In this document: piece by piece, positions 1 through 64,000 of the stretch
How positions within the stretch are numbered: the first letter of the stretch is position 1
Layout of the letters: every line of letters begins with the position of its first letter
From: Bacteroidales bacterium
Lineage (GTDB): Bacteria > Bacteroidota > Bacteroidia > Bacteroidales > VadinHA17
Reading direction: 5' to 3'
Assembly (NCBI GenBank): GCA_025454795.1
Contig: JALONT010000011.1
Coordinates: 1-64,000, forward strand
DNA length: 64,000 nt
Translations under genes and position numbers: made by a program
Notes under the pieces: generated by a model
The model's database searches: none
Seen by the model: only the letters and a program-made list of their open reading frames with translations
What the model was told of the DNA's origin: nothing

Positions 1-324
1 ATTTTTAGCTGTAACGAGCTTTTTCGGGGTTTTTTCTTAAAATTAATGAGAGTTAACTATTTGTCAATCAATAGTTTTCAGTATTTATGAACATCCCTAA
101 ATAATGTTATACCACTTGCTTGGTTCAATGAAGTTAATTTAAGTCAATTACCGTTGGCTTCAGCCAACGGAATAAGAGCAAGGAGAGAAAGTGGGCTTTA
201 GCCCAATGAAACCATTGGACTAAAGTCCGAATTATTGAGAAATCTTTGTACCGTCGGTTAAAACCGACGGCAATTTATTCAAATCTTCTCTTTACATCAT
301 TAATACTGAAAGAAAAAGCTCACT
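1..324. repeat. Intergenic cluster of REP-like palindromes
   Basis: No gene is visible here. Positions 151-170 and 251-270 are two similar 20-bp palindromes, both beginning CCGT and ending ACGG. Between them, 193-208 pairs with 213-228 to form a long hairpin around the cores GGGCTTTAGCCC and GGACTAAAGTCC. The same GGACTAAAGTCC core recurs at 35909-35920 and 39171-39182. The arrangement resembles bacterial REP/BIME elements; no RAYT transposase gene lies in the window. Confidence 0.7.
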
Positions 325-792
325 TCAATCGTCCTTTTCATTCAGAATATCATAAAGGATCTCACTCTCGAATCCCTTCGATAAACCGTATCGAAGAAGT
401 TTCCCTTTCAGATCATACTGATTTTTGGCTTTGATATTCCTCCGATAAGAGTTAATCAGCTCTCGTAATGTCTTAATATATAGTTCATTATCAATAGAAT
501 CGAGAGCATTCCGGATTATTTCGGCAGGAAGTCTCTTTACCTTCAGATGAGCTGCAATCTGGATCTTTCCCCATTTATTATATCTGAATTTATCTTTTAC
601 AAAAGATTCTGCATACCGGGTTTCATTTATAAAATTTTCTTTAATGAGAGTCCTTAGAATCTTTTGAGAGTCACTATAGGCAACTCCCCATGAATGGAGC
701 TTTGTACGAATGTCTTCTGTGCAGTATTCGCGTCGGGAACAAAGTGCCATTGCTTTAGCCAGAGCAGTTTTATATAAGCTCTCTTCACTCAT
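325..792 (-). CDS. recX: RecX family regulatory protein
   Basis: RecX proteins bind RecA and modulate its filaments during recombination and the SOS response. The 155-residue product has the normal size and the all-helical, basic composition of the family. It has a CSRREYCTEDI stretch near residue 18, where RecX proteins carry their first three-helix repeat, and the conserved RYAESFVKDKF segment near residue 60. The gene overlaps the upstream prmC by 8 bp on the same strand, so the two are probably co-transcribed and translationally coupled. No recA is in the window, which is usual outside Proteobacteria. The family call is firm; activity towards RecA is inferred. Confidence 0.85.
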   Translation of the reverse strand: MSEESLYKTALAKAMALCSRREYCTEDIRTKLHSWGVAYSDSQKILRTLIKENFINETRYAESFVKDKFRYNKWGKIQIAAHLKVKRLPAEIIRNALDSIDNELYIKTLRELINSYRRNIKAKNQYDLKGKLLRYGLSKGFESEILYDILNEKDD

Positions 793-1651
793 GTTTGTTG
801 GCTTTTATTATTCTGTCCCTGCCATTTATGTCTTTGATTAGTTCCGGATTTTTATAATTAAAAGATCCGAGAAGATGAACTATCTGGTTTCCCATTGCTT
901 CATTTATCTCAAAGTAGAGCTTCCCGCGTGGAATCAATATCTTTTCTGCCAGGCTGATAATTGCAGAATAATATTTCAGAGGATCATCATCAGGGACGAA
1001 GAGTGCTGTATGAGGCTCATAATCAAGAACATTATTTGCCATCTCTCTCTTCTCTGAGGCAAGGATATAGGGAGGATTGCTTACGATAATATCTGTATGA
1101 GGGGTTTTTATGGATTCATGAATAAATACATCTGCAGGAAAGAATGTTACATGGGTATTATTCAGCCTGGCGTTCTCCTTTGCCAGTTCAATAGCCCCTT
1201 GCGATATATCAATACCGGTCACAACACTCCCGGGAAGATTTATGGCAAGCACAATCGCAATACATCCTGATCCTGTACCTATATCCAGAATCGATCCCCT
1301 GAATCCTTTATTTTCCTTAATTATAAGATCAACAAGCTCTTCAGTTTCGGAACGCGGAATCAGTGTTTCACTGTTTACCCTGAAAAGGCAATTATAAAAA
1401 TTTGTCTCTCCTGTAATATACTGGATTGGCTTTCCTCTTTTAAGTTCTCTGCAAATCCGGATTATCTCCCGGTTCTGTTTCTGATTCACAGGAGTCTCGG
1501 GGAGTGCCAGTGTGTGCAACTTTAAAACCTTGAAAACAGTCCTGGTAATAATAGTTGTAAGGGCTCTGATTTCCGGATCTGGGTAGAGTCCATTCAATTC
1601 CCTGGAAAGATAAAACTTAATATCTTTTATTGTTTGTATATTAACACCCAT
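785..1651 (-). CDS. prmC: Peptide chain release factor N5-glutamine methyltransferase PrmC/HemK
   Basis: PrmC methylates the glutamine of the GGQ motif in release factors RF1 and RF2, using S-adenosylmethionine, in the cytoplasm. The 288-residue protein has the family order: a helical N-terminal domain (about 1-110) that binds the release factor, then a Rossmann methyltransferase domain. The SAM-binding GTGSGC loop is at 125-130, the conserved IPRSETEELV at 98-107, and the catalytic NPPY motif at 192-195. Length and motifs are complete. It is divergent from ribD with only 26 bp between the starts, so their promoters must overlap or lie inside the genes. recX follows with an 8-bp overlap. Confidence 0.95.
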   Translation of the reverse strand: MGVNIQTIKDIKFYLSRELNGLYPDPEIRALTTIITRTVFKVLKLHTLALPETPVNQKQNREIIRICRELKRGKPIQYITGETNFYNCLFRVNSETLIPRSETEELVDLIIKENKGFRGSILDIGTGSGCIAIVLAINLPGSVVTGIDISQGAIELAKENARLNNTHVTFFPADVFIHESIKTPHTDIIVSNPPYILASEKREMANNVLDYEPHTALFVPDDDPLKYYSAIISLAEKILIPRGKLYFEINEAMGNQIVHLLGSFNYKNPELIKDINGRDRIIKANKHE

Positions 1652-1677
1652 AAGTCAAAATTAGCACTTTCAGGAAA

Positions 1678-2733
1678 ATGCCGGAGAATGATGACATAAA
1701 ATTCATGCAAAGGTGTCTTGACCTGGCGCAAAAAGCGGAAGGGATGACCAGGCCGAATCCTATGGTCGGTTCGGTTATTGTTCATGGTGGATTGATTATC
1801 GGGGAGGGGTATCACATGAATGCCGGAGGTCCTCATGCAGAGGTAAATGCAATCAAATCTGTAAGAGATAAAAGCCTCCTGGGATCATCAGCACTTTATG
1901 TGAACCTTGAACCCTGTTCACATTTCGGCAAAACACCGCCATGTTCAGATTTGATTATTTCATCAGGAATCAGGAAGGTAATTATCGGTACCAAAGATAC
2001 AAGTGAAAAGATATCAGGACAAGGTATCGCAATGCTTAAAAAAGCCGGGCTGGATGTAAGTACAGGAGTTCTTGAGGAGAAATGTCGCAGTATTAACAGG
2101 CGTTTTTTCACCTTTAATGAGAAAAAAAGACCCTACATAGTTCTTAAATGGGCGCAAAGTGCTGATGGTTTTCTGGATATTGAACGTGGAAAGGGCATAA
2201 AGCAAAGACCTACATGGATCACTGGCGGGGCTGAAAGAGTTCTTGTGCATAAATGGAGGGCTGCTGAACAGGCAATTCTTGCCGGGGCAGGAACAATCAG
2301 GGCCGATGATCCTCAGCTGACCGTCAGGGATTGGACCGGTGAGAATCCGTTACGGCTGATACTCAGCAGTTCAGGACGAATAGAAGAAGAATCCATGTTA
2401 TTTAAAATAGATGGCACAAATATTGTGTTTACACATAATGACGGCACAAAAGTTGCCGGGGCAGTTACAGTGAAAATGGATTATATAAGAGGGTCCTCAC
2501 TGCAAGTTGCTGAATACCTTTATAGTATTGGAATTCAATCATTAATGGTAGAAGGAGGCGCCAAAGTACTGGACCATTTCATTAAGACGGATTTTTGGGA
2601 TGAGGCCAGAATTTTTTACGGGGAGGAAGATTTTAAACATGGGATCAGGGCACCGGTTGCAGATGGCAGGATCCTTTCCCGGAAAAAATTCAGTCACAGT
2701 TCCCTTGAGGTAATTTTAAATGAGAAGGGTTGA
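1678..2733 (+). CDS. ribD: Bifunctional riboflavin biosynthesis deaminase/reductase RibD
   Basis: RibD catalyses two consecutive steps of riboflavin synthesis: deamination of the diaminopyrimidine intermediate, then NADPH-dependent reduction of its ribosyl group. The N-terminal deaminase domain shows the zinc site HAE at 53-55 with cysteines 80 and 89 in PCSHFGKTPPC, and the conserved RPNPMVGSVIV near residue 25. The reductase domain begins near 145 with RPYIVLKWAQSADG and continues through a VEGGAKVLDHF segment. At 351 residues it is full length. No other rib gene is adjacent, so the pathway is dispersed in this genome. The start at 1678 gives the usual short N-terminus. Confidence 0.96.
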   Translation: MPENDDIKFMQRCLDLAQKAEGMTRPNPMVGSVIVHGGLIIGEGYHMNAGGPHAEVNAIKSVRDKSLLGSSALYVNLEPCSHFGKTPPCSDLIISSGIRKVIIGTKDTSEKISGQGIAMLKKAGLDVSTGVLEEKCRSINRRFFTFNEKKRPYIVLKWAQSADGFLDIERGKGIKQRPTWITGGAERVLVHKWRAAEQAILAGAGTIRADDPQLTVRDWTGENPLRLILSSSGRIEEESMLFKIDGTNIVFTHNDGTKVAGAVTVKMDYIRGSSLQVAEYLYSIGIQSLMVEGGAKVLDHFIKTDFWDEARIFYGEEDFKHGIRAPVADGRILSRKKFSHSSLEVILNEKG

Positions 2734-2745
2734 CCTTCGCAATGG

Positions 2746-2776
2746 TTGATAATTATAATAAAATTATATAATTTTG
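2746..2776 (+). promoter_or_regulatory. Predicted Bacteroidota-type promoter of the caspase-like gene
   Basis: TTG at 2746-2748 and TAATTTTG at 2769-2776 (a perfect TAnnTTTG) are separated by 20 bp, fitting the Bacteroidota -33/-7 pattern. Transcription would begin near 2783, which rules out a TTG start at 2778 and supports ATG at 2811. Confidence 0.65.
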
Positions 2777-2810
2777 ATTGTTGGTTAAATCTCAATTAAC
2801 AGATATAGTT

Positions 2811-5153
2811 ATGAAGAAGAGAATATTTTTTCTGGTAACCATAATGGCCATTTTAACAATGTCCGTTTATGGGCAGAACGGCAAAAAGTCCTTCAATGCC
2901 GGAAATGAGTTTATGAAGAATATGAAATATGAGGATGCTGTTGTCCAGTTCACAGGAGCCATAGCAGTTGAACCTTCAAATGGTAATTATTATTATGCCA
3001 GGGGGAAGGCATATGAGGCACTTAATAATTATAAGGACGCTAAAGCCGATTATGAAAAAACATTGGTGTTCACTCCCAAAAATGTTGATGCTCTAATCCG
3101 TCTGGGTGCAGTCTGCAACAATACAGGAGATTTTGCAGAAGCATTGAAGCATTTGAACCGTGCCACAGGAATTGACAAGAGAAACTCAACCGTTTACCCC
3201 ATAAAAGTCAATACTCTTATTGGTCTTGAGAAATATGACCAGGCGCTTAAAGCTTCTGATACGGCTATTATTGTAAAGGATACCCCGATGAACTATTATT
3301 ACCGCGGGCTGATTTATTCAAGGCTGAATAACGATATATTAGCAAAAAGGGAACAGGAGAAAGCTATTTCGAAAAATAAAAAACTCGCTGAACCAAGACT
3401 TGCCCTTGCAGAGATCCTTCTGAAAAATAATGACCCTGAGGGTGCTCTTGATCAGTGTAATGAGGTTCTTAAGAACGATGACAGAAATACCACTGCATAC
3501 CTGATGAGGAGCCTGGTTCACCGGAAAAATATTGATTATCCGAGTGCAATAGATGATCTCTCCAAGAACATACTTATTGAGCCTGATAATCCCCAGTTTT
3601 ACCTTGACCGCGGGCTATGTTACCAGGAATTCAATCAGCATACAAATGCAATCAACGATTTCAAGAAATACATCTCCCTGAATCCGAACAATCCTGTTGC
3701 ATTCTTCGCCAGAGCTAAATCATATGAGGAGATTATGGATTATGATAAGGCTATGGAAGATTACTCAAGGATCACGGTACTTTCGGAATTTGACCCGAAA
3801 GCTCACAAGATGCTTAAAAGTGCCCAGGACAGGCTCTATGAACTTAACAGGGAAACAGTTGCTCCTGAAATTAACCTGATAAGCCATACTCCTGTAAATG
3901 AGTCTATTGAAATAAAAGGAGATAATAATACTATTCTCATTTCCGGGAAAATCAAAGAAAAAAGCAATATTAAATCATTGACTATTAATAATCAGCAAGT
4001 TACAACTACCGGGAAAAATGGGGAATATGATTTCTTAACGAATGTCAATGTAAGCGGACTGGATAAGATTACGTTAATTGCACGCGATGATTATGATAAT
4101 GAGAAATCTTTGACATACTCGCTGATCCGCACTGAAATCAATCCTCCCAAAATTACTGTTCTGGCACCATATGCATCCGATGATGGTCAGATCTATCTTG
4201 AAAATAACTCTCAGAATCTTGTCCTCCAGGGAAAAATTACAGATGAGAGTAAAATCAAATCAATTTTCGTCGAAGGAATTAATGCAGCCTTTCCATCCAG
4301 TGAATTGAATCCCACATTCTCAACCACACCAATAGATATTCTTAATAAGAATAAAATTATTGTTGAAGCTGAAGATATTTACGGAAACCGTCAGGCAAGC
4401 GAATTCCGTCTTAACAGGGATGCTGCCGCCATTGCCGAAACAAACCCTATGGGTAAAACATGGGTGGTTTTCGTTGAAAACTCAAACTATTCGACTTTTG
4501 CCAGCCTCGATGGGCCGGTCAAGGACATTAACCTGATGGTCAGGGCATTCGCAAACTATCAGATCCAGAACATCATCCATAAACAGAATATGACCAAAGC
4601 TGAAATGGAAAAATTCTTTTCCATTGAGCTCAGAGATCTTATCAAAACAAACCAGGTCAAATCACTGCTCATCTGGTATGCAGGACATGGAAAATTTATA
4701 AATGAAGTCGGGTACTGGATCCCGGTCGATGCCAAACGTGATGATGAATTTACCTATTTTAATATCAACACATTGAGGGCATCAATGGAGACTTATCTGA
4801 GTTACCTCACACATACACTGGTTGTTACCGATGCATGTGAATCAGGCCCCAGTTTCTACCAGGCAATGAGATCGGAAATGAAGAAGAGAAGCTGTGACGA
4901 CTGGCAGGCGACCCAGTTCAAATCATCCCAGGTATTCTCCTCTGCCGGATATGAGCTTGCGGTAGATGATTCCCAGTTTACAAGAACATTTGCTACGGCC
5001 CTGACTAACAACCCGAATGCCTGTATACCGATTGAAGAGGTGGTGGCAAAAGTGGTTACTGCTGTTGGCGGAAATAACCAGCAGAGACCCAAATTCGGAA
5101 AGATAACGGGGTTGAAAGATGAGGATGGTACTTTCTTCTTTATAGCCAGATAA
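2811..5153 (+). CDS. Secreted TPR-repeat protein with Ig-like domains and C-terminal caspase-like peptidase domain
   Basis: The 780-residue product starts with a signal peptide (MKKRIFFLVTIMAI, cleavage near VYGQN), so it is exported. About nine tetratricopeptide repeats follow to roughly residue 350. Two beta-rich, Ig-like segments follow (each opens with a proline-rich strand and contains an ISGKI/LQGKI strand). The C-terminal caspase/peptidase C14 domain carries the expected dyad: His626 in YAGHG and Cys676 in DACESG. Family knowledge predicts cleavage after basic or acidic residues; the substrate is unknown. The TPR part suggests protein binding. I chose ATG 2811 because it begins the signal peptide and lies after the predicted promoter. 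The SpoIIE-type gene starts 5 bp downstream, so the two probably form an operon. Confidence 0.85.
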   Translation: MKKRIFFLVTIMAILTMSVYGQNGKKSFNAGNEFMKNMKYEDAVVQFTGAIAVEPSNGNYYYARGKAYEALNNYKDAKADYEKTLVFTPKNVDALIRLGAVCNNTGDFAEALKHLNRATGIDKRNSTVYPIKVNTLIGLEKYDQALKASDTAIIVKDTPMNYYYRGLIYSRLNNDILAKREQEKAISKNKKLAEPRLALAEILLKNNDPEGALDQCNEVLKNDDRNTTAYLMRSLVHRKNIDYPSAIDDLSKNILIEPDNPQFYLDRGLCYQEFNQHTNAINDFKKYISLNPNNPVAFFARAKSYEEIMDYDKAMEDYSRITVLSEFDPKAHKMLKSAQDRLYELNRETVAPEINLISHTPVNESIEIKGDNNTILISGKIKEKSNIKSLTINNQQVTTTGKNGEYDFLTNVNVSGLDKITLIARDDYDNEKSLTYSLIRTEINPPKITVLAPYASDDGQIYLENNSQNLVLQGKITDESKIKSIFVEGINAAFPSSELNPTFSTTPIDILNKNKIIVEAEDIYGNRQASEFRLNRDAAAIAETNPMGKTWVVFVENSNYSTFASLDGPVKDINLMVRAFANYQIQNIIHKQNMTKAEMEKFFSIELRDLIKTNQVKSLLIWYAGHGKFINEVGYWIPVDAKRDDEFTYFNINTLRASMETYLSYLTHTLVVTDACESGPSFYQAMRSEMKKRSCDDWQATQFKSSQVFSSAGYELAVDDSQFTRTFATALTNNPNACIPIEEVVAKVVTAVGGNNQQRPKFGKITGLKDEDGTFFFIAR

Positions 5154-5158
5154 TATAA

Positions 5159-8100
5159 ATGAAAATAAAATTTTGGTCCTTCAGTATTAAGGTCATCAGG
5201 CACATAAGCCTGATGACCTTATTTATTGCGCTTCCATTAAATTTCCTGAAAGCCCAGACATATTTTTTTGAAAAGTACGGGGTGGAACAGGGATTAAGCT
5301 CTTCTAAAGTCTATTCTGTCTTGCAGGATAAGAATGACTGGATATGGCTCGGAACTGAAAGCGGTGTATCGAGATTCAACGGCTCAAAATTTGAGAATTT
5401 TTCTTCCAGGAACGGATTGGCTTCCGGCGGAGTTATGTGTCTTGCAGAAGACACTCTTGGCAGAATCTGGTTTGGCCATCTTAATGGAGGTATCTCCATT
5501 TTTGACAATGGCAAATTCTCAAAACTAAAATTCGATACAATTTCAATCTATCAGGACATTTCCGGCATAAGGCAAAAAGACGGAAAAATCTGGATCGTAA
5601 CATTAAGCAACGGAGCTATCCTCACAAATTTTCCGGAACATGGAGATACCCTCCTTACCGGAAGACAATATAGGGGGAAAGAAGGGCTGAGCGACCAGGT
5701 TTCAAGTATCTGTGTTGACAATAACAACAATTTTTACTGCATAACTCCTCCTGCAGGCATTAAAAAGTTCAATCCCTCGAAAGATGCTTTTGAGACCTAT
5801 CTTCCCGAAGGATTGACAAAATACTTCAATGTCATAGTCATGTATCAGGATAAGAAGGGTAATTTCTGGTATGGGACCTATAACGGTGGACTCTACAAAT
5901 ATGATTTTGAATCCCGGAAGATGAAGATATATGATATACGCGACGGACTTTCAAAGAACTGGATATCTTATATTACTGAAGACTACCTCGGGAGAGTATG
6001 GGTAGGCACTTTTGGTGGCGGAATAACAGTGTTTGACGGCAACAAACTTACAGTCTTTAACGAATCGAACGGACTTGTAGCAACGACTATCCACTGGATG
6101 ATTGAGGACAAAGAGAAAAATATGATTCTTGCTGATCATTACACAGGAATAAGCATCTTTAAGGGGGACCATTTTGTCACATGGTCAAATGAAAAATTTC
6201 TTCCGGAAAAAAGCGTATATGCTGTTGAAGAGGACGAGCTCGGAAGATACTGGTTCGGAACGAATGGAGGTTTATCTATTTACGATCCTTCAGACAAGAG
6301 CAAAAATGAAGTTCAGTTCATTAACACGATCGGGAATAAAATAAGGTTCATCAAATCAGATAAACATGGTACTGTATGGATCGGGACTGAGGGATCAGGA
6401 TTGTTCAGATATGATATTAAATCGGGCAAATTCATATATGACACACAAATAAATCAGAATCTTCATTACAATGGCATAATTACGGCACTGGCAATTGACA
6501 GGAAGGAAAGACTCTGGATTGGAAATATGGACAGGCTGGTAATGTACGATGCTTCATCTGATGAGGTTTCATATTATTTACAGGAGAACGGTCTTGCAGG
6601 AACATCAATAACGGCATTATATTGTGACAATGATAATAATACATGGATAGGTTCTGAAAACAAAGCAGGACTTACAAAATTTGATTCTTCAACAGGAAAA
6701 TTCAAAATTATCAGTATAGGTGAAGGATATATTCCAAAAACAATAGCACAGACTCCTGATAAAAGAATATGGATTGGAACAACAAGCGGTCTTCTGGGAT
6801 TGAAAAACGATTCCGTTGTTCTTGTAATAAACGAAGGCAGCGGACTATTGTCTGATAATATAAAACTTCTTCAGCCTCAGGGAGACAAGTTCCTTTATAT
6901 TGGTACTAACTATGGTCTGAACAGATATAACCTTTCCGATAGCACTATCGCTTCTTTTACAAAACGTAACGGTTTTCCCGGAATAGAAGCGCTTCCTAAT
7001 TCAGTTACTACAGACACTAAGGGCAATATTTGGTTTGGAACTGCCAACGGGGTTACTCGTCTTGATCCAAAACTAATGCCACCAAGTGACATAAAACCGG
7101 TAATTCATTTAAGCAGCATGGAAGTCAACTATGTCCCAAGGGTTATGAAGAAAGACATGAAACTAAGCTTTAAGGATAAGAATATATTATTCAACTATTA
7201 CAGCGTCTCCCTGGTTGATCCTGATGCAGTGAAATTTAAGATAATGTTGAAGGGATTTGATAGTGACTGGGGTCGCCCAACCAGAGAGACTATGAAAGAT
7301 TATCCATTGCTGCCGGGTCATTATACCTTTAGCATAAAAGCTTTAAACAGTTATGGTTACTGGAACGAGAATCCTATTGAGTTTCCTTTTATTATAAAAC
7401 CTCCGTTCTGGAAGACACCCTTGTTTATTGCGATATGCATAATCCTGGCAACAATAGGGATAATCTCTTATATCAAGATCAGAGAAAGGAATCTGATACT
7501 TGAAAAGAAAATACTTGAAGCTAAAGTTGAAGAGAGAACTGCCGAGGTTGTACAGAAAAGCATGGAGATCGAGGAAAAGAACAGGGATATTACTGCAAGT
7601 ATCCGTTATGCCGAACGTATTCAAAGGGCTATGCTGCCTGCTGAAGATTCTTTTCATGAAACATTTGTTCTCTTTATGCCTAAAGATATAGTCAGTGGCG
7701 ATTTTTACTGGATGTACGACACCGGCAGCCATCAGTTTATAGCTGCATGCGATTGTACCGGACATGGTGTTCCCGGAGCCTTCATGTCGATTATCGGGCA
7801 CAACTCACTTAATAAAGTTGTAAGGGAATACGGAATCATCCGTCCTGCAGCAATTCTTGATCAGCTTAATAATGAAGTACTTAAAGCCCTCATGCAGCGG
7901 AAGGAAGAGACCATAAATGATGGAATGGATATGACTCTTATTGCCTTTGACAAAAAGGATTTCATTCTCGAGTTTGCAGGTGCTTATAACCCTCTTTATG
8001 TGGTAAGAAATGGTGAAGTGATTGTTTATAAGGGTGACCGGTTCCCTATCGGAATGACAGCAATCGGAGCAAAAAAGAATTTTTCTAACCAGATAGCTGA

Positions 8101-8335
8101 TATACAACCCGGCGATATGATTTATATGTGTTCCGACGGATATGCTGATCAGTTCGGGACTGCTGAATCAAAGAAATATAAATCAGGTAATGTTAAAAAA
8201 CTATTGGCAAGAATATGGAATCTTCCTGTGAAAGAACAGGGTGAATTTCTTAAAAAAGAGATTCTTAACTGGAAAGGTGATCTTCCTCAGGTCGACGACA
8301 TAATGTTTATAGGAACAAGGATTCCTGAGCGTTAG
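5159..8335 (+). CDS. Two-component-type beta-propeller sensor with Y_Y_Y domain and SpoIIE (PP2C) phosphatase output
   Basis: This 1058-residue membrane protein has a signal peptide and then a long periplasmic sensor. Roughly residues 40-640 are repeated blades with the signature (I/R)WIGT or VWVGTFGGG, as in the paired propellers of Bacteroides hybrid two-component systems. A Y_Y_Y-type beta domain follows (about 660-745), then one transmembrane helix near 754-775 and a coiled coil to about 815. The cytoplasmic C-terminus is a SpoIIE/PP2C serine phosphatase, not a histidine kinase. Its metal-binding motifs are visible: SGDFYW, CDCTGHG, CSDGYADQFG and the final VDDI. The protein likely converts an external ligand signal into dephosphorylation of an anti-sigma-antagonist-like target, none of which is nearby. 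A hairpin lies inside its first codons (5189-5220). Confidence 0.88.
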   Translation: MKIKFWSFSIKVIRHISLMTLFIALPLNFLKAQTYFFEKYGVEQGLSSSKVYSVLQDKNDWIWLGTESGVSRFNGSKFENFSSRNGLASGGVMCLAEDTLGRIWFGHLNGGISIFDNGKFSKLKFDTISIYQDISGIRQKDGKIWIVTLSNGAILTNFPEHGDTLLTGRQYRGKEGLSDQVSSICVDNNNNFYCITPPAGIKKFNPSKDAFETYLPEGLTKYFNVIVMYQDKKGNFWYGTYNGGLYKYDFESRKMKIYDIRDGLSKNWISYITEDYLGRVWVGTFGGGITVFDGNKLTVFNESNGLVATTIHWMIEDKEKNMILADHYTGISIFKGDHFVTWSNEKFLPEKSVYAVEEDELGRYWFGTNGGLSIYDPSDKSKNEVQFINTIGNKIRFIKSDKHGTVWIGTEGSGLFRYDIKSGKFIYDTQINQNLHYNGIITALAIDRKERLWIGNMDRLVMYDASSDEVSYYLQENGLAGTSITALYCDNDNNTWIGSENKAGLTKFDSSTGKFKIISIGEGYIPKTIAQTPDKRIWIGTTSGLLGLKNDSVVLVINEGSGLLSDNIKLLQPQGDKFLYIGTNYGLNRYNLSDSTIASFTKRNGFPGIEALPNSVTTDTKGNIWFGTANGVTRLDPKLMPPSDIKPVIHLSSMEVNYVPRVMKKDMKLSFKDKNILFNYYSVSLVDPDAVKFKIMLKGFDSDWGRPTRETMKDYPLLPGHYTFSIKALNSYGYWNENPIEFPFIIKPPFWKTPLFIAICIILATIGIISYIKIRERNLILEKKILEAKVEERTAEVVQKSMEIEEKNRDITASIRYAERIQRAMLPAEDSFHETFVLFMPKDIVSGDFYWMYDTGSHQFIAACDCTGHGVPGAFMSIIGHNSLNKVVREYGIIRPAAILDQLNNEVLKALMQRKEETINDGMDMTLIAFDKKDFILEFAGAYNPLYVVRNGEVIVYKGDRFPIGMTAIGAKKNFSNQIADIQPGDMIYMCSDGYADQFGTAESKKYKSGNVKKLLARIWNLPVKEQGEFLKKEILNWKGDLPQVDDIMFIGTRIPER
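5189..5220 (+). other. Perfect 13-bp inverted repeat within the first codons of the SpoIIE-type gene
   Basis: AAGGTCATCAGGC at 5189-5201 is exactly complementary to 5208-5220 with a 6-nt loop. It begins 36 bp after the caspase stop codon and falls in the signal-peptide codons of the downstream gene. It could attenuate transcription or translation between the two genes. The following sequence has no long T-run, so it is not a standard terminator. Confidence 0.6.
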
Positions 8336-8907
8336 ATCTTGGCTATTTTACGCCACTGCTCATTATCCCTCGCATTTTTACTGAGAGCAATGATGACCTC
8401 TTCCGGGGTTTTTACTATTTGCCATATACCTTTATGCTCACATCTCATAAAGTTATTTTCAATCATGTTATCAATGAACCTGATCAGAGAATCATAATAT
8501 CCCTTTGTGTTCAAGATTATTATCGGTCCGTAAAACAGGCTAAGCTGTTTTAAAGTAATTGCTTCAGTAAGCTCTTCAAGTGTCCCAATCCCTCCTGGCA
8601 TTGCAACAACGGCATCGGCCATTGAAAACATTTGTTTTTTCCTTTCACTCATATCCCCGGTAATGATCATATCCTTCACACCGTTATGGCCCCAGCCCTC
8701 CTCCTTCATAAATGCAGGAATCACTCCTGTAATCTTTCCCCCCTCTGCAAGAACTGCATCGGCAAGTTTCCCCATGAGACCTATACCGCCACCTCCGTAG
8801 ACAACAGCCATCCCGGATTTTGCAAGCAGAGTTCCAAGCCTGGCTGCAATAACTCCGTATTCTTTATCTATCCTGCTGCTTGAAGCAGCAAAAATGCAAA
8901 TTGTCAT
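8332..8907 (-). CDS. LOG family protein (TIGR00730; cytokinin riboside 5'-monophosphate phosphoribohydrolase-like)
   Basis: LOG proteins hydrolyse the N-glycosidic bond of nucleoside 5'-monophosphates; they were long misannotated as lysine decarboxylases. The 191-residue protein shows the Rossmann-type VYGGGGIGLMG loop near residues 37-47 and the signature PGGIGTLEELTEA near 104-116, which contains the catalytic glutamate. Length is normal for the family. It converges on the SpoIIE-type gene, sharing 4 bp at the stop codons, and lies downstream of trxA with a terminator between. The physiological substrate in Bacteroidota is not known, so the call is to family only. Confidence 0.88.
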   Translation of the reverse strand: MTICIFAASSSRIDKEYGVIAARLGTLLAKSGMAVVYGGGGIGLMGKLADAVLAEGGKITGVIPAFMKEEGWGHNGVKDMIITGDMSERKKQMFSMADAVVAMPGGIGTLEELTEAITLKQLSLFYGPIIILNTKGYYDSLIRFIDNMIENNFMRCEHKGIWQIVKTPEEVIIALSKNARDNEQWRKIAKI

Positions 8908-8916
8908 TTCAATAAA

Positions 8917-8947
8917 TTAAAAAAGCCGTGACAGTTGCCTGCACGGC
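8917..8947 (-). terminator. Intrinsic terminator downstream of trxA
   Basis: Read on the minus strand, GCCGTG (8942-8947) pairs with CACGGC (8925-8930) around an 11-nt loop, followed at once by six T and a T/A-rich tail. It lies 22 bp after the trxA stop codon and separates trxA from the LOG gene. Confidence 0.8.
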
Positions 8948-8968
8948 CGGTATCAATAAATTCGAAGT

Positions 8969-9286
8969 TTAAAGTAGTGCATTGAGTTTATTGATGAAGT
9001 TACTCTTTGGAACGGCACCTACCTGCTTGTCTGCGATCTTCCCATCCTTGAAAAATAAAACTGTCGGGATATTTCTAATGCTGAATTTTGCAGCAACCTG
9101 GGGGCTGTTATCCACATCACATTTTGCCACGACAGCTTTTCCTGAATACTCTATTGATATTTCTTCAATAATAGGTGAAATTATCCGGCAGGGGCCGCAC
9201 CATTCTGCCCAAAAATCAACAATAACAGGCTTGTCAGATTTTATTACGACCTCATCGAAGTTCATATCATTTACCTCAAATGCCAT
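8969..9286 (-). CDS. trxA: Thioredoxin
   Basis: Thioredoxin reduces cytoplasmic protein disulfides and supplies electrons to enzymes such as ribonucleotide reductase, being recycled by thioredoxin reductase. The 105-residue product is a single thioredoxin fold without a signal peptide. It has the active site WCGPC at 29-33 after VDFWAE, the cis-proline segment RNIPTVLFF near 72-80 and the closing glycine-rich strand KQVGAVPKSNF. It has its own predicted promoter (9326-9333) and an intrinsic terminator (8917-8947), so it is probably monocistronic even though dnaE lies just upstream on the same strand. Confidence 0.95.
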   Translation of the reverse strand: MAFEVNDMNFDEVVIKSDKPVIVDFWAEWCGPCRIISPIIEEISIEYSGKAVVAKCDVDNSPQVAAKFSIRNIPTVLFFKDGKIADKQVGAVPKSNFINKLNALL

Positions 9287-9325
9287 ATTAATTTGTTTTT
9301 ATGTTTTATGTTTAACTGCCGGCTG

Positions 9326-9333
9326 CAAATATA
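9326..9333 (-). promoter_or_regulatory. Predicted -7 element of trxA promoter
   Basis: Minus-strand TATATTTG matches TAnnTTTG exactly and lies in the 48-bp gap between dnaE and trxA, giving a leader of about 33 nt. No clear -33 TTG is visible because the upstream DNA is the dnaE 3' end. Confidence 0.55.
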
Positions 9334-9334
9334 G

Positions 9335-12300
9335 CTAATTAACTTTATAATCAATTCCCGGATGATCATCGAGGTAAGAAATAAATTCGTTGTTAAGCCT
9401 TACACGAAGAGTTCTTGAGAACATCGGAAGAGAGATCTTATCATCGGAATCAACGAAAAGAAATCTCAGCTCCGTTTCCCCCTTGTTCTCCCGTATCATT
9501 TCTTTTAGTTCATTGATCATCTCATTGCTCATATTTTCAGGATTTATTTTCAGGGTAACAGTCTTTATGAGCTCGTCCTTCACACTCGATAGAAGTGTTA
9601 TTTTTCTGATGCTGAATTCCAGTTCTTCTTCCCTGTACCTTTTTTTCTGAACCCTGCCTTTTATAAGAAGATAATACCCTGTGATGAAAAACTTACTGTT
9701 GTCAAGATAATCCTTGTCAAAAAGTATAAATCTGAAAGAATCTGTATAATCCTGAAGAGTGAAAGAACCATATGGCTTTCCGTTTTTTCCGATACCATTC
9801 TTTGTGTCGGTCACCATACCGGCAACAGTAACTTCCCTTTCGAGGTACTCACGAAGGTTCTGCAGATCGGCCAGAGTCGCTGTAGTAAACGTATCTATTT
9901 CAAGCTTAAAGTCATCAAGAGGATGGGAAGACAGGTAAATACCTATTACCTCTTTTTCCCTGTTGAGCTTTTCAAGTTTTGGCCAGTCGGGGCAAACTGA
10001 GGGTTCAGGGTTAATAAGGTCAAAACCGCCGGCATCTCCGAAAAGAGTATTAGAGCTGGAGAGTTTGATGGTTTTTGCGTTATTACCGTAACGGATAAGG
10101 CTTTCGATGAAGCTTGTTCCTCGTGTATCAAGAGAAAAGTATTGCGCCCTGATTATGTTATCAAAGCAGTCGAATGATCCTGCAACCGCCATAGCTTCCA
10201 GGTTCTTTTTATTAAGGGAATTAAGGTTGACCCGTTCAACAAGATCATAAATGTCCTTATAAGTTCCGTTTTTCTCTCTCTCTTCAATAAGTTGAAGAAC
10301 AGCACTTTCGCCAACCCCTTTGATACCTCCAAGTCCGAACCGGATGTTTCCGTCCTTATTTACAGTGAATTTTACATTACTCTCATTAACATCAGGACCC
10401 AGAACCTCCATTCCCATGCGTCTGGTCTCATCCATAAATGTTGTTATCTTTTTTATGTCGCTGATATTGCGGCTGAGCACTGCAGCCATGAACTCGGCAG
10501 GATAGTTGGCTTTGAGGTATCCTGTCTGGTAAGCCACAAGGGCATAACATGTAGAATGTGATTTATTGAAAGCATATTGTGCAAAAGCCTCCCAGTCGGA
10601 CCAGATCTTGTTTACTATGTTTTCATCGTACCCGTTTTTACTGCATCCTTCCTGGAACTTGACCTTCATTTCATCCATTATGGATTTTTTCTTTTTCCCC
10701 ATTGCCTTCCTGAGGGAGTCGGCTTCACCTTTTGTGAATCCGCCAAGAAGCTGGGAGAGAAGCATCACCTGTTCCTGGTATACTGTGATCCCGTAAGAAT
10801 CGCTCAGATATTTTTCCATCACAGGCAATGGATAATCGATCTTTTCAAGTCCGTGCTTTCTCCTGATGAACTTTGGTATATATTCCATCGGTCCCGGACG
10901 GTAGAGAGCATTCATTGCAATAAGGTCTTCAAACCTGTTGGGTTTGAGGTCCCTGAGGTATCTTTTCATCCCCGTTGATTCAAACTGGAAAATACCTGTC
11001 GTCTCACCGTTGCTGAACAGTTCAAAGGTCAATTTATCATCAAGAGGCATTCTCTCCAGGTCGATTTCAATACCTTTCGATTTCCTTATATTATCAATTG
11101 CATCCCTGATGATAGAAAGTGTTTTCAGTCCCAGAAAATCCATCTTCAGAAGACCAACTGATTCTACATGGCTGCCATCAAACTGGGTTGCATACAGATC
11201 TGTATCTTTTGCAGTGCAGAGAGGTATGTAATTATCGAGCGAATCTTTCCCGATTATAATACCGCAGGCATGAACACCTGTTTGTCTGACAGAACCTTCA
11301 AGTACTTCAGCATATTTGAGAGTCTGTGATATAAGTTTATTCGACGATTCTCTTTCCTTTGCCAGTTCAGGTACTTCAGTATATGCCTGGGAAAGGGTTA
11401 CTCCGGGGCGTTCGGGTACAAGCTTTGCAAGACGATCAGCATCAGGCAGGGGAAGCTTCTGAACTCTCGCGACATCCCTGATCGCCATTTTTGCTGCCAT
11501 CGAGCCAAACGTGATGATATGAGCTACTTTGTCGTGACCATATTTGTTGACAACATATTTCAGGACAGAATCTCTTCCGTCTTCATCAAAATCTATGTCA
11601 ATATCGGGCATTGAGATTCTGTCGAGGTTAAGAAAACGCTCAAAGAGAAGCCCGTACTTGATTGGGTCTATATCGGTGATCCTCAGACAGAAAGCAACTG
11701 CTGAACCGGCAGCTGAACCTCTTCCTGGGCCGACGGATACCCCCATTTCCCTGGCAGCCCTGAGGAAATCCTGAACAATCAGAAAATATCCGGGGAATCC
11801 CATTTTAGCTATTGTATGAAGTTCAAAATCGATCCTTTCGGTCTGCTCATTTGTAAGGGTGCCCCATCTTTCCTTTGCCCCATTATATGTAAGGAAACGC
11901 AGGTATTCATCTTTGTCGGTATATCCATCCGGGAGGTCAAACTCCGGCATGATGGGATCATGATCGAGTTTGTATTTCTCAATTTTTGCAACCAGTTCAG
12001 CCACATTTTCGACAGCCCCGGGAATGTCGCTGAAGATCTTCCTCATCTCCTCCTCAGTTTTGAGATACTCCTGCTTTGAATATCTCAGTCTGTCAGGATC
12101 GTCAATGTCTTTTGCAGTATTGATGCAGATAAGCCTGTCATGTGCTTCTGCATCCTCGGCATTGATAAAATGAACATCGTTGGTGGCAATCAGTTTCACA
12201 TTATATTTAGCTGAAAGCTTCTTAAGGACTTCTATCACTTTTTGCTGAAGAGGGAAAGCGCTTCTGTCGGCCTCAGGATCGTAAGTCTCATGGCGTTGAA

Positions 12301-12820
12301 CTTCCAGGTAGAAATCATCCCCGAAGATGTCCAGGTAGCTTTTAAGTGCTGCTTCAGCACCGGCAATTGTCCCGTTCAGTATCTCATCCGGAATTTCACC
12401 GGCAAGACAGGCAGATGAGGCGATCAGTCCTTTATGGTATTGTGTCAGCAACTCCTTGTCGATTCTTGGCTTGTAGTAGAAGCCTGTTATCCATGCAGTT
12501 GATACAAGTTTAATAAGGTTTTTATAACCCTTAAGGTTTTTTGCAAGCAGGATCAGATGATCTCCTGATCGATCCTCTTTTCCTGTCACGTCTGCAATCG
12601 ATCTTTTTGCAACATAAATTTCACAACCGAGGATGGGTTTTATTCCCTTCTTCGAGCAAAAATTATGAAACTCCTTGGCGCCAAACATGTTGCCATGGTC
12701 AGTAATTGCAATCGCTTCCATACCCAGAGATTTTACCTTATCGATAAGTAAAGGGATACTTGAAGCACCGTCTAATATAGAGTACTGAGTATGAACATGT
12801 AAGTGGGAAAAAACAGCCAT
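9335..12820 (-). CDS. dnaE: DNA polymerase III subunit alpha
   Basis: DnaE is the catalytic subunit of the replicative polymerase. The 1161-residue protein begins with a PHP domain (HLHVHTQYSILDGA at its N-terminus). The polymerase core follows with GPGRGSAAGSAVAF and the catalytic aspartates of PDIDIDFDEDGRD. Next come the fingers and helix-hairpin-helix regions (LALYRPGPMEYIPKF, GIKGVGE) and a C-terminal OB-fold (VTVAGMVTDTKNGIGKNGKPYGSF in pieces). It is the DnaE1 type and full length. The reading frame is open 12 codons further upstream (to 12856), but MAVFSHLHVH at 12820 is the conserved start. A -7 element at 12854-12861 would place the transcript start inside that extension. It is divergent from rpsP. 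Confidence 0.97.
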   Translation of the reverse strand: MAVFSHLHVHTQYSILDGASSIPLLIDKVKSLGMEAIAITDHGNMFGAKEFHNFCSKKGIKPILGCEIYVAKRSIADVTGKEDRSGDHLILLAKNLKGYKNLIKLVSTAWITGFYYKPRIDKELLTQYHKGLIASSACLAGEIPDEILNGTIAGAEAALKSYLDIFGDDFYLEVQRHETYDPEADRSAFPLQQKVIEVLKKLSAKYNVKLIATNDVHFINAEDAEAHDRLICINTAKDIDDPDRLRYSKQEYLKTEEEMRKIFSDIPGAVENVAELVAKIEKYKLDHDPIMPEFDLPDGYTDKDEYLRFLTYNGAKERWGTLTNEQTERIDFELHTIAKMGFPGYFLIVQDFLRAAREMGVSVGPGRGSAAGSAVAFCLRITDIDPIKYGLLFERFLNLDRISMPDIDIDFDEDGRDSVLKYVVNKYGHDKVAHIITFGSMAAKMAIRDVARVQKLPLPDADRLAKLVPERPGVTLSQAYTEVPELAKERESSNKLISQTLKYAEVLEGSVRQTGVHACGIIIGKDSLDNYIPLCTAKDTDLYATQFDGSHVESVGLLKMDFLGLKTLSIIRDAIDNIRKSKGIEIDLERMPLDDKLTFELFSNGETTGIFQFESTGMKRYLRDLKPNRFEDLIAMNALYRPGPMEYIPKFIRRKHGLEKIDYPLPVMEKYLSDSYGITVYQEQVMLLSQLLGGFTKGEADSLRKAMGKKKKSIMDEMKVKFQEGCSKNGYDENIVNKIWSDWEAFAQYAFNKSHSTCYALVAYQTGYLKANYPAEFMAAVLSRNISDIKKITTFMDETRRMGMEVLGPDVNESNVKFTVNKDGNIRFGLGGIKGVGESAVLQLIEEREKNGTYKDIYDLVERVNLNSLNKKNLEAMAVAGSFDCFDNIIRAQYFSLDTRGTSFIESLIRYGNNAKTIKLSSSNTLFGDAGGFDLINPEPSVCPDWPKLEKLNREKEVIGIYLSSHPLDDFKLEIDTFTTATLADLQNLREYLEREVTVAGMVTDTKNGIGKNGKPYGSFTLQDYTDSFRFILFDKDYLDNSKFFITGYYLLIKGRVQKKRYREEELEFSIRKITLLSSVKDELIKTVTLKINPENMSNEMINELKEMIRENKGETELRFLFVDSDDKISLPMFSRTLRVRLNNEFISYLDDHPGIDYKVN

Positions 12821-12853
12821 ATAAAAGGAGATAAAGCTTAATAGGTTGGTACA

Positions 12854-12861
12854 CAAAAATA
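12854..12861 (-). promoter_or_regulatory. Predicted -7 element of dnaE promoter
   Basis: Minus-strand TATTTTTG fits TAnnTTTG and gives a start near 12847, about 27 nt before ATG 12820. No convincing -33 TTG is seen, so confidence is modest. It helps exclude the longer dnaE reading frame. Confidence 0.4.
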
Positions 12862-12936
12862 GATAAAAATGAGATAAAAATTAAAATATATTTTTGAAAA
12901 TGGTGACATTGTACACCGATTCTGTTTTGAATGAGA

Positions 12937-12966
12937 TTGTTTGCTACAATAATTTATTTATCTTTG
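12937..12966 (+). promoter_or_regulatory. Predicted promoter of rpsP-rimM
   Basis: TTG at 12937-12939 and TATCTTTG at 12959-12966 are spaced by 19 bp, an ideal Bacteroidota promoter. Transcription would begin near 12973, leaving a leader of about 39 nt before rpsP. Confidence 0.75.
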
Positions 12967-13011
12967 CACCCACAATTTTAAAAGCAGGTTAAATAAAAAG
13001 CGTAAAAATTA

Positions 13012-13626
13012 ATGGCAGTTAAAATCAGATTAGCTAGAAAAGGCCGCACGAAACTGGCCTATTACCACATTGTGGTAGCAGATAGCAGGTCGCCACGGGA
13101 TGGCAGATATATTGAAAAGATCGGAAAATATAATCCGCTCTCCAACCCAGCCACAATCGAACTTAATTTCGATAAGGCTCTCGGTTGGCTGCAAAATGGC
13201 GCAGTTCCTACAGATACCTGTAGGGCTATCCTGTCTTATAAAGGTGTTCTTATTAAGAAGCATCTTCTCGAAGGAGTGAAAAAAGGTGCTTTTGATGAAG
13301 CTGAAGCCACAAAGCGTTTTGAAGAGTGGATGAAGCAGAATGAAGCAAAAGTTGAAGCCAAGAAATCAGGACTCGAGAAATCGAAGGATGATGACCTGGT
13401 TCAGAAACTGACAGCCGAAAAGAAAGTAAATGAAGCAAGAGCAGCCAGGCTGGTAAAAAAACAGGCCGAGATGGCAGCAAAAGAAGAGGCTGCAAATCAA
13501 CCTGAAGCTCCTGCAGAAGAAGCAGCTCCGGCAGTAGAAACAGCTCCTTCTGCTGAAACAACAGAAGCTCCGGTTGCAGAAGAAACTGCATCAGAACCGG
13601 CTGCAGAAGAGAAGCCCCTGGAATAA
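13012..13626 (+). CDS. rpsP: 30S ribosomal protein S16 with long Ala/Glu-rich C-terminal tail
   Basis: S16 is a primary binding protein of the small ribosomal subunit. Residues 1-85 are the conserved S16 fold ([26 protein letters not shown] in pieces, then [13 protein letters not shown]). The protein continues to 204 residues, more than twice the E. coli length. The extra region is a charged helix (about 95-155, rich in Lys/Glu) and then a low-complexity tail of Ala, Pro and Glu with repeated EAPAEEA-like units. Extended S16 tails are known in Bacteroidota; their role is not. rimM follows 28 bp downstream, a common and functionally sensible pairing for 30S maturation. Confidence 0.96.
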
Positions 13627-13654
13627 GTGAAGGGTCATAAGGATCAGCGATCCA

Positions 13655-14179
13655 ATGGCTTATAATACTCACATATTACTCGGACGGATTACAAAAGTAC
13701 ACGGCTACGAAGGTGCCGTAACAGTTAAACTGGAAAAAACCTTTACAGAAGAAGATATACCTGTTCTGGAATCGGTTTTTCTCGAGATTGATGGAAAACC
13801 GGTTCCTTTTTTTATATCAGAATCAGAGTACCAGGGTGCTGATATCCTCAGGCTTACATTTGAAGGTTATGATTCTCCCGGAAAGATCAGTGAATTTACC
13901 GGCTGCCGTGTGTTTCTAACCACCGGGGGAAATGTTCCGGACAATATCTCCAGCCAGAATCAGCTCTCAGGATATAAAATTCATCTTCCCGATGATACTC
14001 TTCTGGGAACAATCAAAGAAGTTATTGATCATCCGGAACAATCACTTATAAATGTCGAATCACGGGATGGAAAGGATATTCTTATTCCTCTGCATGTGGA
14101 TTTCATAATATATATAGATAACAAAAAGAAAATCATTAAAATGGATCTGCCTGAGGGATTGACTGAGATCAACCGGTAA
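13655..14179 (+). CDS. rimM: Ribosome maturation factor RimM
   Basis: RimM assists maturation of the 30S head and binds ribosomal protein S19. The 174-residue protein has the family N-terminus with LLGRITKVHGYEGAVTVK, where the glycine-rich turn is diagnostic, followed by a beta-barrel. A C-terminal PRC-barrel domain begins near 105 (LSGYKIHLPDDTLLGTIKEV) and ends with DILIPLHVDFI. It lies 28 bp after rpsP on the same strand and is likely transcribed with it. trmD and rplS, which often follow in other phyla, are absent here. Confidence 0.93.
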   Translation: MAYNTHILLGRITKVHGYEGAVTVKLEKTFTEEDIPVLESVFLEIDGKPVPFFISESEYQGADILRLTFEGYDSPGKISEFTGCRVFLTTGGNVPDNISSQNQLSGYKIHLPDDTLLGTIKEVIDHPEQSLINVESRDGKDILIPLHVDFIIYIDNKKKIIKMDLPEGLTEINR

Positions 14180-14235
14180 ATCTTAATTAGGAGCAAGAGT
14201 GTCAGGATCAGGGCCTGTGAAGGCCGAAAAATAAA

Positions 14236-14805
14236 TTAAATTCTTATTATTTTAAATACGCCGTTTTTTTCAACTTTAATAACCGGCGATGCTGAGTGTT
14301 TCTGCCGGTCTTTTTGTCTGTATTTTACTACATAATCAGCCGAGCGGGTAATGTCTTCATCAATTTCACCAAAGTGTGCCGGTAAAGGTTTTCCGCTGAT
14401 ATTGGCTGAGGTTGAGATAAGCGGTTTGCGGAATCTCCTTATCAGCTCACTGCAAAACTCTTCCCTGCAGACCCGGATACCTACTGAGCCATCTTCACTG
14501 CAGACTCCGGGTGCCAGGTTTTTCCCTTCAGGATATATGATGGTAATCGGGGAATCAGAGACTGCGGTGATCTCATAAACAATAGGCGGGATATCTTTTA
14601 CATACCTTTCAAGCATCCCTTCGCTGTCGACCAGGATGATCAGGCTTTTGCTCTCACTCCTCGACTTAACAGTAAAGATCTTTTCTACCGCTGAATGGTT
14701 AGTAGCATCACAGCCAAGACCCCACACCGTATCGGTTGGATAAAGAATGATACCTCCTTTTCTGAGTGCTTCAAGTGAATTTTTCAGATCATCTTCATAG
14801 TTCAT
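14236..14805 (-). CDS. tsaC: L-threonylcarbamoyladenylate synthase (YrdC/Sua5 domain)
   Basis: This enzyme makes threonylcarbamoyl-AMP from threonine, bicarbonate and ATP, the first step of the t6A37 modification of ANN-decoding tRNAs. The 189-residue product is a single YrdC domain. It shows GIILYPTDTVWGLGCDA near residues 18-34, the basic KSRSESKSLIILV segment that binds nucleotide, and the serine-rich PLISTSANISGKP motif near 128-140. It lacks the C-terminal Sua5 domain, so it is the short TsaC type. The start is 4 bp from the end of the preceding glycosyltransferase gene, suggesting co-transcription. Confidence 0.92.
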   Translation of the reverse strand: MNYEDDLKNSLEALRKGGIILYPTDTVWGLGCDATNHSAVEKIFTVKSRSESKSLIILVDSEGMLERYVKDIPPIVYEITAVSDSPITIIYPEGKNLAPGVCSEDGSVGIRVCREEFCSELIRRFRKPLISTSANISGKPLPAHFGEIDEDITRSADYVVKYRQKDRQKHSASPVIKVEKNGVFKIIRI

Positions 14806-14809
14806 ATGG

Positions 14810-15580
14810 TCACCCTTTCTTTTTGTTTGCTTCCATGCTCAGTTTTCTCAGTTTTGAATATTTAAGATAACTCGACCAGGCGCCTAAATAACAGACAATC
14901 AGACCATTCTTACCGTCAAGAAAACCAAGGTGGAAGAAATAAGTGACAATAAAACGCCAGATCAAATGCAGGACAGGTGAAAATAATAAAACTTTTTTTC
15001 CTGCTTTGAAATAATCACCTGCGGCAATGTCTGAATAAGAATTTATCTTTCCGGCAAGCTCTTCTGCTGATTCATGTGCCCAGTGAAGGATATCTCCTTT
15101 TAACCGGCCTGTTGTACTACCGGGCAGCATATTGAAGGTTTCATGAACATTTATTGGTCCCCAGGTTCCCTTTCTCCTGTTAAAGAGACGAAGTTGTCTG
15201 TCGGGGTACCATGCAGAATGTCTTATCCACTGTCCGCAGAAGTTGTTCAACCTGTTGAAATAATAGCCATCCAGTTTCAGGTCATCCTTTTCTGCCAGGA
15301 TCGATTTCCGAAGCTCATCATTGAGGGCTTCATCAGCATCGAGCGACAAAATATAATTATTTAAGGCAAGTGACAGAGCATAATTCTTCTGATCCATAAA
15401 TCCGGTAAATACATGCCTGTGGAATTTAACATTAAAACCTGCACAAATTTTTTCAGTGGAATCAGTTGAAAATGAATCAACCACTATTATTTCATCAGCA
15501 ACACCAACAAGGGATGTGAGGCATCGTTCTATGAGCTTCTCCTCATTCAAGGTAATAATGACAGCTGATATCTTTGGCAT
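14810..15580 (-). CDS. Glycosyltransferase family 2 (LPS core WaaE-like)
   Basis: The 256-residue protein is a GT-A fold glycosyltransferase. The N-terminus PKISAVIITLNEEKLIERCL and VDSFSTDST bind the nucleotide sugar. LSLDADEAL near residue 80 contains the metal-binding D-x-D-like site. Similar short GT2 proteins add sugars to the lipopolysaccharide core or lipid A (WaaE/KdtX and LgtF families). The C-terminal part has a hydrophobic, Trp/Phe-rich segment (LHLIWRFIVTYFFHLGFL) likely to sit on the inner membrane. It is 4 bp upstream of the tsaC gene and 33 bp downstream of the aminotransferase gene, all on the minus strand. The acceptor sugar is unknown. Confidence 0.85.
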   Translation of the reverse strand: MPKISAVIITLNEEKLIERCLTSLVGVADEIIVVDSFSTDSTEKICAGFNVKFHRHVFTGFMDQKNYALSLALNNYILSLDADEALNDELRKSILAEKDDLKLDGYYFNRLNNFCGQWIRHSAWYPDRQLRLFNRRKGTWGPINVHETFNMLPGSTTGRLKGDILHWAHESAEELAGKINSYSDIAAGDYFKAGKKVLLFSPVLHLIWRFIVTYFFHLGFLDGKNGLIVCYLGAWSSYLKYSKLRKLSMEANKKKG

Positions 15581-15613
15581 ATTAGTGATCTCAATTTATA
15601 GCAGCTAGGGATT

Positions 15614-16849
15614 TTAGAATTTTAATCTGAGTTTTTTCAGCCGCTGTTTCATCTCATTAATAACTTCAATTTCTTTTTTAATTGAATCTGCTTCAAAAGT
15701 TACTGAAAAACGGATATATTTTCCGGCATCATCCCATGGTACAGTAGAGATTAATGACTCATGTATAAGAAATTCGGAAAATTCTGTTGCTGTATTGAAA
15801 ACTTTACCGTCTTCAGAACCAACGGGAGCTTTAACATAACAGTAGAACGATCCTTTAGGTTTTTTAGCATCAAATCCTGATTCCTTCAAAGCATCAACAA
15901 GCAGGTCGAATCTTCTTGAATACTTAGTTACTGTTTTATCAGTAATTTCTGTGTGTCTTAATGCCTGAATAGCTGCCTTCTGAATTGCCCTGAACTGGCC
16001 TGAATCTGTATTATCTTTTACAGTTGCATAAACTTTTATCGCTTTGCTGCTTCCACAAACAAAGCCAATCCTCCATCCGGTCATATTAAAAGCCTTTGAT
16101 AAAGAATGGACCTCTATTCCTACATCTATAGCACCTTCAACAGAAAGAAAACTAAGAGGTTTGTATCCATCATATGTTAATGCACTGTAAGGAGCATCAT
16201 GAATGACAATGATATTGTTTTTGCGGGCAAAACTGACAACCTGCTTAAAAAATTCAGGAGTTGCCACAGCTCCTGTTGGATTATTGGGATAATTCAGATA
16301 AAGCAACTTAGCCTTTTTTAATACAGGCCGGGGAATTATGCTAAAATCCGGGAAGAATGAGTTTGATTCCAATAACGGCAGATCGAATACTTCACCGCCC
16401 AGGTATTTTGTATAAGTAGCAGTTACCGGATACCCCGGAACTGTTGTAAGTAAAATATCGCCGGGATTAATAAAACATACCGGGAGCATTGCCAGCACCG
16501 GCTTAGATCCTATCCCATGGACAATATTTTCTGACGGTATTATACCATTAAGCCCATATACTTTTTCAAGGTAACGGGCTGCCTCTTCCTGGAATTCAGG
16601 AATACCATTGTCTGCATACCATCTGTTTTCCGGTTTCCCGGCCTCCTCAGATAGTGTTTTTACCACCAGATCATCAGCAGGCCAGTCAGGCTCTCCAACC
16701 CCCATGTCGATTAATCCTGATTCAGGATGTGCTTTTCTTGCAACTGTCTTGGCTCTTTTAATAATCTCAAATTTGTAAATAACAGTTGATTTCCCAAAGC
16801 TTGTACCCCCAAGCCTTTCTGCTATTTTATCATCAAAGAAACTATCCAT
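15614..16849 (-). CDS. dapL: Class I/II aminotransferase, probable LL-diaminopimelate aminotransferase
   Basis: The 411-residue PLP enzyme is closest in pattern to the DapL branch, which converts tetrahydrodipicolinate directly to LL-diaminopimelate for lysine and peptidoglycan synthesis. Visible signatures are IYKFEIIKRAK and DMGVGEPDWPADD near the N-terminus, YLNYPNNPTGA in the middle, and the PLP lysine in HSLSKAFNMTGWRIG. It is full length and has no signal peptide. DapL and aspartate aminotransferases are related, so substrate assignment rests on the N-terminal pattern and is less certain than the fold. It is the first gene of a minus-strand run with the GT2 and tsaC genes. Confidence 0.8.
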   Translation of the reverse strand: MDSFFDDKIAERLGGTSFGKSTVIYKFEIIKRAKTVARKAHPESGLIDMGVGEPDWPADDLVVKTLSEEAGKPENRWYADNGIPEFQEEAARYLEKVYGLNGIIPSENIVHGIGSKPVLAMLPVCFINPGDILLTTVPGYPVTATYTKYLGGEVFDLPLLESNSFFPDFSIIPRPVLKKAKLLYLNYPNNPTGAVATPEFFKQVVSFARKNNIIVIHDAPYSALTYDGYKPLSFLSVEGAIDVGIEVHSLSKAFNMTGWRIGFVCGSSKAIKVYATVKDNTDSGQFRAIQKAAIQALRHTEITDKTVTKYSRRFDLLVDALKESGFDAKKPKGSFYCYVKAPVGSEDGKVFNTATEFSEFLIHESLISTVPWDDAGKYIRFSVTFEADSIKKEIEVINEMKQRLKKLRLKF

Positions 16850-17205
16850 TATTCTTTTCTTATTTATAAAAACTGAAGCATCTTTTTTAGTCCGGGTAAA
16901 GGTAAAAAATGTAAAGAGAATAAAGTAAAAATCTTTTTACTAATCAGTATTAGATGTGCTGGATTCAGAAGTCAGAAGTCGGAAGACAGGAGTCAGAAGT
17001 AAGAATTTTAAATTTTCGGACTTCGGGCTTCGGACTTCGGACTTCCGACTGATTAGTTACATAATCTGAACAAGTTAATTGTGAATGAATTCCTGCTTCT
17101 TTCTTTCATTGTTGAAAAAAGTAGCTTAAATTTGAAATGAAATCATTATCAGTTCTTTGTTTTTATTCTGGCGGGCAGATTATAGTTCATTTAATAATAT
17201 ATACT
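16850..17205. repeat. Intergenic region with nested inverted and direct repeats
   Basis: No gene is visible. ACTAATCAG at 16939-16947 is the inverse of 17049-17057, and AGTCGGAAG at 16977-16985 is the inverse of 17042-17050. The arms contain short direct repeats (AGTCAGAAGT on one side, CGGACTTCGG on the other). The whole 119-bp unit could fold into one long imperfect hairpin. It may be a small non-autonomous repeat element. Confidence 0.6.
17127..17134 (+). promoter_or_regulatory. Predicted -7 element before the conserved unknown gene
   Basis: TAAATTTG fits TAnnTTTG. Transcription from it would begin near 17141, after the first possible ATG at 17137, which favours ATG 17206. No well-spaced TTG lies upstream. 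Confidence 0.4.
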
Positions 17206-17970
17206 ATGAGCAAATACATCTATTTAACCTGTACTCCTGAAGCACTGGTTGCTTCTATGCTTCCTCCTGAAAAATTTGGAATGTATCTTTCAACAGGTAC
17301 AAAAAAAAGGAATAAAGGGCAGACTATATTCTTTGAGGTAGATCCGGGTAAAATTGAGAACCAGATAGATATGGAGAGCCTGAATAAAAGATGTGTGGCA
17401 AAAGAAGACGGCAGTCCGAAAAGTTCTGTATATCTGTCAGTGTACAGGGTTCTGGAGAATATACCCCTTACTGCACTGAAGAGCCTCTACCTGACAACCG
17501 ATCATGGGTGTGTACTTGAGCTGAAAAAAGCATCGTATGATAAAAGCAGTGAAAAGAAAGAAGCCCTTCATCTTTACCAGGAATTAAGCCCGGTTACTCC
17601 ACTTGTAGCCAGTGGCTTTCCACCTTCAGTTTTTCTTAAGAGGCTGACAGACGGGTCGATTCCAATAGTTCTGCCAAAATTATTTTTTGTGGAACTTAAG
17701 CTGGGAGAACTGGCAACAAATCCGCTTTCCGGCTCAGCCGAACATTTGCCTTATTCAAATATAGGGCACCTGAGGGACTGTCTTGAGATTCTTAAAGGGG
17801 AGTATGAAAAGCATATGAAAACCGTTCAGAGGATTTTTTCAGGCACACTGCTTTACAGGACCATAGCCACAGGATTCTATGTGGGGTCTAATGACGACAT
17901 CGCTTATTATCCTTATCCCGATATGAAACAGCTGGAAGATATCAATTATGAGTTTTTCAGGGAGATTTAA
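17206..17970 (+). CDS. Protein of unknown function
   Basis: I do not recognise this 254-residue protein. It starts MSKYIYLTCTPEALVASMLPP and has no signal peptide or membrane helix, so it is probably cytoplasmic. It is well behaved as a gene: continuous frame, normal codon use and a mix of charged helices and beta strands. It has a Tyr-rich end (DIAYYPYPDMKQLEDINYEFF). The reading frame is open for 23 more codons upstream (to 17137), but that extension is hydrophobic and starts before the predicted transcript start. It faces the ExbD gene convergently with a 6-bp gap. No neighbour suggests a function. Confidence 0.75.
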   Translation: MSKYIYLTCTPEALVASMLPPEKFGMYLSTGTKKRNKGQTIFFEVDPGKIENQIDMESLNKRCVAKEDGSPKSSVYLSVYRVLENIPLTALKSLYLTTDHGCVLELKKASYDKSSEKKEALHLYQELSPVTPLVASGFPPSVFLKRLTDGSIPIVLPKLFFVELKLGELATNPLSGSAEHLPYSNIGHLRDCLEILKGEYEKHMKTVQRIFSGTLLYRTIATGFYVGSNDDIAYYPYPDMKQLEDINYEFFREI

Positions 17971-17976
17971 AATGAG

Positions 17977-18381
17977 TTACTGACCTGTTTTCTTATTTGT
18001 AGCCATCACCATTTTAACCTGCAACCTGGAACCAATCTCAAGAATATCAACCAGATCCTGAACAGTAAGGGATTGCTCAAGTCTTAGAATAACGGTAGGT
18101 TCCTGCAACGAACTCATTCTGGATTTCAGAAATGGTTCAATATCATTAAAACTTATCTGTCGGTTGTCAATAAAGTATCTTTTATCTTTTGTCACAGAAA
18201 TTGAAATCTGCTGTTTATTCAGATTCTGTGCTGATTTTGAGTTAGGTAATAGAAGCTTGATGACATTCGGATTTGCCAATGATGATACTATCAGAAAGAA
18301 TAAAAGAAGGAAGAACATAATATCATTCAGAGATGAAGTGCTGACCTCAGGCTGAAAATGTCTTTTTCTTTTAATGTTCAT
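17977..18381 (-). CDS. exbD: ExbD/TolR family biopolymer transport protein
   Basis: ExbD-type proteins are single-pass inner-membrane partners of the ExbB/TolQ proton channel and pass proton-motive energy to TonB- or Tol-like periplasmic proteins. The 134-residue product has a short basic N-terminus. A transmembrane helix follows near residues 18-37, preceded by SLNDIMFFLLLFFL; the aspartate in NDIMF is the conserved proton-relay residue. A periplasmic domain completes it. The ExbB gene ends 1 bp upstream on the same strand. No TonB gene is in the window, so the energised partner is unknown. Confidence 0.88.
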   Translation of the reverse strand: MNIKRKRHFQPEVSTSSLNDIMFFLLLFFLIVSSLANPNVIKLLLPNSKSAQNLNKQQISISVTKDKRYFIDNRQISFNDIEPFLKSRMSSLQEPTVILRLEQSLTVQDLVDILEIGSRLQVKMVMATNKKTGQ

Positions 18382-18382
18382 C

Positions 18383-19027
18383 TTATAAAGCTTTTACAAC
18401 ATCATTTACCTGCCTTTGCATATTTATTGAGAAACGGTCAATCATCATTTGCAGTAAATGATAGAAGCTGTAGGCTATTACTCCAACTATTAAACCGGTG
18501 CCGCTACAGATCATTTTCTGATATAATCCTCCTGCAATAATGCCAATACTTATATTATCGGCCAGAGAGATATTATAAAAGATTTTTATAACTCCTGAGA
18601 TCGTACCGATAAATCCAAGCATTGGGGCAATCCCGGCAATAATACCAAGATATCCGGTGTTTTTTTCCATTTCAGAAATCTCAATGTTGGCAGTAGCTTC
18701 CATATATTTTTCAATCTCATTCGAAGATTTGCCTGATTGGCTCAGACCACTTTCCAGAATTTTTCCGAGTGAAGTATTACTATTTCTGGTACTTATAAAA
18801 GCTTCATCCTGTCTTTTATTTCTGATCTCTTTGATAATATTTTTTACAAGCGGTTCATCTATCACAGAATTTTTCCTGATATAGGCAACCCTCTCAATAA
18901 AAAAATAAATGCTTATCATAGATAAAAGAAGAATGGGAATCATTATAAATCCACCTTTCATGAGCAATTCTGCAATATTGTTTACAGAGGTTGTATCAGT
19001 TAGTTGAGGCTGCTCAATTACAGGCAT
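18383..19027 (-). CDS. exbB: MotA/TolQ/ExbB family proton channel protein
   Basis: This is the channel subunit that pairs with the ExbD protein encoded immediately downstream. The 214-residue protein (221 if ATG 19048 is used) has a first transmembrane helix near residues 25-45 and a long cytoplasmic loop. Two further helices contain the conserved GIIAGIAPMLGFIGTISGVI and a GTGLIVGVIAYSFYH segment. Both possible starts lie after the predicted promoter (19073-19080), so the start is uncertain; I chose the one giving the shorter N-terminus. The two genes form a minimal energy-transducing pair. Confidence 0.88.
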   Translation of the reverse strand: MPVIEQPQLTDTTSVNNIAELLMKGGFIMIPILLLSMISIYFFIERVAYIRKNSVIDEPLVKNIIKEIRNKRQDEAFISTRNSNTSLGKILESGLSQSGKSSNEIEKYMEATANIEISEMEKNTGYLGIIAGIAPMLGFIGTISGVIKIFYNISLADNISIGIIAGGLYQKMICSGTGLIVGVIAYSFYHLLQMMIDRFSINMQRQVNDVVKAL

Positions 19028-19048
19028 TATAATATGAGAGTAAAACAT

Positions 19049-19398
19049 TTCTAGGTGTTTAGGTTACGTCGCCAAAGTTATTTATTGCTGCCGACACAGG
19101 GAGAAACATTAAATAGTTTTTTTTAGTATTGGCTGGTAACTTATCAACATTACCATACTCCCCTGGCAGGATTGATGCTGCAATAAACAATGCTTAACCG
19201 CTTCCTGATTAAAAACAGCAATATAGCTGACCGGAGGTCTGATATTATTCATCATCTTTAGATTAGATTTATTCTAAATAAATTTCGTTTTAAGATTATC
19301 CGATTTTTCATTTGCAGTAATAAAAAACTAATTTAGTTTTGTACCGGTAAAATTTTTGCTGATCCGAACCATTAAATTTTAATTTAAAAACAGATATC
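19049..19398. promoter_or_regulatory. Divergent intergenic region between exbB and hppA with two predicted promoters
   Basis: No gene is visible. On the minus strand TAACTTTG at 19073-19080 is a candidate -7 element for exbB. On the plus strand TTG at 19312-19314 and TAGTTTTG at 19334-19341, 19 bp apart, form an ideal promoter for hppA with a start near 19348. An inverted repeat ATTAGA-N5-TCTAAT at 19262-19278 lies upstream of the hppA promoter. Confidence 0.65.
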
Positions 19399-21687
19399 AT
19401 GATTAGTACTATTTTTTGGATTGTCCCGATCTCTGCACTCATTGCATTGCTGTTTGCCTGGATTTTTTACCGGAGTATGAAAGCTCAGGAAGAAGGAACA
19501 GACAGGATGAAAGAGATAGCGTTGTATGTCAGGGAAGGAGCGATGGCTTACCTGAAACGCCAGTATACAGTTGTTGTCAAAGTGTTTATCATACTGGTAG
19601 TTTTGCTTACAATACTGGCTTATTTTGGGATTCAGAATCCCTTTGTCCCTGTTGCCTTTCTTACAGGAGGGTTTTTTTCAGGCCTCTGCGGTTTTCTGGG
19701 GATGAAAACTGCAACTTTTGCCTCGAACAGAACAGCCTGGGCTGCATCGAAATCGCTTAACAAAGGACTTCAGGTTGCTTTAAGAAGCGGTGCTGTAATG
19801 GGTCTTGTTGTTGTGGGATTCGGTCTTCTGGATATTGCACTCTGGTTCCTGATTCTTAATGGTCTTGTATTTACACCCGAGAATATGGAAGCAGGCCTGA
19901 AATTCATTGGACTGACATTTGTGCAGGCAGGTACTACTGAACATGAGAAACTTATAGAGATTACTGCTGTTATGCTGACATTCGGAATGGGTGCATCTAC
20001 CCAGGCTCTTTTTGCACGTGTCGGCGGAGGTATATTTACAAAAGCCGCTGATGTTGGTGCTGACCTGGTTGGTAAAGTTGAAGCAGGGATTCCGGAAGAC
20101 GATCCTCGCAACCCTGCAACTATTGCAGATAATGTAGGTGACAATGTTGGCGACGTTGCAGGTATGGGTGCCGACCTTTATGAATCTTATGCAGGTTCTA
20201 TTCTGGCAACTGCTGCGCTGGGTTCAGCATTGCCGGTGGTAACCGGTGATGTTCAGATGAAAGCCGTTATAGCTCCTATGCTTGTTTCGGCAATAGGGAT
20301 ATTACTTTCAATAGCAGGGGTTTATATGGTAAGGACTAAAGAATCTGCCACACCAAAGGTGCTTCTTCGCGCACTGCTTCTTGGCACAGGTGGAAGTTCT
20401 GCTCTGATCCTTGTTGTTCTCGCAGGTTTGGCTGCCCTCGACTGGATTACATGGGGCGTTTTTGGTGCTGCAGTATCCGGTCTGCTGGCAGGGGTTATTA
20501 TAGGACAGTCGACCGAATATTATACTTCAGATGCGAATAAACCAACCCAGGGTATTGCAAAACAATCACAGCAGGGACCTGCAACCGTTATAATTGAAGG
20601 TATGGCTGTTGGTATGTCCTCTACCTGGATCCCAGTCATAACTATTGTTCTCGGTATCATAGCAGCTTATGGTTTTGCAGGCGGATTCAGTAATTTCGCC
20701 ATGGGTGTTTACGGTATCGGATTTGCTGCAGTGGGCATGCTCTCCACTCTCGGAATAACGCTCGCTACGGATGCTTTCGGCCCGATAGCTGACAACGCCG
20801 GTGGTAATGCTGAAATGTCAGAACTTCCTAAAGAGGTAAGAGAAAGGACAGATGCTCTCGACGGACTTGGCAATACTACGGCTGCAACCGGAAAAGGATT
20901 TGCGATTGGTTCAGCCGCCCTTACTGCTCTTGCACTTATGGCTGCTTATATGGAGGAGGTGAGATTGTGGCTTGGAAGGCTCATTGATAAAGCCCCTGAA
21001 GGATTCAAACAGATAGGAGATACTCTTTTCTATAACACTACTGTTCCATCTGTCCAGGATGGACAAACAGCTGTTAATATAACTTCTGCCACAATCAGGG
21101 ACTTTACCGCAGCTTACGACCTTTCTCTTTTTAACCCCATACTTCTTGGTGGTGTTTTCATTGGTGGGATGATGGCGTTCCTGTTCAGTTCCATGAGCAT
21201 GAAAGCTGTCGGACGTGCTGCTGGTAAAATGGTTGATGAAGTAAGGCGTCAGTTCCGGGAAATACCAGGAATTATGGAAGGTACAGGAAAACCTGAGTAT
21301 GCAAAATGTGTTGAGATTTCTACTGCCGGAGCCCAGAGCGAAATGCTTGTGCCTTCCCTGATTGCCATAGCTGTTCCTCTTATCGTTGGTGTAATTCTTG
21401 GAGTTCCTGGTGTAATTGGTCTTCTTGCAGGAGGTATGTCTACAGGGTTTGTACTCGCAAGTATGCTTAATAACTCAGGAGGTGCATGGGACAACGCAAA
21501 GAAATATATTGAAAGAGGCAATTATGGTGGTAAAAAAAGTGAATGCCACAAGGCAAGTGTGGTTGGCGATACAGTAGGTGATCCTTTCAAGGATACTTCA
21601 GGTCCGGCGCTTAATATCCTTATTAAGCTTATGTCGATGGTATCTGTTGTTCTGGCAGGTCTCACTGTTGCATTGAGTCTTTTTTAA
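19399..21687 (+). CDS. hppA: K+-dependent membrane-bound pyrophosphatase (H+- or Na+-pumping)
   Basis: This integral membrane enzyme couples pyrophosphate hydrolysis to export of H+ or Na+. The 762-residue protein has about 16 transmembrane helices. The catalytic core has the acidic signature [20 protein letters not shown] near residue 230 (split here by [17 protein letters not shown]). A second metal-binding motif, [14 protein letters not shown], lies near the C-terminus. The subfamily marker reads [10 protein letters not shown] with Ala495 and Gly498, where K+-independent enzymes have Lys and Thr, so it should require potassium. The pumped ion cannot be fixed from what I can see. It has a strong predicted promoter (19312-19341) and an intrinsic terminator (21715-21744). 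Confidence 0.95.
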
Positions 21688-21714
21688 TAAATAAAATAAA
21701 TACATAATATTTAG

Positions 21715-21744
21715 AGGGATACCCTGTGGTGTATCCCTTTTTTA
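21715..21744 (+). terminator. Intrinsic terminator of hppA
   Basis: AGGGATAC at 21715-21722 pairs with GTATCCCT at 21731-21738 around an 8-nt loop, followed by a run of six T. It lies 28 bp after the hppA stop codon. Confidence 0.85.
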
Positions 21745-21758
21745 TGTTCTTAATTTGT

Positions 21759-21766
21759 TATTTTTG
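21759..21766 (+). promoter_or_regulatory. Predicted -7 element of the dehydratase gene
   Basis: TATTTTTG fits TAnnTTTG and lies between the hppA terminator and ATG 21782. The leader would be only about 9 nt, and no TTG stands at the -33 distance, so this is tentative. Confidence 0.35.
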
Positions 21767-21781
21767 AGAAAACAGATTTAA

Positions 21782-22726
21782 ATGAACCTACCTACTATCG
21801 ATGATATCCTGGCTGCTCACAGGCGAATTAAACCTTTCGTTCATCAGACTCCGGTGTTAACCTCAGAGCAGTTAAATAAGCTATTCAGCTGTGAATTATT
21901 CTTCAAGTGTGAAAACTTCCAGAAAGTTGGTGCATTTAAATTCCGTGGAGCTGTTAACGCTGTTCTTTCATTATCGGATATTGAGAGGAAGAGGGGAGTA
22001 GCAACCCATTCATCAGGCAATCATGCTGCTGCTCTTGCCCTTGCAGCATCGATGAATGGTGTCAAACCCTATATAGTAATGCCTGAAACGGCGCCGGCAG
22101 TAAAGAAAAATGCGGTAACAGGTTATGGGGCAGATATTACTTACTGCAAACCGACACTTCAGGACCGCGAAGAGACTACCCGCCGCATAATAGAAAAAAC
22201 AGGAGCCGTAATGGTACATCCTTATGATAATTTTAATGTTATATGCGGACAGGGAACTTCTGCTTTGGAACTTCTCGATAAAAGAGATGATCTTGAGATA
22301 GTTATAGCACCAGTTGGTGGCGGTGGACTGTTAAGCGGGACCTCGACCTGTGTAAAAGGTATTAATGGCAAAATCAAAGTGATTGGTGCCGAACCATTAA
22401 ATGCAAACGACGCATGGAAATCATTCACTTCAGGAATTCTTACTCCTTCAGTTAATCCTTCAACAGTTGCCGACGGACTTCTTACATCTCTCAGCGAACT
22501 TACTTTTTCGGTAATAAGAAAAAATGTTGATTTAATCTTCACAGCAACCGAAGAGTCGATCATTGAATGTATGCTTCTTGTCTGGGAGAGAATGAAAATA
22601 ATCATTGAGCCATCCTCGGCTACTGTTCTTGCTATAATTAAAGAGAATCCTGATTTTTTCAGAAAGAAAAAAGTTGGACTGATCCTTTCCGGCGGGAATG
22701 TAGATTTCAGGAAGCTGCCTTTTTAG
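21782..22726 (+). CDS. Threonine/serine dehydratase-like PLP enzyme (short form, no ACT domain)
   Basis: The 314-residue protein is a fold-type II PLP enzyme. The N-terminus carries the PLP lysine in FKFRGAVNAV near residue 53, then HSSGNHAAALALAA, a phosphate-binding glycine loop PVGGGGLLSG near residue 182, and LSGGNVD at the end. This pattern fits biosynthetic or catabolic threonine dehydratases and the closely related serine racemases. It lacks the C-terminal regulatory domain of the isoleucine-sensitive IlvA, so it is more like TdcB or serine racemase. Substrate cannot be settled from sequence alone. It ends 4 bp inside the convergent nuclease-fold gene. Confidence 0.85.
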   Translation: MNLPTIDDILAAHRRIKPFVHQTPVLTSEQLNKLFSCELFFKCENFQKVGAFKFRGAVNAVLSLSDIERKRGVATHSSGNHAAALALAASMNGVKPYIVMPETAPAVKKNAVTGYGADITYCKPTLQDREETTRRIIEKTGAVMVHPYDNFNVICGQGTSALELLDKRDDLEIVIAPVGGGGLLSGTSTCVKGINGKIKVIGAEPLNANDAWKSFTSGILTPSVNPSTVADGLLTSLSELTFSVIRKNVDLIFTATEESIIECMLLVWERMKIIIEPSSATVLAIIKENPDFFRKKKVGLILSGGNVDFRKLPF

Positions 22727-23802
22727 TTGCGTTTTTTGAAATAGGCTGCAACAGGGTAATGGTCGGAGTACTTTACTTTTAATATCTCGAACCAGGTGCT
22801 CACCAGGGAATTATCATAAAGTATATAATCAATACGGTTGGCAGGATAATTGCCTTTATAGGTAAATCCGGCACCATAACCGGAATTGACGAATGAATCA
22901 TTCAGCCCTTTACGGATCTTTCTGTATGAATATGAAACAGGAGTGTCGTTGAAATCGCCAGCAACAATTACAGGGTATGGCGACTGAGTAATCTGCGCCT
23001 TTACATATGTTGCCTGGAGGGCTCTTCTGACAAATCCTTTCTTAAGGCTTACCGACAGGTTTTTCATCTCACCAAGAGCCTCCTTGTCATCGGAAGCTGT
23101 CATCTCATCAAGAAACGATCTCTCCATCCTCTTAAGTCTGAATGACTGCAGGTGATTGTTAAAGATCCTGAAGGTGTCTTTCTGTATAATGATATCTGAA
23201 AATATTGAAAGACTGGATGACCCCGGATGGATAACTGCTCCTTTTCTTATTATCGGATATTTGCTGTAGGTTGCAATACCGTAATAATGGTTTTTCCCAC
23301 TGCTTATCACCTTCATGTGGGAATAATATTTACCTCCGAGAGCTGACTTGAATGCCAGGTCTTTCTGACCTGGATCCCCGTTCATATAAATCTCCTGGAG
23401 AAACAGAATATCCGGGTTCTGGCTCTTTAGAAATGCCAGAACTTTTTTTTCGGAATTGGAATTCGGGCTCTCGAAGTAATTGAATAGTCTAAGATTATAG
23501 CTCATTACCTTAAAGGTCCCTTCCTTGTTTCCTGATGGTTTCCCTATCTTTATGTAGTTTGAAAGATGTGTAAAGCCGATAGCAATCACGACAACTGAGA
23601 TAAAAGCTTCATATCTTAACAAGACGGCCCAGGTAACAGCCAGTATTATATTAATAAGGAGAAGATATGGATAAGCCAGTCCGAAAAAAGCCGGCAGGGC
23701 AAAATTCTGAGGATTGATATGGACTGCCAGGTAAGAAAACAGAAGAGCAGATGCAAATAAAATATTTACAGCCAGGAGAACCTTATAAAAAAATTTTCTC
23801 AA
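22723..23802 (-). CDS. Membrane-anchored endonuclease/exonuclease/phosphatase family protein
   Basis: The 359-residue protein begins with three hydrophobic helices in about 95 residues and then has an EEP-fold catalytic domain. Motifs of the fold are present: VMSYNLRLFNYF, DILFLQEIY (metal-binding Glu), a conserved YGIATYSKYPI, VAGDFNDTP and the final SDHYPVAAYF with the catalytic Asp-His. EEP enzymes cleave DNA, RNA caps, inositol phosphates or sphingolipids. A membrane-tethered catalytic domain facing the periplasm suggests a lipid or phosphate substrate, which is inference. It is convergent with the dehydratase gene, overlapping by 4 bp. Confidence 0.85.
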   Translation of the reverse strand: MRKFFYKVLLAVNILFASALLFSYLAVHINPQNFALPAFFGLAYPYLLLINIILAVTWAVLLRYEAFISVVVIAIGFTHLSNYIKIGKPSGNKEGTFKVMSYNLRLFNYFESPNSNSEKKVLAFLKSQNPDILFLQEIYMNGDPGQKDLAFKSALGGKYYSHMKVISSGKNHYYGIATYSKYPIIRKGAVIHPGSSSLSIFSDIIIQKDTFRIFNNHLQSFRLKRMERSFLDEMTASDDKEALGEMKNLSVSLKKGFVRRALQATYVKAQITQSPYPVIVAGDFNDTPVSYSYRKIRKGLNDSFVNSGYGAGFTYKGNYPANRIDYILYDNSLVSTWFEILKVKYSDHYPVAAYFKKRN

Positions 23803-23914
23803 AAATCTGTCTTATCTGATGCTAAATTACTTCTATTCAGGGGAAGATTCGTTAAGGGATTCCACTTTTTGACGAGCTTTCTAAAAGGTTATTTAAAGAG
23901 ACTTTTTTATGTGA

Positions 23915-24805
23915 TCAGTTTTTCTTCTGACTCTCATTAAAAAGAATATTCTTCTCCTCTTTTGTCAGGCTGTCGTAACCTCCTTTTGAGATTTTGTCAA
24001 GAATAAGATTGATTTTTGTCTGATGTTCAGTTTTTATCTTATTGTAATCGTAGTCAGACGGAGTTTTTTTATAAGTTATCTTCATCTTTCTCCGTGGCTT
24101 GAAAAGAGTTGCAAAAAAATCAATTATCCGGTTAAATCCCTTTCCAATATCACGGCCTTTCCTGATGTTTAATGTATAAAAGTACCCGAAAAGTGCACCT
24201 CCCATGTGTGCCAGTTTCCCGCCTGAGTTAACAGAAAAATCCATAATTGTTGTCAGCATAAATATTGCCAGAGCCATATATTTTATCTTTATCCTGCCAA
24301 AAAGAAAAAGCTGAACGGTATAATCCGGAACATATACTGAAATGGCAATTACTATTGCCATCACTGAAGCTGATGCACCTATTGCAACGGATTCGGCAAC
24401 GATACCTGAAAATGCAGGGAAGATATTGAATGAGAGCACATAAATGATAGCGCCGCAGACACCACCTAACAAGTAAACAGAAACAAGCTTCCTCTGATCC
24501 AGGTATTCAAGGAAGATCCTGCCGAACCAGTAAAGCCAGAGCATATTGAAAAGTATATGCCAGATGTCCTTTTGAGTGAACATATAAGTGATCAGAGTCC
24601 ACGGCTTTGCCAGTAATACTTTCAGGGATGAAGGAACAGAAAGAAGATCAAGAGCTTTTGCTGCTATTGCCGGATTGCTCAGCAGAAAACCAATAACGGC
24701 TGCGACCGAAATAACCAGAAAAACAATTACATTGATGTAAATAAGCTTTGTTAGGTTAGTCCCCTTACGAAAGCTGTTCTTAATTTCATCCCATATTCCC
24801 ATCAA
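23915..24805 (-). CDS. Rhomboid family intramembrane serine protease (second of tandem pair)
   Basis: Rhomboids cut transmembrane substrates within the bilayer with a Ser-His dyad. The 296-residue protein has about six helices, HILFNMLWLYWFGRIF with the conserved His/Asn of helix 2, the catalytic serine in IGASASVMAI and the catalytic histidine in LAHMGGALFGY. A cytoplasmic, basic tail follows (about 215-296) with a C-terminal helix rich in Lys/Glu. Its start overlaps the previous rhomboid gene by 4 bp, so the two are surely co-expressed. The motif is GASAS rather than the more common GASGA, but the nucleophile is kept. Confidence 0.9.
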   Translation of the reverse strand: MMGIWDEIKNSFRKGTNLTKLIYINVIVFLVISVAAVIGFLLSNPAIAAKALDLLSVPSSLKVLLAKPWTLITYMFTQKDIWHILFNMLWLYWFGRIFLEYLDQRKLVSVYLLGGVCGAIIYVLSFNIFPAFSGIVAESVAIGASASVMAIVIAISVYVPDYTVQLFLFGRIKIKYMALAIFMLTTIMDFSVNSGGKLAHMGGALFGYFYTLNIRKGRDIGKGFNRIIDFFATLFKPRRKMKITYKKTPSDYDYNKIKTEHQTKINLILDKISKGGYDSLTKEEKNILFNESQKKN

Positions 24806-25545
24806 TACAGTGTTTTAGTAGTTTTTCGCCAGTACCTTATGAGAAAGTATCCAAACAACATGCCTCCCAGATGTGCGGCATGAGCAATATTGCTGCCAGG
24901 CTGGGTGATTGCAAGAGAGAGTTCAATAACTCCGTATGCGATTACAAAATATTTTGCTTTTATTGGAATAGGTGGGAAGAGAAGCATCAGTTGCGTATTG
25001 GGGAAGAGCATTCCGAAAGCCAGCAGTACTCCGAATATAGCACCGGAGGCACCAACTGTTGGCGTATTCAGTAATATCTGAAGATCTTTCATTGCAGGAT
25101 CAGTAAAAACCTTTCCCTCTTTGATATAAGTTGCTCCTTCATTCAGAACAAGTTGAATCTGGTCAGGGCTTAACAGGTTCATGAGCTTATTATACTCGAA
25201 TGCTATGACCGTCTCATGGACAAGTGCAGCCCCAAGTCCGGTTACCATATAATAAATGAAAAAACGTTTCGGCCCCCAGACTTTTTCCAGAACCATTCCG
25301 AAAATATATAACGCATACATGTTAAAAAAGAGATGCCAGAAATTGGCATGCATGAACATATGTGACAGAATCTGTAAAGGTTTGAAACTATCGGATCGGG
25401 GGAAATATAGTCCTAGAATTCCGTTGAGATCAACTCCAAAGACACTTCTTACTGCATAATATGCAAGAAGCATCAGTATATTGATCATTATTATATTCTT
25501 AACCACCGGGGGTAATCCGAAAAAGCCTCTGCCGTATCCGTTCAT
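24802..25545 (-). CDS. Rhomboid family intramembrane serine protease (first of tandem pair)
   Basis: The 247-residue protein is a compact six-helix rhomboid. MFMHANFWHLFFNMYALYIFG contains, in adjoining pieces, the helix-2 His and Asn of the oxyanion site. Catalytic serine is in VGASGAIFGVL and catalytic histidine in AHAAHLGGMLFGYF. It has the additional loop between helices 1 and 2 that many bacterial rhomboids have, but no extra helix or soluble domain. The downstream rhomboid overlaps by 4 bp. The two differ in sequence throughout, so this is an old duplication or two separate subfamilies. Substrates are unknown. Confidence 0.92.
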   Translation of the reverse strand: MNGYGRGFFGLPPVVKNIIMINILMLLAYYAVRSVFGVDLNGILGLYFPRSDSFKPLQILSHMFMHANFWHLFFNMYALYIFGMVLEKVWGPKRFFIYYMVTGLGAALVHETVIAFEYNKLMNLLSPDQIQLVLNEGATYIKEGKVFTDPAMKDLQILLNTPTVGASGAIFGVLLAFGMLFPNTQLMLLFPPIPIKAKYFVIAYGVIELSLAITQPGSNIAHAAHLGGMLFGYFLIRYWRKTTKTLY

Positions 25546-25631
25546 CTGTAGATTTTAATCGTTTACTTTCTCTTCAATTGTCGGACCAATTATGATATCT
25601 TCTGCATTTCCCGACAATTTGTCACATGTTC

Positions 25632-27440
25632 CTATTTGAATTTTTTATCAAGATCTTCAAGAGTAATGATATTAATTACAGGTTTGCCTTTAGGAGAATA
25701 ATTGGGTGAAGGACAGGCAAAGAGAGTGTCAAACAGATCAGCCATCTCATTTTGAGTCAACATTTTACCATAAGGTATTGCTGATGCTCCAGCCATTGCA
25801 GCTGCCAGTCTCTCCTTTGCTCCTTTCGAAGGATCAGCTTGAGTGCTTTTAAACTCCTCAATCAGTATCTCAAGCATCTCAGCAGGGTCAGATGATGCGG
25901 ATCCAGAGGGACAGCCTTTCACTGTAATATTATTCTTTCCTGAAAACTGAATTGTGAATCCAAGCAGTTTAAGATCATCTTCGATCTCTTTTAGTACCTG
26001 GTAATCAACAGGATTCAGTTCAATAGTAAGAGGAAATAATTCTGTCTGGCTTACAGCTCTGTTTTTGCTCAGGCAATCCATAAATCTTTCATAAAGCACT
26101 TTTTCATGAGCCCTCTTCTGATCAATTAACATCAAACCTGATTTTACCGGACAAACAATATATTTATTTTTTATCTGGAAGAATTTTCGTTCACTCTCCC
26201 TGATCTTTTCAATAAACTCCGGTGAATCATTCTCTTTCTCCAGGGTCGTGTAAAGTTTCTCCCAGTTTGCCGTATTCTCTCTTTCAAACCTTTCAATAAA
26301 ATCAGGTCTTGATGGATTTGATTCTTCGCCATCGAAAGGATTAAAGCCTGGATTAATTTCAATTACCGGAGGTGGAGGAAATGAATCTCCTGAGCTTCTT
26401 ACAGGGATATCAATCAGGCCTTCATTCTCAAAGTCAAGTGATGGAGCAATATTAAAGCGCCCGAGAGCTTCCCGTACAGATGCCATCAATATCTGCCAGA
26501 TCGATCTTTCGTCCTCGAATTTGATTTCTGTTTTGGTGGGATGAATATTGATATCAATAGAAGCAGGATCAGCTTCCATGAAGATAAAATATATCGGAAT
26601 CGTTTCCGCCGGAAGGATGTTCTGATATGCTTCTGTCACCGCCTTATGAAAATACGGATGTTTCATGAACCGGTTATTGACAAAGAAGAATTGTTCACCG
26701 TATGTCCTGCGTGCACTCTCGGGTTTCCCTATGAATCCTTTTATGCTGATCAGACTTGTTTCTGTTTCAAGAGTGATAAGATCCTGGTTGATCTGTTTCC
26801 CGAAGACGCCTATTATGCGCTGCCTGTAATTGGCTGAAATAAGATTGTAAACCTCTGTGTCATTATGATGAAGTGAAAACCTTATATCAGGGTGTGCGAT
26901 AACAATCTTCTGAAATTCATTGATTATATGACGTAATTCTGTATTGTCAGATTTAAGAAATTTTCTTCTTGCAGGGATATTGTAGAACAGGTTCTTAACC
27001 GCGAAGTTTGATCCTTTCTGACAACTGCAGGGTTCCTGTGTTTCAACCCTTGATCCACCGATTATAATGAGAGTCCCTGTTTCATTACCCTCTTTCCTTG
27101 TCCTGAGTTCAACCATTGATACTGCGGCAATGGAAGCAAGAGCTTCACCGCGGAATCCTTTTGTGCTGATTGCAAAAAGATCCTTCGCCGATGAAATCTT
27201 AGATGTGGCATGACGTTCAAATGAGAGCCTGGCATCTGTCTCTGACATCCCCGATCCATTATCATTTACCTGGATCAGGGTTTTCCCGGAATCCTTAATG
27301 ATTACGCTTATATTCCTGCTACCTGCATCAACAGCATTTTCCATAAGCTCCTTCACAACAGAAGCAGGTCTCTGAATTACTTCGCCTGCTGCAATCTGAT
27401 TTGCAACAGAGTCGGGTAATAGCTTAATAATATCAGGCAT
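25632..27440 (-). CDS. mutL: DNA mismatch repair protein MutL
   Basis: MutL links mismatch recognition by MutS to strand incision. The 602-residue protein has the GHKL ATPase motifs at its N-terminus: IAAGEVIQRPASVVKELMENAVDAG in pieces, then DNGSGM and TKGFRGEALASI. A transducer domain, a linker rich in Pro/Glu and a C-terminal dimerisation domain follow. The endonuclease-type motif, usually DQHA-x2-E-x4-E, reads DQKRAHEKVLYE here, with lysine where histidine is usual. The frame is open 33 codons upstream (to 27539), but MPDIIKLLPDSVANQIAAG is the conserved start, and the extension is translated repeat DNA. Confidence 0.95.
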   Translation of the reverse strand: MPDIIKLLPDSVANQIAAGEVIQRPASVVKELMENAVDAGSRNISVIIKDSGKTLIQVNDNGSGMSETDARLSFERHATSKISSAKDLFAISTKGFRGEALASIAAVSMVELRTRKEGNETGTLIIIGGSRVETQEPCSCQKGSNFAVKNLFYNIPARRKFLKSDNTELRHIINEFQKIVIAHPDIRFSLHHNDTEVYNLISANYRQRIIGVFGKQINQDLITLETETSLISIKGFIGKPESARRTYGEQFFFVNNRFMKHPYFHKAVTEAYQNILPAETIPIYFIFMEADPASIDINIHPTKTEIKFEDERSIWQILMASVREALGRFNIAPSLDFENEGLIDIPVRSSGDSFPPPPVIEINPGFNPFDGEESNPSRPDFIERFERENTANWEKLYTTLEKENDSPEFIEKIRESERKFFQIKNKYIVCPVKSGLMLIDQKRAHEKVLYERFMDCLSKNRAVSQTELFPLTIELNPVDYQVLKEIEDDLKLLGFTIQFSGKNNITVKGCPSGSASSDPAEMLEILIEEFKSTQADPSKGAKERLAAAMAGASAIPYGKMLTQNEMADLFDTLFACPSPNYSPKGKPVINIITLEDLDKKFK

Positions 27441-27491
27441 AATAGTATAAACCAATTTTGTTTTACCGTCCTGGTGATGCTTAGTGACCTG

Positions 27492-27529
27492 GTGCCTTAG
27501 TGGCAAGAAAATATAAGCCACCGGGGCAC
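27492..27529. repeat. Inverted repeat with GGCACAAAG core in mutL leader
   Basis: GTGCC-N3-GTGGC at 27492-27504 is inverted as GCCAC-N3-GGCAC at 27517-27529, followed by AAAGACACAAACACGAAGG. A related GGCACAAAGGC sequence (minus strand) ends the ATPase gene near 31954-31970. Confidence 0.55.
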
Positions 27530-27582
27530 AAAGACACAAACACGAAGGAAGAATTATCTGTTTTAAGTAAAATCTTCAGCAG

Positions 27583-27590
27583 CAAATATA
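27583..27590 (-). promoter_or_regulatory. Predicted -7 element upstream of mutL
   Basis: Minus-strand TATATTTG fits TAnnTTTG. It would give a 135-nt leader that contains the inverted repeat at 27492-27529. A well-placed -33 TTG is not seen. Confidence 0.35.
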
Positions 27591-27660
27591 AAAATAATTG
27601 CCGGATCAGCTTTCCTGTGCTATTAGCAATACAGATAACAGGTTTTGTTAATCATATGAT

Positions 27661-27668
27661 TATATTTG
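27661..27668 (+). promoter_or_regulatory. Predicted -7 element of the lipoprotein EEP gene
   Basis: TATATTTG fits TAnnTTTG, 17 bp before ATG 27686. The nearest TTG (27645-27647) is too close for a normal -33 box, so confidence is low. Confidence 0.35.
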
Positions 27669-27685
27669 AATAAAAATCAGGTGAA

Positions 27686-28552
27686 ATGAAAAGAGTTCTT
27701 TTATTCTGTGTTATCATACTTCTGGTAGTTGCTTCAGGTTGCTCAGATGATCTGAGGAAAGAAGCACTCAAAGTAATGACATTGAATGTAAGGTATGATA
27801 ATCCTAACGATAGTACAAATGCATGGTCGAAAAGAGCAGCTATTGTATGCAACTATATTAAAGCAGAAAAACCCGATATTTTTGGACTGCAGGAAGTTAT
27901 TGCGCATCAGTATGAATATCTAGATTCTGTACTTACCGATTATATGTCCGTTGCGGTCGGCAGGAGTGATGGCGCCAGGGAAGGTGAAATGAACCCGGTT
28001 TTTTTCAGAGAAGAAAGATTTGACATGACCCGTACAAAGACCTTCTGGCTTTCAGAAACCCCTGAAGTGGCAGGATCAATGGCCTGGGGCGCAGGTCTGC
28101 CGCGGATAGTAACATGGATAGAACTGGTTGAAAAGGAAAGTCATCAGCATATTTTCTTCTTCAACACACATTTTGCTCACGATTCCGATTCTGCACGGAT
28201 AATGAGCTCGAAACTGCTTCTTGGAATGGTAGACAGTATTGCTGCCGGATTCCCGTTTGTTATTACCGGCGATTTCAATATGACTACCGACAGTAAAGGA
28301 TATGCAATTCTGACCGGGCCGGCTGAAAGTGTTCCTCTTTTACAGGATTCACGTCTGATTTCAGTGAAGAATCCCGGAGGACCATCAGGGACTTTCAACG
28401 GTTTCAGCGATAAAAGACGATCAGGAAGGATTGATTATATCTTTGTAAAGAATGGCATTAAAGTACTGGATCAAAAGACAATATTAAGAAAAGAACGTGG
28501 GATTTTCATTTCCGACCACTGGCCGGTGGAAGCGATAGTCTTAATTGAATAG
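27686..28552 (+). CDS. Endonuclease/exonuclease/phosphatase family lipoprotein
   Basis: The 288-residue protein has a lipoprotein signal peptide (MKRVLLFCVIILLVVASGC, acylated Cys19). After export it would be anchored in a membrane facing the periplasm or outside. The mature part is a complete EEP domain: MTLNVRYDN, FGLQEV with the metal-binding glutamate, FFNTHFAH, ITGDFNMTTDS and FISDHWPVEAI. Secreted EEP proteins of Bacteroidota include phospholipid, inositol-phosphate and nucleic-acid hydrolases, so the substrate is open. It is a second EEP protein within 5 kb, but unlike the one at 22723-23802 it is a lipoprotein with no helices, and the two are not adjacent. Confidence 0.88.
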   Translation: MKRVLLFCVIILLVVASGCSDDLRKEALKVMTLNVRYDNPNDSTNAWSKRAAIVCNYIKAEKPDIFGLQEVIAHQYEYLDSVLTDYMSVAVGRSDGAREGEMNPVFFREERFDMTRTKTFWLSETPEVAGSMAWGAGLPRIVTWIELVEKESHQHIFFFNTHFAHDSDSARIMSSKLLLGMVDSIAAGFPFVITGDFNMTTDSKGYAILTGPAESVPLLQDSRLISVKNPGGPSGTFNGFSDKRRSGRIDYIFVKNGIKVLDQKTILRKERGIFISDHWPVEAIVLIE

Positions 28553-28577
28553 CTCTTTTGTCGGTTTTCTCTTGGAG

Positions 28578-28604
28578 GCCGAAGCGGGGTCTCCGCTACG
28601 CTTC
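28578..28604. repeat. GC-rich inverted repeat between EEP gene and ABC permease gene
   Basis: GAAGCG at 28581-28586 pairs with CGCTTC at 28599-28604, with an inner GCGG/CCGC pairing. It lies between two convergent genes and could act as a bidirectional terminator, but no T-run follows. Confidence 0.45.
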
Positions 28605-28679
28605 GACTTGCGATCAAAATAAACCTTAGTTTCTATTTCAATTTTTAGAACTTTATTGACTTTATAAACTTTTTGACAT

Positions 28680-29804
28680 TTATGCTGTTTTCCTGTACCG
28701 GTTGACTGCAAGGGCCGTAAAGGCAATCGCGATCAGTGTCAGGGACCAGATGTCCCTGCTTATATCCTGAAATGTTGATCCCTTCAGCATCACCATTCTG
28801 TTAATACGCATCACATATGCAGCAGGATTTATCAGATCAAACTTTTGTGCCCAGAGAGGCATACTTTCGAGGGGAGTAAAAATGCCGCTCATCAGTACGA
28901 AAATGATGATAAAGAAGAATGCAGTGAACATGAATTGTTGTTGTGTCCCTGAAAAAGTTGAGATAAAAAGAGCAAGTCCAAGAACTGCAACCATGAATAT
29001 TGCTGAACCCAGGAAAAGAATGGCAATGCTTCCTTCAAAAGGTATGTTGAAAGTCAGCTTTCCTATTATTAATCCAACTGCGAGGTCAATAAGTCCGATG
29101 ATCAGGAAGGGCACCATTTTGGCTATAATGAAATGATATTTTTTAACTGGGGTGACATTTATCTGTTCAATAGTGCCACTTTCTTTTTCCTTTACCAGAT
29201 TAAGCCCTGCAAGAAGAAATCCAATTGCCAGGACAAGTATTCCAAGTACACCGGGAAGCATATAATATTTATAATTAAGCAGTTCGTTGTACCAGTACCT
29301 GTTGGAAATCTGTATCTGCGGGAAAGATCCAAAAGTGAGGCTGCCGGTATTTTCAGCAACAATATTCATATTATAATCACGGATCACCCCGTTTAAATAA
29401 GCCCACGACAGCTGGGCATTTACAGCATTGATGGCATTTACAGAGACTAATATCCTGCCCGGATTCCCTATCCCGGTTTCTTTCCCGAAACCTGGTGGTA
29501 TCTGCAGCACTAAATCACATTTGCCCCTGTGCAATAGATTATTGGCTTCCTGCTCAGAGAAAGTTGCGAACCTGACTTTAAAAAATGTTGATCCTTCCAG
29601 CTGATTTACCAGTTCTCTCGATTCGGTTGTCATGTCTCTGTCAATTATGCATAGCCTTACATTATTGATCTCAAATGTTACTGCAGGAACCAGTAACAGC
29701 ATCTGAACAATAGGAACACCAAAAATCGCCTTTCCGATAAATTTATCCCTGAAGATCTGGAGAAATTCTTTTCTTATAAGATATAATATAGTCCTCATAA
29801 TCAA
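28680..29804 (-). CDS. ABC-2 type transporter permease (YbhR-like)
   Basis: The 374-residue permease has one N-terminal helix (MIMRTILYLIRKEFLQIFRDK leads into it) and a large periplasmic domain of about 150 residues. Five C-terminal helices follow, with the ABC-2 signature KEKESGTIEQINVTPVKKYHF near residue 217. It pairs with the similar permease encoded just upstream, as E. coli YbhR pairs with YbhS. It is the last gene of the tetR-led operon. The export substrate is unknown; YbhGFSR-type pumps have been linked to drug and cation export. It converges with the lipoprotein EEP gene. Confidence 0.88.
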   Translation of the reverse strand: MIMRTILYLIRKEFLQIFRDKFIGKAIFGVPIVQMLLLVPAVTFEINNVRLCIIDRDMTTESRELVNQLEGSTFFKVRFATFSEQEANNLLHRGKCDLVLQIPPGFGKETGIGNPGRILVSVNAINAVNAQLSWAYLNGVIRDYNMNIVAENTGSLTFGSFPQIQISNRYWYNELLNYKYYMLPGVLGILVLAIGFLLAGLNLVKEKESGTIEQINVTPVKKYHFIIAKMVPFLIIGLIDLAVGLIIGKLTFNIPFEGSIAILFLGSAIFMVAVLGLALFISTFSGTQQQFMFTAFFFIIIFVLMSGIFTPLESMPLWAQKFDLINPAAYVMRINRMVMLKGSTFQDISRDIWSLTLIAIAFTALAVNRYRKTA

Positions 29805-29850
29805 TATTTTTGAACTGCTGTACCTTTAAGCTGTTGTCCCTTTGAACAGT

Positions 29851-30960
29851 TCATCCAAGTCTTATTTTGAATTTTCTGATACTTAGCCAGATAAATGCCG
29901 ATGCCATTACAGTCAGGACCAGTGTTTCTTTCCATACATAAAGGAATCCTGTTCCTTTTATCATAATGTTTTTAATGATTATTATGAAATACTTAGGAGG
30001 CATCAAAGCAGCTACCCATCCATATCCTGATGGCATATTCTCTATCGGGAAAATAAATCCCGAAAGCAAAATAGTCGGCAGCATCAATCCTACAAACGAG
30101 ATAAATATAGCCTGCTGCATGGTCTTCGATACTGTAGATATAAGTATTCCAAGTGAAAGACTCATTAGAATATAGAGCATGCTTTCAGCCAGAAGCAGGA
30201 CAAGGCTGCCTTTTACTGGGAGTCCGAATACAAGCCATGAGAGCAGCAGGATCATTATTACATTAATAAATGAAAGCAGGAAATATGGCATCACTTTACC
30301 AAGGATGATCTGTACAGGTTTAAGAGGTGACACAAGCAATACTTCCATTGTTCCGAATTCCTTTTCACGTGTGATGGTAACAGAGGTCATGAGAGCACAG
30401 ATAAGAATCAGGATCAGGGTTATCACTCCCGGGACAAACATAAAATGACCTTTTAACGAAGGATTGTAAAACATCCTCACTTCAGGCTGAACCATAAGCT
30501 TCCCGGTAGTTTGTGACCCTGCAAGCTCCCTGTTGAAATCGGTTACGATCGCTGTTATGTAATTAGTAATAAGAGTTGCCATATTGGGTTCTGAACCGTC
30601 TGTGATTATGCTCATAGAAGCTTTGCCTTCACTGATAAGTTTCCGGCCAAAATCCTTTTCATAGATTATTACTGCTTTGATTTTATTTTTTCTGAATGTT
30701 TTATCAATATCATTGTAATTCAGGAGAGTTTCACCCCTTCTGAAAAAACCGGATGAACATATTTTATCTGATACTTTTTGCGTTATTTCATCATTGGAAA
30801 GGTCAAGAAACGCTACCGGTGCATTTTTCAGGTCAGTGCTTACTACAAATCCAAATACAAGAATCTGTACGACAGGTATCCCGAACAGTATAACAAGCGT
30901 CCGGAAATCCCTGAAAATATGCAGGAACTCTTTTTTTACAAATCCAAGGAACCTTTTCAT
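29851..30960 (-). CDS. ABC-2 type transporter permease (YbhS-like)
   Basis: The 369-residue protein has the same plan as its neighbour: one helix, a large periplasmic domain (about 45-170) and five helices at the C-terminus. The ABC-2 motif TREKEFGTMEVLLVSPLKPVQ is near residue 203, preceded by helix VPGVITLILILICALMTSV. Sequence identity to the downstream permease is low by eye, so they are likely the two halves of a heterodimeric channel. The gene follows the ATPase gene after a 131-bp stretch of repeat DNA and precedes the second permease by 46 bp. Confidence 0.88.
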   Translation of the reverse strand: MKRFLGFVKKEFLHIFRDFRTLVILFGIPVVQILVFGFVVSTDLKNAPVAFLDLSNDEITQKVSDKICSSGFFRRGETLLNYNDIDKTFRKNKIKAVIIYEKDFGRKLISEGKASMSIITDGSEPNMATLITNYITAIVTDFNRELAGSQTTGKLMVQPEVRMFYNPSLKGHFMFVPGVITLILILICALMTSVTITREKEFGTMEVLLVSPLKPVQIILGKVMPYFLLSFINVIMILLLSWLVFGLPVKGSLVLLLAESMLYILMSLSLGILISTVSKTMQQAIFISFVGLMLPTILLSGFIFPIENMPSGYGWVAALMPPKYFIIIIKNIMIKGTGFLYVWKETLVLTVMASAFIWLSIRKFKIRLG

Positions 30961-30999
30961 TCAAAAATTTATTAAATCACATCTTCCATTTTCCTCGGC

Positions 31000-31136
31000 C
31001 GCTCTCCAATCCCCTCATTTTTATTTAGCATCACCCCAACTTCCCGTTGCCTCGGGACAGGCTCTCTCCCGGGTGAGAGGCTTTAATTTTTTTATTCCCC
31101 TTCTCCCCTGGAAGAAATGGGCGTGGGATGAGGCGT
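31000..31136. repeat. GC-rich interspersed repeat covering the 3' end of an ABC ATPase gene
   Basis: This stretch contains CTCTC-TCCCGGGT-GAGAG at 31062-31079, other short inverted pieces and runs of C and T unlike the neighbouring coding DNA. It extends into the ATPase gene, where it encodes the last 14 or so residues (TPHPTPISSRGEGE). Similar C-rich blocks occur at 31883-31909, 33818-33854 and 46561-46590. Confidence 0.55.
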
Positions 31137-31868
31137 ATTACCGGGCCTGGCAATCTTCACAAACACCTCTTCTACCGACTCAGCGTCATATTGCTTTTTC
31201 AGCTCAACCGGTGTATCAAGCGCAACAATCTTACCCTCGCTCATTATTGAAATCCGGTCGCAATATTCAGCTTCATCCATATAGTGTGTCGTTACAAAAA
31301 CTGTAATATCCCTGGCAGCGGTTTCATAGATCATCTCCCAGAACTGACGGCGTGTTATAGGATCCACTCCACCGGTGGGTTCATCGAGAAAAACAATTTT
31401 AGGTTCATGCATAACTGCTACCGAGAATGCAAGCTTCTGCTTTAATCCGAGGGGAAGATCTGAGATAAACCTGTCACCGTATTCCCTGAAATTAAGTTTA
31501 TTCAGAAGGATATCGGTCCTTTCCCGGATCAATGCCTTTCTCATCCCGTAAATTCCGCCGTAAAGCATAATGTTCTCCTTCACAGTCAGATCCGCATAGA
31601 GTGAAAATTTCTGGCACATATAACCTATATTCTTCTTAATCTGTTCCGGCTGCTTTTTCGCATTGTATCCGGCAACAATAACTTCACCTGATGTGGATTC
31701 TGACAAACCTGAAAGTATCCTGATTGCTGTTGTCTTTCCGGCTCCGTTTGCACCCAGAAAACCGAAGATCTCACCTTCATACACCTCAAAATTAAGGTTA
31801 TCGTTGGCGACAAAATTTCCGAACTTCTTCACCAGGTTACGAACCGATATTACTGTGTTTCTTGTCAT
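31092..31868 (-). CDS. ABC transporter ATP-binding protein (second-NBD type of YbhF)
   Basis: This 258-residue ATPase powers the ABC-2 exporter. Walker A is GANGAGKTT near residue 41, Walker B is IVFLDEPTGGVD near 160, and the switch histidine is in VTTHYMDEAE. The signature motif is LPLGLKQK instead of LSGGQ, as in the second nucleotide-binding half of fused YbhF-type proteins. Paired with the gene at 31954-32874 it makes one split YbhF. I start at 31868 (MTRNTVISVRNLVKKFG). The frame continues 7 codons upstream, but those codons come from a C-rich repeat. The last 14 residues also look repeat-derived. Confidence 0.88.
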   Translation of the reverse strand: MTRNTVISVRNLVKKFGNFVANDNLNFEVYEGEIFGFLGANGAGKTTAIRILSGLSESTSGEVIVAGYNAKKQPEQIKKNIGYMCQKFSLYADLTVKENIMLYGGIYGMRKALIRERTDILLNKLNFREYGDRFISDLPLGLKQKLAFSVAVMHEPKIVFLDEPTGGVDPITRRQFWEMIYETAARDITVFVTTHYMDEAEYCDRISIMSEGKIVALDTPVELKKQYDAESVEEVFVKIARPGNTPHPTPISSRGEGE

Positions 31869-31882
31869 ATAGTATTCAAATC

Positions 31883-31909
31883 TACCCACCCCTTGCCCCT
31901 CCAGGGAGG
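31883..31909. repeat. C-rich interspersed repeat between the two ATPase genes
   Basis: ACCCACCCCTTGCCCCTCCAGGGAGG-like sequence in the 85-bp gap. It shares ACCCACCCC and CCCCTCCA plus GG-rich ending with the block at 46561-46590. Confidence 0.5.
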
Positions 31910-31953
31910 TGATTACTAGTGTTCTACCATTGATCCTTTGAGCCGCTACGCCT

Positions 31954-32874
31954 TTAAGCCTTTGTGCCTTTTTCCATTAATTCCAGGAACCTGTCTTCAA
32001 TCCCTGCCCTTGATTCACTTATAACAACATTACTTATTCCCATCTTCCCCAGATAATCATATATTGAATCATTAAATTTATCATCAGTGAAAGTTACATG
32101 GACCGAATCGCCGAACGGATAGGCAGTAACAGTCCCCGGATAACTTCTTAACGCATTTATCAGCTTGTATTTTTCGGGAGCCTTGATGCTGAACAGTTTC
32201 CTGCTGAATCCTTCTCTTATCTTTTCAGGTTGATTTATTGAAAGTATGTATCCTTCCTGGATCAGTGCCACTCTGTCGCATTTCATAGCCTCATCCATGT
32301 AAGGCGTTGATACAATGATTGTTATATTATGTTGTCTAAGTTTCCTGAGTATCCCCCAGAATTCTGCGCGCGATACGGCATCTACTCCTGTTGTTGGTTC
32401 GTCAAGGATAAGAAGGCCTGGTTTATGGATTAATGCACATGATAATGCCAGCTTCTGTTTCATACCACCGGATAACTTGCCTGCAAGTCTCTTTCTGAAT
32501 GGCTCAATGTGCGAATAGATATCAGAAATCAGATCATAATTTTCCTTAACAGTAGTTCCGAAGACAGTTGCATAGAAATTCAGGTTTTCCTCGACCGACA
32601 GATCCTGGTAAAGGCTGAATCGCCCGGGCATATAGCCAATGTTTTTTCTCAATTCCCTGAATCCTGAAACGGAATCAAGTCCCAGGACTTCCATTTTACC
32701 TTCATCAGGAATCAGCAGCGTTGCTATTATTCTGAAAAGTGTTGTTTTTCCTGCTCCGTCGGGACCAATAAAACCGAATATCTCACCCTCTGACACGTCA
32801 AAGGAGATATCCTTCAGGGCTTGCGTATTCCCGAATTTCTTGCTTATTCCCGATGACTCAATTATTTTTTGCAT
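31954..32874 (-). CDS. ABC transporter ATP-binding protein (first-NBD type of YbhF)
   Basis: The 306-residue ATPase has all canonical motifs: Walker A GPDGAGKTT near residue 38, signature LSGGMKQKLAL near 136, Walker B LLILDEPTTGVD near 155 and the switch region STPYMDEAM. After the ATPase core (about 235 residues) a C-terminal domain follows that resembles the DUF4162-type regulatory extension of ABC-2 exporters. It is the canonical partner for the degenerate ATPase encoded next. It begins 12 bp after the HlyD-type gene. Its last codons (EKGTKA, then TAA) fall in a GGCACAAAGGC repeat, so the natural C-terminus may have been altered by repeat insertion. Confidence 0.9.
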   Translation of the reverse strand: MQKIIESSGISKKFGNTQALKDISFDVSEGEIFGFIGPDGAGKTTLFRIIATLLIPDEGKMEVLGLDSVSGFRELRKNIGYMPGRFSLYQDLSVEENLNFYATVFGTTVKENYDLISDIYSHIEPFRKRLAGKLSGGMKQKLALSCALIHKPGLLILDEPTTGVDAVSRAEFWGILRKLRQHNITIIVSTPYMDEAMKCDRVALIQEGYILSINQPEKIREGFSRKLFSIKAPEKYKLINALRSYPGTVTAYPFGDSVHVTFTDDKFNDSIYDYLGKMGISNVVISESRAGIEDRFLELMEKGTKA

Positions 32875-32886
32875 TCTGCCCTGTTA

Positions 32887-33765
32887 TCAGAATATTGCTT
32901 CTCCGGGCATGCCCGATTTCATGGTTCCGTCGTTCTTTACATCAATGGTTATGGCATATACAAGAGTAACCCGCTCTTCCTTCGTCTGAATGATCTTCGG
33001 AGTGAATTCTGCCTTCCCTGAAATATAGCTTATTGTTCCTGTAAATGATTGGTAGCCTTTCTTTCCGTCATCGATCCTTACGGTGCATTCCTGTCCGACT
33101 TTTATTGATCCCAGCTGGGCACCGCTCACATATACTTTTAGTTTAATTACTGAAAGGTCAGCGATCTTTACCAGGGGTCTGCCTGCAGCCGTAAGTTCCC
33201 CTGCTTCAGAATACTTTTCAATTATGGTTCCTTTTAGCGGACTTTTCACACTGCTTCTTGTCACCTGCTCATTGAGTGTTGCCTTTTTCGATTCACACAC
33301 CAACAGTTCAGAGGCAATGGATGCTTTCTGAGTATTATTGGCGGATATCTGTTTTTCAAGTACTGCCACCTGTCCAGTCAGATCATCATACTGTTTCTTT
33401 GTGGCGGCATCATCCTTAAGCATGTTTTCGATCCTGCCGATATTCACGTTAAGGTTGACTATCTGCTGGTTAAGAATGTCTTTCTGAGCATTTATTGAGC
33501 TGATGCGTGTTCTTACGCTTTGCATACCTGCATCGATCTCCGCTTTCTGAAGATGGAAGAGCGTGGTATCGATAAGAGCAACCTCGGTGCCCTTTTCGAT
33601 TTCTGTCCCTTCAGTGACATCAAACCGGAGGATACGTCCGCTGGTTTCCGAGGATACTATAATCTCGGTGGCTTCAAAGCTGCCGTAAGCATCTGCCTCA
33701 TCAGCCCCGTTCCTGCAACCGGTAAATATTACTGCTGCGATGATTATTAATGATCCTGTTTTCAT
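32887..33765 (-). CDS. HlyD/YbhG-type periplasmic adaptor lipoprotein
   Basis: The 292-residue protein bridges an inner-membrane ABC exporter and the outer-membrane TolC channel. It has a lipoprotein signal (MKTGSLIIIAAVIFTGC) and a biotinyl-lipoyl half-motif (GRILRFDVTEGTEIEKGTEVALID in pieces). A long alpha-hairpin from about 75 to 165 follows, then the second lipoyl half (SPLKGTIIEKYSEAGELTAAGRPL) and a beta-barrel domain. The frame is open upstream to 33861, but that part is translated C-rich repeat; ATG 33765 begins the signal peptide. It corresponds to YbhG in the E. coli ybhGFSR operon, but YbhG is not normally acylated. Confidence 0.9.
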   Translation of the reverse strand: MKTGSLIIIAAVIFTGCRNGADEADAYGSFEATEIIVSSETSGRILRFDVTEGTEIEKGTEVALIDTTLFHLQKAEIDAGMQSVRTRISSINAQKDILNQQIVNLNVNIGRIENMLKDDAATKKQYDDLTGQVAVLEKQISANNTQKASIASELLVCESKKATLNEQVTRSSVKSPLKGTIIEKYSEAGELTAAGRPLVKIADLSVIKLKVYVSGAQLGSIKVGQECTVRIDDGKKGYQSFTGTISYISGKAEFTPKIIQTKEERVTLVYAITIDVKNDGTMKSGMPGEAIF

Positions 33766-33817
33766 ATTTTGTTTTATGTTGTTAGTCAATAAAAAAATTA
33801 ATGTACTAATACAATTT

Positions 33818-33854
33818 ACCCCCACTCTCCCCCTCCCCCTTTCTCCTCCTCGGG
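33818..33854. repeat. C-rich interspersed repeat between tolC-type and hlyD-type genes
   Basis: A pyrimidine-rich block (ACCCCCACTCTCCCCCTCCC and onward) ends 4 bp before the TolC-type stop codon and is translated in the false N-terminal extension of the HlyD gene. It resembles the other C-rich blocks in this operon. Confidence 0.45.
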
Positions 33855-33857
33855 TTG

Positions 33858-35156
33858 TCATTCTATCTCTTTCCCGCTAATATTCAAATACTCCACCTCT
33901 GCCATTGCAAGATTGATCTTATGTATTTCATAATTTATAAGAGCCTGCTTTTCGGAATTCATTTCATTCATGTATCCTGTTGCAGTGATTGTGCCGTTTT
34001 CGTATTGAGATTCCGCAGCAACAGTGATCCTTTTCCTTATCGCGATAAGTTCAGAGTCGGATTCAATAAGTGATTTCAGGCTTAATATTTCTGCACTTTT
34101 TGAATTAAGAAGTCTTTTAAGATTATCTGACAGATCGATTTTTTTGTTTTCTATAATCCCCTGCTGGATGTATATCACCTGTTTTTCATCTTTTACTTTA
34201 TTCCAGTCGAAGATGTTCCACTTAACCCCGGCTCCGAGAATATAATATGGGGCAAATTCATCTTTAAAGAAATTGCCGCCGGGAGGATTTCCATAACCGA
34301 GAGTGGCAAATCCGAATGCCCTGGGCATTCGCTTGCTTTGTATAACCTGAAGTGTTGCAGCAAGTTGCTCTTTCCGGAGATCAAGTATCCGCAACTCGGG
34401 ACGTGTTAATTCATCCGGCAGTTCTTCTCCCGGTGATGGAAGGACAAATTTTGTTGAATCATCAATTTCAAAATCCGTGAGATCTGATAATATATTCATA
34501 AGTGATGTCTTCCTGGTCTCATTTTCACTTATTTGCTGGCGGAGCTTTATCTTTTCAGAAGCAAGAACATCAATATCTGATCTTAATATGACACCACTTG
34601 CAAGTGCTGAATTCATTGATACTATTCTCCTGTTTATCAGTTCAAAATAATTTTGCAGAAGCTCTTTCTGCCTGTCAAGAAGCAATAGATTAAAGTAATA
34701 GTTGTTTATCTGGCCACGAAGCTTATAAAGGTCTGTTTCAGTCTGCTTCTGATTGATGTTCAAATCAGCTTTTTCAAGAGCCCGTGCATTTTTTATTGCT
34801 CCACCATCATAAATGACCTGGTTGATATCAACTGTAATTTTATACTGTTTATGCGGCAGAGGATCTATCAGATCGGCAATTCCGGGAACAGGAAGAGAGC
34901 CCAGTATGTCGGACATATCCACAACAGAAGAGTTGTAGACAAAGCTGCCATTGGCATCGAGTGTTGGCAGCCATCCTTTTGAAAGGTCCTTGTCCTTCAG
35001 CTGCCATATTTCAGTGTAAGAATCTTTTTCCCCGGTTATTGCACTGGCAGCTGTTGCCATTTCATAGCACTCTTTAAGTGTGAGCACCTTCTGGGCAAAC
35101 ATTGCTGACGATCCGGTAATGAGCATTATTAGTAAAATCAGAACTATCCTTTTCAT
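33858..35156 (-). CDS. TolC family outer-membrane efflux protein
   Basis: The 432-residue protein is an outer-membrane channel subunit. It has a signal peptide (MKRIVLILLIMLITGSSAMFAQ) and the OEP repeat pattern of long coiled helices. Two structural repeats are visible: LTLKECYEMA at the N-terminus begins the first, and residues from about 215 begin the second. It lies between the tetR and adaptor genes, 22 bp after tetR, so this operon encodes its own tripartite exit channel, unlike E. coli ybhGFSR which relies on the chromosomal TolC. Confidence 0.88.
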   Translation of the reverse strand: MKRIVLILLIMLITGSSAMFAQKVLTLKECYEMATAASAITGEKDSYTEIWQLKDKDLSKGWLPTLDANGSFVYNSSVVDMSDILGSLPVPGIADLIDPLPHKQYKITVDINQVIYDGGAIKNARALEKADLNINQKQTETDLYKLRGQINNYYFNLLLLDRQKELLQNYFELINRRIVSMNSALASGVILRSDIDVLASEKIKLRQQISENETRKTSLMNILSDLTDFEIDDSTKFVLPSPGEELPDELTRPELRILDLRKEQLAATLQVIQSKRMPRAFGFATLGYGNPPGGNFFKDEFAPYYILGAGVKWNIFDWNKVKDEKQVIYIQQGIIENKKIDLSDNLKRLLNSKSAEILSLKSLIESDSELIAIRKRITVAAESQYENGTITATGYMNEMNSEKQALINYEIHKINLAMAEVEYLNISGKEIE

Positions 35157-35178
35157 CCGATATCTATTTTATTCTAAA

Positions 35179-35802
35179 CTATGAACTCGAATCATTTTTT
35201 ATTGCTTTTATTACAAAATCCGCAGCAAACACTTTCCTTTCCTCTATATAATCATTGAAGTTGATATCCATTTTTTCAAATATACCTTCCAGGATTCCTC
35301 TGGCTGCAAAAGGAAAAACGCTTATAGCTGCCATTGTTGACATCAGCTGAGGTATTGTCTGCTTAGTGATGTTGTATTTCTTAAGTTCGTCTTTATGCTG
35401 TGCCTCCAGTGTCAGCCATAGTTTGTTGACATCAATCTGCCGTATAAGCTTTTTAATCCTTGCAGGATTACGGTTTATTTCGTTCAACAGGAATGCCGGA
35501 AGCCCTGGATTCTTTTGCATAAAGGTTATGTGTTCCCTGAAGAAAAACTTTATCTTTTCTTCAAGAGAAAGTTTTTCATCAAATACCGGTGCAAATTTTT
35601 TGAACATTTGCCCGGCGATCATTTCAAAAACTGCGTTGAAAAGATGATCCTTTGTGCGGTAATAATAATGCAGCAACGATTTGTTTATACCTGCATGATC
35701 AGCAATGTCCTGCATTCTTGCCCCATCCATTCCTTTTTCAATGAATACCTCAGTGGCTGATTCGAAAATTTTTTCTTCAGTTTGTTTATCTTTTTCTGTC
35801 AT
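35179..35802 (-). CDS. TetR/AcrR family transcriptional regulator (CecR-like position)
   Basis: This 207-residue repressor has a helix-turn-helix at residues 10-60: ATEVFIEKGMDGARMQDIA followed by HAGINKSLLHYYYRTKDHLF, the typical TetR recognition region. The C-terminal helical domain would bind an inducer. It is the first gene of a seven-gene export operon, as CecR (YbiH) stands before ybhGFSR in E. coli. Its promoter (35860-35890) carries four 13-bp direct repeats (35808-35858) across the predicted start of transcription and leader. Autoregulation by binding there is therefore very likely, with induction by an exported compound. Confidence 0.9.
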   Translation of the reverse strand: MTEKDKQTEEKIFESATEVFIEKGMDGARMQDIADHAGINKSLLHYYYRTKDHLFNAVFEMIAGQMFKKFAPVFDEKLSLEEKIKFFFREHITFMQKNPGLPAFLLNEINRNPARIKKLIRQIDVNKLWLTLEAQHKDELKKYNITKQTIPQLMSTMAAISVFPFAARGILEGIFEKMDINFNDYIEERKVFAADFVIKAIKNDSSS

Positions 35803-35807
35803 GTCTC

Positions 35808-35858
35808 TTAACCATTAGGTTTAACCAAATAGATTAACCATATAGTTTAACCAACTAG
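35808..35858 (-). promoter_or_regulatory. Four 13-bp direct repeats, likely operator of the tetR-efflux operon
   Basis: TTAACCAnnTAG (plus-strand sense) starts at 35808, 35821, 35834 and 35847, an exact 13-bp period. The first copy has TTAG, the others ATAG, ATAG and CTAG. The array covers the predicted transcription start (near 35853) and ends 6 bp from the tetR start codon. Confidence 0.75.
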
Positions 35859-35859
35859 T

Positions 35860-35890
35860 CAAAATTAAAACAGATTTATTTATTATGCAA
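35860..35890 (-). promoter_or_regulatory. Predicted promoter of the tetR-efflux operon
   Basis: On the minus strand TTG (35888-35890) and TAATTTTG (35860-35867), spaced by 20 bp, match the Bacteroidota consensus. Transcription would begin near 35853, inside the repeat array. Confidence 0.7.
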
Positions 35891-35907
35891 ATATTTTTAA
35901 AGAATTT

Positions 35908-35994
35908 TGGACTAAAGTCCTCCTCTGGTATGATTTCTGTAACCCATGACTTAAGTCATGGGTTAGTAATAATCACAATGACAGGCCTTTAGCC
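35908..35994. repeat. REP-like palindromes, second cluster
   Basis: GGACTAAAGTCC at 35909-35920, a perfect 24-bp palindrome at 35941-35964 and GGCCTTTAGCC at 35984-35994. No gene lies between the tetR promoter and the lipoprotein gene start at 36115. The cores match those at 193-228 and 39171-39182. Confidence 0.7.
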
Positions 35995-36114
35995 ATAAAC
36001 AATATTGACCCGGAACAAGCATATTCTAAATATTACAGGATTCTGATTTTAGTCTGCTGCCCTGAAAGAGAGACACGATTTTTGAGAAATTGTTATAGAC
36101 CAGATTTATCCCTT

Positions 36115-36453
36115 ATGAAGAAATTTATTCTTATTCTGGTTTTTTCGACTCTTATTTTTAAGAGTTGTGAAAAGACAGGTAAGGACTCTCCGGATTGCAT
36201 AAGGGATAAAATAAGGGAGTTTGCAAAAAACAAGAACTGTGAAAGAGGATCCTCTGTTTCTCAGTTTCTTTTTAAGGACGGTTACGTTTATCTTTTTGAA
36301 CAAGGCAATTGCGGAGCTGACTTAGGATCTTCGGTTTATGATGAAGCGTGTGAATATCTTGGCTTTCTCGGAGGTATTGCGGGGAACATGATTATCCAGG
36401 GTGTCAGATTTGATCAGGAGGCTGTTTTCGTAAAAAAAATCTGGGAGGATTAA
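36115..36453 (+). CDS. Small lipoprotein, DUF6970-like (low confidence family)
   Basis: The 112-residue protein starts MKKFILILVFSTLIFKSC, a lipoprotein signal with acylated cysteine 18. The mature part is about 95 residues with five further cysteines (CIRD, NC, GNCGAD, EACEYL) and a core motif VYLFEQGNCG. The Cys pattern and ending resemble small Bacteroidota lipoproteins grouped as DUF6970, but I cannot confirm this. The frame begins at 36082 (11 extra residues) yet the signal peptide starts at 36115. It is followed 11 bp later by the ygiD remnant on the same strand. Function unknown. Confidence 0.65.
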   Translation: MKKFILILVFSTLIFKSCEKTGKDSPDCIRDKIREFAKNKNCERGSSVSQFLFKDGYVYLFEQGNCGADLGSSVYDEACEYLGFLGGIAGNMIIQGVRFDQEAVFVKKIWED

Positions 36454-36464
36454 CCACTATTTGT

Positions 36465-36629
36465 ATGAATACAGCTACTAATAATTCTGACAATGCACGC
36501 ATAATACCCATGCTCTTTGTTAGTCACGGCAGCCCGATGAATGCAATTGAAGCAAACGGGAAAATGAAGAGTTTTATAGTTTCTTATACCTTAACCGAAG
36601 ACTATTACTTACCACACTCACTGAGCTGA
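36465..36629 (+). pseudogene. Truncated 5' remnant of a YgiD-like 4,5-DOPA extradiol dioxygenase gene
   Basis: Starting at ATG 36465, the frame encodes MNTATNNSDNARIIPMLFVS and then HGSPMNAIEANGKMKSF. The segment MLFVSHGSPMNAIE is the N-terminus of class III extradiol dioxygenases of the YgiD type, with its zinc-binding histidine. Similarity ends near residue 36 (about 36572); a stop follows at 36627-36629. The complete family protein is about 260 residues, so about 85% is missing. The remnant abuts and overlaps the 3' end of the copper ATPase gene (36574), which probably marks a deletion or insertion join. Confidence 0.7.
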
Positions 36630-38802
36630 GGGCCATTGCTGCTCCGGCAATCATCGGATTCAACAGAAAACCGGTAAATGGGAAGAGAATCCCGGCAGCA
36701 ACCGGAATACCAATTATATTATATATGAATGCCCAGAACAGATTCTGATTTATCGTTGCAACAGTAAGTCTGGAGAGTTTTATTGCCTTTGGAATCTTTG
36801 TAAGATCCGATGAGATTATTGTCATTTTTGCTACATCTATTGCGATATCGGACCCTTTCCCCATTGCAATGCTGACATCAGCCTGAGCCAGTGCCTGCGA
36901 ATCATTTATCCCGTCGCCGACCATTGCTACGATTTTTCCTTTTTCCTGCAGATGCCTGACGAAATCATGCTTGTCCTGCGGCAGCGCTTCAGCCCTGAAG
37001 CTGTCAATGCCAGCCTTCCTGGCAATAGCCGCAGCACTATTTTCATTATCACCGGTAAGCATATGCACTTCTATTCCAAGATCGTGAAGTTGTCTGATAG
37101 CTTCCCTGGATGAGCCTTTTATCGTGTCAGAGATTGCAATAACAGAAAGAACCTGGATCGTATCTGAAAAGAATGAGATTGTCTTTGCTTCATTCTGCCA
37201 CTTTTCAGCAAGAGTCAGAAGCTCAATTTCAATTACAATATTATTCTCATCCATAAGCTTTTTGCTGCCTATGAAATAGAATTCCTCATTTACAAGCGCC
37301 CTGACTCCTTTCCCTGTAATACTATCAACCCTGGACGGTATGTATGTACTTTTTATTCCGGCATTTTCAAGGTGATTTACCATTGGAACAGCCAGCGGAT
37401 GCTCGCTGTTTCTCTGAATAGAGTGGATGATTGACCCGTTCTTAACTGAATCAATGCCTTCTTTCCATATCAGGTTATTTACTTCAGGCTTCCCGAGTGT
37501 GACAGTCCCCGTTTTATCCAGAACTATTGCATTTATTTTAAGAGCAATTTCAAGACTTTCAGCATCTTTTATTAAGATCCCGTTATTGGCACCTTTTCCT
37601 ATTCCGACCATAATAGCTGTCGGAGTTGCAAGTCCAAGAGCACACGGGCAGGCAAGGATAAGTACTGTAACGACTGCCAGTAAACTGTGAGTCAGTGCGT
37701 TATCTGTTCCTGAGAAGAACCATATCAATCCGCTTAGCAAAGCAACTGATATTACAACGGGAACAAAGATACCTGCAATTTTATCAACAAGATGCTGTAC
37801 GGGGGCTTTGCTGCCCTGGGCTTCCCTGACCATTTTAATGATATGGGCAAGCAAAGTATCTCCACCGACTTTTTCGGCCCGGAACTGAAAGCTACCTTTC
37901 TGATTGATTGTTCCGGCAAAAACTTTCGATTGAATGGTCTTTTCCACGGCTATGGGCTCTCCGGTGATCATGTTTTCATCGATAAAAGAGCTGCCTGATA
38001 TAATTGTACCATCGACAGGTATCTTGCTACCGGGTTTAATAAGAATAATATCTCCCGGCATTACATTACTTACCGGGATCTCTTTATGTTCACCGTTTTG
38101 CAATACCACAAAAACGGTCTTTACCTGCATCCCGATTAGTTTCTTCAATGCAGAAGATGTATTTGATTTTGCTTTTTCCTCGAAGAGTTTGCCAAGCAGG
38201 ATAAAAGTTATGATCACTGCTGAAGCTTCAAAATAGACATGACCATGAACACCTGCCTTATGGAAAAAGTCCGGAAAGAAAGTTACAGCGGCACTAAAAA
38301 AATATGCAATTCCTGTACTTAATGCTACCAGGGTATCCATGTTTGAAGAGCGGTGTTTCAGCTGTTTCCAGGCACTGGTTGGAAACTGACGGCCGAACCA
38401 GAATACCACCGGAGTTGCAAGCGCCATCATTATGTGGTTCGCAAAAGGGATGTTCATGAAGAACATTGCAATTATTACCAGGGGAATGCTCAGAGCTGCT
38501 GCACCAATTGTATTTTTCCGTATTTTTTTGAAATAGGCCAGATGAGCCTCCTCTTTGAGTTCCTGGGTGTTTGCTTCATCAATAATGATATCGTATCCAA
38601 TTGCCTGGATAGCTTTCTTCATCTCGGAAGGAGTGATCTCTTCAGGTAAGAATTCAACCAGGAGAGATGTGTCGGCAAAATTTACTGATGCGCTCTTAAT
38701 CCCGGGAAGATTCTTAACAAATGTTTCTGTCCTGACTGCACATGATGCACAATGAAGTCCTGTAACTGGATAAGTTTTCAATATTTTAACTTCCGGGGTC
38801 AT
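36574..38802 (-). CDS. copA: Copper-translocating P-type ATPase
   Basis: This P1B-type ATPase exports Cu+ from the cytoplasm. The 742-residue protein has one N-terminal heavy-metal domain with GLHCASC (Cys18, Cys21) and eight transmembrane helices. The metal site CPC is in ACPCALGLATPTAI (about residues 384-386). The phosphorylated aspartate is in DKTGT (Asp428), the ATP-binding HP is in SEHPLAV, and the hinge is MVGDGINDSQAL. All residues needed for transport are present. It has a predicted promoter at 38829-38855. The ygiD remnant overlaps its end. No copper chaperone or regulator gene is adjacent. Confidence 0.95.
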   Translation of the reverse strand: MTPEVKILKTYPVTGLHCASCAVRTETFVKNLPGIKSASVNFADTSLLVEFLPEEITPSEMKKAIQAIGYDIIIDEANTQELKEEAHLAYFKKIRKNTIGAAALSIPLVIIAMFFMNIPFANHIMMALATPVVFWFGRQFPTSAWKQLKHRSSNMDTLVALSTGIAYFFSAAVTFFPDFFHKAGVHGHVYFEASAVIITFILLGKLFEEKAKSNTSSALKKLIGMQVKTVFVVLQNGEHKEIPVSNVMPGDIILIKPGSKIPVDGTIISGSSFIDENMITGEPIAVEKTIQSKVFAGTINQKGSFQFRAEKVGGDTLLAHIIKMVREAQGSKAPVQHLVDKIAGIFVPVVISVALLSGLIWFFSGTDNALTHSLLAVVTVLILACPCALGLATPTAIMVGIGKGANNGILIKDAESLEIALKINAIVLDKTGTVTLGKPEVNNLIWKEGIDSVKNGSIIHSIQRNSEHPLAVPMVNHLENAGIKSTYIPSRVDSITGKGVRALVNEEFYFIGSKKLMDENNIVIEIELLTLAEKWQNEAKTISFFSDTIQVLSVIAISDTIKGSSREAIRQLHDLGIEVHMLTGDNENSAAAIARKAGIDSFRAEALPQDKHDFVRHLQEKGKIVAMVGDGINDSQALAQADVSIAMGKGSDIAIDVAKMTIISSDLTKIPKAIKLSRLTVATINQNLFWAFIYNIIGIPVAAGILFPFTGFLLNPMIAGAAMALSSVSVVSNSLRLRYKKL

Positions 38803-39284
38803 TTCTGGAAATATTAAATAGACGTCAACAAAGGTAATTCAAATCAAAATCGCAACCTTAGATCAAATTTATATATATAACATATGAGATATTAAATAGT
38901 TAATCTTAAATAAAAAATCATTTTTGTAGTTACCAACCAGATTGTTTAATTACCAATATCTGAAATATGAAATGGCAAGGCAGACAAGGCAGTGATAATG
39001 TAGAAGCTCAGGGTTAAAACCCCTGCTGGAAAGGGTTTTTTATACCCCGAACTGAAGTCCGGGATTAGAGACTGCATTCCGGGATTAAGTGCTGTATTTC
39101 TTTTCCCGATGTAAGAAAGAATATCAATTAACCCCGGGCTTCAGCCCGGGGTGACAAAAGCAGGAATTCAGGACTAAAGTCCTGAATTCCTTGAAATAGC
39201 TAAAAAAATATAAAAAAAATTTGTATTTGTAAAATATAATATTCTATATTTGCAATATATAAGTAACTTAAATATACCAAAAAC
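38803..39284. repeat. Divergent intergenic region with REP-like palindromes and two predicted promoters
   Basis: No gene is visible. Palindromes lie at 39011-39022 (GGGTTAAAACCC), 39045-39063, 39131-39152 (22 bp, GC-rich) and 39163-39190 (stems of 13 bp with a 2-nt centre, containing GGACTAAAGTCC). A candidate copA promoter (minus strand) has TACCTTTG at 38829-38836 and TTG at 38853-38855. The padR promoter has TTG at 39221-39223 and TATATTTG at 39245-39252. Confidence 0.7.
39221..39252 (+). promoter_or_regulatory. Predicted promoter of padR and the HWPGAG membrane genes
   Basis: TTG at 39221-39223 and TATATTTG at 39245-39252 are 21 bp apart. Transcription would begin near 39259, 26 nt before padR. 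Confidence 0.6.
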
Positions 39285-39629
39285 ATGATACCAACAGATC
39301 TGATTAAAGGTTCATTAAAGACAATCGTTCTCAAGCTTCTTGAAGAGAATGGACGTATGTATGGTTATGATATTACCCGAAAAGTTGAAGAACTAACTGA
39401 GGGTAAGATAAAGCTTACTTATGGAGCACTTTATCCCGTGCTTCATAAGCTTGAAAGCGACGGAGTGTTGATGACTGAATCGGAAAATTTCAATAACCGT
39501 ATTCGAATTTATTACAGTCTGACCTCAAAAGGGCATTCTTTAGTTACAGAAAAGATCAAGGAGATGAAAGAGTTCATCGAGTCGCTTGAAAAAATCGTTA
39601 ACCCGCTACCTGGTTTGAGCTATGCCTGA
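39285..39629 (+). CDS. PadR family transcriptional regulator
   Basis: PadR proteins are winged-helix regulators, usually repressors, that respond to small molecules. The 114-residue product has the family N-terminus LIKGSLKTIVLKLLEENGRMYGYDITRKV in pieces, the winged-helix part with KLTYGALYPVLHKLESDGV and a short C-terminal helix. The next gene starts 8 bp before its stop codon, so the two are translationally coupled. It probably controls its own operon, which encodes two GldL-like repeat membrane proteins. PadR genes coupled to membrane-protein genes are common in Bacteroidota and Firmicutes; the signal here is unknown. Confidence 0.93.
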   Translation: MIPTDLIKGSLKTIVLKLLEENGRMYGYDITRKVEELTEGKIKLTYGALYPVLHKLESDGVLMTESENFNNRIRIYYSLTSKGHSLVTEKIKEMKEFIESLEKIVNPLPGLSYA

Positions 39630-41055
39630 ATTAAGCCTCCGGCATATTGATCAGATCAGCCGGGATATCGGGCAGCAGGAGATCACATTCTCACATCTCC
39701 TTGAAGACCTTATTGACCATATATGCTGCGATGTGGAACATGAGATGCAGAATGGTCTTGAATTTACTGAAGCTTATAGCATTGTGAAGCACAAATTGGG
39801 AAAGCGAAGGCTTAAGGAGATTCAGGAAGAGATACTTTATACAGTTGACACAAAATACAGACAAATGAAAAACACAATGAAGATTTCAGGCATTGCCGGA
39901 ACAATAATGTTCGGTTTTGCCGCACTTTTAAAGATAATGCACTGGCCCGGAGCAGGCATATTACTTGTCCTGGGAGCACTTACACTTGCATTTATCTTTA
40001 TGCCGTCAGCCCTGGGAGTTCTCTGGAAAGAGACTCATAGCACGAAGAGACTCTTTCTCTTCATTTCGGCATTCCTGACAGGGATGTTTTTTATAATAGG
40101 CACACTTTTCAAAGTCCAGCACTGGCCTGGCGCAGGTTTAGTCCTGATTCTGGGAGCGCTGACAGGAATCCTTTTCTTTATACCTGCACTTACCGTAAGC
40201 AGATTAAGAGATCCTGAAAATAAATCAAAACGGGGCATCTATCTGCTGGGTTCAACAGGACTGATTTTCTGCGTTGCAGGAATGCTATGCAAGATACAGC
40301 ACTGGCCGCTGGCAGCTACTCTTCTGATGATTGGTATGTTTATATTGTTTATCATTGTTCTCCCCTGGTACACATGGCTTACCTGGAGGGAGGAAAAGAA
40401 CGTAAGCGCTGTGTTCATATATCTGGTTGCAGGTTCCATGGCATTAATTGTTCCTGCTGCCATTATAAACCTGAACCTTCAGCAGAAATTTACAGAAGGC
40501 TACTTTATAAATCAGGAACAGGAACAGGAACTCTACAGTTACTTATACAGGAATAACAAGTCAATTCTGTCAAAACATAAGGATTCACAGGCGTTTTCAA
40601 CAATGGCTCAGCTTCATTCAAAAACAAATTACCTGCTAAAGCTTATTGACGACATCGAATTTAAGATGATCGCCGAAGCTGAAGGAGAACCAGGTCAACC
40701 TGCAATAAATCCTCCGCAGGTCAGGCAAACGGATGAGGGACAGGTTATAGATTTCCTGTCACTTACAATACCCTTTCATTACCAGCCTGTCAGAGACTTT
40801 CTTTTTCCCGGAACACAATCACGTATGGCACTGGAAACAGCAATGGGGGATTATAAAAATTATATTGCAGGATTGGATTCATTACCGGAATTTCAGAAAT
40901 ACACACTGCTTATAAATCCCGCTGATTATCTTCCTTCAGATATCCAAACGACCGGCAGGATCTCAATGATGACCGGATGTCATTCACTGGCATTGCTTAG
41001 AAACAGTCTCCTTACGGTTGAATCGCATATCTTATCCGGATTGGCAAGTCGTTAA
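39622..41055 (+). CDS. Membrane protein with three GldL-like HWPGAG repeats
   Basis: The 477-residue protein has a soluble N-terminal domain (1-85) of helical, acidic character and then six transmembrane helices in three repeats of about 60 residues. Each repeat holds a motif between helices: KIMHWPGAGILL near 103, KVQHWPGAGLVLI near 165, and KIQHWPLAATLL near 225 (the last has lost GAG). A seventh helix and a C-terminal soluble domain of about 200 residues follow. The motif KIMHWPGA is that of GldL of the gliding/type IX secretion motor, but GldL has a single copy and the gld genes are absent here. The gene overlaps padR by 8 bp. Function unknown. Confidence 0.75.
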   Translation: MPELSLRHIDQISRDIGQQEITFSHLLEDLIDHICCDVEHEMQNGLEFTEAYSIVKHKLGKRRLKEIQEEILYTVDTKYRQMKNTMKISGIAGTIMFGFAALLKIMHWPGAGILLVLGALTLAFIFMPSALGVLWKETHSTKRLFLFISAFLTGMFFIIGTLFKVQHWPGAGLVLILGALTGILFFIPALTVSRLRDPENKSKRGIYLLGSTGLIFCVAGMLCKIQHWPLAATLLMIGMFILFIIVLPWYTWLTWREEKNVSAVFIYLVAGSMALIVPAAIINLNLQQKFTEGYFINQEQEQELYSYLYRNNKSILSKHKDSQAFSTMAQLHSKTNYLLKLIDDIEFKMIAEAEGEPGQPAINPPQVRQTDEGQVIDFLSLTIPFHYQPVRDFLFPGTQSRMALETAMGDYKNYIAGLDSLPEFQKYTLLINPADYLPSDIQTTGRISMMTGCHSLALLRNSLLTVESHILSGLASR

Positions 41056-41078
41056 CAATTAAGTTATTACATGCAATT

Positions 41079-42017
41079 ATGAAACAGAAAATTTATATAT
41101 TAGGTCTGGCAACCACCGGGATTTTATTTGCCGGAACATTGTTCAAGGTACAACATTGGCCCGGGGCAGGTTACCTTCTGACAATCGGGATTTTAATGCT
41201 TGTTTTAATATTTCTTCCCGTTGCGCTGAGAAATCATTACAAAACTGAAGGAAACAACCAGAACAGTTTATTATATTTAGTGACCTGGCTTACCTGTCTT
41301 GTTGTCTTTATTGCCATGCTCTTTAAGATCATGCACTGGCCGGGTGCCGGATATGCTTTAATCATTGCATTGCCTTTCCCATACATTGTTTTTCTTCCCG
41401 TGTTTCTGGCTGTCACATCCAAAAACAAATCTTTCAACATATACAATACTGTATATGTACTGTTTCTCCTGACAGCATTTTCAGCAGTCTCGGTATTGCT
41501 GGCGCTTAATGTATCGAAGGAAATGACAGTTGACAGCCTTAAAATTTCGGACAATTATAACAGGTTGGAGGCAGTGCTCGATGAAATCCAGGTGATTAAT
41601 CAGCAATCTCCTGTAATTCAGAAAATTGATGATGTACTTAAAACTGTAAATGAATATCAGGATATGATATTCAGGCATGAAGGCATTACAGAAGCTCAAT
41701 GGAACGCAAACCCTGAAATCTTGATAATGTCAGGGTCCAGGCAGGTGGTTCCAGCTTCAATGCTTACAGGCAAAGAAGGATTGATAGATACAAAACTGGA
41801 GACCGGGTTGTCTGATCTGGTTCTTTTACTCGGGCGTACGCCTGGATATGAGAAACTATCTGCATCTGCTCCGGTAATCTTTGACCTGCGGTACTTGCCT
41901 GACAACCGTTATATCTGGACAGACAGGCTATTTAAAAATATTGTTCAGCCATGGGCACTCACTTATCTCGACGGATTGGAGACAAATCTTAAAATGATTA
42001 AAGCCTTGGTTTATTAA
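41079..42017 (+). CDS. Membrane protein with two GldL-like HWPGAG repeats
   Basis: The 312-residue protein has two 60-residue repeats of paired helices with KVQHWPGAGYLL near residue 24 and KIMHWPGAGYALI near residue 84. A fifth helix near 130-150 and a soluble C-terminal domain of about 150 residues follow. The overall plan and the C-terminal part resemble the preceding protein without its N-terminal domain, so the two are paralogues. It begins 23 bp after the preceding stop and ends before an intrinsic terminator (42064-42097). Likely both form one membrane complex. No catalytic motif is visible. Confidence 0.75.
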   Translation: MKQKIYILGLATTGILFAGTLFKVQHWPGAGYLLTIGILMLVLIFLPVALRNHYKTEGNNQNSLLYLVTWLTCLVVFIAMLFKIMHWPGAGYALIIALPFPYIVFLPVFLAVTSKNKSFNIYNTVYVLFLLTAFSAVSVLLALNVSKEMTVDSLKISDNYNRLEAVLDEIQVINQQSPVIQKIDDVLKTVNEYQDMIFRHEGITEAQWNANPEILIMSGSRQVVPASMLTGKEGLIDTKLETGLSDLVLLLGRTPGYEKLSASAPVIFDLRYLPDNRYIWTDRLFKNIVQPWALTYLDGLETNLKMIKALVY

Positions 42018-42063
42018 GCTTTTATCTATGCTGTAAATCCAACAATAAAATATTTTAATTAAG

Positions 42064-42097
42064 AACAGGGACTATGTATTGCATATCCCTGTTTTTA
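42064..42097 (+). terminator. Intrinsic terminator of the padR operon
   Basis: AACAGGGA at 42064-42071 pairs with TCCCTGTT at 42086-42093 around a 14-nt loop, then T-rich sequence. It lies 47 bp after the last HWPGAG gene. Confidence 0.8.
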
Positions 42098-42171
42098 ATT
42101 TCAGTTTCTTCTATTTCATTCAGTTTGGAAAGTATCTTGATTTAATTGATTAGCAGAGATTATTAAACTAA

Positions 42172-42186
42172 ATGTAATAATTACAT
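42172..42186. promoter_or_regulatory. 15-bp palindrome upstream of cysE
   Basis: ATGTAAT-A-ATTACAT is an exact palindrome 65 bp before the cysE start. It has the size and shape of a site for a dimeric regulator. No promoter element of the usual type was found near it. Confidence 0.35.
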
Positions 42187-42250
42187 GAATATTGAACATT
42201 ATTAGTATTTTAAGGTTTTGAATTGTATATTATAAATAAGAGTTATCAGT

Positions 42251-43051
42251 ATGGCAGAAAAATTATCGAGAACAGACTTGCCTCCTAAATCGGGGGTGGC
42301 TGATTTTACCAGGGGAATTTCAGATATGCTTTTCCCGGTTATTGAAGGGGGTGGGGGCCGTATTATGCAGAGAAGCAAACTCAGGGACCAACTTGTGTCT
42401 TTATTGAAACCTCTTAAAGAGCGTTTGTTGGCCAGTCCGGAAAATACTGCAGAAAAATTCTTTTCCGGTCTTCCGGGAATTAAAAACAAGCTCGGAGACG
42501 ATGCTTCATTTATCGCATCCAATGACCCTGCAGCAACTGATGTAGATGAGGTCATTATGACCTATCCGGGTTTTTATGCTATCCTGGTCTATCGCATTGC
42601 CAATAGTCTTGCAGGGGAGAAAGTCCCTTTGATTCCCCGTATTATGACCGAATATGCACACTCTCTGACAGGAATAGATATTCACCCGAAAGCATCAATA
42701 GAATCTCCTTTTTTCATAGATCATGGAACGGGAATTGTTATTGGAGAGACATCCATTATAGGGAAAAGAGTCAAGCTTTACCAGGGAGTCACTATTGGAG
42801 CTCTGAGCGTGGCAAAAAGCATGGCAAGTACCAAAAGACATCCTACAATTGAAAATGACGTGATAATTTACGCTGGCAGCACTATACTGGGAGGAGAAAC
42901 CATAATCGGTCACAATAGTATAATCGGTGGTAATGTATGGCTTACTGAATCTGTATCCCCGTTTTCCCTTGTTTACCATGAGAATAAAGTGACGGTCCGC
43001 CAGCGGACAGATGATGAAGCAGATACAAAAAACAGAAATGATAAGATATGA
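42251..43051 (+). CDS. cysE: Serine O-acetyltransferase
   Basis: CysE acetylates serine with acetyl-CoA to make O-acetylserine, the substrate for cysteine synthase encoded next. The 266-residue protein has a helical N-terminal domain and a C-terminal left-handed beta-helix of hexapeptide repeats. The conserved residues are present: DIHPKASI, FFIDHGTGIVIGE with catalytic His, KLYQGVTIGAL, KRHPTIENDVIIYAGSTILG in pieces, and GGNVWL. It is longer at the N-terminus than the short EpsC type. Its last 4 bp overlap the cysteine synthase gene, so the two enzymes are co-made and may form the cysteine synthase complex. Confidence 0.93.
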   Translation: MAEKLSRTDLPPKSGVADFTRGISDMLFPVIEGGGGRIMQRSKLRDQLVSLLKPLKERLLASPENTAEKFFSGLPGIKNKLGDDASFIASNDPAATDVDEVIMTYPGFYAILVYRIANSLAGEKVPLIPRIMTEYAHSLTGIDIHPKASIESPFFIDHGTGIVIGETSIIGKRVKLYQGVTIGALSVAKSMASTKRHPTIENDVIIYAGSTILGGETIIGHNSIIGGNVWLTESVSPFSLVYHENKVTVRQRTDDEADTKNRNDKI

Positions 43052-43959
43052 AATATAATAATGTTCTTGAAACAATAGGCAATACACCGCATATACGACT
43101 CTCTAAACTGTTCCCTGGTCATGAAGTCTGGGTAAAAGATGAACGAAGAAATCCGGGAGGCAGCATTAAAGACAGAATTGCACTTGCCATGATTGAAGAT
43201 GCTGAGAACTCCGGAAAACTAAAGTCGGGAGGAGTGATCGTGGAACCCACTTCAGGGAACACAGGTATCGGACTTGCAATGGCTGGAGCTGTAAGAGGTT
43301 ATAAAGTCATCCTGGTTATGCCCGATTCGATGACCATTGAGAGAAGGAAAATCCTCAAAGCGCTTGGAGCAGAGCTGATCCTGACTCCTAAGGAATCAGG
43401 GATGTCCGGAGCAGTGAAAAAAGCGGCTGAGATTGCTGATAAGACGCCGGGATCATGGATACCCATGCAATTTGAGAATCCTTCTAATCCTGCCGTACAT
43501 TCACGGACAACAGCCCTGGAAATTATTGCGGATTTTCCTGAAGGACTTGATTATTTTGTTGCTGGGGTAGGTACCGGGGGACATTTGACCGGAGTGGGAA
43601 GAATATTAAAAGAAAGGTATCCGGAAATAAAAATAATTGCCGTGGAACCTTCGGCTTCTCCTGTCCTGAGTGGCGGAGATCCCGGTCCTCATCCCATACA
43701 GGGAATCGGGGCAGGGTTTGTACCTCGTAATTATTATCCGGGAATAGCGGACAGGATCATTTCAGTTAATGGTAGCAGTGCTTTTGAAATGGTGAGATCC
43801 GTTTCACTAATTGAAGGTCTTTTGGCCGGCATTTCAACTGGTGCTTCACTTGCTGCAATTTTTAGTTTGCAGAATGAGATACCGGGAGGAAGCAGAATTT
43901 TATTAATTGCCTATGATACCGGTGAGAGGTACTTAAGTATTCCTGATTTATGGGATTAG
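43048..43959 (+). CDS. cysM: Cysteine synthase (O-acetylserine sulfhydrylase), CysM-like
   Basis: The enzyme replaces the acetyl group of O-acetylserine with sulfide to make cysteine. The 303-residue fold-type II PLP protein has the PLP lysine in RNPGGSIKDRIAL near residue 41, the substrate loop EPTSGNTGIGLAMAG near 68 and the phosphate-binding GVGTGGHLTGVG near 174. The form SIKDR and the MQFENPSNPAVH segment suit the CysM branch, but CysK is possible. It overlaps cysE by 4 bp. Together the pair performs the last two steps of cysteine synthesis. Confidence 0.93.
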   Translation: MKYNNVLETIGNTPHIRLSKLFPGHEVWVKDERRNPGGSIKDRIALAMIEDAENSGKLKSGGVIVEPTSGNTGIGLAMAGAVRGYKVILVMPDSMTIERRKILKALGAELILTPKESGMSGAVKKAAEIADKTPGSWIPMQFENPSNPAVHSRTTALEIIADFPEGLDYFVAGVGTGGHLTGVGRILKERYPEIKIIAVEPSASPVLSGGDPGPHPIQGIGAGFVPRNYYPGIADRIISVNGSSAFEMVRSVSLIEGLLAGISTGASLAAIFSLQNEIPGGSRILLIAYDTGERYLSIPDLWD

Positions 43960-44019
43960 GAACTGTACGCGAAACATCTTATTTTAAGCTGATTCCCAAT
44001 CAATTGGCAAAAATAATAT

Positions 44020-45108
44020 ATGCGAATTCTTCTTCTGATAAAAAGCTTTGACTTCGGCGGTGCCGAAAATCATGTGCGCGATCTTGCCAACCAACTGGAA
44101 GAAAATGATAATGAAGTTTTTGTTATATCCGCAAAAGGATCGCAGACTGAAAGATTAAACAGAGGGATACATTTCAGAAATCTGAAAATGTCGGATATCT
44201 TTTCCCTGTTACAGATAATTTATCTTTGCCGGTTCCTGTCCGTTAATAAAATAGATGTCATACATGCCCATAAACGATTGGCTGTTTTCCTGGGATCTGT
44301 TGCCGGAAAAATCATGAGAGTTCCAGTTGTAGCTACCGTTCATGGAAGGCCACGTTATGATCTGCGTTCCCGGATATCAAGGAAATTTACCGACAGTATA
44401 ATATTTGTAAGTAAAAGAACTATTGATGCTAACAGGGAACTCCTTGATATTATAAAAAAATCTGTCTTTATTCCGAATGGCGTTGAAATCAGAGAGAATA
44501 CTGCTCAAAGAGATTATTATTCAGTGAGCTATATCTGTAGAATCGATAAAAAACATTCTTCAGTAATTACTATGCTTATAAGGGATGTACTTCCGGAAAT
44601 ACTAAGGGAGTTTCCTCAAGTTTCCCTGAATATAATTGGTGATGGTAAATACCTCAAAGCTCTTACAAGGAAAGCAGAGGAAATGAATACTTTTCATAAA
44701 AAGACGGTATGTAAAATTCGTGGTTATGTAACAGAGGTGAAGCCAGAGATAAAGAGGTCTGGAATAGTTCTTGGGGTCGGAAGAGTTGCAATCGAAGCCC
44801 TTTCGTGTTCAGTCCCTGTTATTCTTCTCAATCAGAGATTTCTGGGAGGATTTATTACAGAACAGAACTTCCATTTTTACAAACACAGTAATTTTGTTGC
44901 TGTTACTCATAACGCACCCGATTCCGGGGTTCTTACGGAGATCCTTCGCGAGTATTTTAAGAATCCGGCTCATTATCAGGCAGAAGCCTCAGGAATTGTA
45001 AAACTTGTACGTGAAAATTTCTGTATTAAAAAAATATCATCCGATATAATGGCTGTTTATATTAATGCTGTTGAATCAAAGAAAACCACATTATGGAAAC
45101 GGGCCTGA
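44020..45108 (+). CDS. Glycosyltransferase family 4
   Basis: The 362-residue protein is a GT-B fold glycosyltransferase. The N-terminus MRILLLIKSFDFGGAENHVRDLANQL has the acceptor-side glycine motif. IDVIHAHKRLAVFLG and TVHGRPRYD follow, and the C-terminal half holds IIGDGKYLKAL and GVGRVAIEALSCSVPVI for nucleotide-sugar binding. Such proteins build surface polysaccharides or LPS. The donor and acceptor cannot be told. It stands 61 bp after cysM and has no polysaccharide genes around it, so it may be an isolated transferase. Confidence 0.85.
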   Translation: MRILLLIKSFDFGGAENHVRDLANQLEENDNEVFVISAKGSQTERLNRGIHFRNLKMSDIFSLLQIIYLCRFLSVNKIDVIHAHKRLAVFLGSVAGKIMRVPVVATVHGRPRYDLRSRISRKFTDSIIFVSKRTIDANRELLDIIKKSVFIPNGVEIRENTAQRDYYSVSYICRIDKKHSSVITMLIRDVLPEILREFPQVSLNIIGDGKYLKALTRKAEEMNTFHKKTVCKIRGYVTEVKPEIKRSGIVLGVGRVAIEALSCSVPVILLNQRFLGGFITEQNFHFYKHSNFVAVTHNAPDSGVLTEILREYFKNPAHYQAEASGIVKLVRENFCIKKISSDIMAVYINAVESKKTTLWKRA

Positions 45109-45158
45109 TTTTCGAAAATACTTTCTTATACTTAATACTTATTACCTGTAAAATAAAA

Positions 45159-45189
45159 TTGACTTTGGTTTTTTTATGTTGTAATTTTA
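45159..45189 (+). promoter_or_regulatory. Possible promoter of the 45239 lipoprotein gene
   Basis: TTG at 45159-45161 and TAATTTTA at 45182-45189 (7 of 8 to TAnnTTTG) are 20 bp apart. The predicted start near 45196 gives a 43-nt leader. Confidence 0.4.
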
Positions 45190-45238
45190 ATGAACAAATT
45201 TCTAATCCAGTTTAAATTAACAACTAAAACCTGTAACT

Positions 45239-46063
45239 ATGAAAAAGATCACAATTGTCTGGATTCTTATGATAATTCTTGCATGGGGCTGTTCTCAGGA
45301 AAAACCTGTTGAAAAAACAATCCTTGGGATGGGAACCGATTATGTGTATTTTCCTCAGGTTCTGAACGGTAAAATCAAGGAATTAAAGGAAACAAACTAT
45401 TGGGCTGCCGAAAAGGACGGTAAAATTACTAAAGGGAATCCAGCAACATGGGAAGACCTTGATAGTGTAGGTTCTACCAGGAATATTGTAGCGTACTTTG
45501 ACAACACAGGTTCTCTGACAAAATATGATCTTGTGGATGAGAATAATGTAATCCGGTACAGCACAATCGGAACAATTGAAAATGGCAAATATGTAAGGTT
45601 GGAAGATAAATTAAAAGATAGCACTTATCAATATACAATCCCGGAATATGATAGTCAGGGATATTTAGTAGGAGGGAAAAGGTACAGCCCAATTGTTGAC
45701 ACGCTTTTAACAAGCTATGTTATTAAATATGATGAGAATGGCAATTATAACAAAATTGAATTTTTTAATTTCAAAAATCAGTTAAGAGGCTACCAGGCTT
45801 TTTCATTAAATGAGCTGGGTAAAGTTATTGAAACTAAATTCTTCACAGGGGATGATACTTTAAGACAAACCTTTGTCAATAATTACAATGATAAAGGCTC
45901 CCTGACCGGACAGAAGATCTATATTGAAAAACCGAAAAGTTCTGTTTCATGGGATGTGCAGGATCTGGAGTTCGATGACCATGGCAACGCTTTAATGATA
46001 TTTAGCAATATAGATGAAGGGAAATTTAAACTGGTTGCTGAAAGGACCTATATTTATTATTAA
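45239..46063 (+). CDS. Lipoprotein of unknown function with YD-like beta repeats
   Basis: The 274-residue protein has a lipoprotein signal (MKKITIVWILMIILAWGC, acylated Cys18) and about 255 mature residues. The mature part repeats a loose pattern of strands ending in Gly: DNTGSLTKYDLVDENN, PEYDSQGYLVGGKRY, YDENGNYNKIEFFNF, YNDKGSLTGQKIY and DDHGNALMIF. This resembles YD/MORN-type or YwqK-like beta repeats. I do not recognise a family. It is probably surface or periplasmic. It is alone on its transcript, with 617 bp of gene-free DNA after it. Confidence 0.65.
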   Translation: MKKITIVWILMIILAWGCSQEKPVEKTILGMGTDYVYFPQVLNGKIKELKETNYWAAEKDGKITKGNPATWEDLDSVGSTRNIVAYFDNTGSLTKYDLVDENNVIRYSTIGTIENGKYVRLEDKLKDSTYQYTIPEYDSQGYLVGGKRYSPIVDTLLTSYVIKYDENGNYNKIEFFNFKNQLRGYQAFSLNELGKVIETKFFTGDDTLRQTFVNNYNDKGSLTGQKIYIEKPKSSVSWDVQDLEFDDHGNALMIFSNIDEGKFKLVAERTYIYY

Positions 46064-46379
46064 GATCTGATTTCCAGGGTATAATCCGGATATAAGATTG
46101 GAATATTTCCGACGTTTGGCACTGGCGGCAATCTTTCAGTAACTTCTTAGAATGGTAGTTTGCAGCTAGCCATATTTATTCCACATCAGGAGATACCACT
46201 TCTTTGTTCTGCCAAATGGACAAAGTGTGACCATAAAGTAATAACAGGACAGTAAAATATTTGACGAGATGCTTAAATCCATTGACATAAATACTTGTAA
46301 TTACTTGCCATGAACTATAAGATTTCTGATCTTTGATTAGTGACTAATGATGAAATCAGAAACATCTAAAGTTGCAATG

Positions 46380-46414
46380 AAGCCCCCGGCAATAAACACT
46401 CCGGGGGCTTTGTT
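46380..46414 (+). terminator. Strong intrinsic terminator with no gene directly upstream
   Basis: AAGCCCCCGG (46380-46389) pairs perfectly with CCGGGGGCTT (46401-46410) around 11 nt, followed by TGTT. The nearest upstream gene stops at 46063, over 300 bp away. Confidence 0.75.
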
Positions 46415-46614
46415 ATTAATGTTTAGAATTATTACATCAAAGCCATAATGACCATTTATTAATAACTGATTTATTCTTCCGAAATTTGAGTTCAGCGGCA
46501 TTTTCTTTTTCAAAGAACTTAAACCTATTTCAACGTTTTAACTTCTTAAACCCTTTTTAAACCCACCCCAAACCCCTCCAAGGAGGGGATCTTTTAACCT
46601 TTTATCTTTTTTCT

Positions 46615-46645
46615 TTGGTCTTTTATCTTGTTTCTTTTATCTTTG
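46615..46645 (+). promoter_or_regulatory. Predicted promoter of yifB
   Basis: TTG at 46615-46617 and TATCTTTG at 46638-46645, 20 bp apart. Transcription would begin near 46652, 29 nt before the yifB start. Confidence 0.65.
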
Positions 46646-46680
46646 ATTAGTGTTTCTAATGTGCTAGTAAACTTCTGATT

Positions 46681-48219
46681 ATGTTAGTAAGAACATTTGC
46701 CAGTGCCGTTACCGGTATTGATGCAGTGACAGTTACCATTGAGGTGAATGTGTCGCGCGGGATCCGTTTTTTCCTAGTAGGGCTGCCTGACAGTGCAGTC
46801 AAGGAGAGTCAGCAGAGAATTGAATCGGCTTTACGTTCACTGGGTTATCACTGGCCGGGTAAACAGGTAGTAATAAATATGGCTCCTGCCGATATACGCA
46901 AAGAGGGCTCATCATACGACCTTCCCCTTGCAATGGGTATTCTGACTGCCGATGAGAAGGTCATCAGGGAGGAGATAGAATCATTTATTATGATGGGAGA
47001 ACTCTCTCTCGACGGAACCTTACAGCCTGTCAAAGGAGTACTTCCGATAGCATTAAGGGCCAGGGAAGAGAAATTCAGGGGAGTGATTGTACCTCTTAAG
47101 AACGCCCGTGAAGCTGCAGTAGTGAACGGGATCGATGTCTATGGGATGGAAAAGCTTGGTGATGTTGTTGAATTTTTCAATGGCACCAGGAAATTCGAAC
47201 CTGTCAGGGTTGATCTGATGGAGATATTCAATAATGAAGCAAATAAATATGATGTCGATTTTTCTGATGTCAGAGGCCAGGAAAATGTCAAACGAGCGCT
47301 CGAAGTAGCGGCTGCAGGAGGGCATAATATTATAATGATCGGTCCTCCCGGATCAGGAAAGACCATGTTAGCCAAACGTATTCCTACCATAATTCCACCT
47401 CTCACGCTTGAGGAAGCACTTGAAACGACCAAGATCCATTCTGTAGCTGGTAAAATTGACGACCACACAGCACTTATGACTAAAAGACCATTCAGATCGC
47501 CGCATCATACAATTTCTGATGTTGCGCTGGTAGGAGGCGGTACATTTCCACAACCGGGAGAAATATCGCTTGGCCATAACGGAGTCCTTTTTCTTGATGA
47601 ACTCCCTGAATTCAAACGGACAGTGCTTGAAGTCATGAGACAGCCCCTGGAAGACAGGGTGATAACTATTTCACGTGCAAAATCGACGGTGGATTACCCT
47701 GCAAGCTTTATGTTGGTGGCAAGCATGAACCCCTGCCCTTGCGGATTCCATAATCACCCTGAAAAAGATTGTATGTGCTCTACAGGAATGGTGCAGAAGT
47801 ACCTTAACAGGATTTCAGGTCCGCTACTCGACAGGATTGATATTCATATAGAGGTTGTTCCTGTAAAGTATGATAAGCTTGCTGATTCAGGGAGAACTGA
47901 AAAATCGGCCGTGGTACGTGAAAGAGTGGTAAAAGCAAGAGAAAAACAGGCAAAAAGGTTTGCCTCATTCAGAGGCATTTATTCAAATGCTCAGATGTCT
48001 TCCTCCATGCAACGGAGATATTGTCAACTCGATGAGGCCGGAGGGCGGCTTCTTAAAACTGCGATGGAACTCAGGGGTCTGTCTGCACGGGCTTACGACA
48101 GAATCCTGAAAGTGGCCAGGACAATAGCGGATCTTGCTGATTCAGAAAATATTACAGCGGAGCATATTTCTGAGGCCATAAATTATCGCAACCTTGACAG
48201 GGAAGGATGGGCCGGCTGA
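46681..48219 (+). CDS. YifB family Mg chelatase-like AAA ATPase (ComM-related)
   Basis: The family includes ComM, a hexameric helicase that moves branches during natural transformation. The 512-residue protein has the N-terminal ChlI-type domain (VEVNVSRGIRFFLVGLPDSAVKE in adjoining pieces), then an AAA core with Walker A GPPGSGKT near residue 220. Further motifs are the Mg-chelatase loop FRSPHHTISDVALVGGG, Walker B VLFLDELPEF near 303, and MNPCPCGFHNHPEKDCMC with five cysteine/histidine ligands. The C-terminal lid has LSARAYDRILKVARTIADL. It is full length. The genes on both sides are on other transcripts, and other competence genes are not in the window. Confidence 0.93.
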   Translation: MLVRTFASAVTGIDAVTVTIEVNVSRGIRFFLVGLPDSAVKESQQRIESALRSLGYHWPGKQVVINMAPADIRKEGSSYDLPLAMGILTADEKVIREEIESFIMMGELSLDGTLQPVKGVLPIALRAREEKFRGVIVPLKNAREAAVVNGIDVYGMEKLGDVVEFFNGTRKFEPVRVDLMEIFNNEANKYDVDFSDVRGQENVKRALEVAAAGGHNIIMIGPPGSGKTMLAKRIPTIIPPLTLEEALETTKIHSVAGKIDDHTALMTKRPFRSPHHTISDVALVGGGTFPQPGEISLGHNGVLFLDELPEFKRTVLEVMRQPLEDRVITISRAKSTVDYPASFMLVASMNPCPCGFHNHPEKDCMCSTGMVQKYLNRISGPLLDRIDIHIEVVPVKYDKLADSGRTEKSAVVRERVVKAREKQAKRFASFRGIYSNAQMSSSMQRRYCQLDEAGGRLLKTAMELRGLSARAYDRILKVARTIADLADSENITAEHISEAINYRNLDREGWAG

Positions 48220-48220
48220 G

Positions 48221-48264
48221 TTCGGCTTCGCTCACTCAGACCGGCCAGAGTGAGCGAAGCCGGA
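48221..48264. repeat. 17-bp inverted repeat directly after yifB
   Basis: 48221-48237 pairs with 48248-48264 (one G-T mismatch; arm TTCGGCTTCGCTCACTC) around a 10-nt loop containing CCGGCC. It begins one base after the yifB stop codon. No T-run follows on either side. It may be an interspersed repeat or a bidirectional transcript end between convergent genes. Confidence 0.6.
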
Positions 48265-48305
48265 CGATAAGTGAACACTTAGTGCTATGTGGTTAAAGAA
48301 TAAAA

Positions 48306-49613
48306 TTAGATAATACTGATATTATCCAGGATGTTGCTAATCTCCTGACGCCGGGTATTGAGATTGTCTATCAGCGAACGATTTGCAATAGATTTTATAT
48401 TGTACCGCAAAGTGTAGAACCGCTCCCAGAATATCTCCCGGTAGAACAAAACAATATATCCCAGCAGTGGCACAAAAAAACATAGCAGGAATCCTGTCCA
48501 TCCTGCAAATATCGCTGCAAGGATAAGCAGGACAGGGAAATAGATCAGGTAAAGCACCGTTCCGGAACTTATATAAACCGAACTATAAAATCTTGGATCT
48601 TTGATCAGCTTATCACAGATGAATTTCGGTACTATAAAAGGGATCAGGTTGCTTATATAACCTGCAAGGAATAAAGGGAATCCTGCAATTAGAGCAAAAT
48701 ATCTTAAAAAGCCCCAGTCAAGTTTCCGGGCAAAATTCTCATCCTTTAGTCTGCTTGTCTTAAGCAGCGCAGCATACTTTATTACTTTTTCATTGAGTAA
48801 TCTGGTTTCTTCTGCAGAACTTTTTGACAGATGGTTGATCTTATCAGCAATCTTTTTTTCCATTATCCTTCTGTCGTCTTTATCAAAACGCCACTGAAAG
48901 AATGGAAGGACCATATTGTTTCGTTCCATGATCAGAAGATGTTCTGCAAGGGAGTCATTACCCGGAGCTTCAATTATTATCACCTCTTTGCGCAAGCTTG
49001 CATCACATTTTTCATTAAAGGCGAGCAATGCTTTTGCAGGGTGTGCCTGGTAAATATCTTTCAACTCCCTGATGCTGAACGGATCACCGAAGTTGATCAT
49101 TACCTCTTTCCGGAACTTTGCAGGGTAAGTGTAATTTATGCCGACCGGAACGATATTGACATCCAGACCAAATTTCTCCTCAGCACCGAATGCCAGCCTT
49201 GCAGTTCCTTTCCGAAGTTTCTGAAGTCGCTTCTCCTGAACACAGGTACCCTCTGAGAACATTATGAAATTCCCGTTATTACGCAGTATCTCATATATTC
49301 CTGTGAATGTTTCAAGATTCTTATGTACATTTTCAAGACCCTCCTCGATCCTGTAAACGGGCGAAACATTCAGTTCACGAAGACAAAACCTGGCGAAAGG
49401 TTTCCTGAACATATCGGCTCTCATGGTGAAATGTATCGGTTGTGGGAGATAGGACCCGACAAGTACTCCGTCCATAAAAGAATTCTGATGATTGCCAACA
49501 AAAAGAAGAGGTTTTTCAAGAGGCACTTTCTTCAGATTCGAATAAAAAATACGCCTGAAGAATACCCTGAAGGTAAACGGCGGAATAATATATTTCAAGA
49601 ACCTGGAAAGCAT
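48306..49613 (-). CDS. 1-acyl-sn-glycerol-3-phosphate acyltransferase-like membrane protein (PlsC family)
   Basis: The 435-residue protein carries the acyltransferase domain in its first 250 residues. The catalytic His42 and Asp48 are in NHQNSFMDG, with five residues between rather than four; a similar spacing occurs in one branch of the family. Motif III is FSEGTCVQEKRLQKLRKG near 118, and VPVGINYTYPAKF follows. The C-terminal part (about 305-405) has three or four helices. Closely related two-part proteins acylate glycerolipids or related molecules; the substrate is not determined. The protein is convergent with yifB and stands alone. Confidence 0.85.
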   Translation of the reverse strand: MLSRFLKYIIPPFTFRVFFRRIFYSNLKKVPLEKPLLFVGNHQNSFMDGVLVGSYLPQPIHFTMRADMFRKPFARFCLRELNVSPVYRIEEGLENVHKNLETFTGIYEILRNNGNFIMFSEGTCVQEKRLQKLRKGTARLAFGAEEKFGLDVNIVPVGINYTYPAKFRKEVMINFGDPFSIRELKDIYQAHPAKALLAFNEKCDASLRKEVIIIEAPGNDSLAEHLLIMERNNMVLPFFQWRFDKDDRRIMEKKIADKINHLSKSSAEETRLLNEKVIKYAALLKTSRLKDENFARKLDWGFLRYFALIAGFPLFLAGYISNLIPFIVPKFICDKLIKDPRFYSSVYISSGTVLYLIYFPVLLILAAIFAGWTGFLLCFFVPLLGYIVLFYREIFWERFYTLRYNIKSIANRSLIDNLNTRRQEISNILDNISII

Positions 49614-49873
49614 TTAAATCATCCCTTAAGAATACCCTGAAATTTGAAAATACAAGTTAAGAATTAATACTAAGCGGAAAGATAGGTATTTAATCTTATT
49701 AATATAAATTCGGTTCAGGGTTTACCCTTTCTTGGGTTAGACCGGTAACTTCCCAGATATTGCAGCAGACAGGCACATTAAATACATTTTCTTTTTCAAT
49801 AACCCGGATTTCTTTGCAGAGTCATCTATTTGTTATAATTTTATGTCTTAATAACCTACCTGATCTTCTTTGC
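49614..49873. other. Divergent intergenic region, no clear promoter
   Basis: No gene or repeat is evident. An open frame precedes the next gene from 49760 but it has no coding character. The acyltransferase and the SiaB-like genes diverge here; no TAnnTTTG element in a good position was found. Confidence 0.4.
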
Positions 49874-50989
49874 ATGGATCTCACACGTCGGATTCGCGAT
49901 AAAATGATGGAAGAACGCCTGATGTTTGTTTACAGGGGCGTTGTTACAAACGAAAATTCCGTTCCCCTGCTTATGCTTCTGGAGAAAGAGATGGAGAATG
50001 CAGAATTTGGATTTGTGGGAAGGAAAAGACTCTTTATGTTTGTGCTGGAAAGCCTGCAGAACGTTTCACGGCACAGTGACAGGAATGATCATGCTAATAT
50101 GTCACTGGTTGTTTATTCCAAGTCAGACAGTGGGTATACTGTGACAACTGGTAACGTTATTTCCACATCTAATATCCTTGACCTGAAAAAAAAGCTGGAT
50201 GAGATCAATCACCTTGAGACAAAAGAGATCAGGACTGTTTACAGACAAATGCTGAGTAACTCCGAATTCAGCACCAAGGGTGGAGCCGGGCTCGGACTTA
50301 TAGAAATGGCAAAGAAAACAGGGAATAAGCTTGATTACGATTTTCTGGAGCTGGATAATGTCAATTCATATTTTATTTTAAGTAAAACAGTTGATTCAGA
50401 GGGAGTCGGAATGCATTTCGGTGCTGCTGAAAAACCCTTCAGGGGTAAAGCTGTGGCCCAGCTTGAAAGACTGCTGGCAGAAAATAATATCTATCTTATA
50501 TGGTCAGGCCACATATCTCAGGACGTTGGAAAGGAAGTCCTGTCCTTCACTGAAACGAAACTGGCTGAAGATGATATAGAATCAAATCTGCGTCGACGGG
50601 TATTCAGTATTCTTGTAGAAATAATCGAAAATGTCGCAAAATACAGTCCGGGACAGGAAGCTGAAGAGCAATATGGAATGCCTGTTGCTATGATAAGATT
50701 TGAAAATAACATATATTCTGTCACAACAGGCAACCTGATCCTCAATGATAAGGTGGAGCACCTGAAAGGGAAACTGGACCTTATTAATCAAAATGATAAG
50801 GCAGGTCTGAAAGAACTCTTCAGAAAGTCCCTGTCAGTACAAACAATAAGCACTGACGGTACTGGAAATATGGGGCTCATTGATATGGCAAGAAAATCAG
50901 GAAGCAAGCTTGTTTACCTGTTTGAAAAGATAAATGACCTTTATTCCTATTACACTCTGACAGTAAAAATTGAAGAAAACAGCGGTTAG
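49874..50989 (+). CDS. Protein with two tandem SiaB-like/GHKL (DUF6272) domains
   Basis: The 372-residue protein consists of two similar halves of about 185 residues. Each starts with an amphipathic segment (YRGVVTNENSVPLL, LIWSGHISQDVG). Each then has a GHKL N-box (ESLQNVSRHS near residue 70; EIIENVAKYS near 258), a VTTGN turn, and a G-box-like GGAGLGLIEMA or GTGNMGLIDMA. This is the pattern of SiaB-type proteins (DUF6272), where SiaB is a kinase for a SiaC anti-sigma-antagonist-like protein. Published SiaB proteins have one such domain, so two in a row is unusual. The frame is open upstream to 49760, but MDLTRRIRDKMMEERLMF at 49874 fits the family start. It ends 4 bp inside the convergent lpxH gene. 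Confidence 0.75.
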   Translation: MDLTRRIRDKMMEERLMFVYRGVVTNENSVPLLMLLEKEMENAEFGFVGRKRLFMFVLESLQNVSRHSDRNDHANMSLVVYSKSDSGYTVTTGNVISTSNILDLKKKLDEINHLETKEIRTVYRQMLSNSEFSTKGGAGLGLIEMAKKTGNKLDYDFLELDNVNSYFILSKTVDSEGVGMHFGAAEKPFRGKAVAQLERLLAENNIYLIWSGHISQDVGKEVLSFTETKLAEDDIESNLRRRVFSILVEIIENVAKYSPGQEAEEQYGMPVAMIRFENNIYSVTTGNLILNDKVEHLKGKLDLINQNDKAGLKELFRKSLSVQTISTDGTGNMGLIDMARKSGSKLVYLFEKINDLYSYYTLTVKIEENSG

Positions 50990-51732
50990 TCTAACATTCT
51001 GAGTGTCAGATTGTGTCCGTCCCACACAGCATAGCTGCTGTTTTTAATCCAGTCTCCCAGGAAAACAACCTCTCCTCCCTGCTTCATGTTGTAATTCATT
51101 GCAAGATGACGGTGACCAAAAATGAAGTAATCAATTTTCTCTTTTGCTGCAACGCTCATGGCATATCTTATCAGATCTTCTTTTTCTTCTCCAAGGAATC
51201 CTTCAGAAATGCCCTTTCCGAGTCTTGAGCTCTTGGACCATCTTTGACCAATACCTACACCAACCGAAGGGTGAAGCGCAGAATATAATACCCTCAATGG
51301 CATGTTATGGAATATCTTCAGAAGAATTTTATATCCAAAATTCTTATTGCCAAGACCTTCTCCGTGAGCAAGATAAAATCTCTTACCGTTAAAAGAAGTG
51401 GTAAACGGTCCTGTATGGACAATGATACCGCACTCTTTGGTAAGGTAATTTCCAACCCACATGTCATGATTCCCTGTGAAGAAATGAACCGGAATGCCTG
51501 AGTCAGTTATTGATGCCACTGTTCCCAGGAACCTCGTGAAACCACGCGGAACTACCAGCTTATATTCCCACCAGAAATCAAAAATATCACCGATAAGATA
51601 AATTTCAGCAGCTTCAGCGGCAATTTCATTAAGCCACCTGACTATCTTTTTTTCACGTTCAGAAGGATTGGATCCGGCAATCAATCCGAGATGAAAATCT
51701 GAAGCAAAAAATATTTTACCCGGGTGTTCCAA
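50986..51732 (-). CDS. lpxH: UDP-2,3-diacylglucosamine diphosphatase (LpxH-like metallophosphatase)
   Basis: LpxH hydrolyses UDP-2,3-diacylglucosamine to lipid X and UMP, a step of lipid A synthesis, at the cytoplasmic face of the inner membrane. The 248-residue metallophosphoesterase has the family motifs: FASDFHLGL at the start, GDIFDFWWEYK near 47, GNHDMW near 85, HGEGLG near 119 and FGHRHLAM near 200. The order and lengths fit the Bacteroidota LpxH branch. It is convergent with the SiaB-like gene (4-bp overlap) and 8 bp downstream of the TlpA-like gene on the same strand. Other lipid A genes are elsewhere. Confidence 0.9.
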   Translation of the reverse strand: MEHPGKIFFASDFHLGLIAGSNPSEREKKIVRWLNEIAAEAAEIYLIGDIFDFWWEYKLVVPRGFTRFLGTVASITDSGIPVHFFTGNHDMWVGNYLTKECGIIVHTGPFTTSFNGKRFYLAHGEGLGNKNFGYKILLKIFHNMPLRVLYSALHPSVGVGIGQRWSKSSRLGKGISEGFLGEEKEDLIRYAMSVAAKEKIDYFIFGHRHLAMNYNMKQGGEVVFLGDWIKNSSYAVWDGHNLTLRMLD

Positions 51733-51740
51733 AATTCTGG

Positions 51741-52901
51741 TTATTTAGTAAATAACTGATTAAGCTTTATCTGAAGTGTTTTTCCATGCAGATTGGATGC
51801 AATTATATTCCCTTCAGGATCAAACAGATAATTTGCAGGAACAGATCGCACATTAAAAAGCCTTGCATTTACAGGGTCGTCAGGATCATTTTCCCTGGTG
51901 CTTATCCATGGAAGCTCATCGAATTTTACTGCACTCTTCCATGCTTTTTCATCTTTATCAAGGCTGATCTGGTATATTTCAAATCCTTTCTTACGGAACA
52001 TTCTGTAATATTCCTTGAGTTGAAGGTTCTCAGTTATACATTCCCTTGATTCTGCAGACCAGAATGCAAGAAGCACGTATTTTCCCCTGAGTGAGGAGAG
52101 TGCAACTTTCTTCCCGTTAATATCTGAAAGGTCAGGATCGAGTTTTGTCTCCGGAAGTTTTTTTGATATCTGTTCAAGCTGTCTGGAGAACATCTGATTC
52201 ATCTCTTTCTCAAAATCACTTACAAGGGCCCTGGTATGTTTAGATTCGGGGTAGTGCTTTTTCAAAGAGTCGGAAACAATTTTCAGATATTGCAAATCGC
52301 GTGCATCATAAAGGACGTATGTCTGATCGTTTAACCGCTGATAAAGGGCTTTTATGGCAGCAAGCGAATTGATATTATTTATGATGAACTCAATATTAAA
52401 TTTCCGCTGGGCTTTCATTTGTGCCGTTAGCTCCTGTTCAAGGAGCGATGCCTCTGTTTCAGAGCCAGGTTCCTTTAAAGCCTTATCATAAAGAGGAGCA
52501 AGTGAATCAATTCTGGCTTTTGTCTCAATAAGCCTGAGATCAAGTATTTGTATAAGTTCTGACCCGTGAGATCCTTCAACTTTATAATCATTGTAGAGAT
52601 TTACGTCGTTAAAAGAGATTTTAATTTTTTCAGCTGGTTCACAAAGGAGTGTGATAAACTCGTTTACTGAATAGCCAACCTGGTAGAAGTCAGGTTCAGT
52701 GGCTTCTACCCTGAATCTGAAGTTACCTTTCCTGCTTATTTTTGATGAATCGATCAATAAAGGAGTATTTACATCAACCCTGCTGAGGTAAATATAATCC
52801 TGCTTATTGAACTTAACAGTTCCATGAACAGTGAAAACCCTGTTTTTATTGCAACCGGAAAAGAGGATTACGGGGATCAGGAATAACAGAAACCTTTTCA
52901 T
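51741..52901 (-). CDS. DUF4369/thioredoxin-fold lipoprotein with a degenerate active site
   Basis: The 386-residue protein has a lipoprotein signal (MKRFLLFLIPVILFSGC), an N-terminal DUF4369 beta domain (to about 120), a helical middle and a C-terminal TlpA/AhpC-type thioredoxin domain. Where the active site should read WCxxC after FWAS, this one reads FWSAESREC. The first redox cysteine is replaced by serine and only the second remains. It may be a non-redox or one-cysteine variant. It follows its intact paralogue (52936-54102) by 34 bp and shares the DUF4369 plan, so the pair may work together in the periplasm. Confidence 0.83.
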   Translation of the reverse strand: MKRFLLFLIPVILFSGCNKNRVFTVHGTVKFNKQDYIYLSRVDVNTPLLIDSSKISRKGNFRFRVEATEPDFYQVGYSVNEFITLLCEPAEKIKISFNDVNLYNDYKVEGSHGSELIQILDLRLIETKARIDSLAPLYDKALKEPGSETEASLLEQELTAQMKAQRKFNIEFIINNINSLAAIKALYQRLNDQTYVLYDARDLQYLKIVSDSLKKHYPESKHTRALVSDFEKEMNQMFSRQLEQISKKLPETKLDPDLSDINGKKVALSSLRGKYVLLAFWSAESRECITENLQLKEYYRMFRKKGFEIYQISLDKDEKAWKSAVKFDELPWISTRENDPDDPVNARLFNVRSVPANYLFDPEGNIIASNLHGKTLQIKLNQLFTK

Positions 52902-52935
52902 TAATTATTTTAATTGGATAATTGTTTTAAAAGGA

Positions 52936-54102
52936 TTACTTACCGAAAACCTCTTCAAGCTTAACCTGTAGCATTTCACCTCTCAGGTTTGATGCAATTA
53001 CCATTCCGTCCTTATCAAGGAGGAAATTCGCAGGGATCGACTCAATACTGTACAAAGGTACAACCACAGAGTTCCAGTATTTTACATCGCTCACGTGTAT
53101 CCATTTTTCAAGATGGTCATCAGCGATGCCTTTCAACCATGCTTCTCTTGTTTTGTCAAGAGAAACCTGGAATATCTCGAATCCTTTACTGTGATAAGTT
53201 TCATAAGCTTTCACAAGGTTGGGATTTTCACGTCTGCATGGAGAGCACCATGAAGCCCAGAAATCGAGAAGGACAACCTTACCCCTGGTTGAGGAAAGTT
53301 TTATTGTATCACCCTGAGGACCGGGTAGAGATATCTCCGGTGCTTCGGTCCCGCCACCTGAAACAGGTAAAGAAAGCTCATGTCCCTTTAAATCGGCAAC
53401 GAGTGCCTGAACCTGTTCATGCAATGACTTAACAGGTTCATATTCAGGATATTCAAGAGATAATGCTGAATCTACCTTCAGGAAGTACTTAATGTCTTTT
53501 TCAGGGTTAAGGACATATTCATTGGGTGCCGCCTGCTGATATAAGGCGACCATACTTATAAGTGAAGTAAGGTTTTCATCAATATATTTCTTTGTAAAGG
53601 TGTTAAGATTATTAAGGTAGATGTTTGCAAGGCTGTCCAGACGATCCATCACTGCAGGAAGATCAGAAGCATTAAGGCTCCGGAGATAAACCTCCCGCAG
53701 GCTTTTAAGCTGACCGATCGTTTTCCTCAGTTCTATATTATAATCATTCATAAGCGCAGTTCCCTTTGAACCTGAAATAATAGCCGGATAATTTAATGAA
53801 TCGCGATAAGCAGTAATTTTGATATTCTGGCCCGGTTCAAGGAGCATGGTAAGAAAATTTGTTTCATCTGTTTTCAGAAGGTAAAAAGAAGGATTTTCGA
53901 CATTTCTGGAGAAAATAAATGTTCCGTCTTCAGAGACCATGGCAGAATCAACAGTTACAAGCTTATCCGGCTGAAGTTCATCAAGATAAACATATTCTCC
54001 TTTTGTGGGATTTATGAGTTTGACATTAATATCAATATTGTTACTTTTACAACTTGCAGCAACCATACCAACAATTAAAAACAAAATGAGGTTATTCTTC
54101 AT
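52936..54102 (-). CDS. DUF4369/TlpA-type thiol-disulfide oxidoreductase lipoprotein
   Basis: The 388-residue protein has a lipoprotein signal (MKNNLILFLIVGMVAASC, acylated cysteine 18), a DUF4369 beta domain and a helical segment. A C-terminal thioredoxin domain follows with an intact active site FWASWCSPC near residue 280 and the cis-proline segment ESIPANFLLDKDG. It would act as a periplasmic thiol-disulfide oxidoreductase, a protein class that is abundant in Bacteroidota. ATG 54102 is chosen over 54108 because it starts the signal peptide directly. It has a predicted promoter (54144-54171) and is followed by its degenerate paralogue. Confidence 0.9.
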   Translation of the reverse strand: MKNNLILFLIVGMVAASCKSNNIDINVKLINPTKGEYVYLDELQPDKLVTVDSAMVSEDGTFIFSRNVENPSFYLLKTDETNFLTMLLEPGQNIKITAYRDSLNYPAIISGSKGTALMNDYNIELRKTIGQLKSLREVYLRSLNASDLPAVMDRLDSLANIYLNNLNTFTKKYIDENLTSLISMVALYQQAAPNEYVLNPEKDIKYFLKVDSALSLEYPEYEPVKSLHEQVQALVADLKGHELSLPVSGGGTEAPEISLPGPQGDTIKLSSTRGKVVLLDFWASWCSPCRRENPNLVKAYETYHSKGFEIFQVSLDKTREAWLKGIADDHLEKWIHVSDVKYWNSVVVPLYSIESIPANFLLDKDGMVIASNLRGEMLQVKLEEVFGK

Positions 54103-54143
54103 TAACAAAATATTTATTAATATTTTCTAAAATTATTGAATTG

Positions 54144-54171
54144 CAAAGTTATTCTTTTTTTTTACCGGCAA
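54144..54171 (-). promoter_or_regulatory. Predicted promoter of the TlpA-type gene pair
   Basis: Minus-strand TTG (54169-54171) and TAACTTTG (54144-54151), 17 bp apart. Transcription would begin near 54137. The downstream genes to lpxH may be on this transcript. Confidence 0.5.
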
Positions 54172-54280
54172 CCCGCCGTTAAAAATTAATAATTTTCAGG
54201 ATTCAAAAGGCCGGTTTGCAATATTGGGAGAAAATTGCTAACTTAAATGACTTTTTTATTTCAGATAAAACAGTAATTAT

Positions 54281-56230
54281 ATGAGTTACATAAAGTTCGA
54301 AAAGGCACAGATCGTCAATCTTGAGTTTTCGCTTGGTAGGGAAATCATCAGAACAAACAGAGCCGGATCATATGCTTCTACAACTATAGTTGAGTGCAAT
54401 ACACGTAAATATCATGGATTGCTTATCTGCCCGGTGGATGAGCTTGGCGGAGGCAGATACGTTCTTCTTTCTTCTCTTGATGTAACCGTTGTAAACAATG
54501 ACAAAAGTTTCAATATTGGTATCAGAAAATATAAAGGTGATTATTTCAGCCCGAAAGGGCACAAGTACCTTGAAGACTTTGGAACTGAAAGCATTCCGGA
54601 AAGGATATTCAGGGTGGGAAATGTCTTGCTGAAAATGGAGAGGCTGATAGTTCATTATGAAGAACAACTGCTGGTAAGGTACACGATCCTTGAGGCTTCG
54701 GAACCTATGAAGCTTCAGTTAAGACCGTTTCTGGCTTTCAGGAGCATCCATGAGCTGACTCATGCAAACCTTGCTGCCAATACGAAAATAGAACCGGTTA
54801 AAAACGGTATAAAATCCAAAATGTACGAAGGATTCCCATCGTTGCATATGCAGTTTTCATCAAAAGCTGAATTTATTCATGTGCCTGACTGGTTCCTTGG
54901 AGTGGAATATATCGAAGAACAGAAAAGAGGTTATGATTATTCAGAGGATCTTTTTACTCCGGGATTCTTTGAACTGAATGCAAAGAAGGGCGACACAATT
55001 GTATTTTCAGCGTCAACCCATGAGGAAAATCCAACAGGCTTTAAGACTAAATTCACAAAGACCGTTGCAGGTAAGATTCCCCGGGATAATTTTGTTAACT
55101 GTCTCAGGAATGCAGCTCAGCAATTTATTGAAAAAAGAGGTGGTGAAGTACTGATTATTGCCGGATATCCCTGGTTTGGATCCTGGGGCAGGGATACATT
55201 TATTTCGCTGCCAGGACTTGCTATGGCCCGCCATAAACTTACTCTCTTCAGGGAAGTGCTCGATACACAGGTGAACAGAATGAAGGACGGTTTGTTCCCC
55301 AACATGGGGGCAGGAGGTCATTATGCATTTAATTCCGTTGATGCTCCGTTATGGTTCTTCTGGTCCCTTCAGCAATATATGGAAAACGGAGGCTCTGATT
55401 GTTGTGAACGATACGGAGCAGCAGCAAAATCAGTACTGAATGCATATAAGAATGGCACTGCTTTTAATATTCATATGAGAGACAATGGCCTTGTTTATGC
55501 AGACGCTCCGGGAAAATCTCTGACCTGGATGGATGCTGTTGTAAACGGGATTCCTGTCACACAGCGAAGAGGTTATGCAGTGGAAATAAATGCCCTCTGG
55601 TATAATGCGGTATGCTTCGCATTGAAGATGGCAGAAACCGAGAAAGATAAAAAATTCATTAAAGAATATGATTATCTGCCTGACCTGATTAAAAAATCAT
55701 TTGTTGAATTATTCTGGGACGAAAAGACAGGTTACCTGGCAGATTATATTAATGATGAGGAGGGAAGCAACTTTTTTGTCAGACCAAATATGATCATGGC
55801 CGTTTCACTTCCTTACACAATGCTTGAAAAGGATCAAATGAAGAAGATTCTTGATATAGCAGATAAAGAGCTTGTTACACCAAGAGGGCTCAGGACGCTT
55901 TCTCCCGGCAATAAATTTTATAAGGGAACCTATTATGGCAACCAGGAAGAGAGAGATAAAGCATATCATCAGGGTACGGTCTGGCCATGGCTTTTTGGTC
56001 CATTCTGCGAAGGATGGTTAAGGGTGTACGGAAAACAGGGAGTGAAGAAAGTAAAAAATCTTATTTGCGGCCTTGAGGAATGTATGGGCGAACATGGTAT
56101 AACTTCACTATCGGAAATCCATGACGGAGATCCACCGCATGCTCCCCGTGGTGCAATTTCTCAGGCATGGAGCGTGGGTGAGGTATTAAGGATAATTGAC
56201 TTGCTTAAGAAAAATTATTCAAATCAATAA
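54281..56230 (+). CDS. Glycogen debranching enzyme (amylo-alpha-1,6-glucosidase type)
   Basis: The enzyme removes alpha-1,6 branches from glycogen or maltodextrin. The 649-residue protein has a beta-rich N-terminal domain (GDE_N; RAGSYASTTIVECNTRKYHG in pieces, LLICPVDELGGG). An (alpha/alpha)6 barrel follows with GYPWFGSWGRDTFISLPGLAM near 288-308, which contains the catalytic aspartate. It continues with LTWMDAVVNGIPVTQRRGYAVEIN and HQGTVWPWLFGPFCEGWLR, both conserved in the family. It has no signal peptide, so it is cytoplasmic. It heads the glycogen cluster and the next gene starts 13 bp after its stop. Confidence 0.92.
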   Translation: MSYIKFEKAQIVNLEFSLGREIIRTNRAGSYASTTIVECNTRKYHGLLICPVDELGGGRYVLLSSLDVTVVNNDKSFNIGIRKYKGDYFSPKGHKYLEDFGTESIPERIFRVGNVLLKMERLIVHYEEQLLVRYTILEASEPMKLQLRPFLAFRSIHELTHANLAANTKIEPVKNGIKSKMYEGFPSLHMQFSSKAEFIHVPDWFLGVEYIEEQKRGYDYSEDLFTPGFFELNAKKGDTIVFSASTHEENPTGFKTKFTKTVAGKIPRDNFVNCLRNAAQQFIEKRGGEVLIIAGYPWFGSWGRDTFISLPGLAMARHKLTLFREVLDTQVNRMKDGLFPNMGAGGHYAFNSVDAPLWFFWSLQQYMENGGSDCCERYGAAAKSVLNAYKNGTAFNIHMRDNGLVYADAPGKSLTWMDAVVNGIPVTQRRGYAVEINALWYNAVCFALKMAETEKDKKFIKEYDYLPDLIKKSFVELFWDEKTGYLADYINDEEGSNFFVRPNMIMAVSLPYTMLEKDQMKKILDIADKELVTPRGLRTLSPGNKFYKGTYYGNQEERDKAYHQGTVWPWLFGPFCEGWLRVYGKQGVKKVKNLICGLEECMGEHGITSLSEIHDGDPPHAPRGAISQAWSVGEVLRIIDLLKKNYSNQ

Positions 56231-56242
56231 CGGATTCAGGAT

Positions 56243-57535
56243 ATGCGTGTGTTAATGTTTGGATGGGAATTCCCGCCGCATATTTCGGGCGGGTTAGGGA
56301 CAGCCAGCTATGGTCTTACAAAAGGTATGGCAACACTGGATGATCTGGAGGTGATTTTTGTTGTCCCCAAAGCGTGGGGAGATGAAGACCAGAGCATGGT
56401 ACGGCTGATTGGCGCCAACAAAGTTCCTGTTGCATACAAGCAGATCTTTTATAAAGGTACAAGACATCCGATTGAAAAAATTGAAATCTCATCTAAAATA
56501 GTGCCCTATACCGACCCTGAGGATTTCTGGAAACTGGTCAGATCCGAGGTGTCAGGCCACCGGCTCTTTGTTTATACAAACAATAAAGGCATGGTGGATT
56601 TTTCAGGCAGGTATGACAGGAACCTGATGGAAGAGATCTCTAAATACTCCATTGTTGCTTCAGTAATTGCCGAGGAGAACGAATTTGACATTATCCACGC
56701 ACATGACTGGCTCGCTTATCCTGCCGGAATAGCAGCAAAGGAAGTATCAGGTAAACCGCTGGTGATCCATGTCCATGCCACTGATTTTGACAGAAGCGGA
56801 GGGAACGTTAATCCCGATGTTTACAGGATTGAAAAGAGCGGTATGGACGCTGCTTCCAAAATCATAACTGTCAGCAACCTCACCCGCGATATTGTCATTA
56901 ACAAATACAATATTCATCCCGACAAGGTGGAGACTGTTTACAATGCAGTAGAACCTATGGAGATCTCCGATGATATTATCCTGAAAAAAGGTTTTGATGA
57001 AAAAGTTGTCACCTTCCTCGGCAGGATAACTCTTCAGAAGGGTCCCGAATATTTTATTGAGGCGGCATACAAGGTTCTGAAGGTAATGCATAACGTCAGA
57101 TTCGTCATGGCAGGTTCGGGGGATATGATGGAAAGAATGATGAGACGGGCAGCCTCACTCAAAATAACTGACCGTTTCCACTTTACCGGATTCCTGTGGG
57201 GAAGAGATGTTTTTACATTGCTTTCTATGAGCGATGTTTACATAATGCCTTCGGTATCAGAGCCATTCGGAATCTCTCCTCTTGAAGCCATGCAGTCAAA
57301 CGTACCTGTGATTATCAGCAAGCAATCTGGTGTTGCTGAAATCCTTACCCATGCGGTTAAGACCGACTTCTGGGATATTGATGCCATGGCTGATGCTATT
57401 TACGGCATCCTTAATTACCCTGCACTGGCAAGCATGTTCATTAAAAATGGGAAAGAAGAAGTTATCAGGCTGAAATGGGACAATTCAGCCAGGCACGTAA
57501 GGGACATTTATGAAAGAGTAATTTGGAATAAATAA
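56243..57535 (+). CDS. Glycosyltransferase family 4, alpha-glucan synthesis context
   Basis: The 430-residue protein is a GT-B transferase with the glycogen/starch synthase-like N-terminus MRVLMFGWEFPPHISGGLG followed by TASYGLTKGMA. It has IIHAHDWLAYPAG and VIHVHATDFDRSGG in the first half. The second half has FLGRITLQKGPEYFIEAA and the donor site SVSEPFGISPLEAMQSNVPVI with E-x7-E spacing. It resembles GT4 glucosyltransferases (for example GlgM/GlgA-like archaeal and bacterial proteins), while its length is short of classical GlgA. Its position between debranching and GH57 enzymes argues for glucan elongation. Donor (ADP- or UDP-glucose or maltose-1-phosphate) is not decided. Confidence 0.85.
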   Translation: MRVLMFGWEFPPHISGGLGTASYGLTKGMATLDDLEVIFVVPKAWGDEDQSMVRLIGANKVPVAYKQIFYKGTRHPIEKIEISSKIVPYTDPEDFWKLVRSEVSGHRLFVYTNNKGMVDFSGRYDRNLMEEISKYSIVASVIAEENEFDIIHAHDWLAYPAGIAAKEVSGKPLVIHVHATDFDRSGGNVNPDVYRIEKSGMDAASKIITVSNLTRDIVINKYNIHPDKVETVYNAVEPMEISDDIILKKGFDEKVVTFLGRITLQKGPEYFIEAAYKVLKVMHNVRFVMAGSGDMMERMMRRAASLKITDRFHFTGFLWGRDVFTLLSMSDVYIMPSVSEPFGISPLEAMQSNVPVIISKQSGVAEILTHAVKTDFWDIDAMADAIYGILNYPALASMFIKNGKEEVIRLKWDNSARHVRDIYERVIWNK

Positions 57536-57545
57536 GCAATATTAT

Positions 57546-59162
57546 ATGAGTGCAGCAGGCAAAAAAGCAATTTGCTTTTATTTTCAGGTTCATCAGCCCT
57601 TCCGGCTAAAGAGGTACAGGTTTTTCGACCTTGGCCATGATCATTATTATTATGATGATTTCTCAAATGAATCCATAATGAAAAAAGTGGCAGGCAAATG
57701 CTATATCCCTGCCAATAAGATCATACTTGATCTCATTCAGAAGCATAAGGGGAAGTTCAAAGTCACCTATTCGCTTTCCGGGAATGTAATAAACCAGTTC
57801 AGACTCTATGCTCCTGAAGTACTTGATTCCTTCAGGCAGCTTGCCGAAACAGGAATGGTTGAATTTCTTGGTGAAACTGATTCCCATTCTCTCTCATCTC
57901 TTAAAAGCAGAACCCAGTTCGAACACCAGGTAGAAATTCATCGGCAGATGATGAAGACTTATCTTGGAGTCGAACCGACCTCATTCAGAAATACCGAATT
58001 AATATATTCCGACCTGATCGGATCGTGGGTGGCGGAAATGGGCTATAAAGCTATGCTGACAGAGGGCGCAAAGCATGTAATGGGATGGAAAAGTCCAAAT
58101 TATCTGTACTGTAATTCAATAAATCCAAGACTTAAAGTTCTGCTGAGAAACTTTGTCCTCAGCGATGATATTGCATTCAGGTTTTCAAACAAAAAATGGA
58201 GCGCATGGCCCCTGACTGCCGACAAGTATGCCTCATGGCTGAATAAGCTGGCTCCTAAAAGTGAACTTGTGAATATTTTTCTGGACTACGAAACTTTCGG
58301 GGAACATAACTGGAAGGAGACAGGTATCTTTGATTTTCTCCAGCACCTTCCGGGAGCTATTCTTAAAAAAACACCCTTTAAGTTCATGACACCTTCAGAA
58401 GTTGCTGATACACTGCAGCCTGTTTCGGCAATCAGCGTACCTTCTCCCATATCCTGGGCCGATGAAGAGCGTGATATAACAGCATGGCTTGGCAATGAGC
58501 TTCAAACTGCGGCTATCGATAAGCTTTTTGAGTTGTCAGAAAGGATGATTAAATGCAATGATGAGCAGATGAATAAAGACTGGGAATACCTTCAGTCAAG
58601 CGACCATTTTTATTATATGGCGACAAAGTTCTTTTCTGATGGTGCAGTTCATGCTTATTTCAATCCGTATGAAACTCCCTATGATGCATTTATGAATTAC
58701 ATGAATGTGCTGAGCGATTTTGAAATAAGAGTGAACAGGTATTTCCCTGCAACAGACGAGCAGCTTCAGATATCAAACCTCGATATGCAGCTTAGGGAAA
58801 AGGATAAAATAATTGAAAAGCAGGCAGCTGAAATTGAAAAACTTATGAAGAAGCAATCAAGAACCAGGCCTGTCAGACGTATTGCGGTTAAAAAAGATTC
58901 TAAACCTTTGTTGAAGGAGCTGGCTCATAAACTGATTACAGACTCTGTCGGGGAAAAGGCTCCCATTAAAAAAGCTACCATTAAAAAAGCTGCTGTTAAA
59001 AAAGTTACCGTCAAAAAAGTTGCTGTTAAAAAAGTTACAGTTAAGAAAACATCCGCAGCTGCAAAGAAGAAAACAAAACCGGTAAAAAAGGCTGCTCCTG
59101 AGAAGAGTACCACAACAAAAGCTGCTCCGAAGAAAGCAGTTAAAAAAGTCAAAAAAACATAA
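57546..59162 (+). CDS. GH57 family glycoside hydrolase/alpha-glucanotransferase with histone-H1-like lysine-rich tail
   Basis: GH57 enzymes include alpha-amylases, amylopullulanases, branching enzymes and 4-alpha-glucanotransferases. The 538-residue protein has all five family motifs: HQPFRL near residue 17, GETDSHSL near 113, the nucleophile Glu in FRNTELIYSD near 147, the acid Asp in DYETFGEH near 248, and a C-terminal helical domain to about 400. A coiled coil with LREKDKIIEKQAAEIEKL comes next, then a 100-residue tail of Ala/Lys/Val repeats (VKKVAVKKVTVKK and similar). The tail is histone-H1-like or AlgP-like in composition. It has no signal peptide. The cluster position suggests work on intracellular glycogen; the tail may bind polyanions or DNA. 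The debated point is the exact reaction. Confidence 0.85.
   Translation: MSAAGKKAICFYFQVHQPFRLKRYRFFDLGHDHYYYDDFSNESIMKKVAGKCYIPANKIILDLIQKHKGKFKVTYSLSGNVINQFRLYAPEVLDSFRQLAETGMVEFLGETDSHSLSSLKSRTQFEHQVEIHRQMMKTYLGVEPTSFRNTELIYSDLIGSWVAEMGYKAMLTEGAKHVMGWKSPNYLYCNSINPRLKVLLRNFVLSDDIAFRFSNKKWSAWPLTADKYASWLNKLAPKSELVNIFLDYETFGEHNWKETGIFDFLQHLPGAILKKTPFKFMTPSEVADTLQPVSAISVPSPISWADEERDITAWLGNELQTAAIDKLFELSERMIKCNDEQMNKDWEYLQSSDHFYYMATKFFSDGAVHAYFNPYETPYDAFMNYMNVLSDFEIRVNRYFPATDEQLQISNLDMQLREKDKIIEKQAAEIEKLMKKQSRTRPVRRIAVKKDSKPLLKELAHKLITDSVGEKAPIKKATIKKAAVKKVTVKKVAVKKVTVKKTSAAAKKKTKPVKKAAPEKSTTTKAAPKKAVKKVKKT
58960..59050 (+). repeat. 15-bp tandem repeats encoding the (x)(x)(V/I)KK tail units
   Basis: Six consecutive 15-bp units of the form xxx-xxx-(G/A)TT-AAA-AAA (with small changes) lie in the GH57 gene, each encoding two variable residues followed by Val/Ile-Lys-Lys. 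Most units contain a run of six to seven A. These could expand, contract or slip. Confidence 0.75.
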
Positions 59163-59202
59163 TTGAAGAAACTGAAAATCCATAATTTGTTATAATCAGA
59201 AA

Positions 59203-62200
59203 ATGAAGGCTGAATTTATTTTTGAAACTAGCTGGGAAGTATGCAACAAGGTGGGTGGCATTCATACTGTCATTTCAACAAAAGCCCTGAACATTGTTGA
59301 TGAGCTTGGAGATAATTACATACTTATCGGCCCGGATGTCTGGAGGGAGGATATAAAGAATCCTGAATTCATTCAGGATGAATCCCTGTTTGCTGAATGG
59401 AAAGACAGGGCTGCGTCCGAAGGATTAAGAGTAAAAACGGGTCGATGGAATATTGCAGGCAGACCAATAGTAATGTTGATTGATTTCACACCATATTTCG
59501 GACAGCAAAATGAGATCTTTGCAACTTTCTGGGAAACTTATAAGCTCGACAGCATCTCAGGGCAATGGGATTATGTAGAGCCTGCACTGTTTGGTTATGC
59601 TGCCGGGAAGCTGATCGAGAGCTTTACAACTTTCTATCATGAGCATCATAACATAGTTGCTCAGTTCCATGAGTGGATGACCGGAACCGGAATCCTGTAT
59701 CTTAAAAAGCAGGTACCCTGGGTTGCCACATCATTTACTACACATGCTACAGTACTCGGTCGTTCCGTGGCAGGAAACAACAGGCCCCTGTACGGGAAGA
59801 TGAAAGAATATAATCCTGCTCAGATATCCCGTGAATTTAATGTAGTTGCAAAACAGTCACTGGAGAAGATTTCTGCAGTTGAAGCGGATGTTTTTACTAC
59901 TGTAAGTGAAATTACTTCGAAAGAGTGCAGCCATTTCCTGGGGAAAGATGTTGATATAGTCACTCCAAACGGATTTGAAGATTCATTTGTACCGGGCAGC
60001 GACGTTTTTGAGAAAAGAAGGCAGGAAGCCAGAACAAAGCTTAAGAATGTGGCAGAAGCAGTCCTCGGATATAAGCTTTCAGGTGATTGTATTCTTGTGG
60101 TAAACAGCGGAAGGTATGAATTCAGAAACAAGGGAGTTGATATATTCATTGATTCTCTTGGCGAAATGAACAAAAAGGACCAGCTTAAAAAAGAGTGCGT
60201 AGCCTTTATCCTCATGCCTGCTTATCATAAGGGTCCTCGCCAGGAGTTGATTGACATTCTTTATAATAAAGGTCCTTCTAATAATGGAGACCGTTATCTC
60301 ACTCATAGCCTGCACTATCCATCAAACGATCCTGTACTTCAGAGAATAGGCACCAACAACCTGAGCAATGATCAGAAATCACAGGTCAAGATAATCTTTG
60401 CCCCATCATACCTTAATGGCAACGACGGCATATTCAACATGCCATATTATGATCTCCTGATCGGTTTCGATCTTTCAGTATTTCCCTCATATTATGAGCC
60501 ATGGGGATATACTCCCCTTGAAAGTCTTATGTTCTCTATCCCGACAGTTACTACATCCCTTTCAGGCTTCGGGCTTTGGGTAAGAGATTATTTCAGGGAG
60601 CCCGGTAACGGCATTTCAATAATTGAACGTACTGACGATAACGAAGATAAAGTTATCTCGGAAATCGGGATATTTATGTCAATGTTCATTGGGCTGAGTG
60701 AAGAAGAAGTAAAGGTTGCAAGTTTAAAAGCACATGAGATCTCCCGGATAGCCATGTGGGACTCTCTTGTTCAGCATTATTTCACCGCTTATGGGAAAGC
60801 TCTTATCCACAGCAGCGAAAGAAGAGATGAACCAAGGGAATTTATCCGCTTTGTTGAGTCTCCGGGTCTCCGTATCCGTAAACCTCACCAGGTACCAGTC
60901 TGGAAAGATATTTATGTCCAGAGCGATGTGCCTGATAAACTGGCATATCTTAAAGAACTCGCCAATAATCTTTGGTGGTCCTGGAACACTGAAGCTGAAG
61001 AAATATTCAAAAACATGGACCCTTCTCTCTGGGAAGAGGTAAAGCATAATCCCAAGCTGCTTCTGGAAAAGATTGATTATAAACGGCTTCTGGTGCTTGA
61101 GGATGATGATGAGTTTGTAAGAGTGCTTAACACTGTTTATAAGATATTTAAAGAAAATATTAACCGACCGGATGATACCGCAAAACCGTCTGTTGCCTAT
61201 TTTAGCATGGAATTTGGAATACATCCGTGTCTTAAGATATATTCCGGAGGTCTGGGAATTCTTGCAGGCGACTATCTGAAAGAAGCCAGCGACTCAAATA
61301 TTAACATTACCGGTATAGGCATTCTTTACAGGTATGGTTATTTCAGACAAAAGCTGGGACCTAAGGGAGAACAACTGGCAATTTATGAAGCTGAGGAGTT
61401 TGCAAGACTTCCAATAAATCCGATAAAAGACACAAGTGGCAACCATCTGACAGTCAGCCTTGTATGGCCGGGCAGGACAGTGAAAATACGTGTCTGGGAA
61501 GCAATGGTTGGTAAGGTCAGGCTCGTACTTCTCGATACCGATCACGACGACAACACGCCGGAGGATCGTACCATAACTCATTATCTGTACGGAGGTGATA
61601 ATGAAAACAGGCTGCGTCAGGAACTTATCCTGGGTATTGGTGGCATCAGGGCTCTTGTTGCTATGGGACTGAAACCGGATGTTTATCACAGTAATGAAGG
61701 ACATTCGGCATTTATAAGCCTGGAAAGGATGCGGACAATGATTGAAGAGAATCATCTTACATTTAATCAGGCACTTGAAGCTGTCAGAGCGTCAACTTTA
61801 TTTACAACCCATACTCCGGTACCGGCCGGTCATGATGCATTTGACGAAGACCTTCTGAGAAAGTACATTTCACATTATTCTGACCGCCTGAATATCTCAT
61901 GGGAGGGACTTATGTCACAGGGCCGGTGCGATGGCGACGTTGATAAAAAGTTCAACATGAGTTACCTGGCAACCCGTATGTCTCAGGAAGTGAACGGCGT
62001 CAGCAAACTTCATGGAGAGGTGAGCCAGGGTATGTTTAATAAATTATGGCCCGGTTATCTCAAGGAGGAGCTGTTTATCGGCTATGTCACAAACGGAGTT
62101 CACCACCCGACATGGACGGCGCCTGAATGGCGTAAAGTATATAAGGAGCTTACAGGGACAAGCAATTTTGATCAGACTGAAAGAAGTCTCTGGGAAAAAC

Positions 62201-63426
62201 TATATAGTATTGATGATAAAAGGATATATGAAATTAAAAAGGACCTTAAGAAGAATCTTTTTACAAACATCAGGAAAAGGCTTCAGTCCGATATGATAGA
62301 AAAACACGTAAGTCCGCGGACTCTTCTCAATATCAGCAGTCACCTTGATGAAAAGGCACTTACGATAGGTTTTGCCCGACGTTTTGCTACCTATAAAAGA
62401 GCTTCTCTTTTATTCCGGGACCTCGACCGTCTTGCACGTATTGTAAATAATCCTGAAAAACCTGTTCAGTTCATTTATGCCGGAAAAGCTCATCCGCATG
62501 ACGGCGGAGGCCAGGATCTTATCAAAAGGGTTTATGAAGTATCCCAGATGCCACAATTTTCAGGCAAGGTTATTTTCCTTGAGAACTATGATATTGAACT
62601 GGCTAAATACATGGTCAGGGGTGTCGACATCTGGTTGAATACACCTACACGACCACTTGAAGCTTCAGGAACAAGCGGAGAAAAAGCAGTAATGAACGGG
62701 ACTATCCATTTCAGCGTTCTTGACGGTTGGTGGGTTGAAGGTTACAGGGCATTTGCCGGGTGGGCGCTCCCCAAGAAAAGAACATTTACCAACCAGGAAC
62801 TTCAGGACGATATAGATGCTGAGACTATATACAACATGCTGGAATTTGAGATTATACCGGCATATTATTCATTCAACGATCAGGGAATTCCTGTTGAATG
62901 GGTCAGCCTTATCAAGAATACAATGGTAAAGATTGCCCCTGAATTCACTATGAAAAGACAGCTCGATGATTATTATGAAAAGTATTATTCAAAACTCTTT
63001 ATTCGCAGCAAAGATCTCATCGAAAATAATTTTGAGAAAGCAAAAGAACTTGCAACATGGAAGAAGGAAATGAGAGATGAGTGGGATAACATCGAGGTAC
63101 TGAATTATAGTTTCGAAAAACCCGGAGAAAATGTGTATCATTCAGGACACGACTACAGGGCAGAAATTGCTCTGAATGTTGGTAAGATACCTAAAGAGAA
63201 TGTAGGCGTGGAATTCATTATAACCCATATGAGCAAGCAGGGTGAACATGAGTTTGTTGCAAGCAAGGAATTCACGATAGTAAGCAGTAAGGGAGGTAAA
63301 TGTCTTTACAGGGCTAACATGGTGCCCGAAAAAGCAGGTACGTTCTTTTATGGGATACGCATTTATCCAAAACACAAAGATCTTCCTCACAAGCAGGATT
63401 TTTATCTGCTGCGGTGGATTGATTAA
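59203..63426 (+). CDS. Fusion of GT3 glycogen synthase and GT35 alpha-glucan phosphorylase
   Basis: The 1407-residue protein joins two opposite activities. Residues 1-560 match GT3 glycogen synthase of the eukaryotic type: FETSWEVCNKVGGIHTVIST at the start, HEWMTGTGILYLKK, and SYYEPWGYTPLES near 430 with the E-x7-E donor site. Residues 570-1407 are a GT35 alpha-glucan phosphorylase of the short type: LANNLWWSWNTEAEEIF, YFSMEFGIHPCLKIYSGGLGILAGDYLKE in pieces, VYHSNEGHSAF, and the PLP site EASGTSGEKAVMNG with Lys1161. Fusions of this kind occur in Bacteroidota. Predicted reactions are UDP-glucose-dependent elongation and phosphorolysis of glycogen. The gene starts 40 bp after the GH57 gene and converges with the branching-enzyme gene. 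Confidence 0.9.
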   Translation: MKAEFIFETSWEVCNKVGGIHTVISTKALNIVDELGDNYILIGPDVWREDIKNPEFIQDESLFAEWKDRAASEGLRVKTGRWNIAGRPIVMLIDFTPYFGQQNEIFATFWETYKLDSISGQWDYVEPALFGYAAGKLIESFTTFYHEHHNIVAQFHEWMTGTGILYLKKQVPWVATSFTTHATVLGRSVAGNNRPLYGKMKEYNPAQISREFNVVAKQSLEKISAVEADVFTTVSEITSKECSHFLGKDVDIVTPNGFEDSFVPGSDVFEKRRQEARTKLKNVAEAVLGYKLSGDCILVVNSGRYEFRNKGVDIFIDSLGEMNKKDQLKKECVAFILMPAYHKGPRQELIDILYNKGPSNNGDRYLTHSLHYPSNDPVLQRIGTNNLSNDQKSQVKIIFAPSYLNGNDGIFNMPYYDLLIGFDLSVFPSYYEPWGYTPLESLMFSIPTVTTSLSGFGLWVRDYFREPGNGISIIERTDDNEDKVISEIGIFMSMFIGLSEEEVKVASLKAHEISRIAMWDSLVQHYFTAYGKALIHSSERRDEPREFIRFVESPGLRIRKPHQVPVWKDIYVQSDVPDKLAYLKELANNLWWSWNTEAEEIFKNMDPSLWEEVKHNPKLLLEKIDYKRLLVLEDDDEFVRVLNTVYKIFKENINRPDDTAKPSVAYFSMEFGIHPCLKIYSGGLGILAGDYLKEASDSNINITGIGILYRYGYFRQKLGPKGEQLAIYEAEEFARLPINPIKDTSGNHLTVSLVWPGRTVKIRVWEAMVGKVRLVLLDTDHDDNTPEDRTITHYLYGGDNENRLRQELILGIGGIRALVAMGLKPDVYHSNEGHSAFISLERMRTMIEENHLTFNQALEAVRASTLFTTHTPVPAGHDAFDEDLLRKYISHYSDRLNISWEGLMSQGRCDGDVDKKFNMSYLATRMSQEVNGVSKLHGEVSQGMFNKLWPGYLKEELFIGYVTNGVHHPTWTAPEWRKVYKELTGTSNFDQTERSLWEKLYSIDDKRIYEIKKDLKKNLFTNIRKRLQSDMIEKHVSPRTLLNISSHLDEKALTIGFARRFATYKRASLLFRDLDRLARIVNNPEKPVQFIYAGKAHPHDGGGQDLIKRVYEVSQMPQFSGKVIFLENYDIELAKYMVRGVDIWLNTPTRPLEASGTSGEKAVMNGTIHFSVLDGWWVEGYRAFAGWALPKKRTFTNQELQDDIDAETIYNMLEFEIIPAYYSFNDQGIPVEWVSLIKNTMVKIAPEFTMKRQLDDYYEKYYSKLFIRSKDLIENNFEKAKELATWKKEMRDEWDNIEVLNYSFEKPGENVYHSGHDYRAEIALNVGKIPKENVGVEFIITHMSKQGEHEFVASKEFTIVSSKGGKCLYRANMVPEKAGTFFYGIRIYPKHKDLPHKQDFYLLRWID

Positions 63427-64000
63427 ATATCAGTTGCTTTCCTGACAGGCTCTTTTTTAAATACAAGAGCTGTCCTGGAGGGAAGATACAAATACAGGTA
63501 GAAGGGCACATTAATAGAGTGCCTTTCTGCTTTTTTCAAAGAGGTATATACTGACTTTCTGTCAAAACGGTCAAATCCTCCAAGTGCCGGATCGTCTGTA
63601 TCAATTAAAACAGAGAACTTGCCTTTTAACGGGATACCATAATCGGTGAATGAAAGAACAGGGTTGAAGTTAAAAACAAACAGAAGGTCACCTCTTGTGA
63701 ATGCAATTATCTTATCAAGGTTGTTTTCAAAAATCCTGTTAATATAAAGATCGTCGAGTATTCGGAAATCATGCTGAAGATTTACCATCTGTCTGTCAAA
63801 GCTTGCAAGGTACTGGTATTTAAGGTTTTTGTTTTCAGCAAGGGCCCATTGCCGTCGGGCATATTTATAGCTCCAGTTGTTTCCCTCCCTGGGAAAATCG
63901 ATCCACTCGGGATGTCCGAATTCATTCCCCATAAAATTCAGATAGCCTCCTCCTGCAGTGCTGAAGGTTAATAGCCTGATCATTTTATGCAAAGCTATAC
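63423..64000 (-). CDS. glgB: 1,4-alpha-glucan branching enzyme, C-terminal part (cut by window edge)
   Basis: Only the last 192 or so residues are in the window; the frame runs past position 64000 with no start codon, so the gene is partial here. The visible part starts IALHKMIRLLTFSTAGGGYL and has FMGNEFGHPEWIDFPREGN, a conserved barrel end of eukaryotic-type (GBE1) branching enzymes. It is followed by the C-terminal beta domain with DLLFVFNFNP and DPALGGFDRFD. Branching enzyme makes the alpha-1,6 links of glycogen. It converges with the fusion phosphorylase gene, overlapping by 4 bp at the stops. It completes a glycogen gene set. Confidence 0.93.
   Translation of the reverse strand, partial: IALHKMIRLLTFSTAGGGYLNFMGNEFGHPEWIDFPREGNNWSYKYARRQWALAENKNLKYQYLASFDRQMVNLQHDFRILDDLYINRIFENNLDKIIAFTRGDLLFVFNFNPVLSFTDYGIPLKGKFSVLIDTDDPALGGFDRFDRKSVYTSLKKAERHSINVPFYLYLYLPSRTALVFKKEPVRKATDI

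Follow-up and report, generated by a model that had tools for sequence, protein, structure and literature searches.

Prokaryotic caspases have mostly been discussed as cell-death proteins and, to our knowledge, the functions of most of them are unknown. In a survey of prokaryotic metacaspases and orthocaspases (peptidase C14), TPR is a common companion domain of C14 and SpoIIE is not mentioned (PMC3501461). The closest described relative of the signalling pathway considered here is SiaABCD of Pseudomonas aeruginosa, in which SiaABC is a known biofilm switch and the biochemistry of SiaA, SiaB, SiaC and SiaD has been established (PMC7647112, PMC8457831). SiaC has an anti-sigma-antagonist-like fold, its NTSS motif contains T68 and, as far as its output is known, it acts on an enzyme and not on a sigma factor (PMC7647112). 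Residues I81, S82, R84 and Q86 of SiaD contact SiaC (PMC8457831). Two other kinds of system share parts with the present locus. One is the HTCS sugar receptor BT4663 of Bacteroides thetaiotaomicron, which ends in histidine kinase, receiver and AraC domains. The other comprises the SpoIIE/RsbU and STAS switches, where a phosphatase of the same superfamily and a kinase act on a STAS-like protein.

The locus lies in a window of 64,000 nucleotides, the whole stretch of Bacteroidales DNA that was analysed. Two forward-strand genes, encoding an exported caspase-like protein of 780 aa (2811-5153) and an exported propeller receptor of 1058 aa with a SiaA-type phosphatase domain (5159-8335), follow each other with a gap of 5 bp. 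A sequence-only reading of the window had already described both genes, the succession in which they stand, their 5-bp spacing and the domain order of each product, and all of these are confirmed in the sequence, Pfam matches and structural models. The mechanical open reading frame of the caspase gene begins at TTG 2778; the start was moved to ATG 2811, which is conserved. Upstream on the forward strand is a Bacteroidetes-type promoter-like site (2745-2776), recognised by consensus match alone, with -33 GTTG at 2745-2748, a spacer of 20 bp and -7 TAATTTTG at 2769-2776. We regard it as a candidate promoter of the pair, and both the strength that the sequence-only reading ascribed to it and a common transcript of the two genes as putative. 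Among 79 informative loci from related genomes, a TAnnTTTG box occurs within 130 nt 5′ of the caspase start in 72 and a complete -33/-7 match in 40, both being raw counts without a background rate. The neighbours, assigned by Pfam and synteny, are context outside the module: ribD upstream (1678-2733, forward strand), which has its own function, and a convergent gene downstream for a LOG-type protein (8332-8907, reverse strand; Pfam Lysine_decarbox). The whole locus, with prmC, ribD, LOG and dnaE, is syntenic across many genomes.

The caspase-like protein consists of a signal peptide, a TPR array, two Ig-like beta-sandwiches and a C-terminal caspase domain. By inspection, the Sec-like signal peptide (2811-2873) is expected to be cleaved before Q22, and position 22 is Gln or Glu in 40/40 aligned sequences, following a conserved hydrophobic N-terminus. 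The expected +1 position of these signal peptides is occupied by Gln (Glu in 3). In one clade (L123, L127, L128, L131) a Cys motif at the end of the caspase N-terminus resembles, again by inspection, a lipoprotein signal. The TPR array (about residues 23-345; 2877-3845) matches Pfam TPR families and is modelled by AlphaFold2 with pLDDT mostly 90+. The beta-sandwiches (residues 353-441 and 447-535; 3867-4415) are defined by AlphaFold2 secondary structure, Pfam support for them being weak (Big_3_3, E=0.017). The caspase domain (PF00656; residues 545-780; 4443-5150) matches the profile when searched in isolation (E=9.4e-15, 55.4 bits vs a cut-off of 21.4), and was not picked up in a Pfam scan of the full-length protein at E<=0.1. 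The earlier description of an intact His626/Cys676 dyad holds: the numbers fit the ATG 2811 start exactly (codons 4686-4688 and 4836-4838), and both residues are invariant in 40/40 aligned caspase sequences. By C14 profile match and His-Cys dyad the protein is a member of peptidase C14, as are the prokaryotic metacaspases and orthocaspases (PMC3501461), and its proteolytic activity, expected in this family to cut after Arg/Lys, is predicted. It differs from the surveyed metacaspases: it belongs to a subfamily of its own, exported and of TPR-Ig-Ig-C14 architecture, that is linked to a single receptor. The AlphaFold2 model has a mean pLDDT of 84.0, with low confidence in the active-site loops. 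A PDB sequence search with the caspase domain returned MALT1 alone (E=0.58), and in a Foldseek search with the whole model TPR proteins dominate, with no caspase among the best 50 matches listed.

Membership of a caspase-containing anti-phage defence system was also considered and rejected. The NCBIfam profile for EACC1-type caspases scores 33 bits against a cut-off of 140, the PADLOC caspase match is weak (E=4e-4), and no defence partners occur beside the caspase gene among the neighbours examined. The window's genome has further caspase genes (L134-L136), which do not adjoin SpoIIE genes.

In the receptor, a signal peptide is followed by two beta-propellers, a Y_Y_Y domain, one transmembrane helix, a coiled coil and a PP2C/SpoIIE domain. 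The residue expected at +1 of its signal peptide, Q33, is invariant in 36 sequences; by inspection both proteins thus carry Sec-like signal peptides, in agreement with the export proposed for both beforehand. The ectodomain (5255-7402; propellers at residues 33-640, PF07494, E=1e-42; Y_Y_Y at 645-748, PF07495, E=7e-9) matches that of BT4663 over the entire fold (4A2M/4A2L, E 9e-48, TM 0.76-0.78 normalised by target). The transmembrane helix (residues 754-774; 7418-7480) is placed at a hydropathy maximum of 2.51 within a model helix of residues 754-789. Beyond it lie the coiled coil and phosphatase domain (residues 781-1058; 7499-8332), assigned from NF038263, 6K4E and fold. In contrast to BT4663, SpoIIE/PP2C is the sole output domain found there, with no histidine kinase, receiver or DNA-binding domains, and the genomic partner is a caspase instead of a polysaccharide-use locus. 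The PP2C acidic residues D848, D865, D924, D993, D1046 and D1047 are invariant in 36 sequences, and the receptor model has a mean pLDDT of 85.5.

Conserved adjacency in related genomes had been set beforehand as a check on the pair. In a scan of GTDB contigs, for which 80 of 236 relatives were kept, the receptor gene is directly 3′ of the caspase gene in 77 of the 79 informative loci, with a median gap of 8 bp. The exceptions are a locus without the receptor (L118) and one whose sequence ends too early (L086). Co-occurrence gives the same answer: of 98 relatives, 41 have both genes, 57 have neither and none has one alone (Fisher p 1e-28, which ignores relatedness). The receptor was then scored at a strict threshold across 392 Bacteroidales genomes at least 90% complete. 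Here the caspase is present in 47 genomes and the receptor in 41, all within those 47, so that no receptor orthologue occurs in the 345 genomes without the caspase. In G150, G227 and G379 the receptor adjoins the caspase and is frameshifted, cut by the contig end or sub-threshold; G174, G178 and G336 have a caspase with no neighbouring receptor and no match at threshold. By coordinates, 39 of the 41 receptor orthologues adjoin the caspase gene, G388 being counted through a receptor start on its caspase contig (L170). The remaining two genomes (G092, G094) keep both genes on separate contigs. The linkage is well supported, and the caspase and receptor form a real, conserved two-gene module.

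Because the Fisher test takes no account of relatedness, adjacency in other gene contexts, joint absence and the nature of the partner are the stronger evidence. The pair is found adjacent without its prmC, ribD, LOG and dnaE neighbours at L158, L164, L172, L173, L226-L231, L233, L236 and L238. Conversely, in the pairless genus-level loci sampled (L244, L245, L247, L251, L252) ribD directly adjoins LOG and no remnant is left. A DnaE tree requires five presence/absence changes of the pair, and well-supported branches leave no way round at least three of these; pairless G028, for example, is sister to pair-bearing L061. The caspase and receptor have therefore been inherited, moved and lost together. 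Some partners are shorter. In G095 and G099 an exported protein of 261-263 aa with the caspase domain only adjoins the receptor, and at L084, L094 and L100 short and long caspases stand in tandem 5′ of the receptor, a tandem also being present at L086. The His/Cys dyad was seen in 6/6 of the short caspase-only proteins listed. Thus, the constant partner of the receptor is the caspase domain and not the TPR part.

The identity of the phosphatase domain bears directly on the output of the receptor. Residues 786-1055 match the SiaA profile NF038263 (E=1e-54, 185.8 bits), a score that does not reach the 700-bit cut-off of this full-length equivalog because the sensor part differs; we therefore call the domain SiaA-type and the protein not SiaA. 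The closest PDB sequence is 6K4E (E=2e-30), followed by a SpoIIE chain at 1e-5, and the domain has a TM of 0.88 to the 6K4E fold. Its assignment as SiaA-type rather than RsbU/SpoIIE-type is well supported. As in SiaABCD, a SiaB-family kinase gene and a SiaC phosphoprotein gene can be found directly downstream: seven genomes from two further families, f21 and f49 (G181, G379; G105, G201, G337, G389, G433), show this arrangement 3′ of the receptor. The SiaC proteins encoded in these operons, and the best SiaC copy of the window's genome, keep the NTSS phosphosite motif. Further along the operon, in 4/5 of the f49 genomes examined and also in G105, there is a gene for a membrane protein with a coiled coil and a SiaD-like stalk; the stalk bears an ISDRLQ segment, which matches the SiaC-contacting I81, S82, R84 and Q86 of SiaD when aligned by eye. 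No such SiaC-binding ISDRxQ motif was found in the window or in the loci examined from the same genome. The differences from SiaABCD are equally clear. The sensor is a double propeller with Y_Y_Y, whereas SiaA has its own HAMP-containing sensor; there is an exported caspase in addition; and no GGDEF cyclase was seen. Moreover, the window's genus has SiaB and SiaC elsewhere, not in the pair operon.

The genome of the window encodes 10 SiaC, 3 SiaB, 13 SpoIIE-type, 2 stand-alone STAS and 1 RsbW-like genes, and none of the SiaC or SiaB copies is located in the caspase-receptor operon. SiaB and SiaC are present together in 41/41 pair-bearing genomes of the 98-genome set. They are also common among genomes without the pair (75/98 overall), and their co-presence accordingly serves to test consistency and does not tie them specifically to the pair. 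Given a SiaA-type domain with SiaB and SiaC downstream in relatives, the target of the receptor phosphatase is likely a SiaC-family protein, not a sigma-factor pathway. The sequence-only reading had proposed an anti-sigma-antagonist target. This guess was close in kind, since SiaC has a fold of that sort; the generic SpoIIE/sigma-factor pathway that it implied is contradicted by the SiaA-type domain and the downstream SiaB and SiaC genes.

Patterns of divergence within the two genes were also compared. One clade of the genus diverges as strongly as separate families do over an uninterrupted segment that reaches from the caspase domain through the receptor ectodomain to its end, but its TPR and phosphatase parts do not. 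Trees of the flanks and of the divergent segment conflict over this clade with strong support, and replacement of the segment by recombination is likely. As the replaced segment is contiguous, linkage alone suffices to explain it. Between the window lineage and L055 the receptor ectodomain has been exchanged and the caspase not visibly, and this speaks against a strict match between the two partners. The rates of the caspase and propeller domains correlate in a mirror-tree comparison (partial r 0.83), mostly owing to the replaced-segment clade; without it r is about 0.38-0.40, no higher than for TPR. We therefore dropped rate correlation as evidence of interaction and, in view of the segment replacement and the L055 exchange, make no claim of coevolution between the caspase and receptor domains.

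Taken together, these data are consistent with one envelope-to-cytoplasm module in which the caspase gives a proteolytic input and the receptor dephosphorylates SiaC, a reading to which we give about an even chance of being right. By analogy with the families involved, the receptor would span the inner membrane and its BT4663-like ectodomain would read a periplasmic signal. A SiaB-family kinase would phosphorylate a SiaC-family protein, from which the cytoplasmic PP2C domain of the receptor would take the phosphate off, and unphosphorylated SiaC would then bind the stalk of a target protein and alter its activity. The least certain step is the first, in which the periplasmic caspase may cut the receptor ectodomain, or make or remove its ligand, and so set the phosphatase activity. 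The caspase and receptor ectodomain should be in one compartment. This, together with an asymmetry of occurrence, favours a caspase upstream of the receptor: the receptor is never found without the caspase, and the caspase occurs without a nearby receptor in G174, G178, G336 and L118. The asymmetry is by itself no proof of direction. The specific proposal that the periplasmic caspase starts a SiaA/SiaC partner switch by cutting the receptor or its ligand is made tentatively, and we think it somewhat more probably wrong than right. Of the joint sensing circuit envisaged by the sequence-only reading, the conserved unit stands and the topology fits envelope sensing; it is the action of the caspase on the receptor that we infer.

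The two proteins might instead be co-regulated neighbours, made under the same envelope condition from a common promoter and not acting on each other. The short gap, the promoter-like site common to both genes and the synteny of the surrounding locus in many genomes all fit this account, as do the exchange of the ectodomain independently of the caspase and the genomes with the caspase only. Joint loss and adjacency also fit two co-regulated, non-interacting proteins. Mere co-regulation does not, however, sit easily with the retention of both genes in two genomes where they are unlinked, with adjacency in unrelated gene contexts, with the absence of any receptor-bearing genome lacking the caspase among 392, or with the retention of a partner reduced to the caspase domain, and we consider it unlikely, if still deserving of attention. 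The caspase could also be the output, an executioner or remodelling protease of the envelope whose production or release is governed by the receptor pathway for self-lysis, defence or turnover. Caspase-like proteases do serve as effectors elsewhere, there is the weak PADLOC match, and the f49 operon includes more envelope genes, among them a TonB-dependent receptor-like gene. Yet the caspase leaves the cytoplasm and its gene leads the operon, while the receptor output is cytoplasmic; the EACC1-type profile scores far short of its cut-off; and beside the caspase there was no sign of a defence partner, an effector-associated domain or a mobile context. Together these points make an effector role improbable.

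A different question is whether the phosphatase might belong to a classical partner switch, acting on a stand-alone STAS antagonist opposed by an RsbW-like kinase. The window's genome does encode two STAS proteins that stand alone and carry a DSSG motif, as well as the RsbW-like kinase that this would need; with 13 SpoIIE-type phosphatases in the same genome, these partners need not serve this receptor. Since the domain is much nearer in sequence and fold to SiaA than to SpoIIE/RsbU-like chains, and relatives have SiaB and SiaC in the operon and not STAS and RsbW, membership of the RsbU/SpoIIE sigma-factor switches was rejected, and we rate it very improbable. Finally, the TPR, Ig-like and caspase domains may form a scaffold or co-receptor in which the caspase fold cleaves nothing and serves to bind the receptor or a ligand. 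Binding is the role of TPR and Ig-like domains, and pseudo-enzymes occur in the prokaryotic family (PMC6426788), but a dyad invariant in every aligned caspase, and also seen in the short proteins listed, is hard to explain without catalysis, so that there is very little to recommend a non-catalytic role. The proteolytic input to a SiaA-type receptor remains our preferred reading.

These observations tie one caspase subfamily to a single receptor across many Bacteroidales families and extend SiaA-type switching to HTCS-like sensors. Since the cytoplasmic pathway of the receptor has a biochemically solved relative in SiaABC, a specific and testable role can be proposed for an exported caspase. 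Moreover, the pairing suggests an undescribed means of coupling proteolysis in the envelope to intracellular signalling. The components are of known kinds; their combination and conservation appear to be undescribed in the open-licence literature, which was searched for caspases together with propeller, SpoIIE or SiaC families and gave no account of the pair. If true, a switch initiated by a periplasmic caspase would follow, in bacteria, the logic known from protease-activated receptors.

Sequence identity between the window and L055, a relative's locus, is unevenly distributed along the caspase/receptor pair. The receptor ectodomain (receptor gene at window 5159-8335) is 92-94% identical between the two, against 70% for the TPR part and 83% for the phosphatase domain. 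Judging from these values, the ectodomain was probably exchanged alone. In one clade of the genus (L061, L062, L065, L066, L072, L073, L074, L122, L071, L116 and L077), a contiguous segment comprising the caspase domain and the entire receptor ectodomain is divergent, with normal flanks, and recombination is the probable cause.

Small coiled-coil membrane proteins, each with a putative SiaC-binding stalk, are encoded at L226 (7479-8003), L227 (5748-6272), L228 (3374-3898), L229 (3384-3914) and L169 (5208-5774). The stalk is like that of SiaD; however, these proteins lack a cyclase domain. At L226-L229 the next gene after the one for the stalk protein resembles those of TonB-dependent receptors.

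The window itself encodes, at the opposite end from the pair, a 409-aa protein (49760-50989, + strand) that carries two DUF6272 domains of the SiaB family and may be a further kinase or regulator in the SiaC network. Also present is a glycogen debranching enzyme gene (54281-56230), upstream of that for a single 1407-aa protein matching glycogen synthase, DUF3417 and glycogen phosphorylase (59203-63426, + strand).

The caspase orthologues of L123, L127, L128 and L131 have N-termini that appear lipoprotein-signal-like, rather than a plain signal peptide. Three other caspase-like proteins from the window's own genome (L134 5815-6699, L135 6391-8499, L136 4279-6429) have signal-peptide-like starts, and these predicted signals suggest that caspase export may be common in this lineage.
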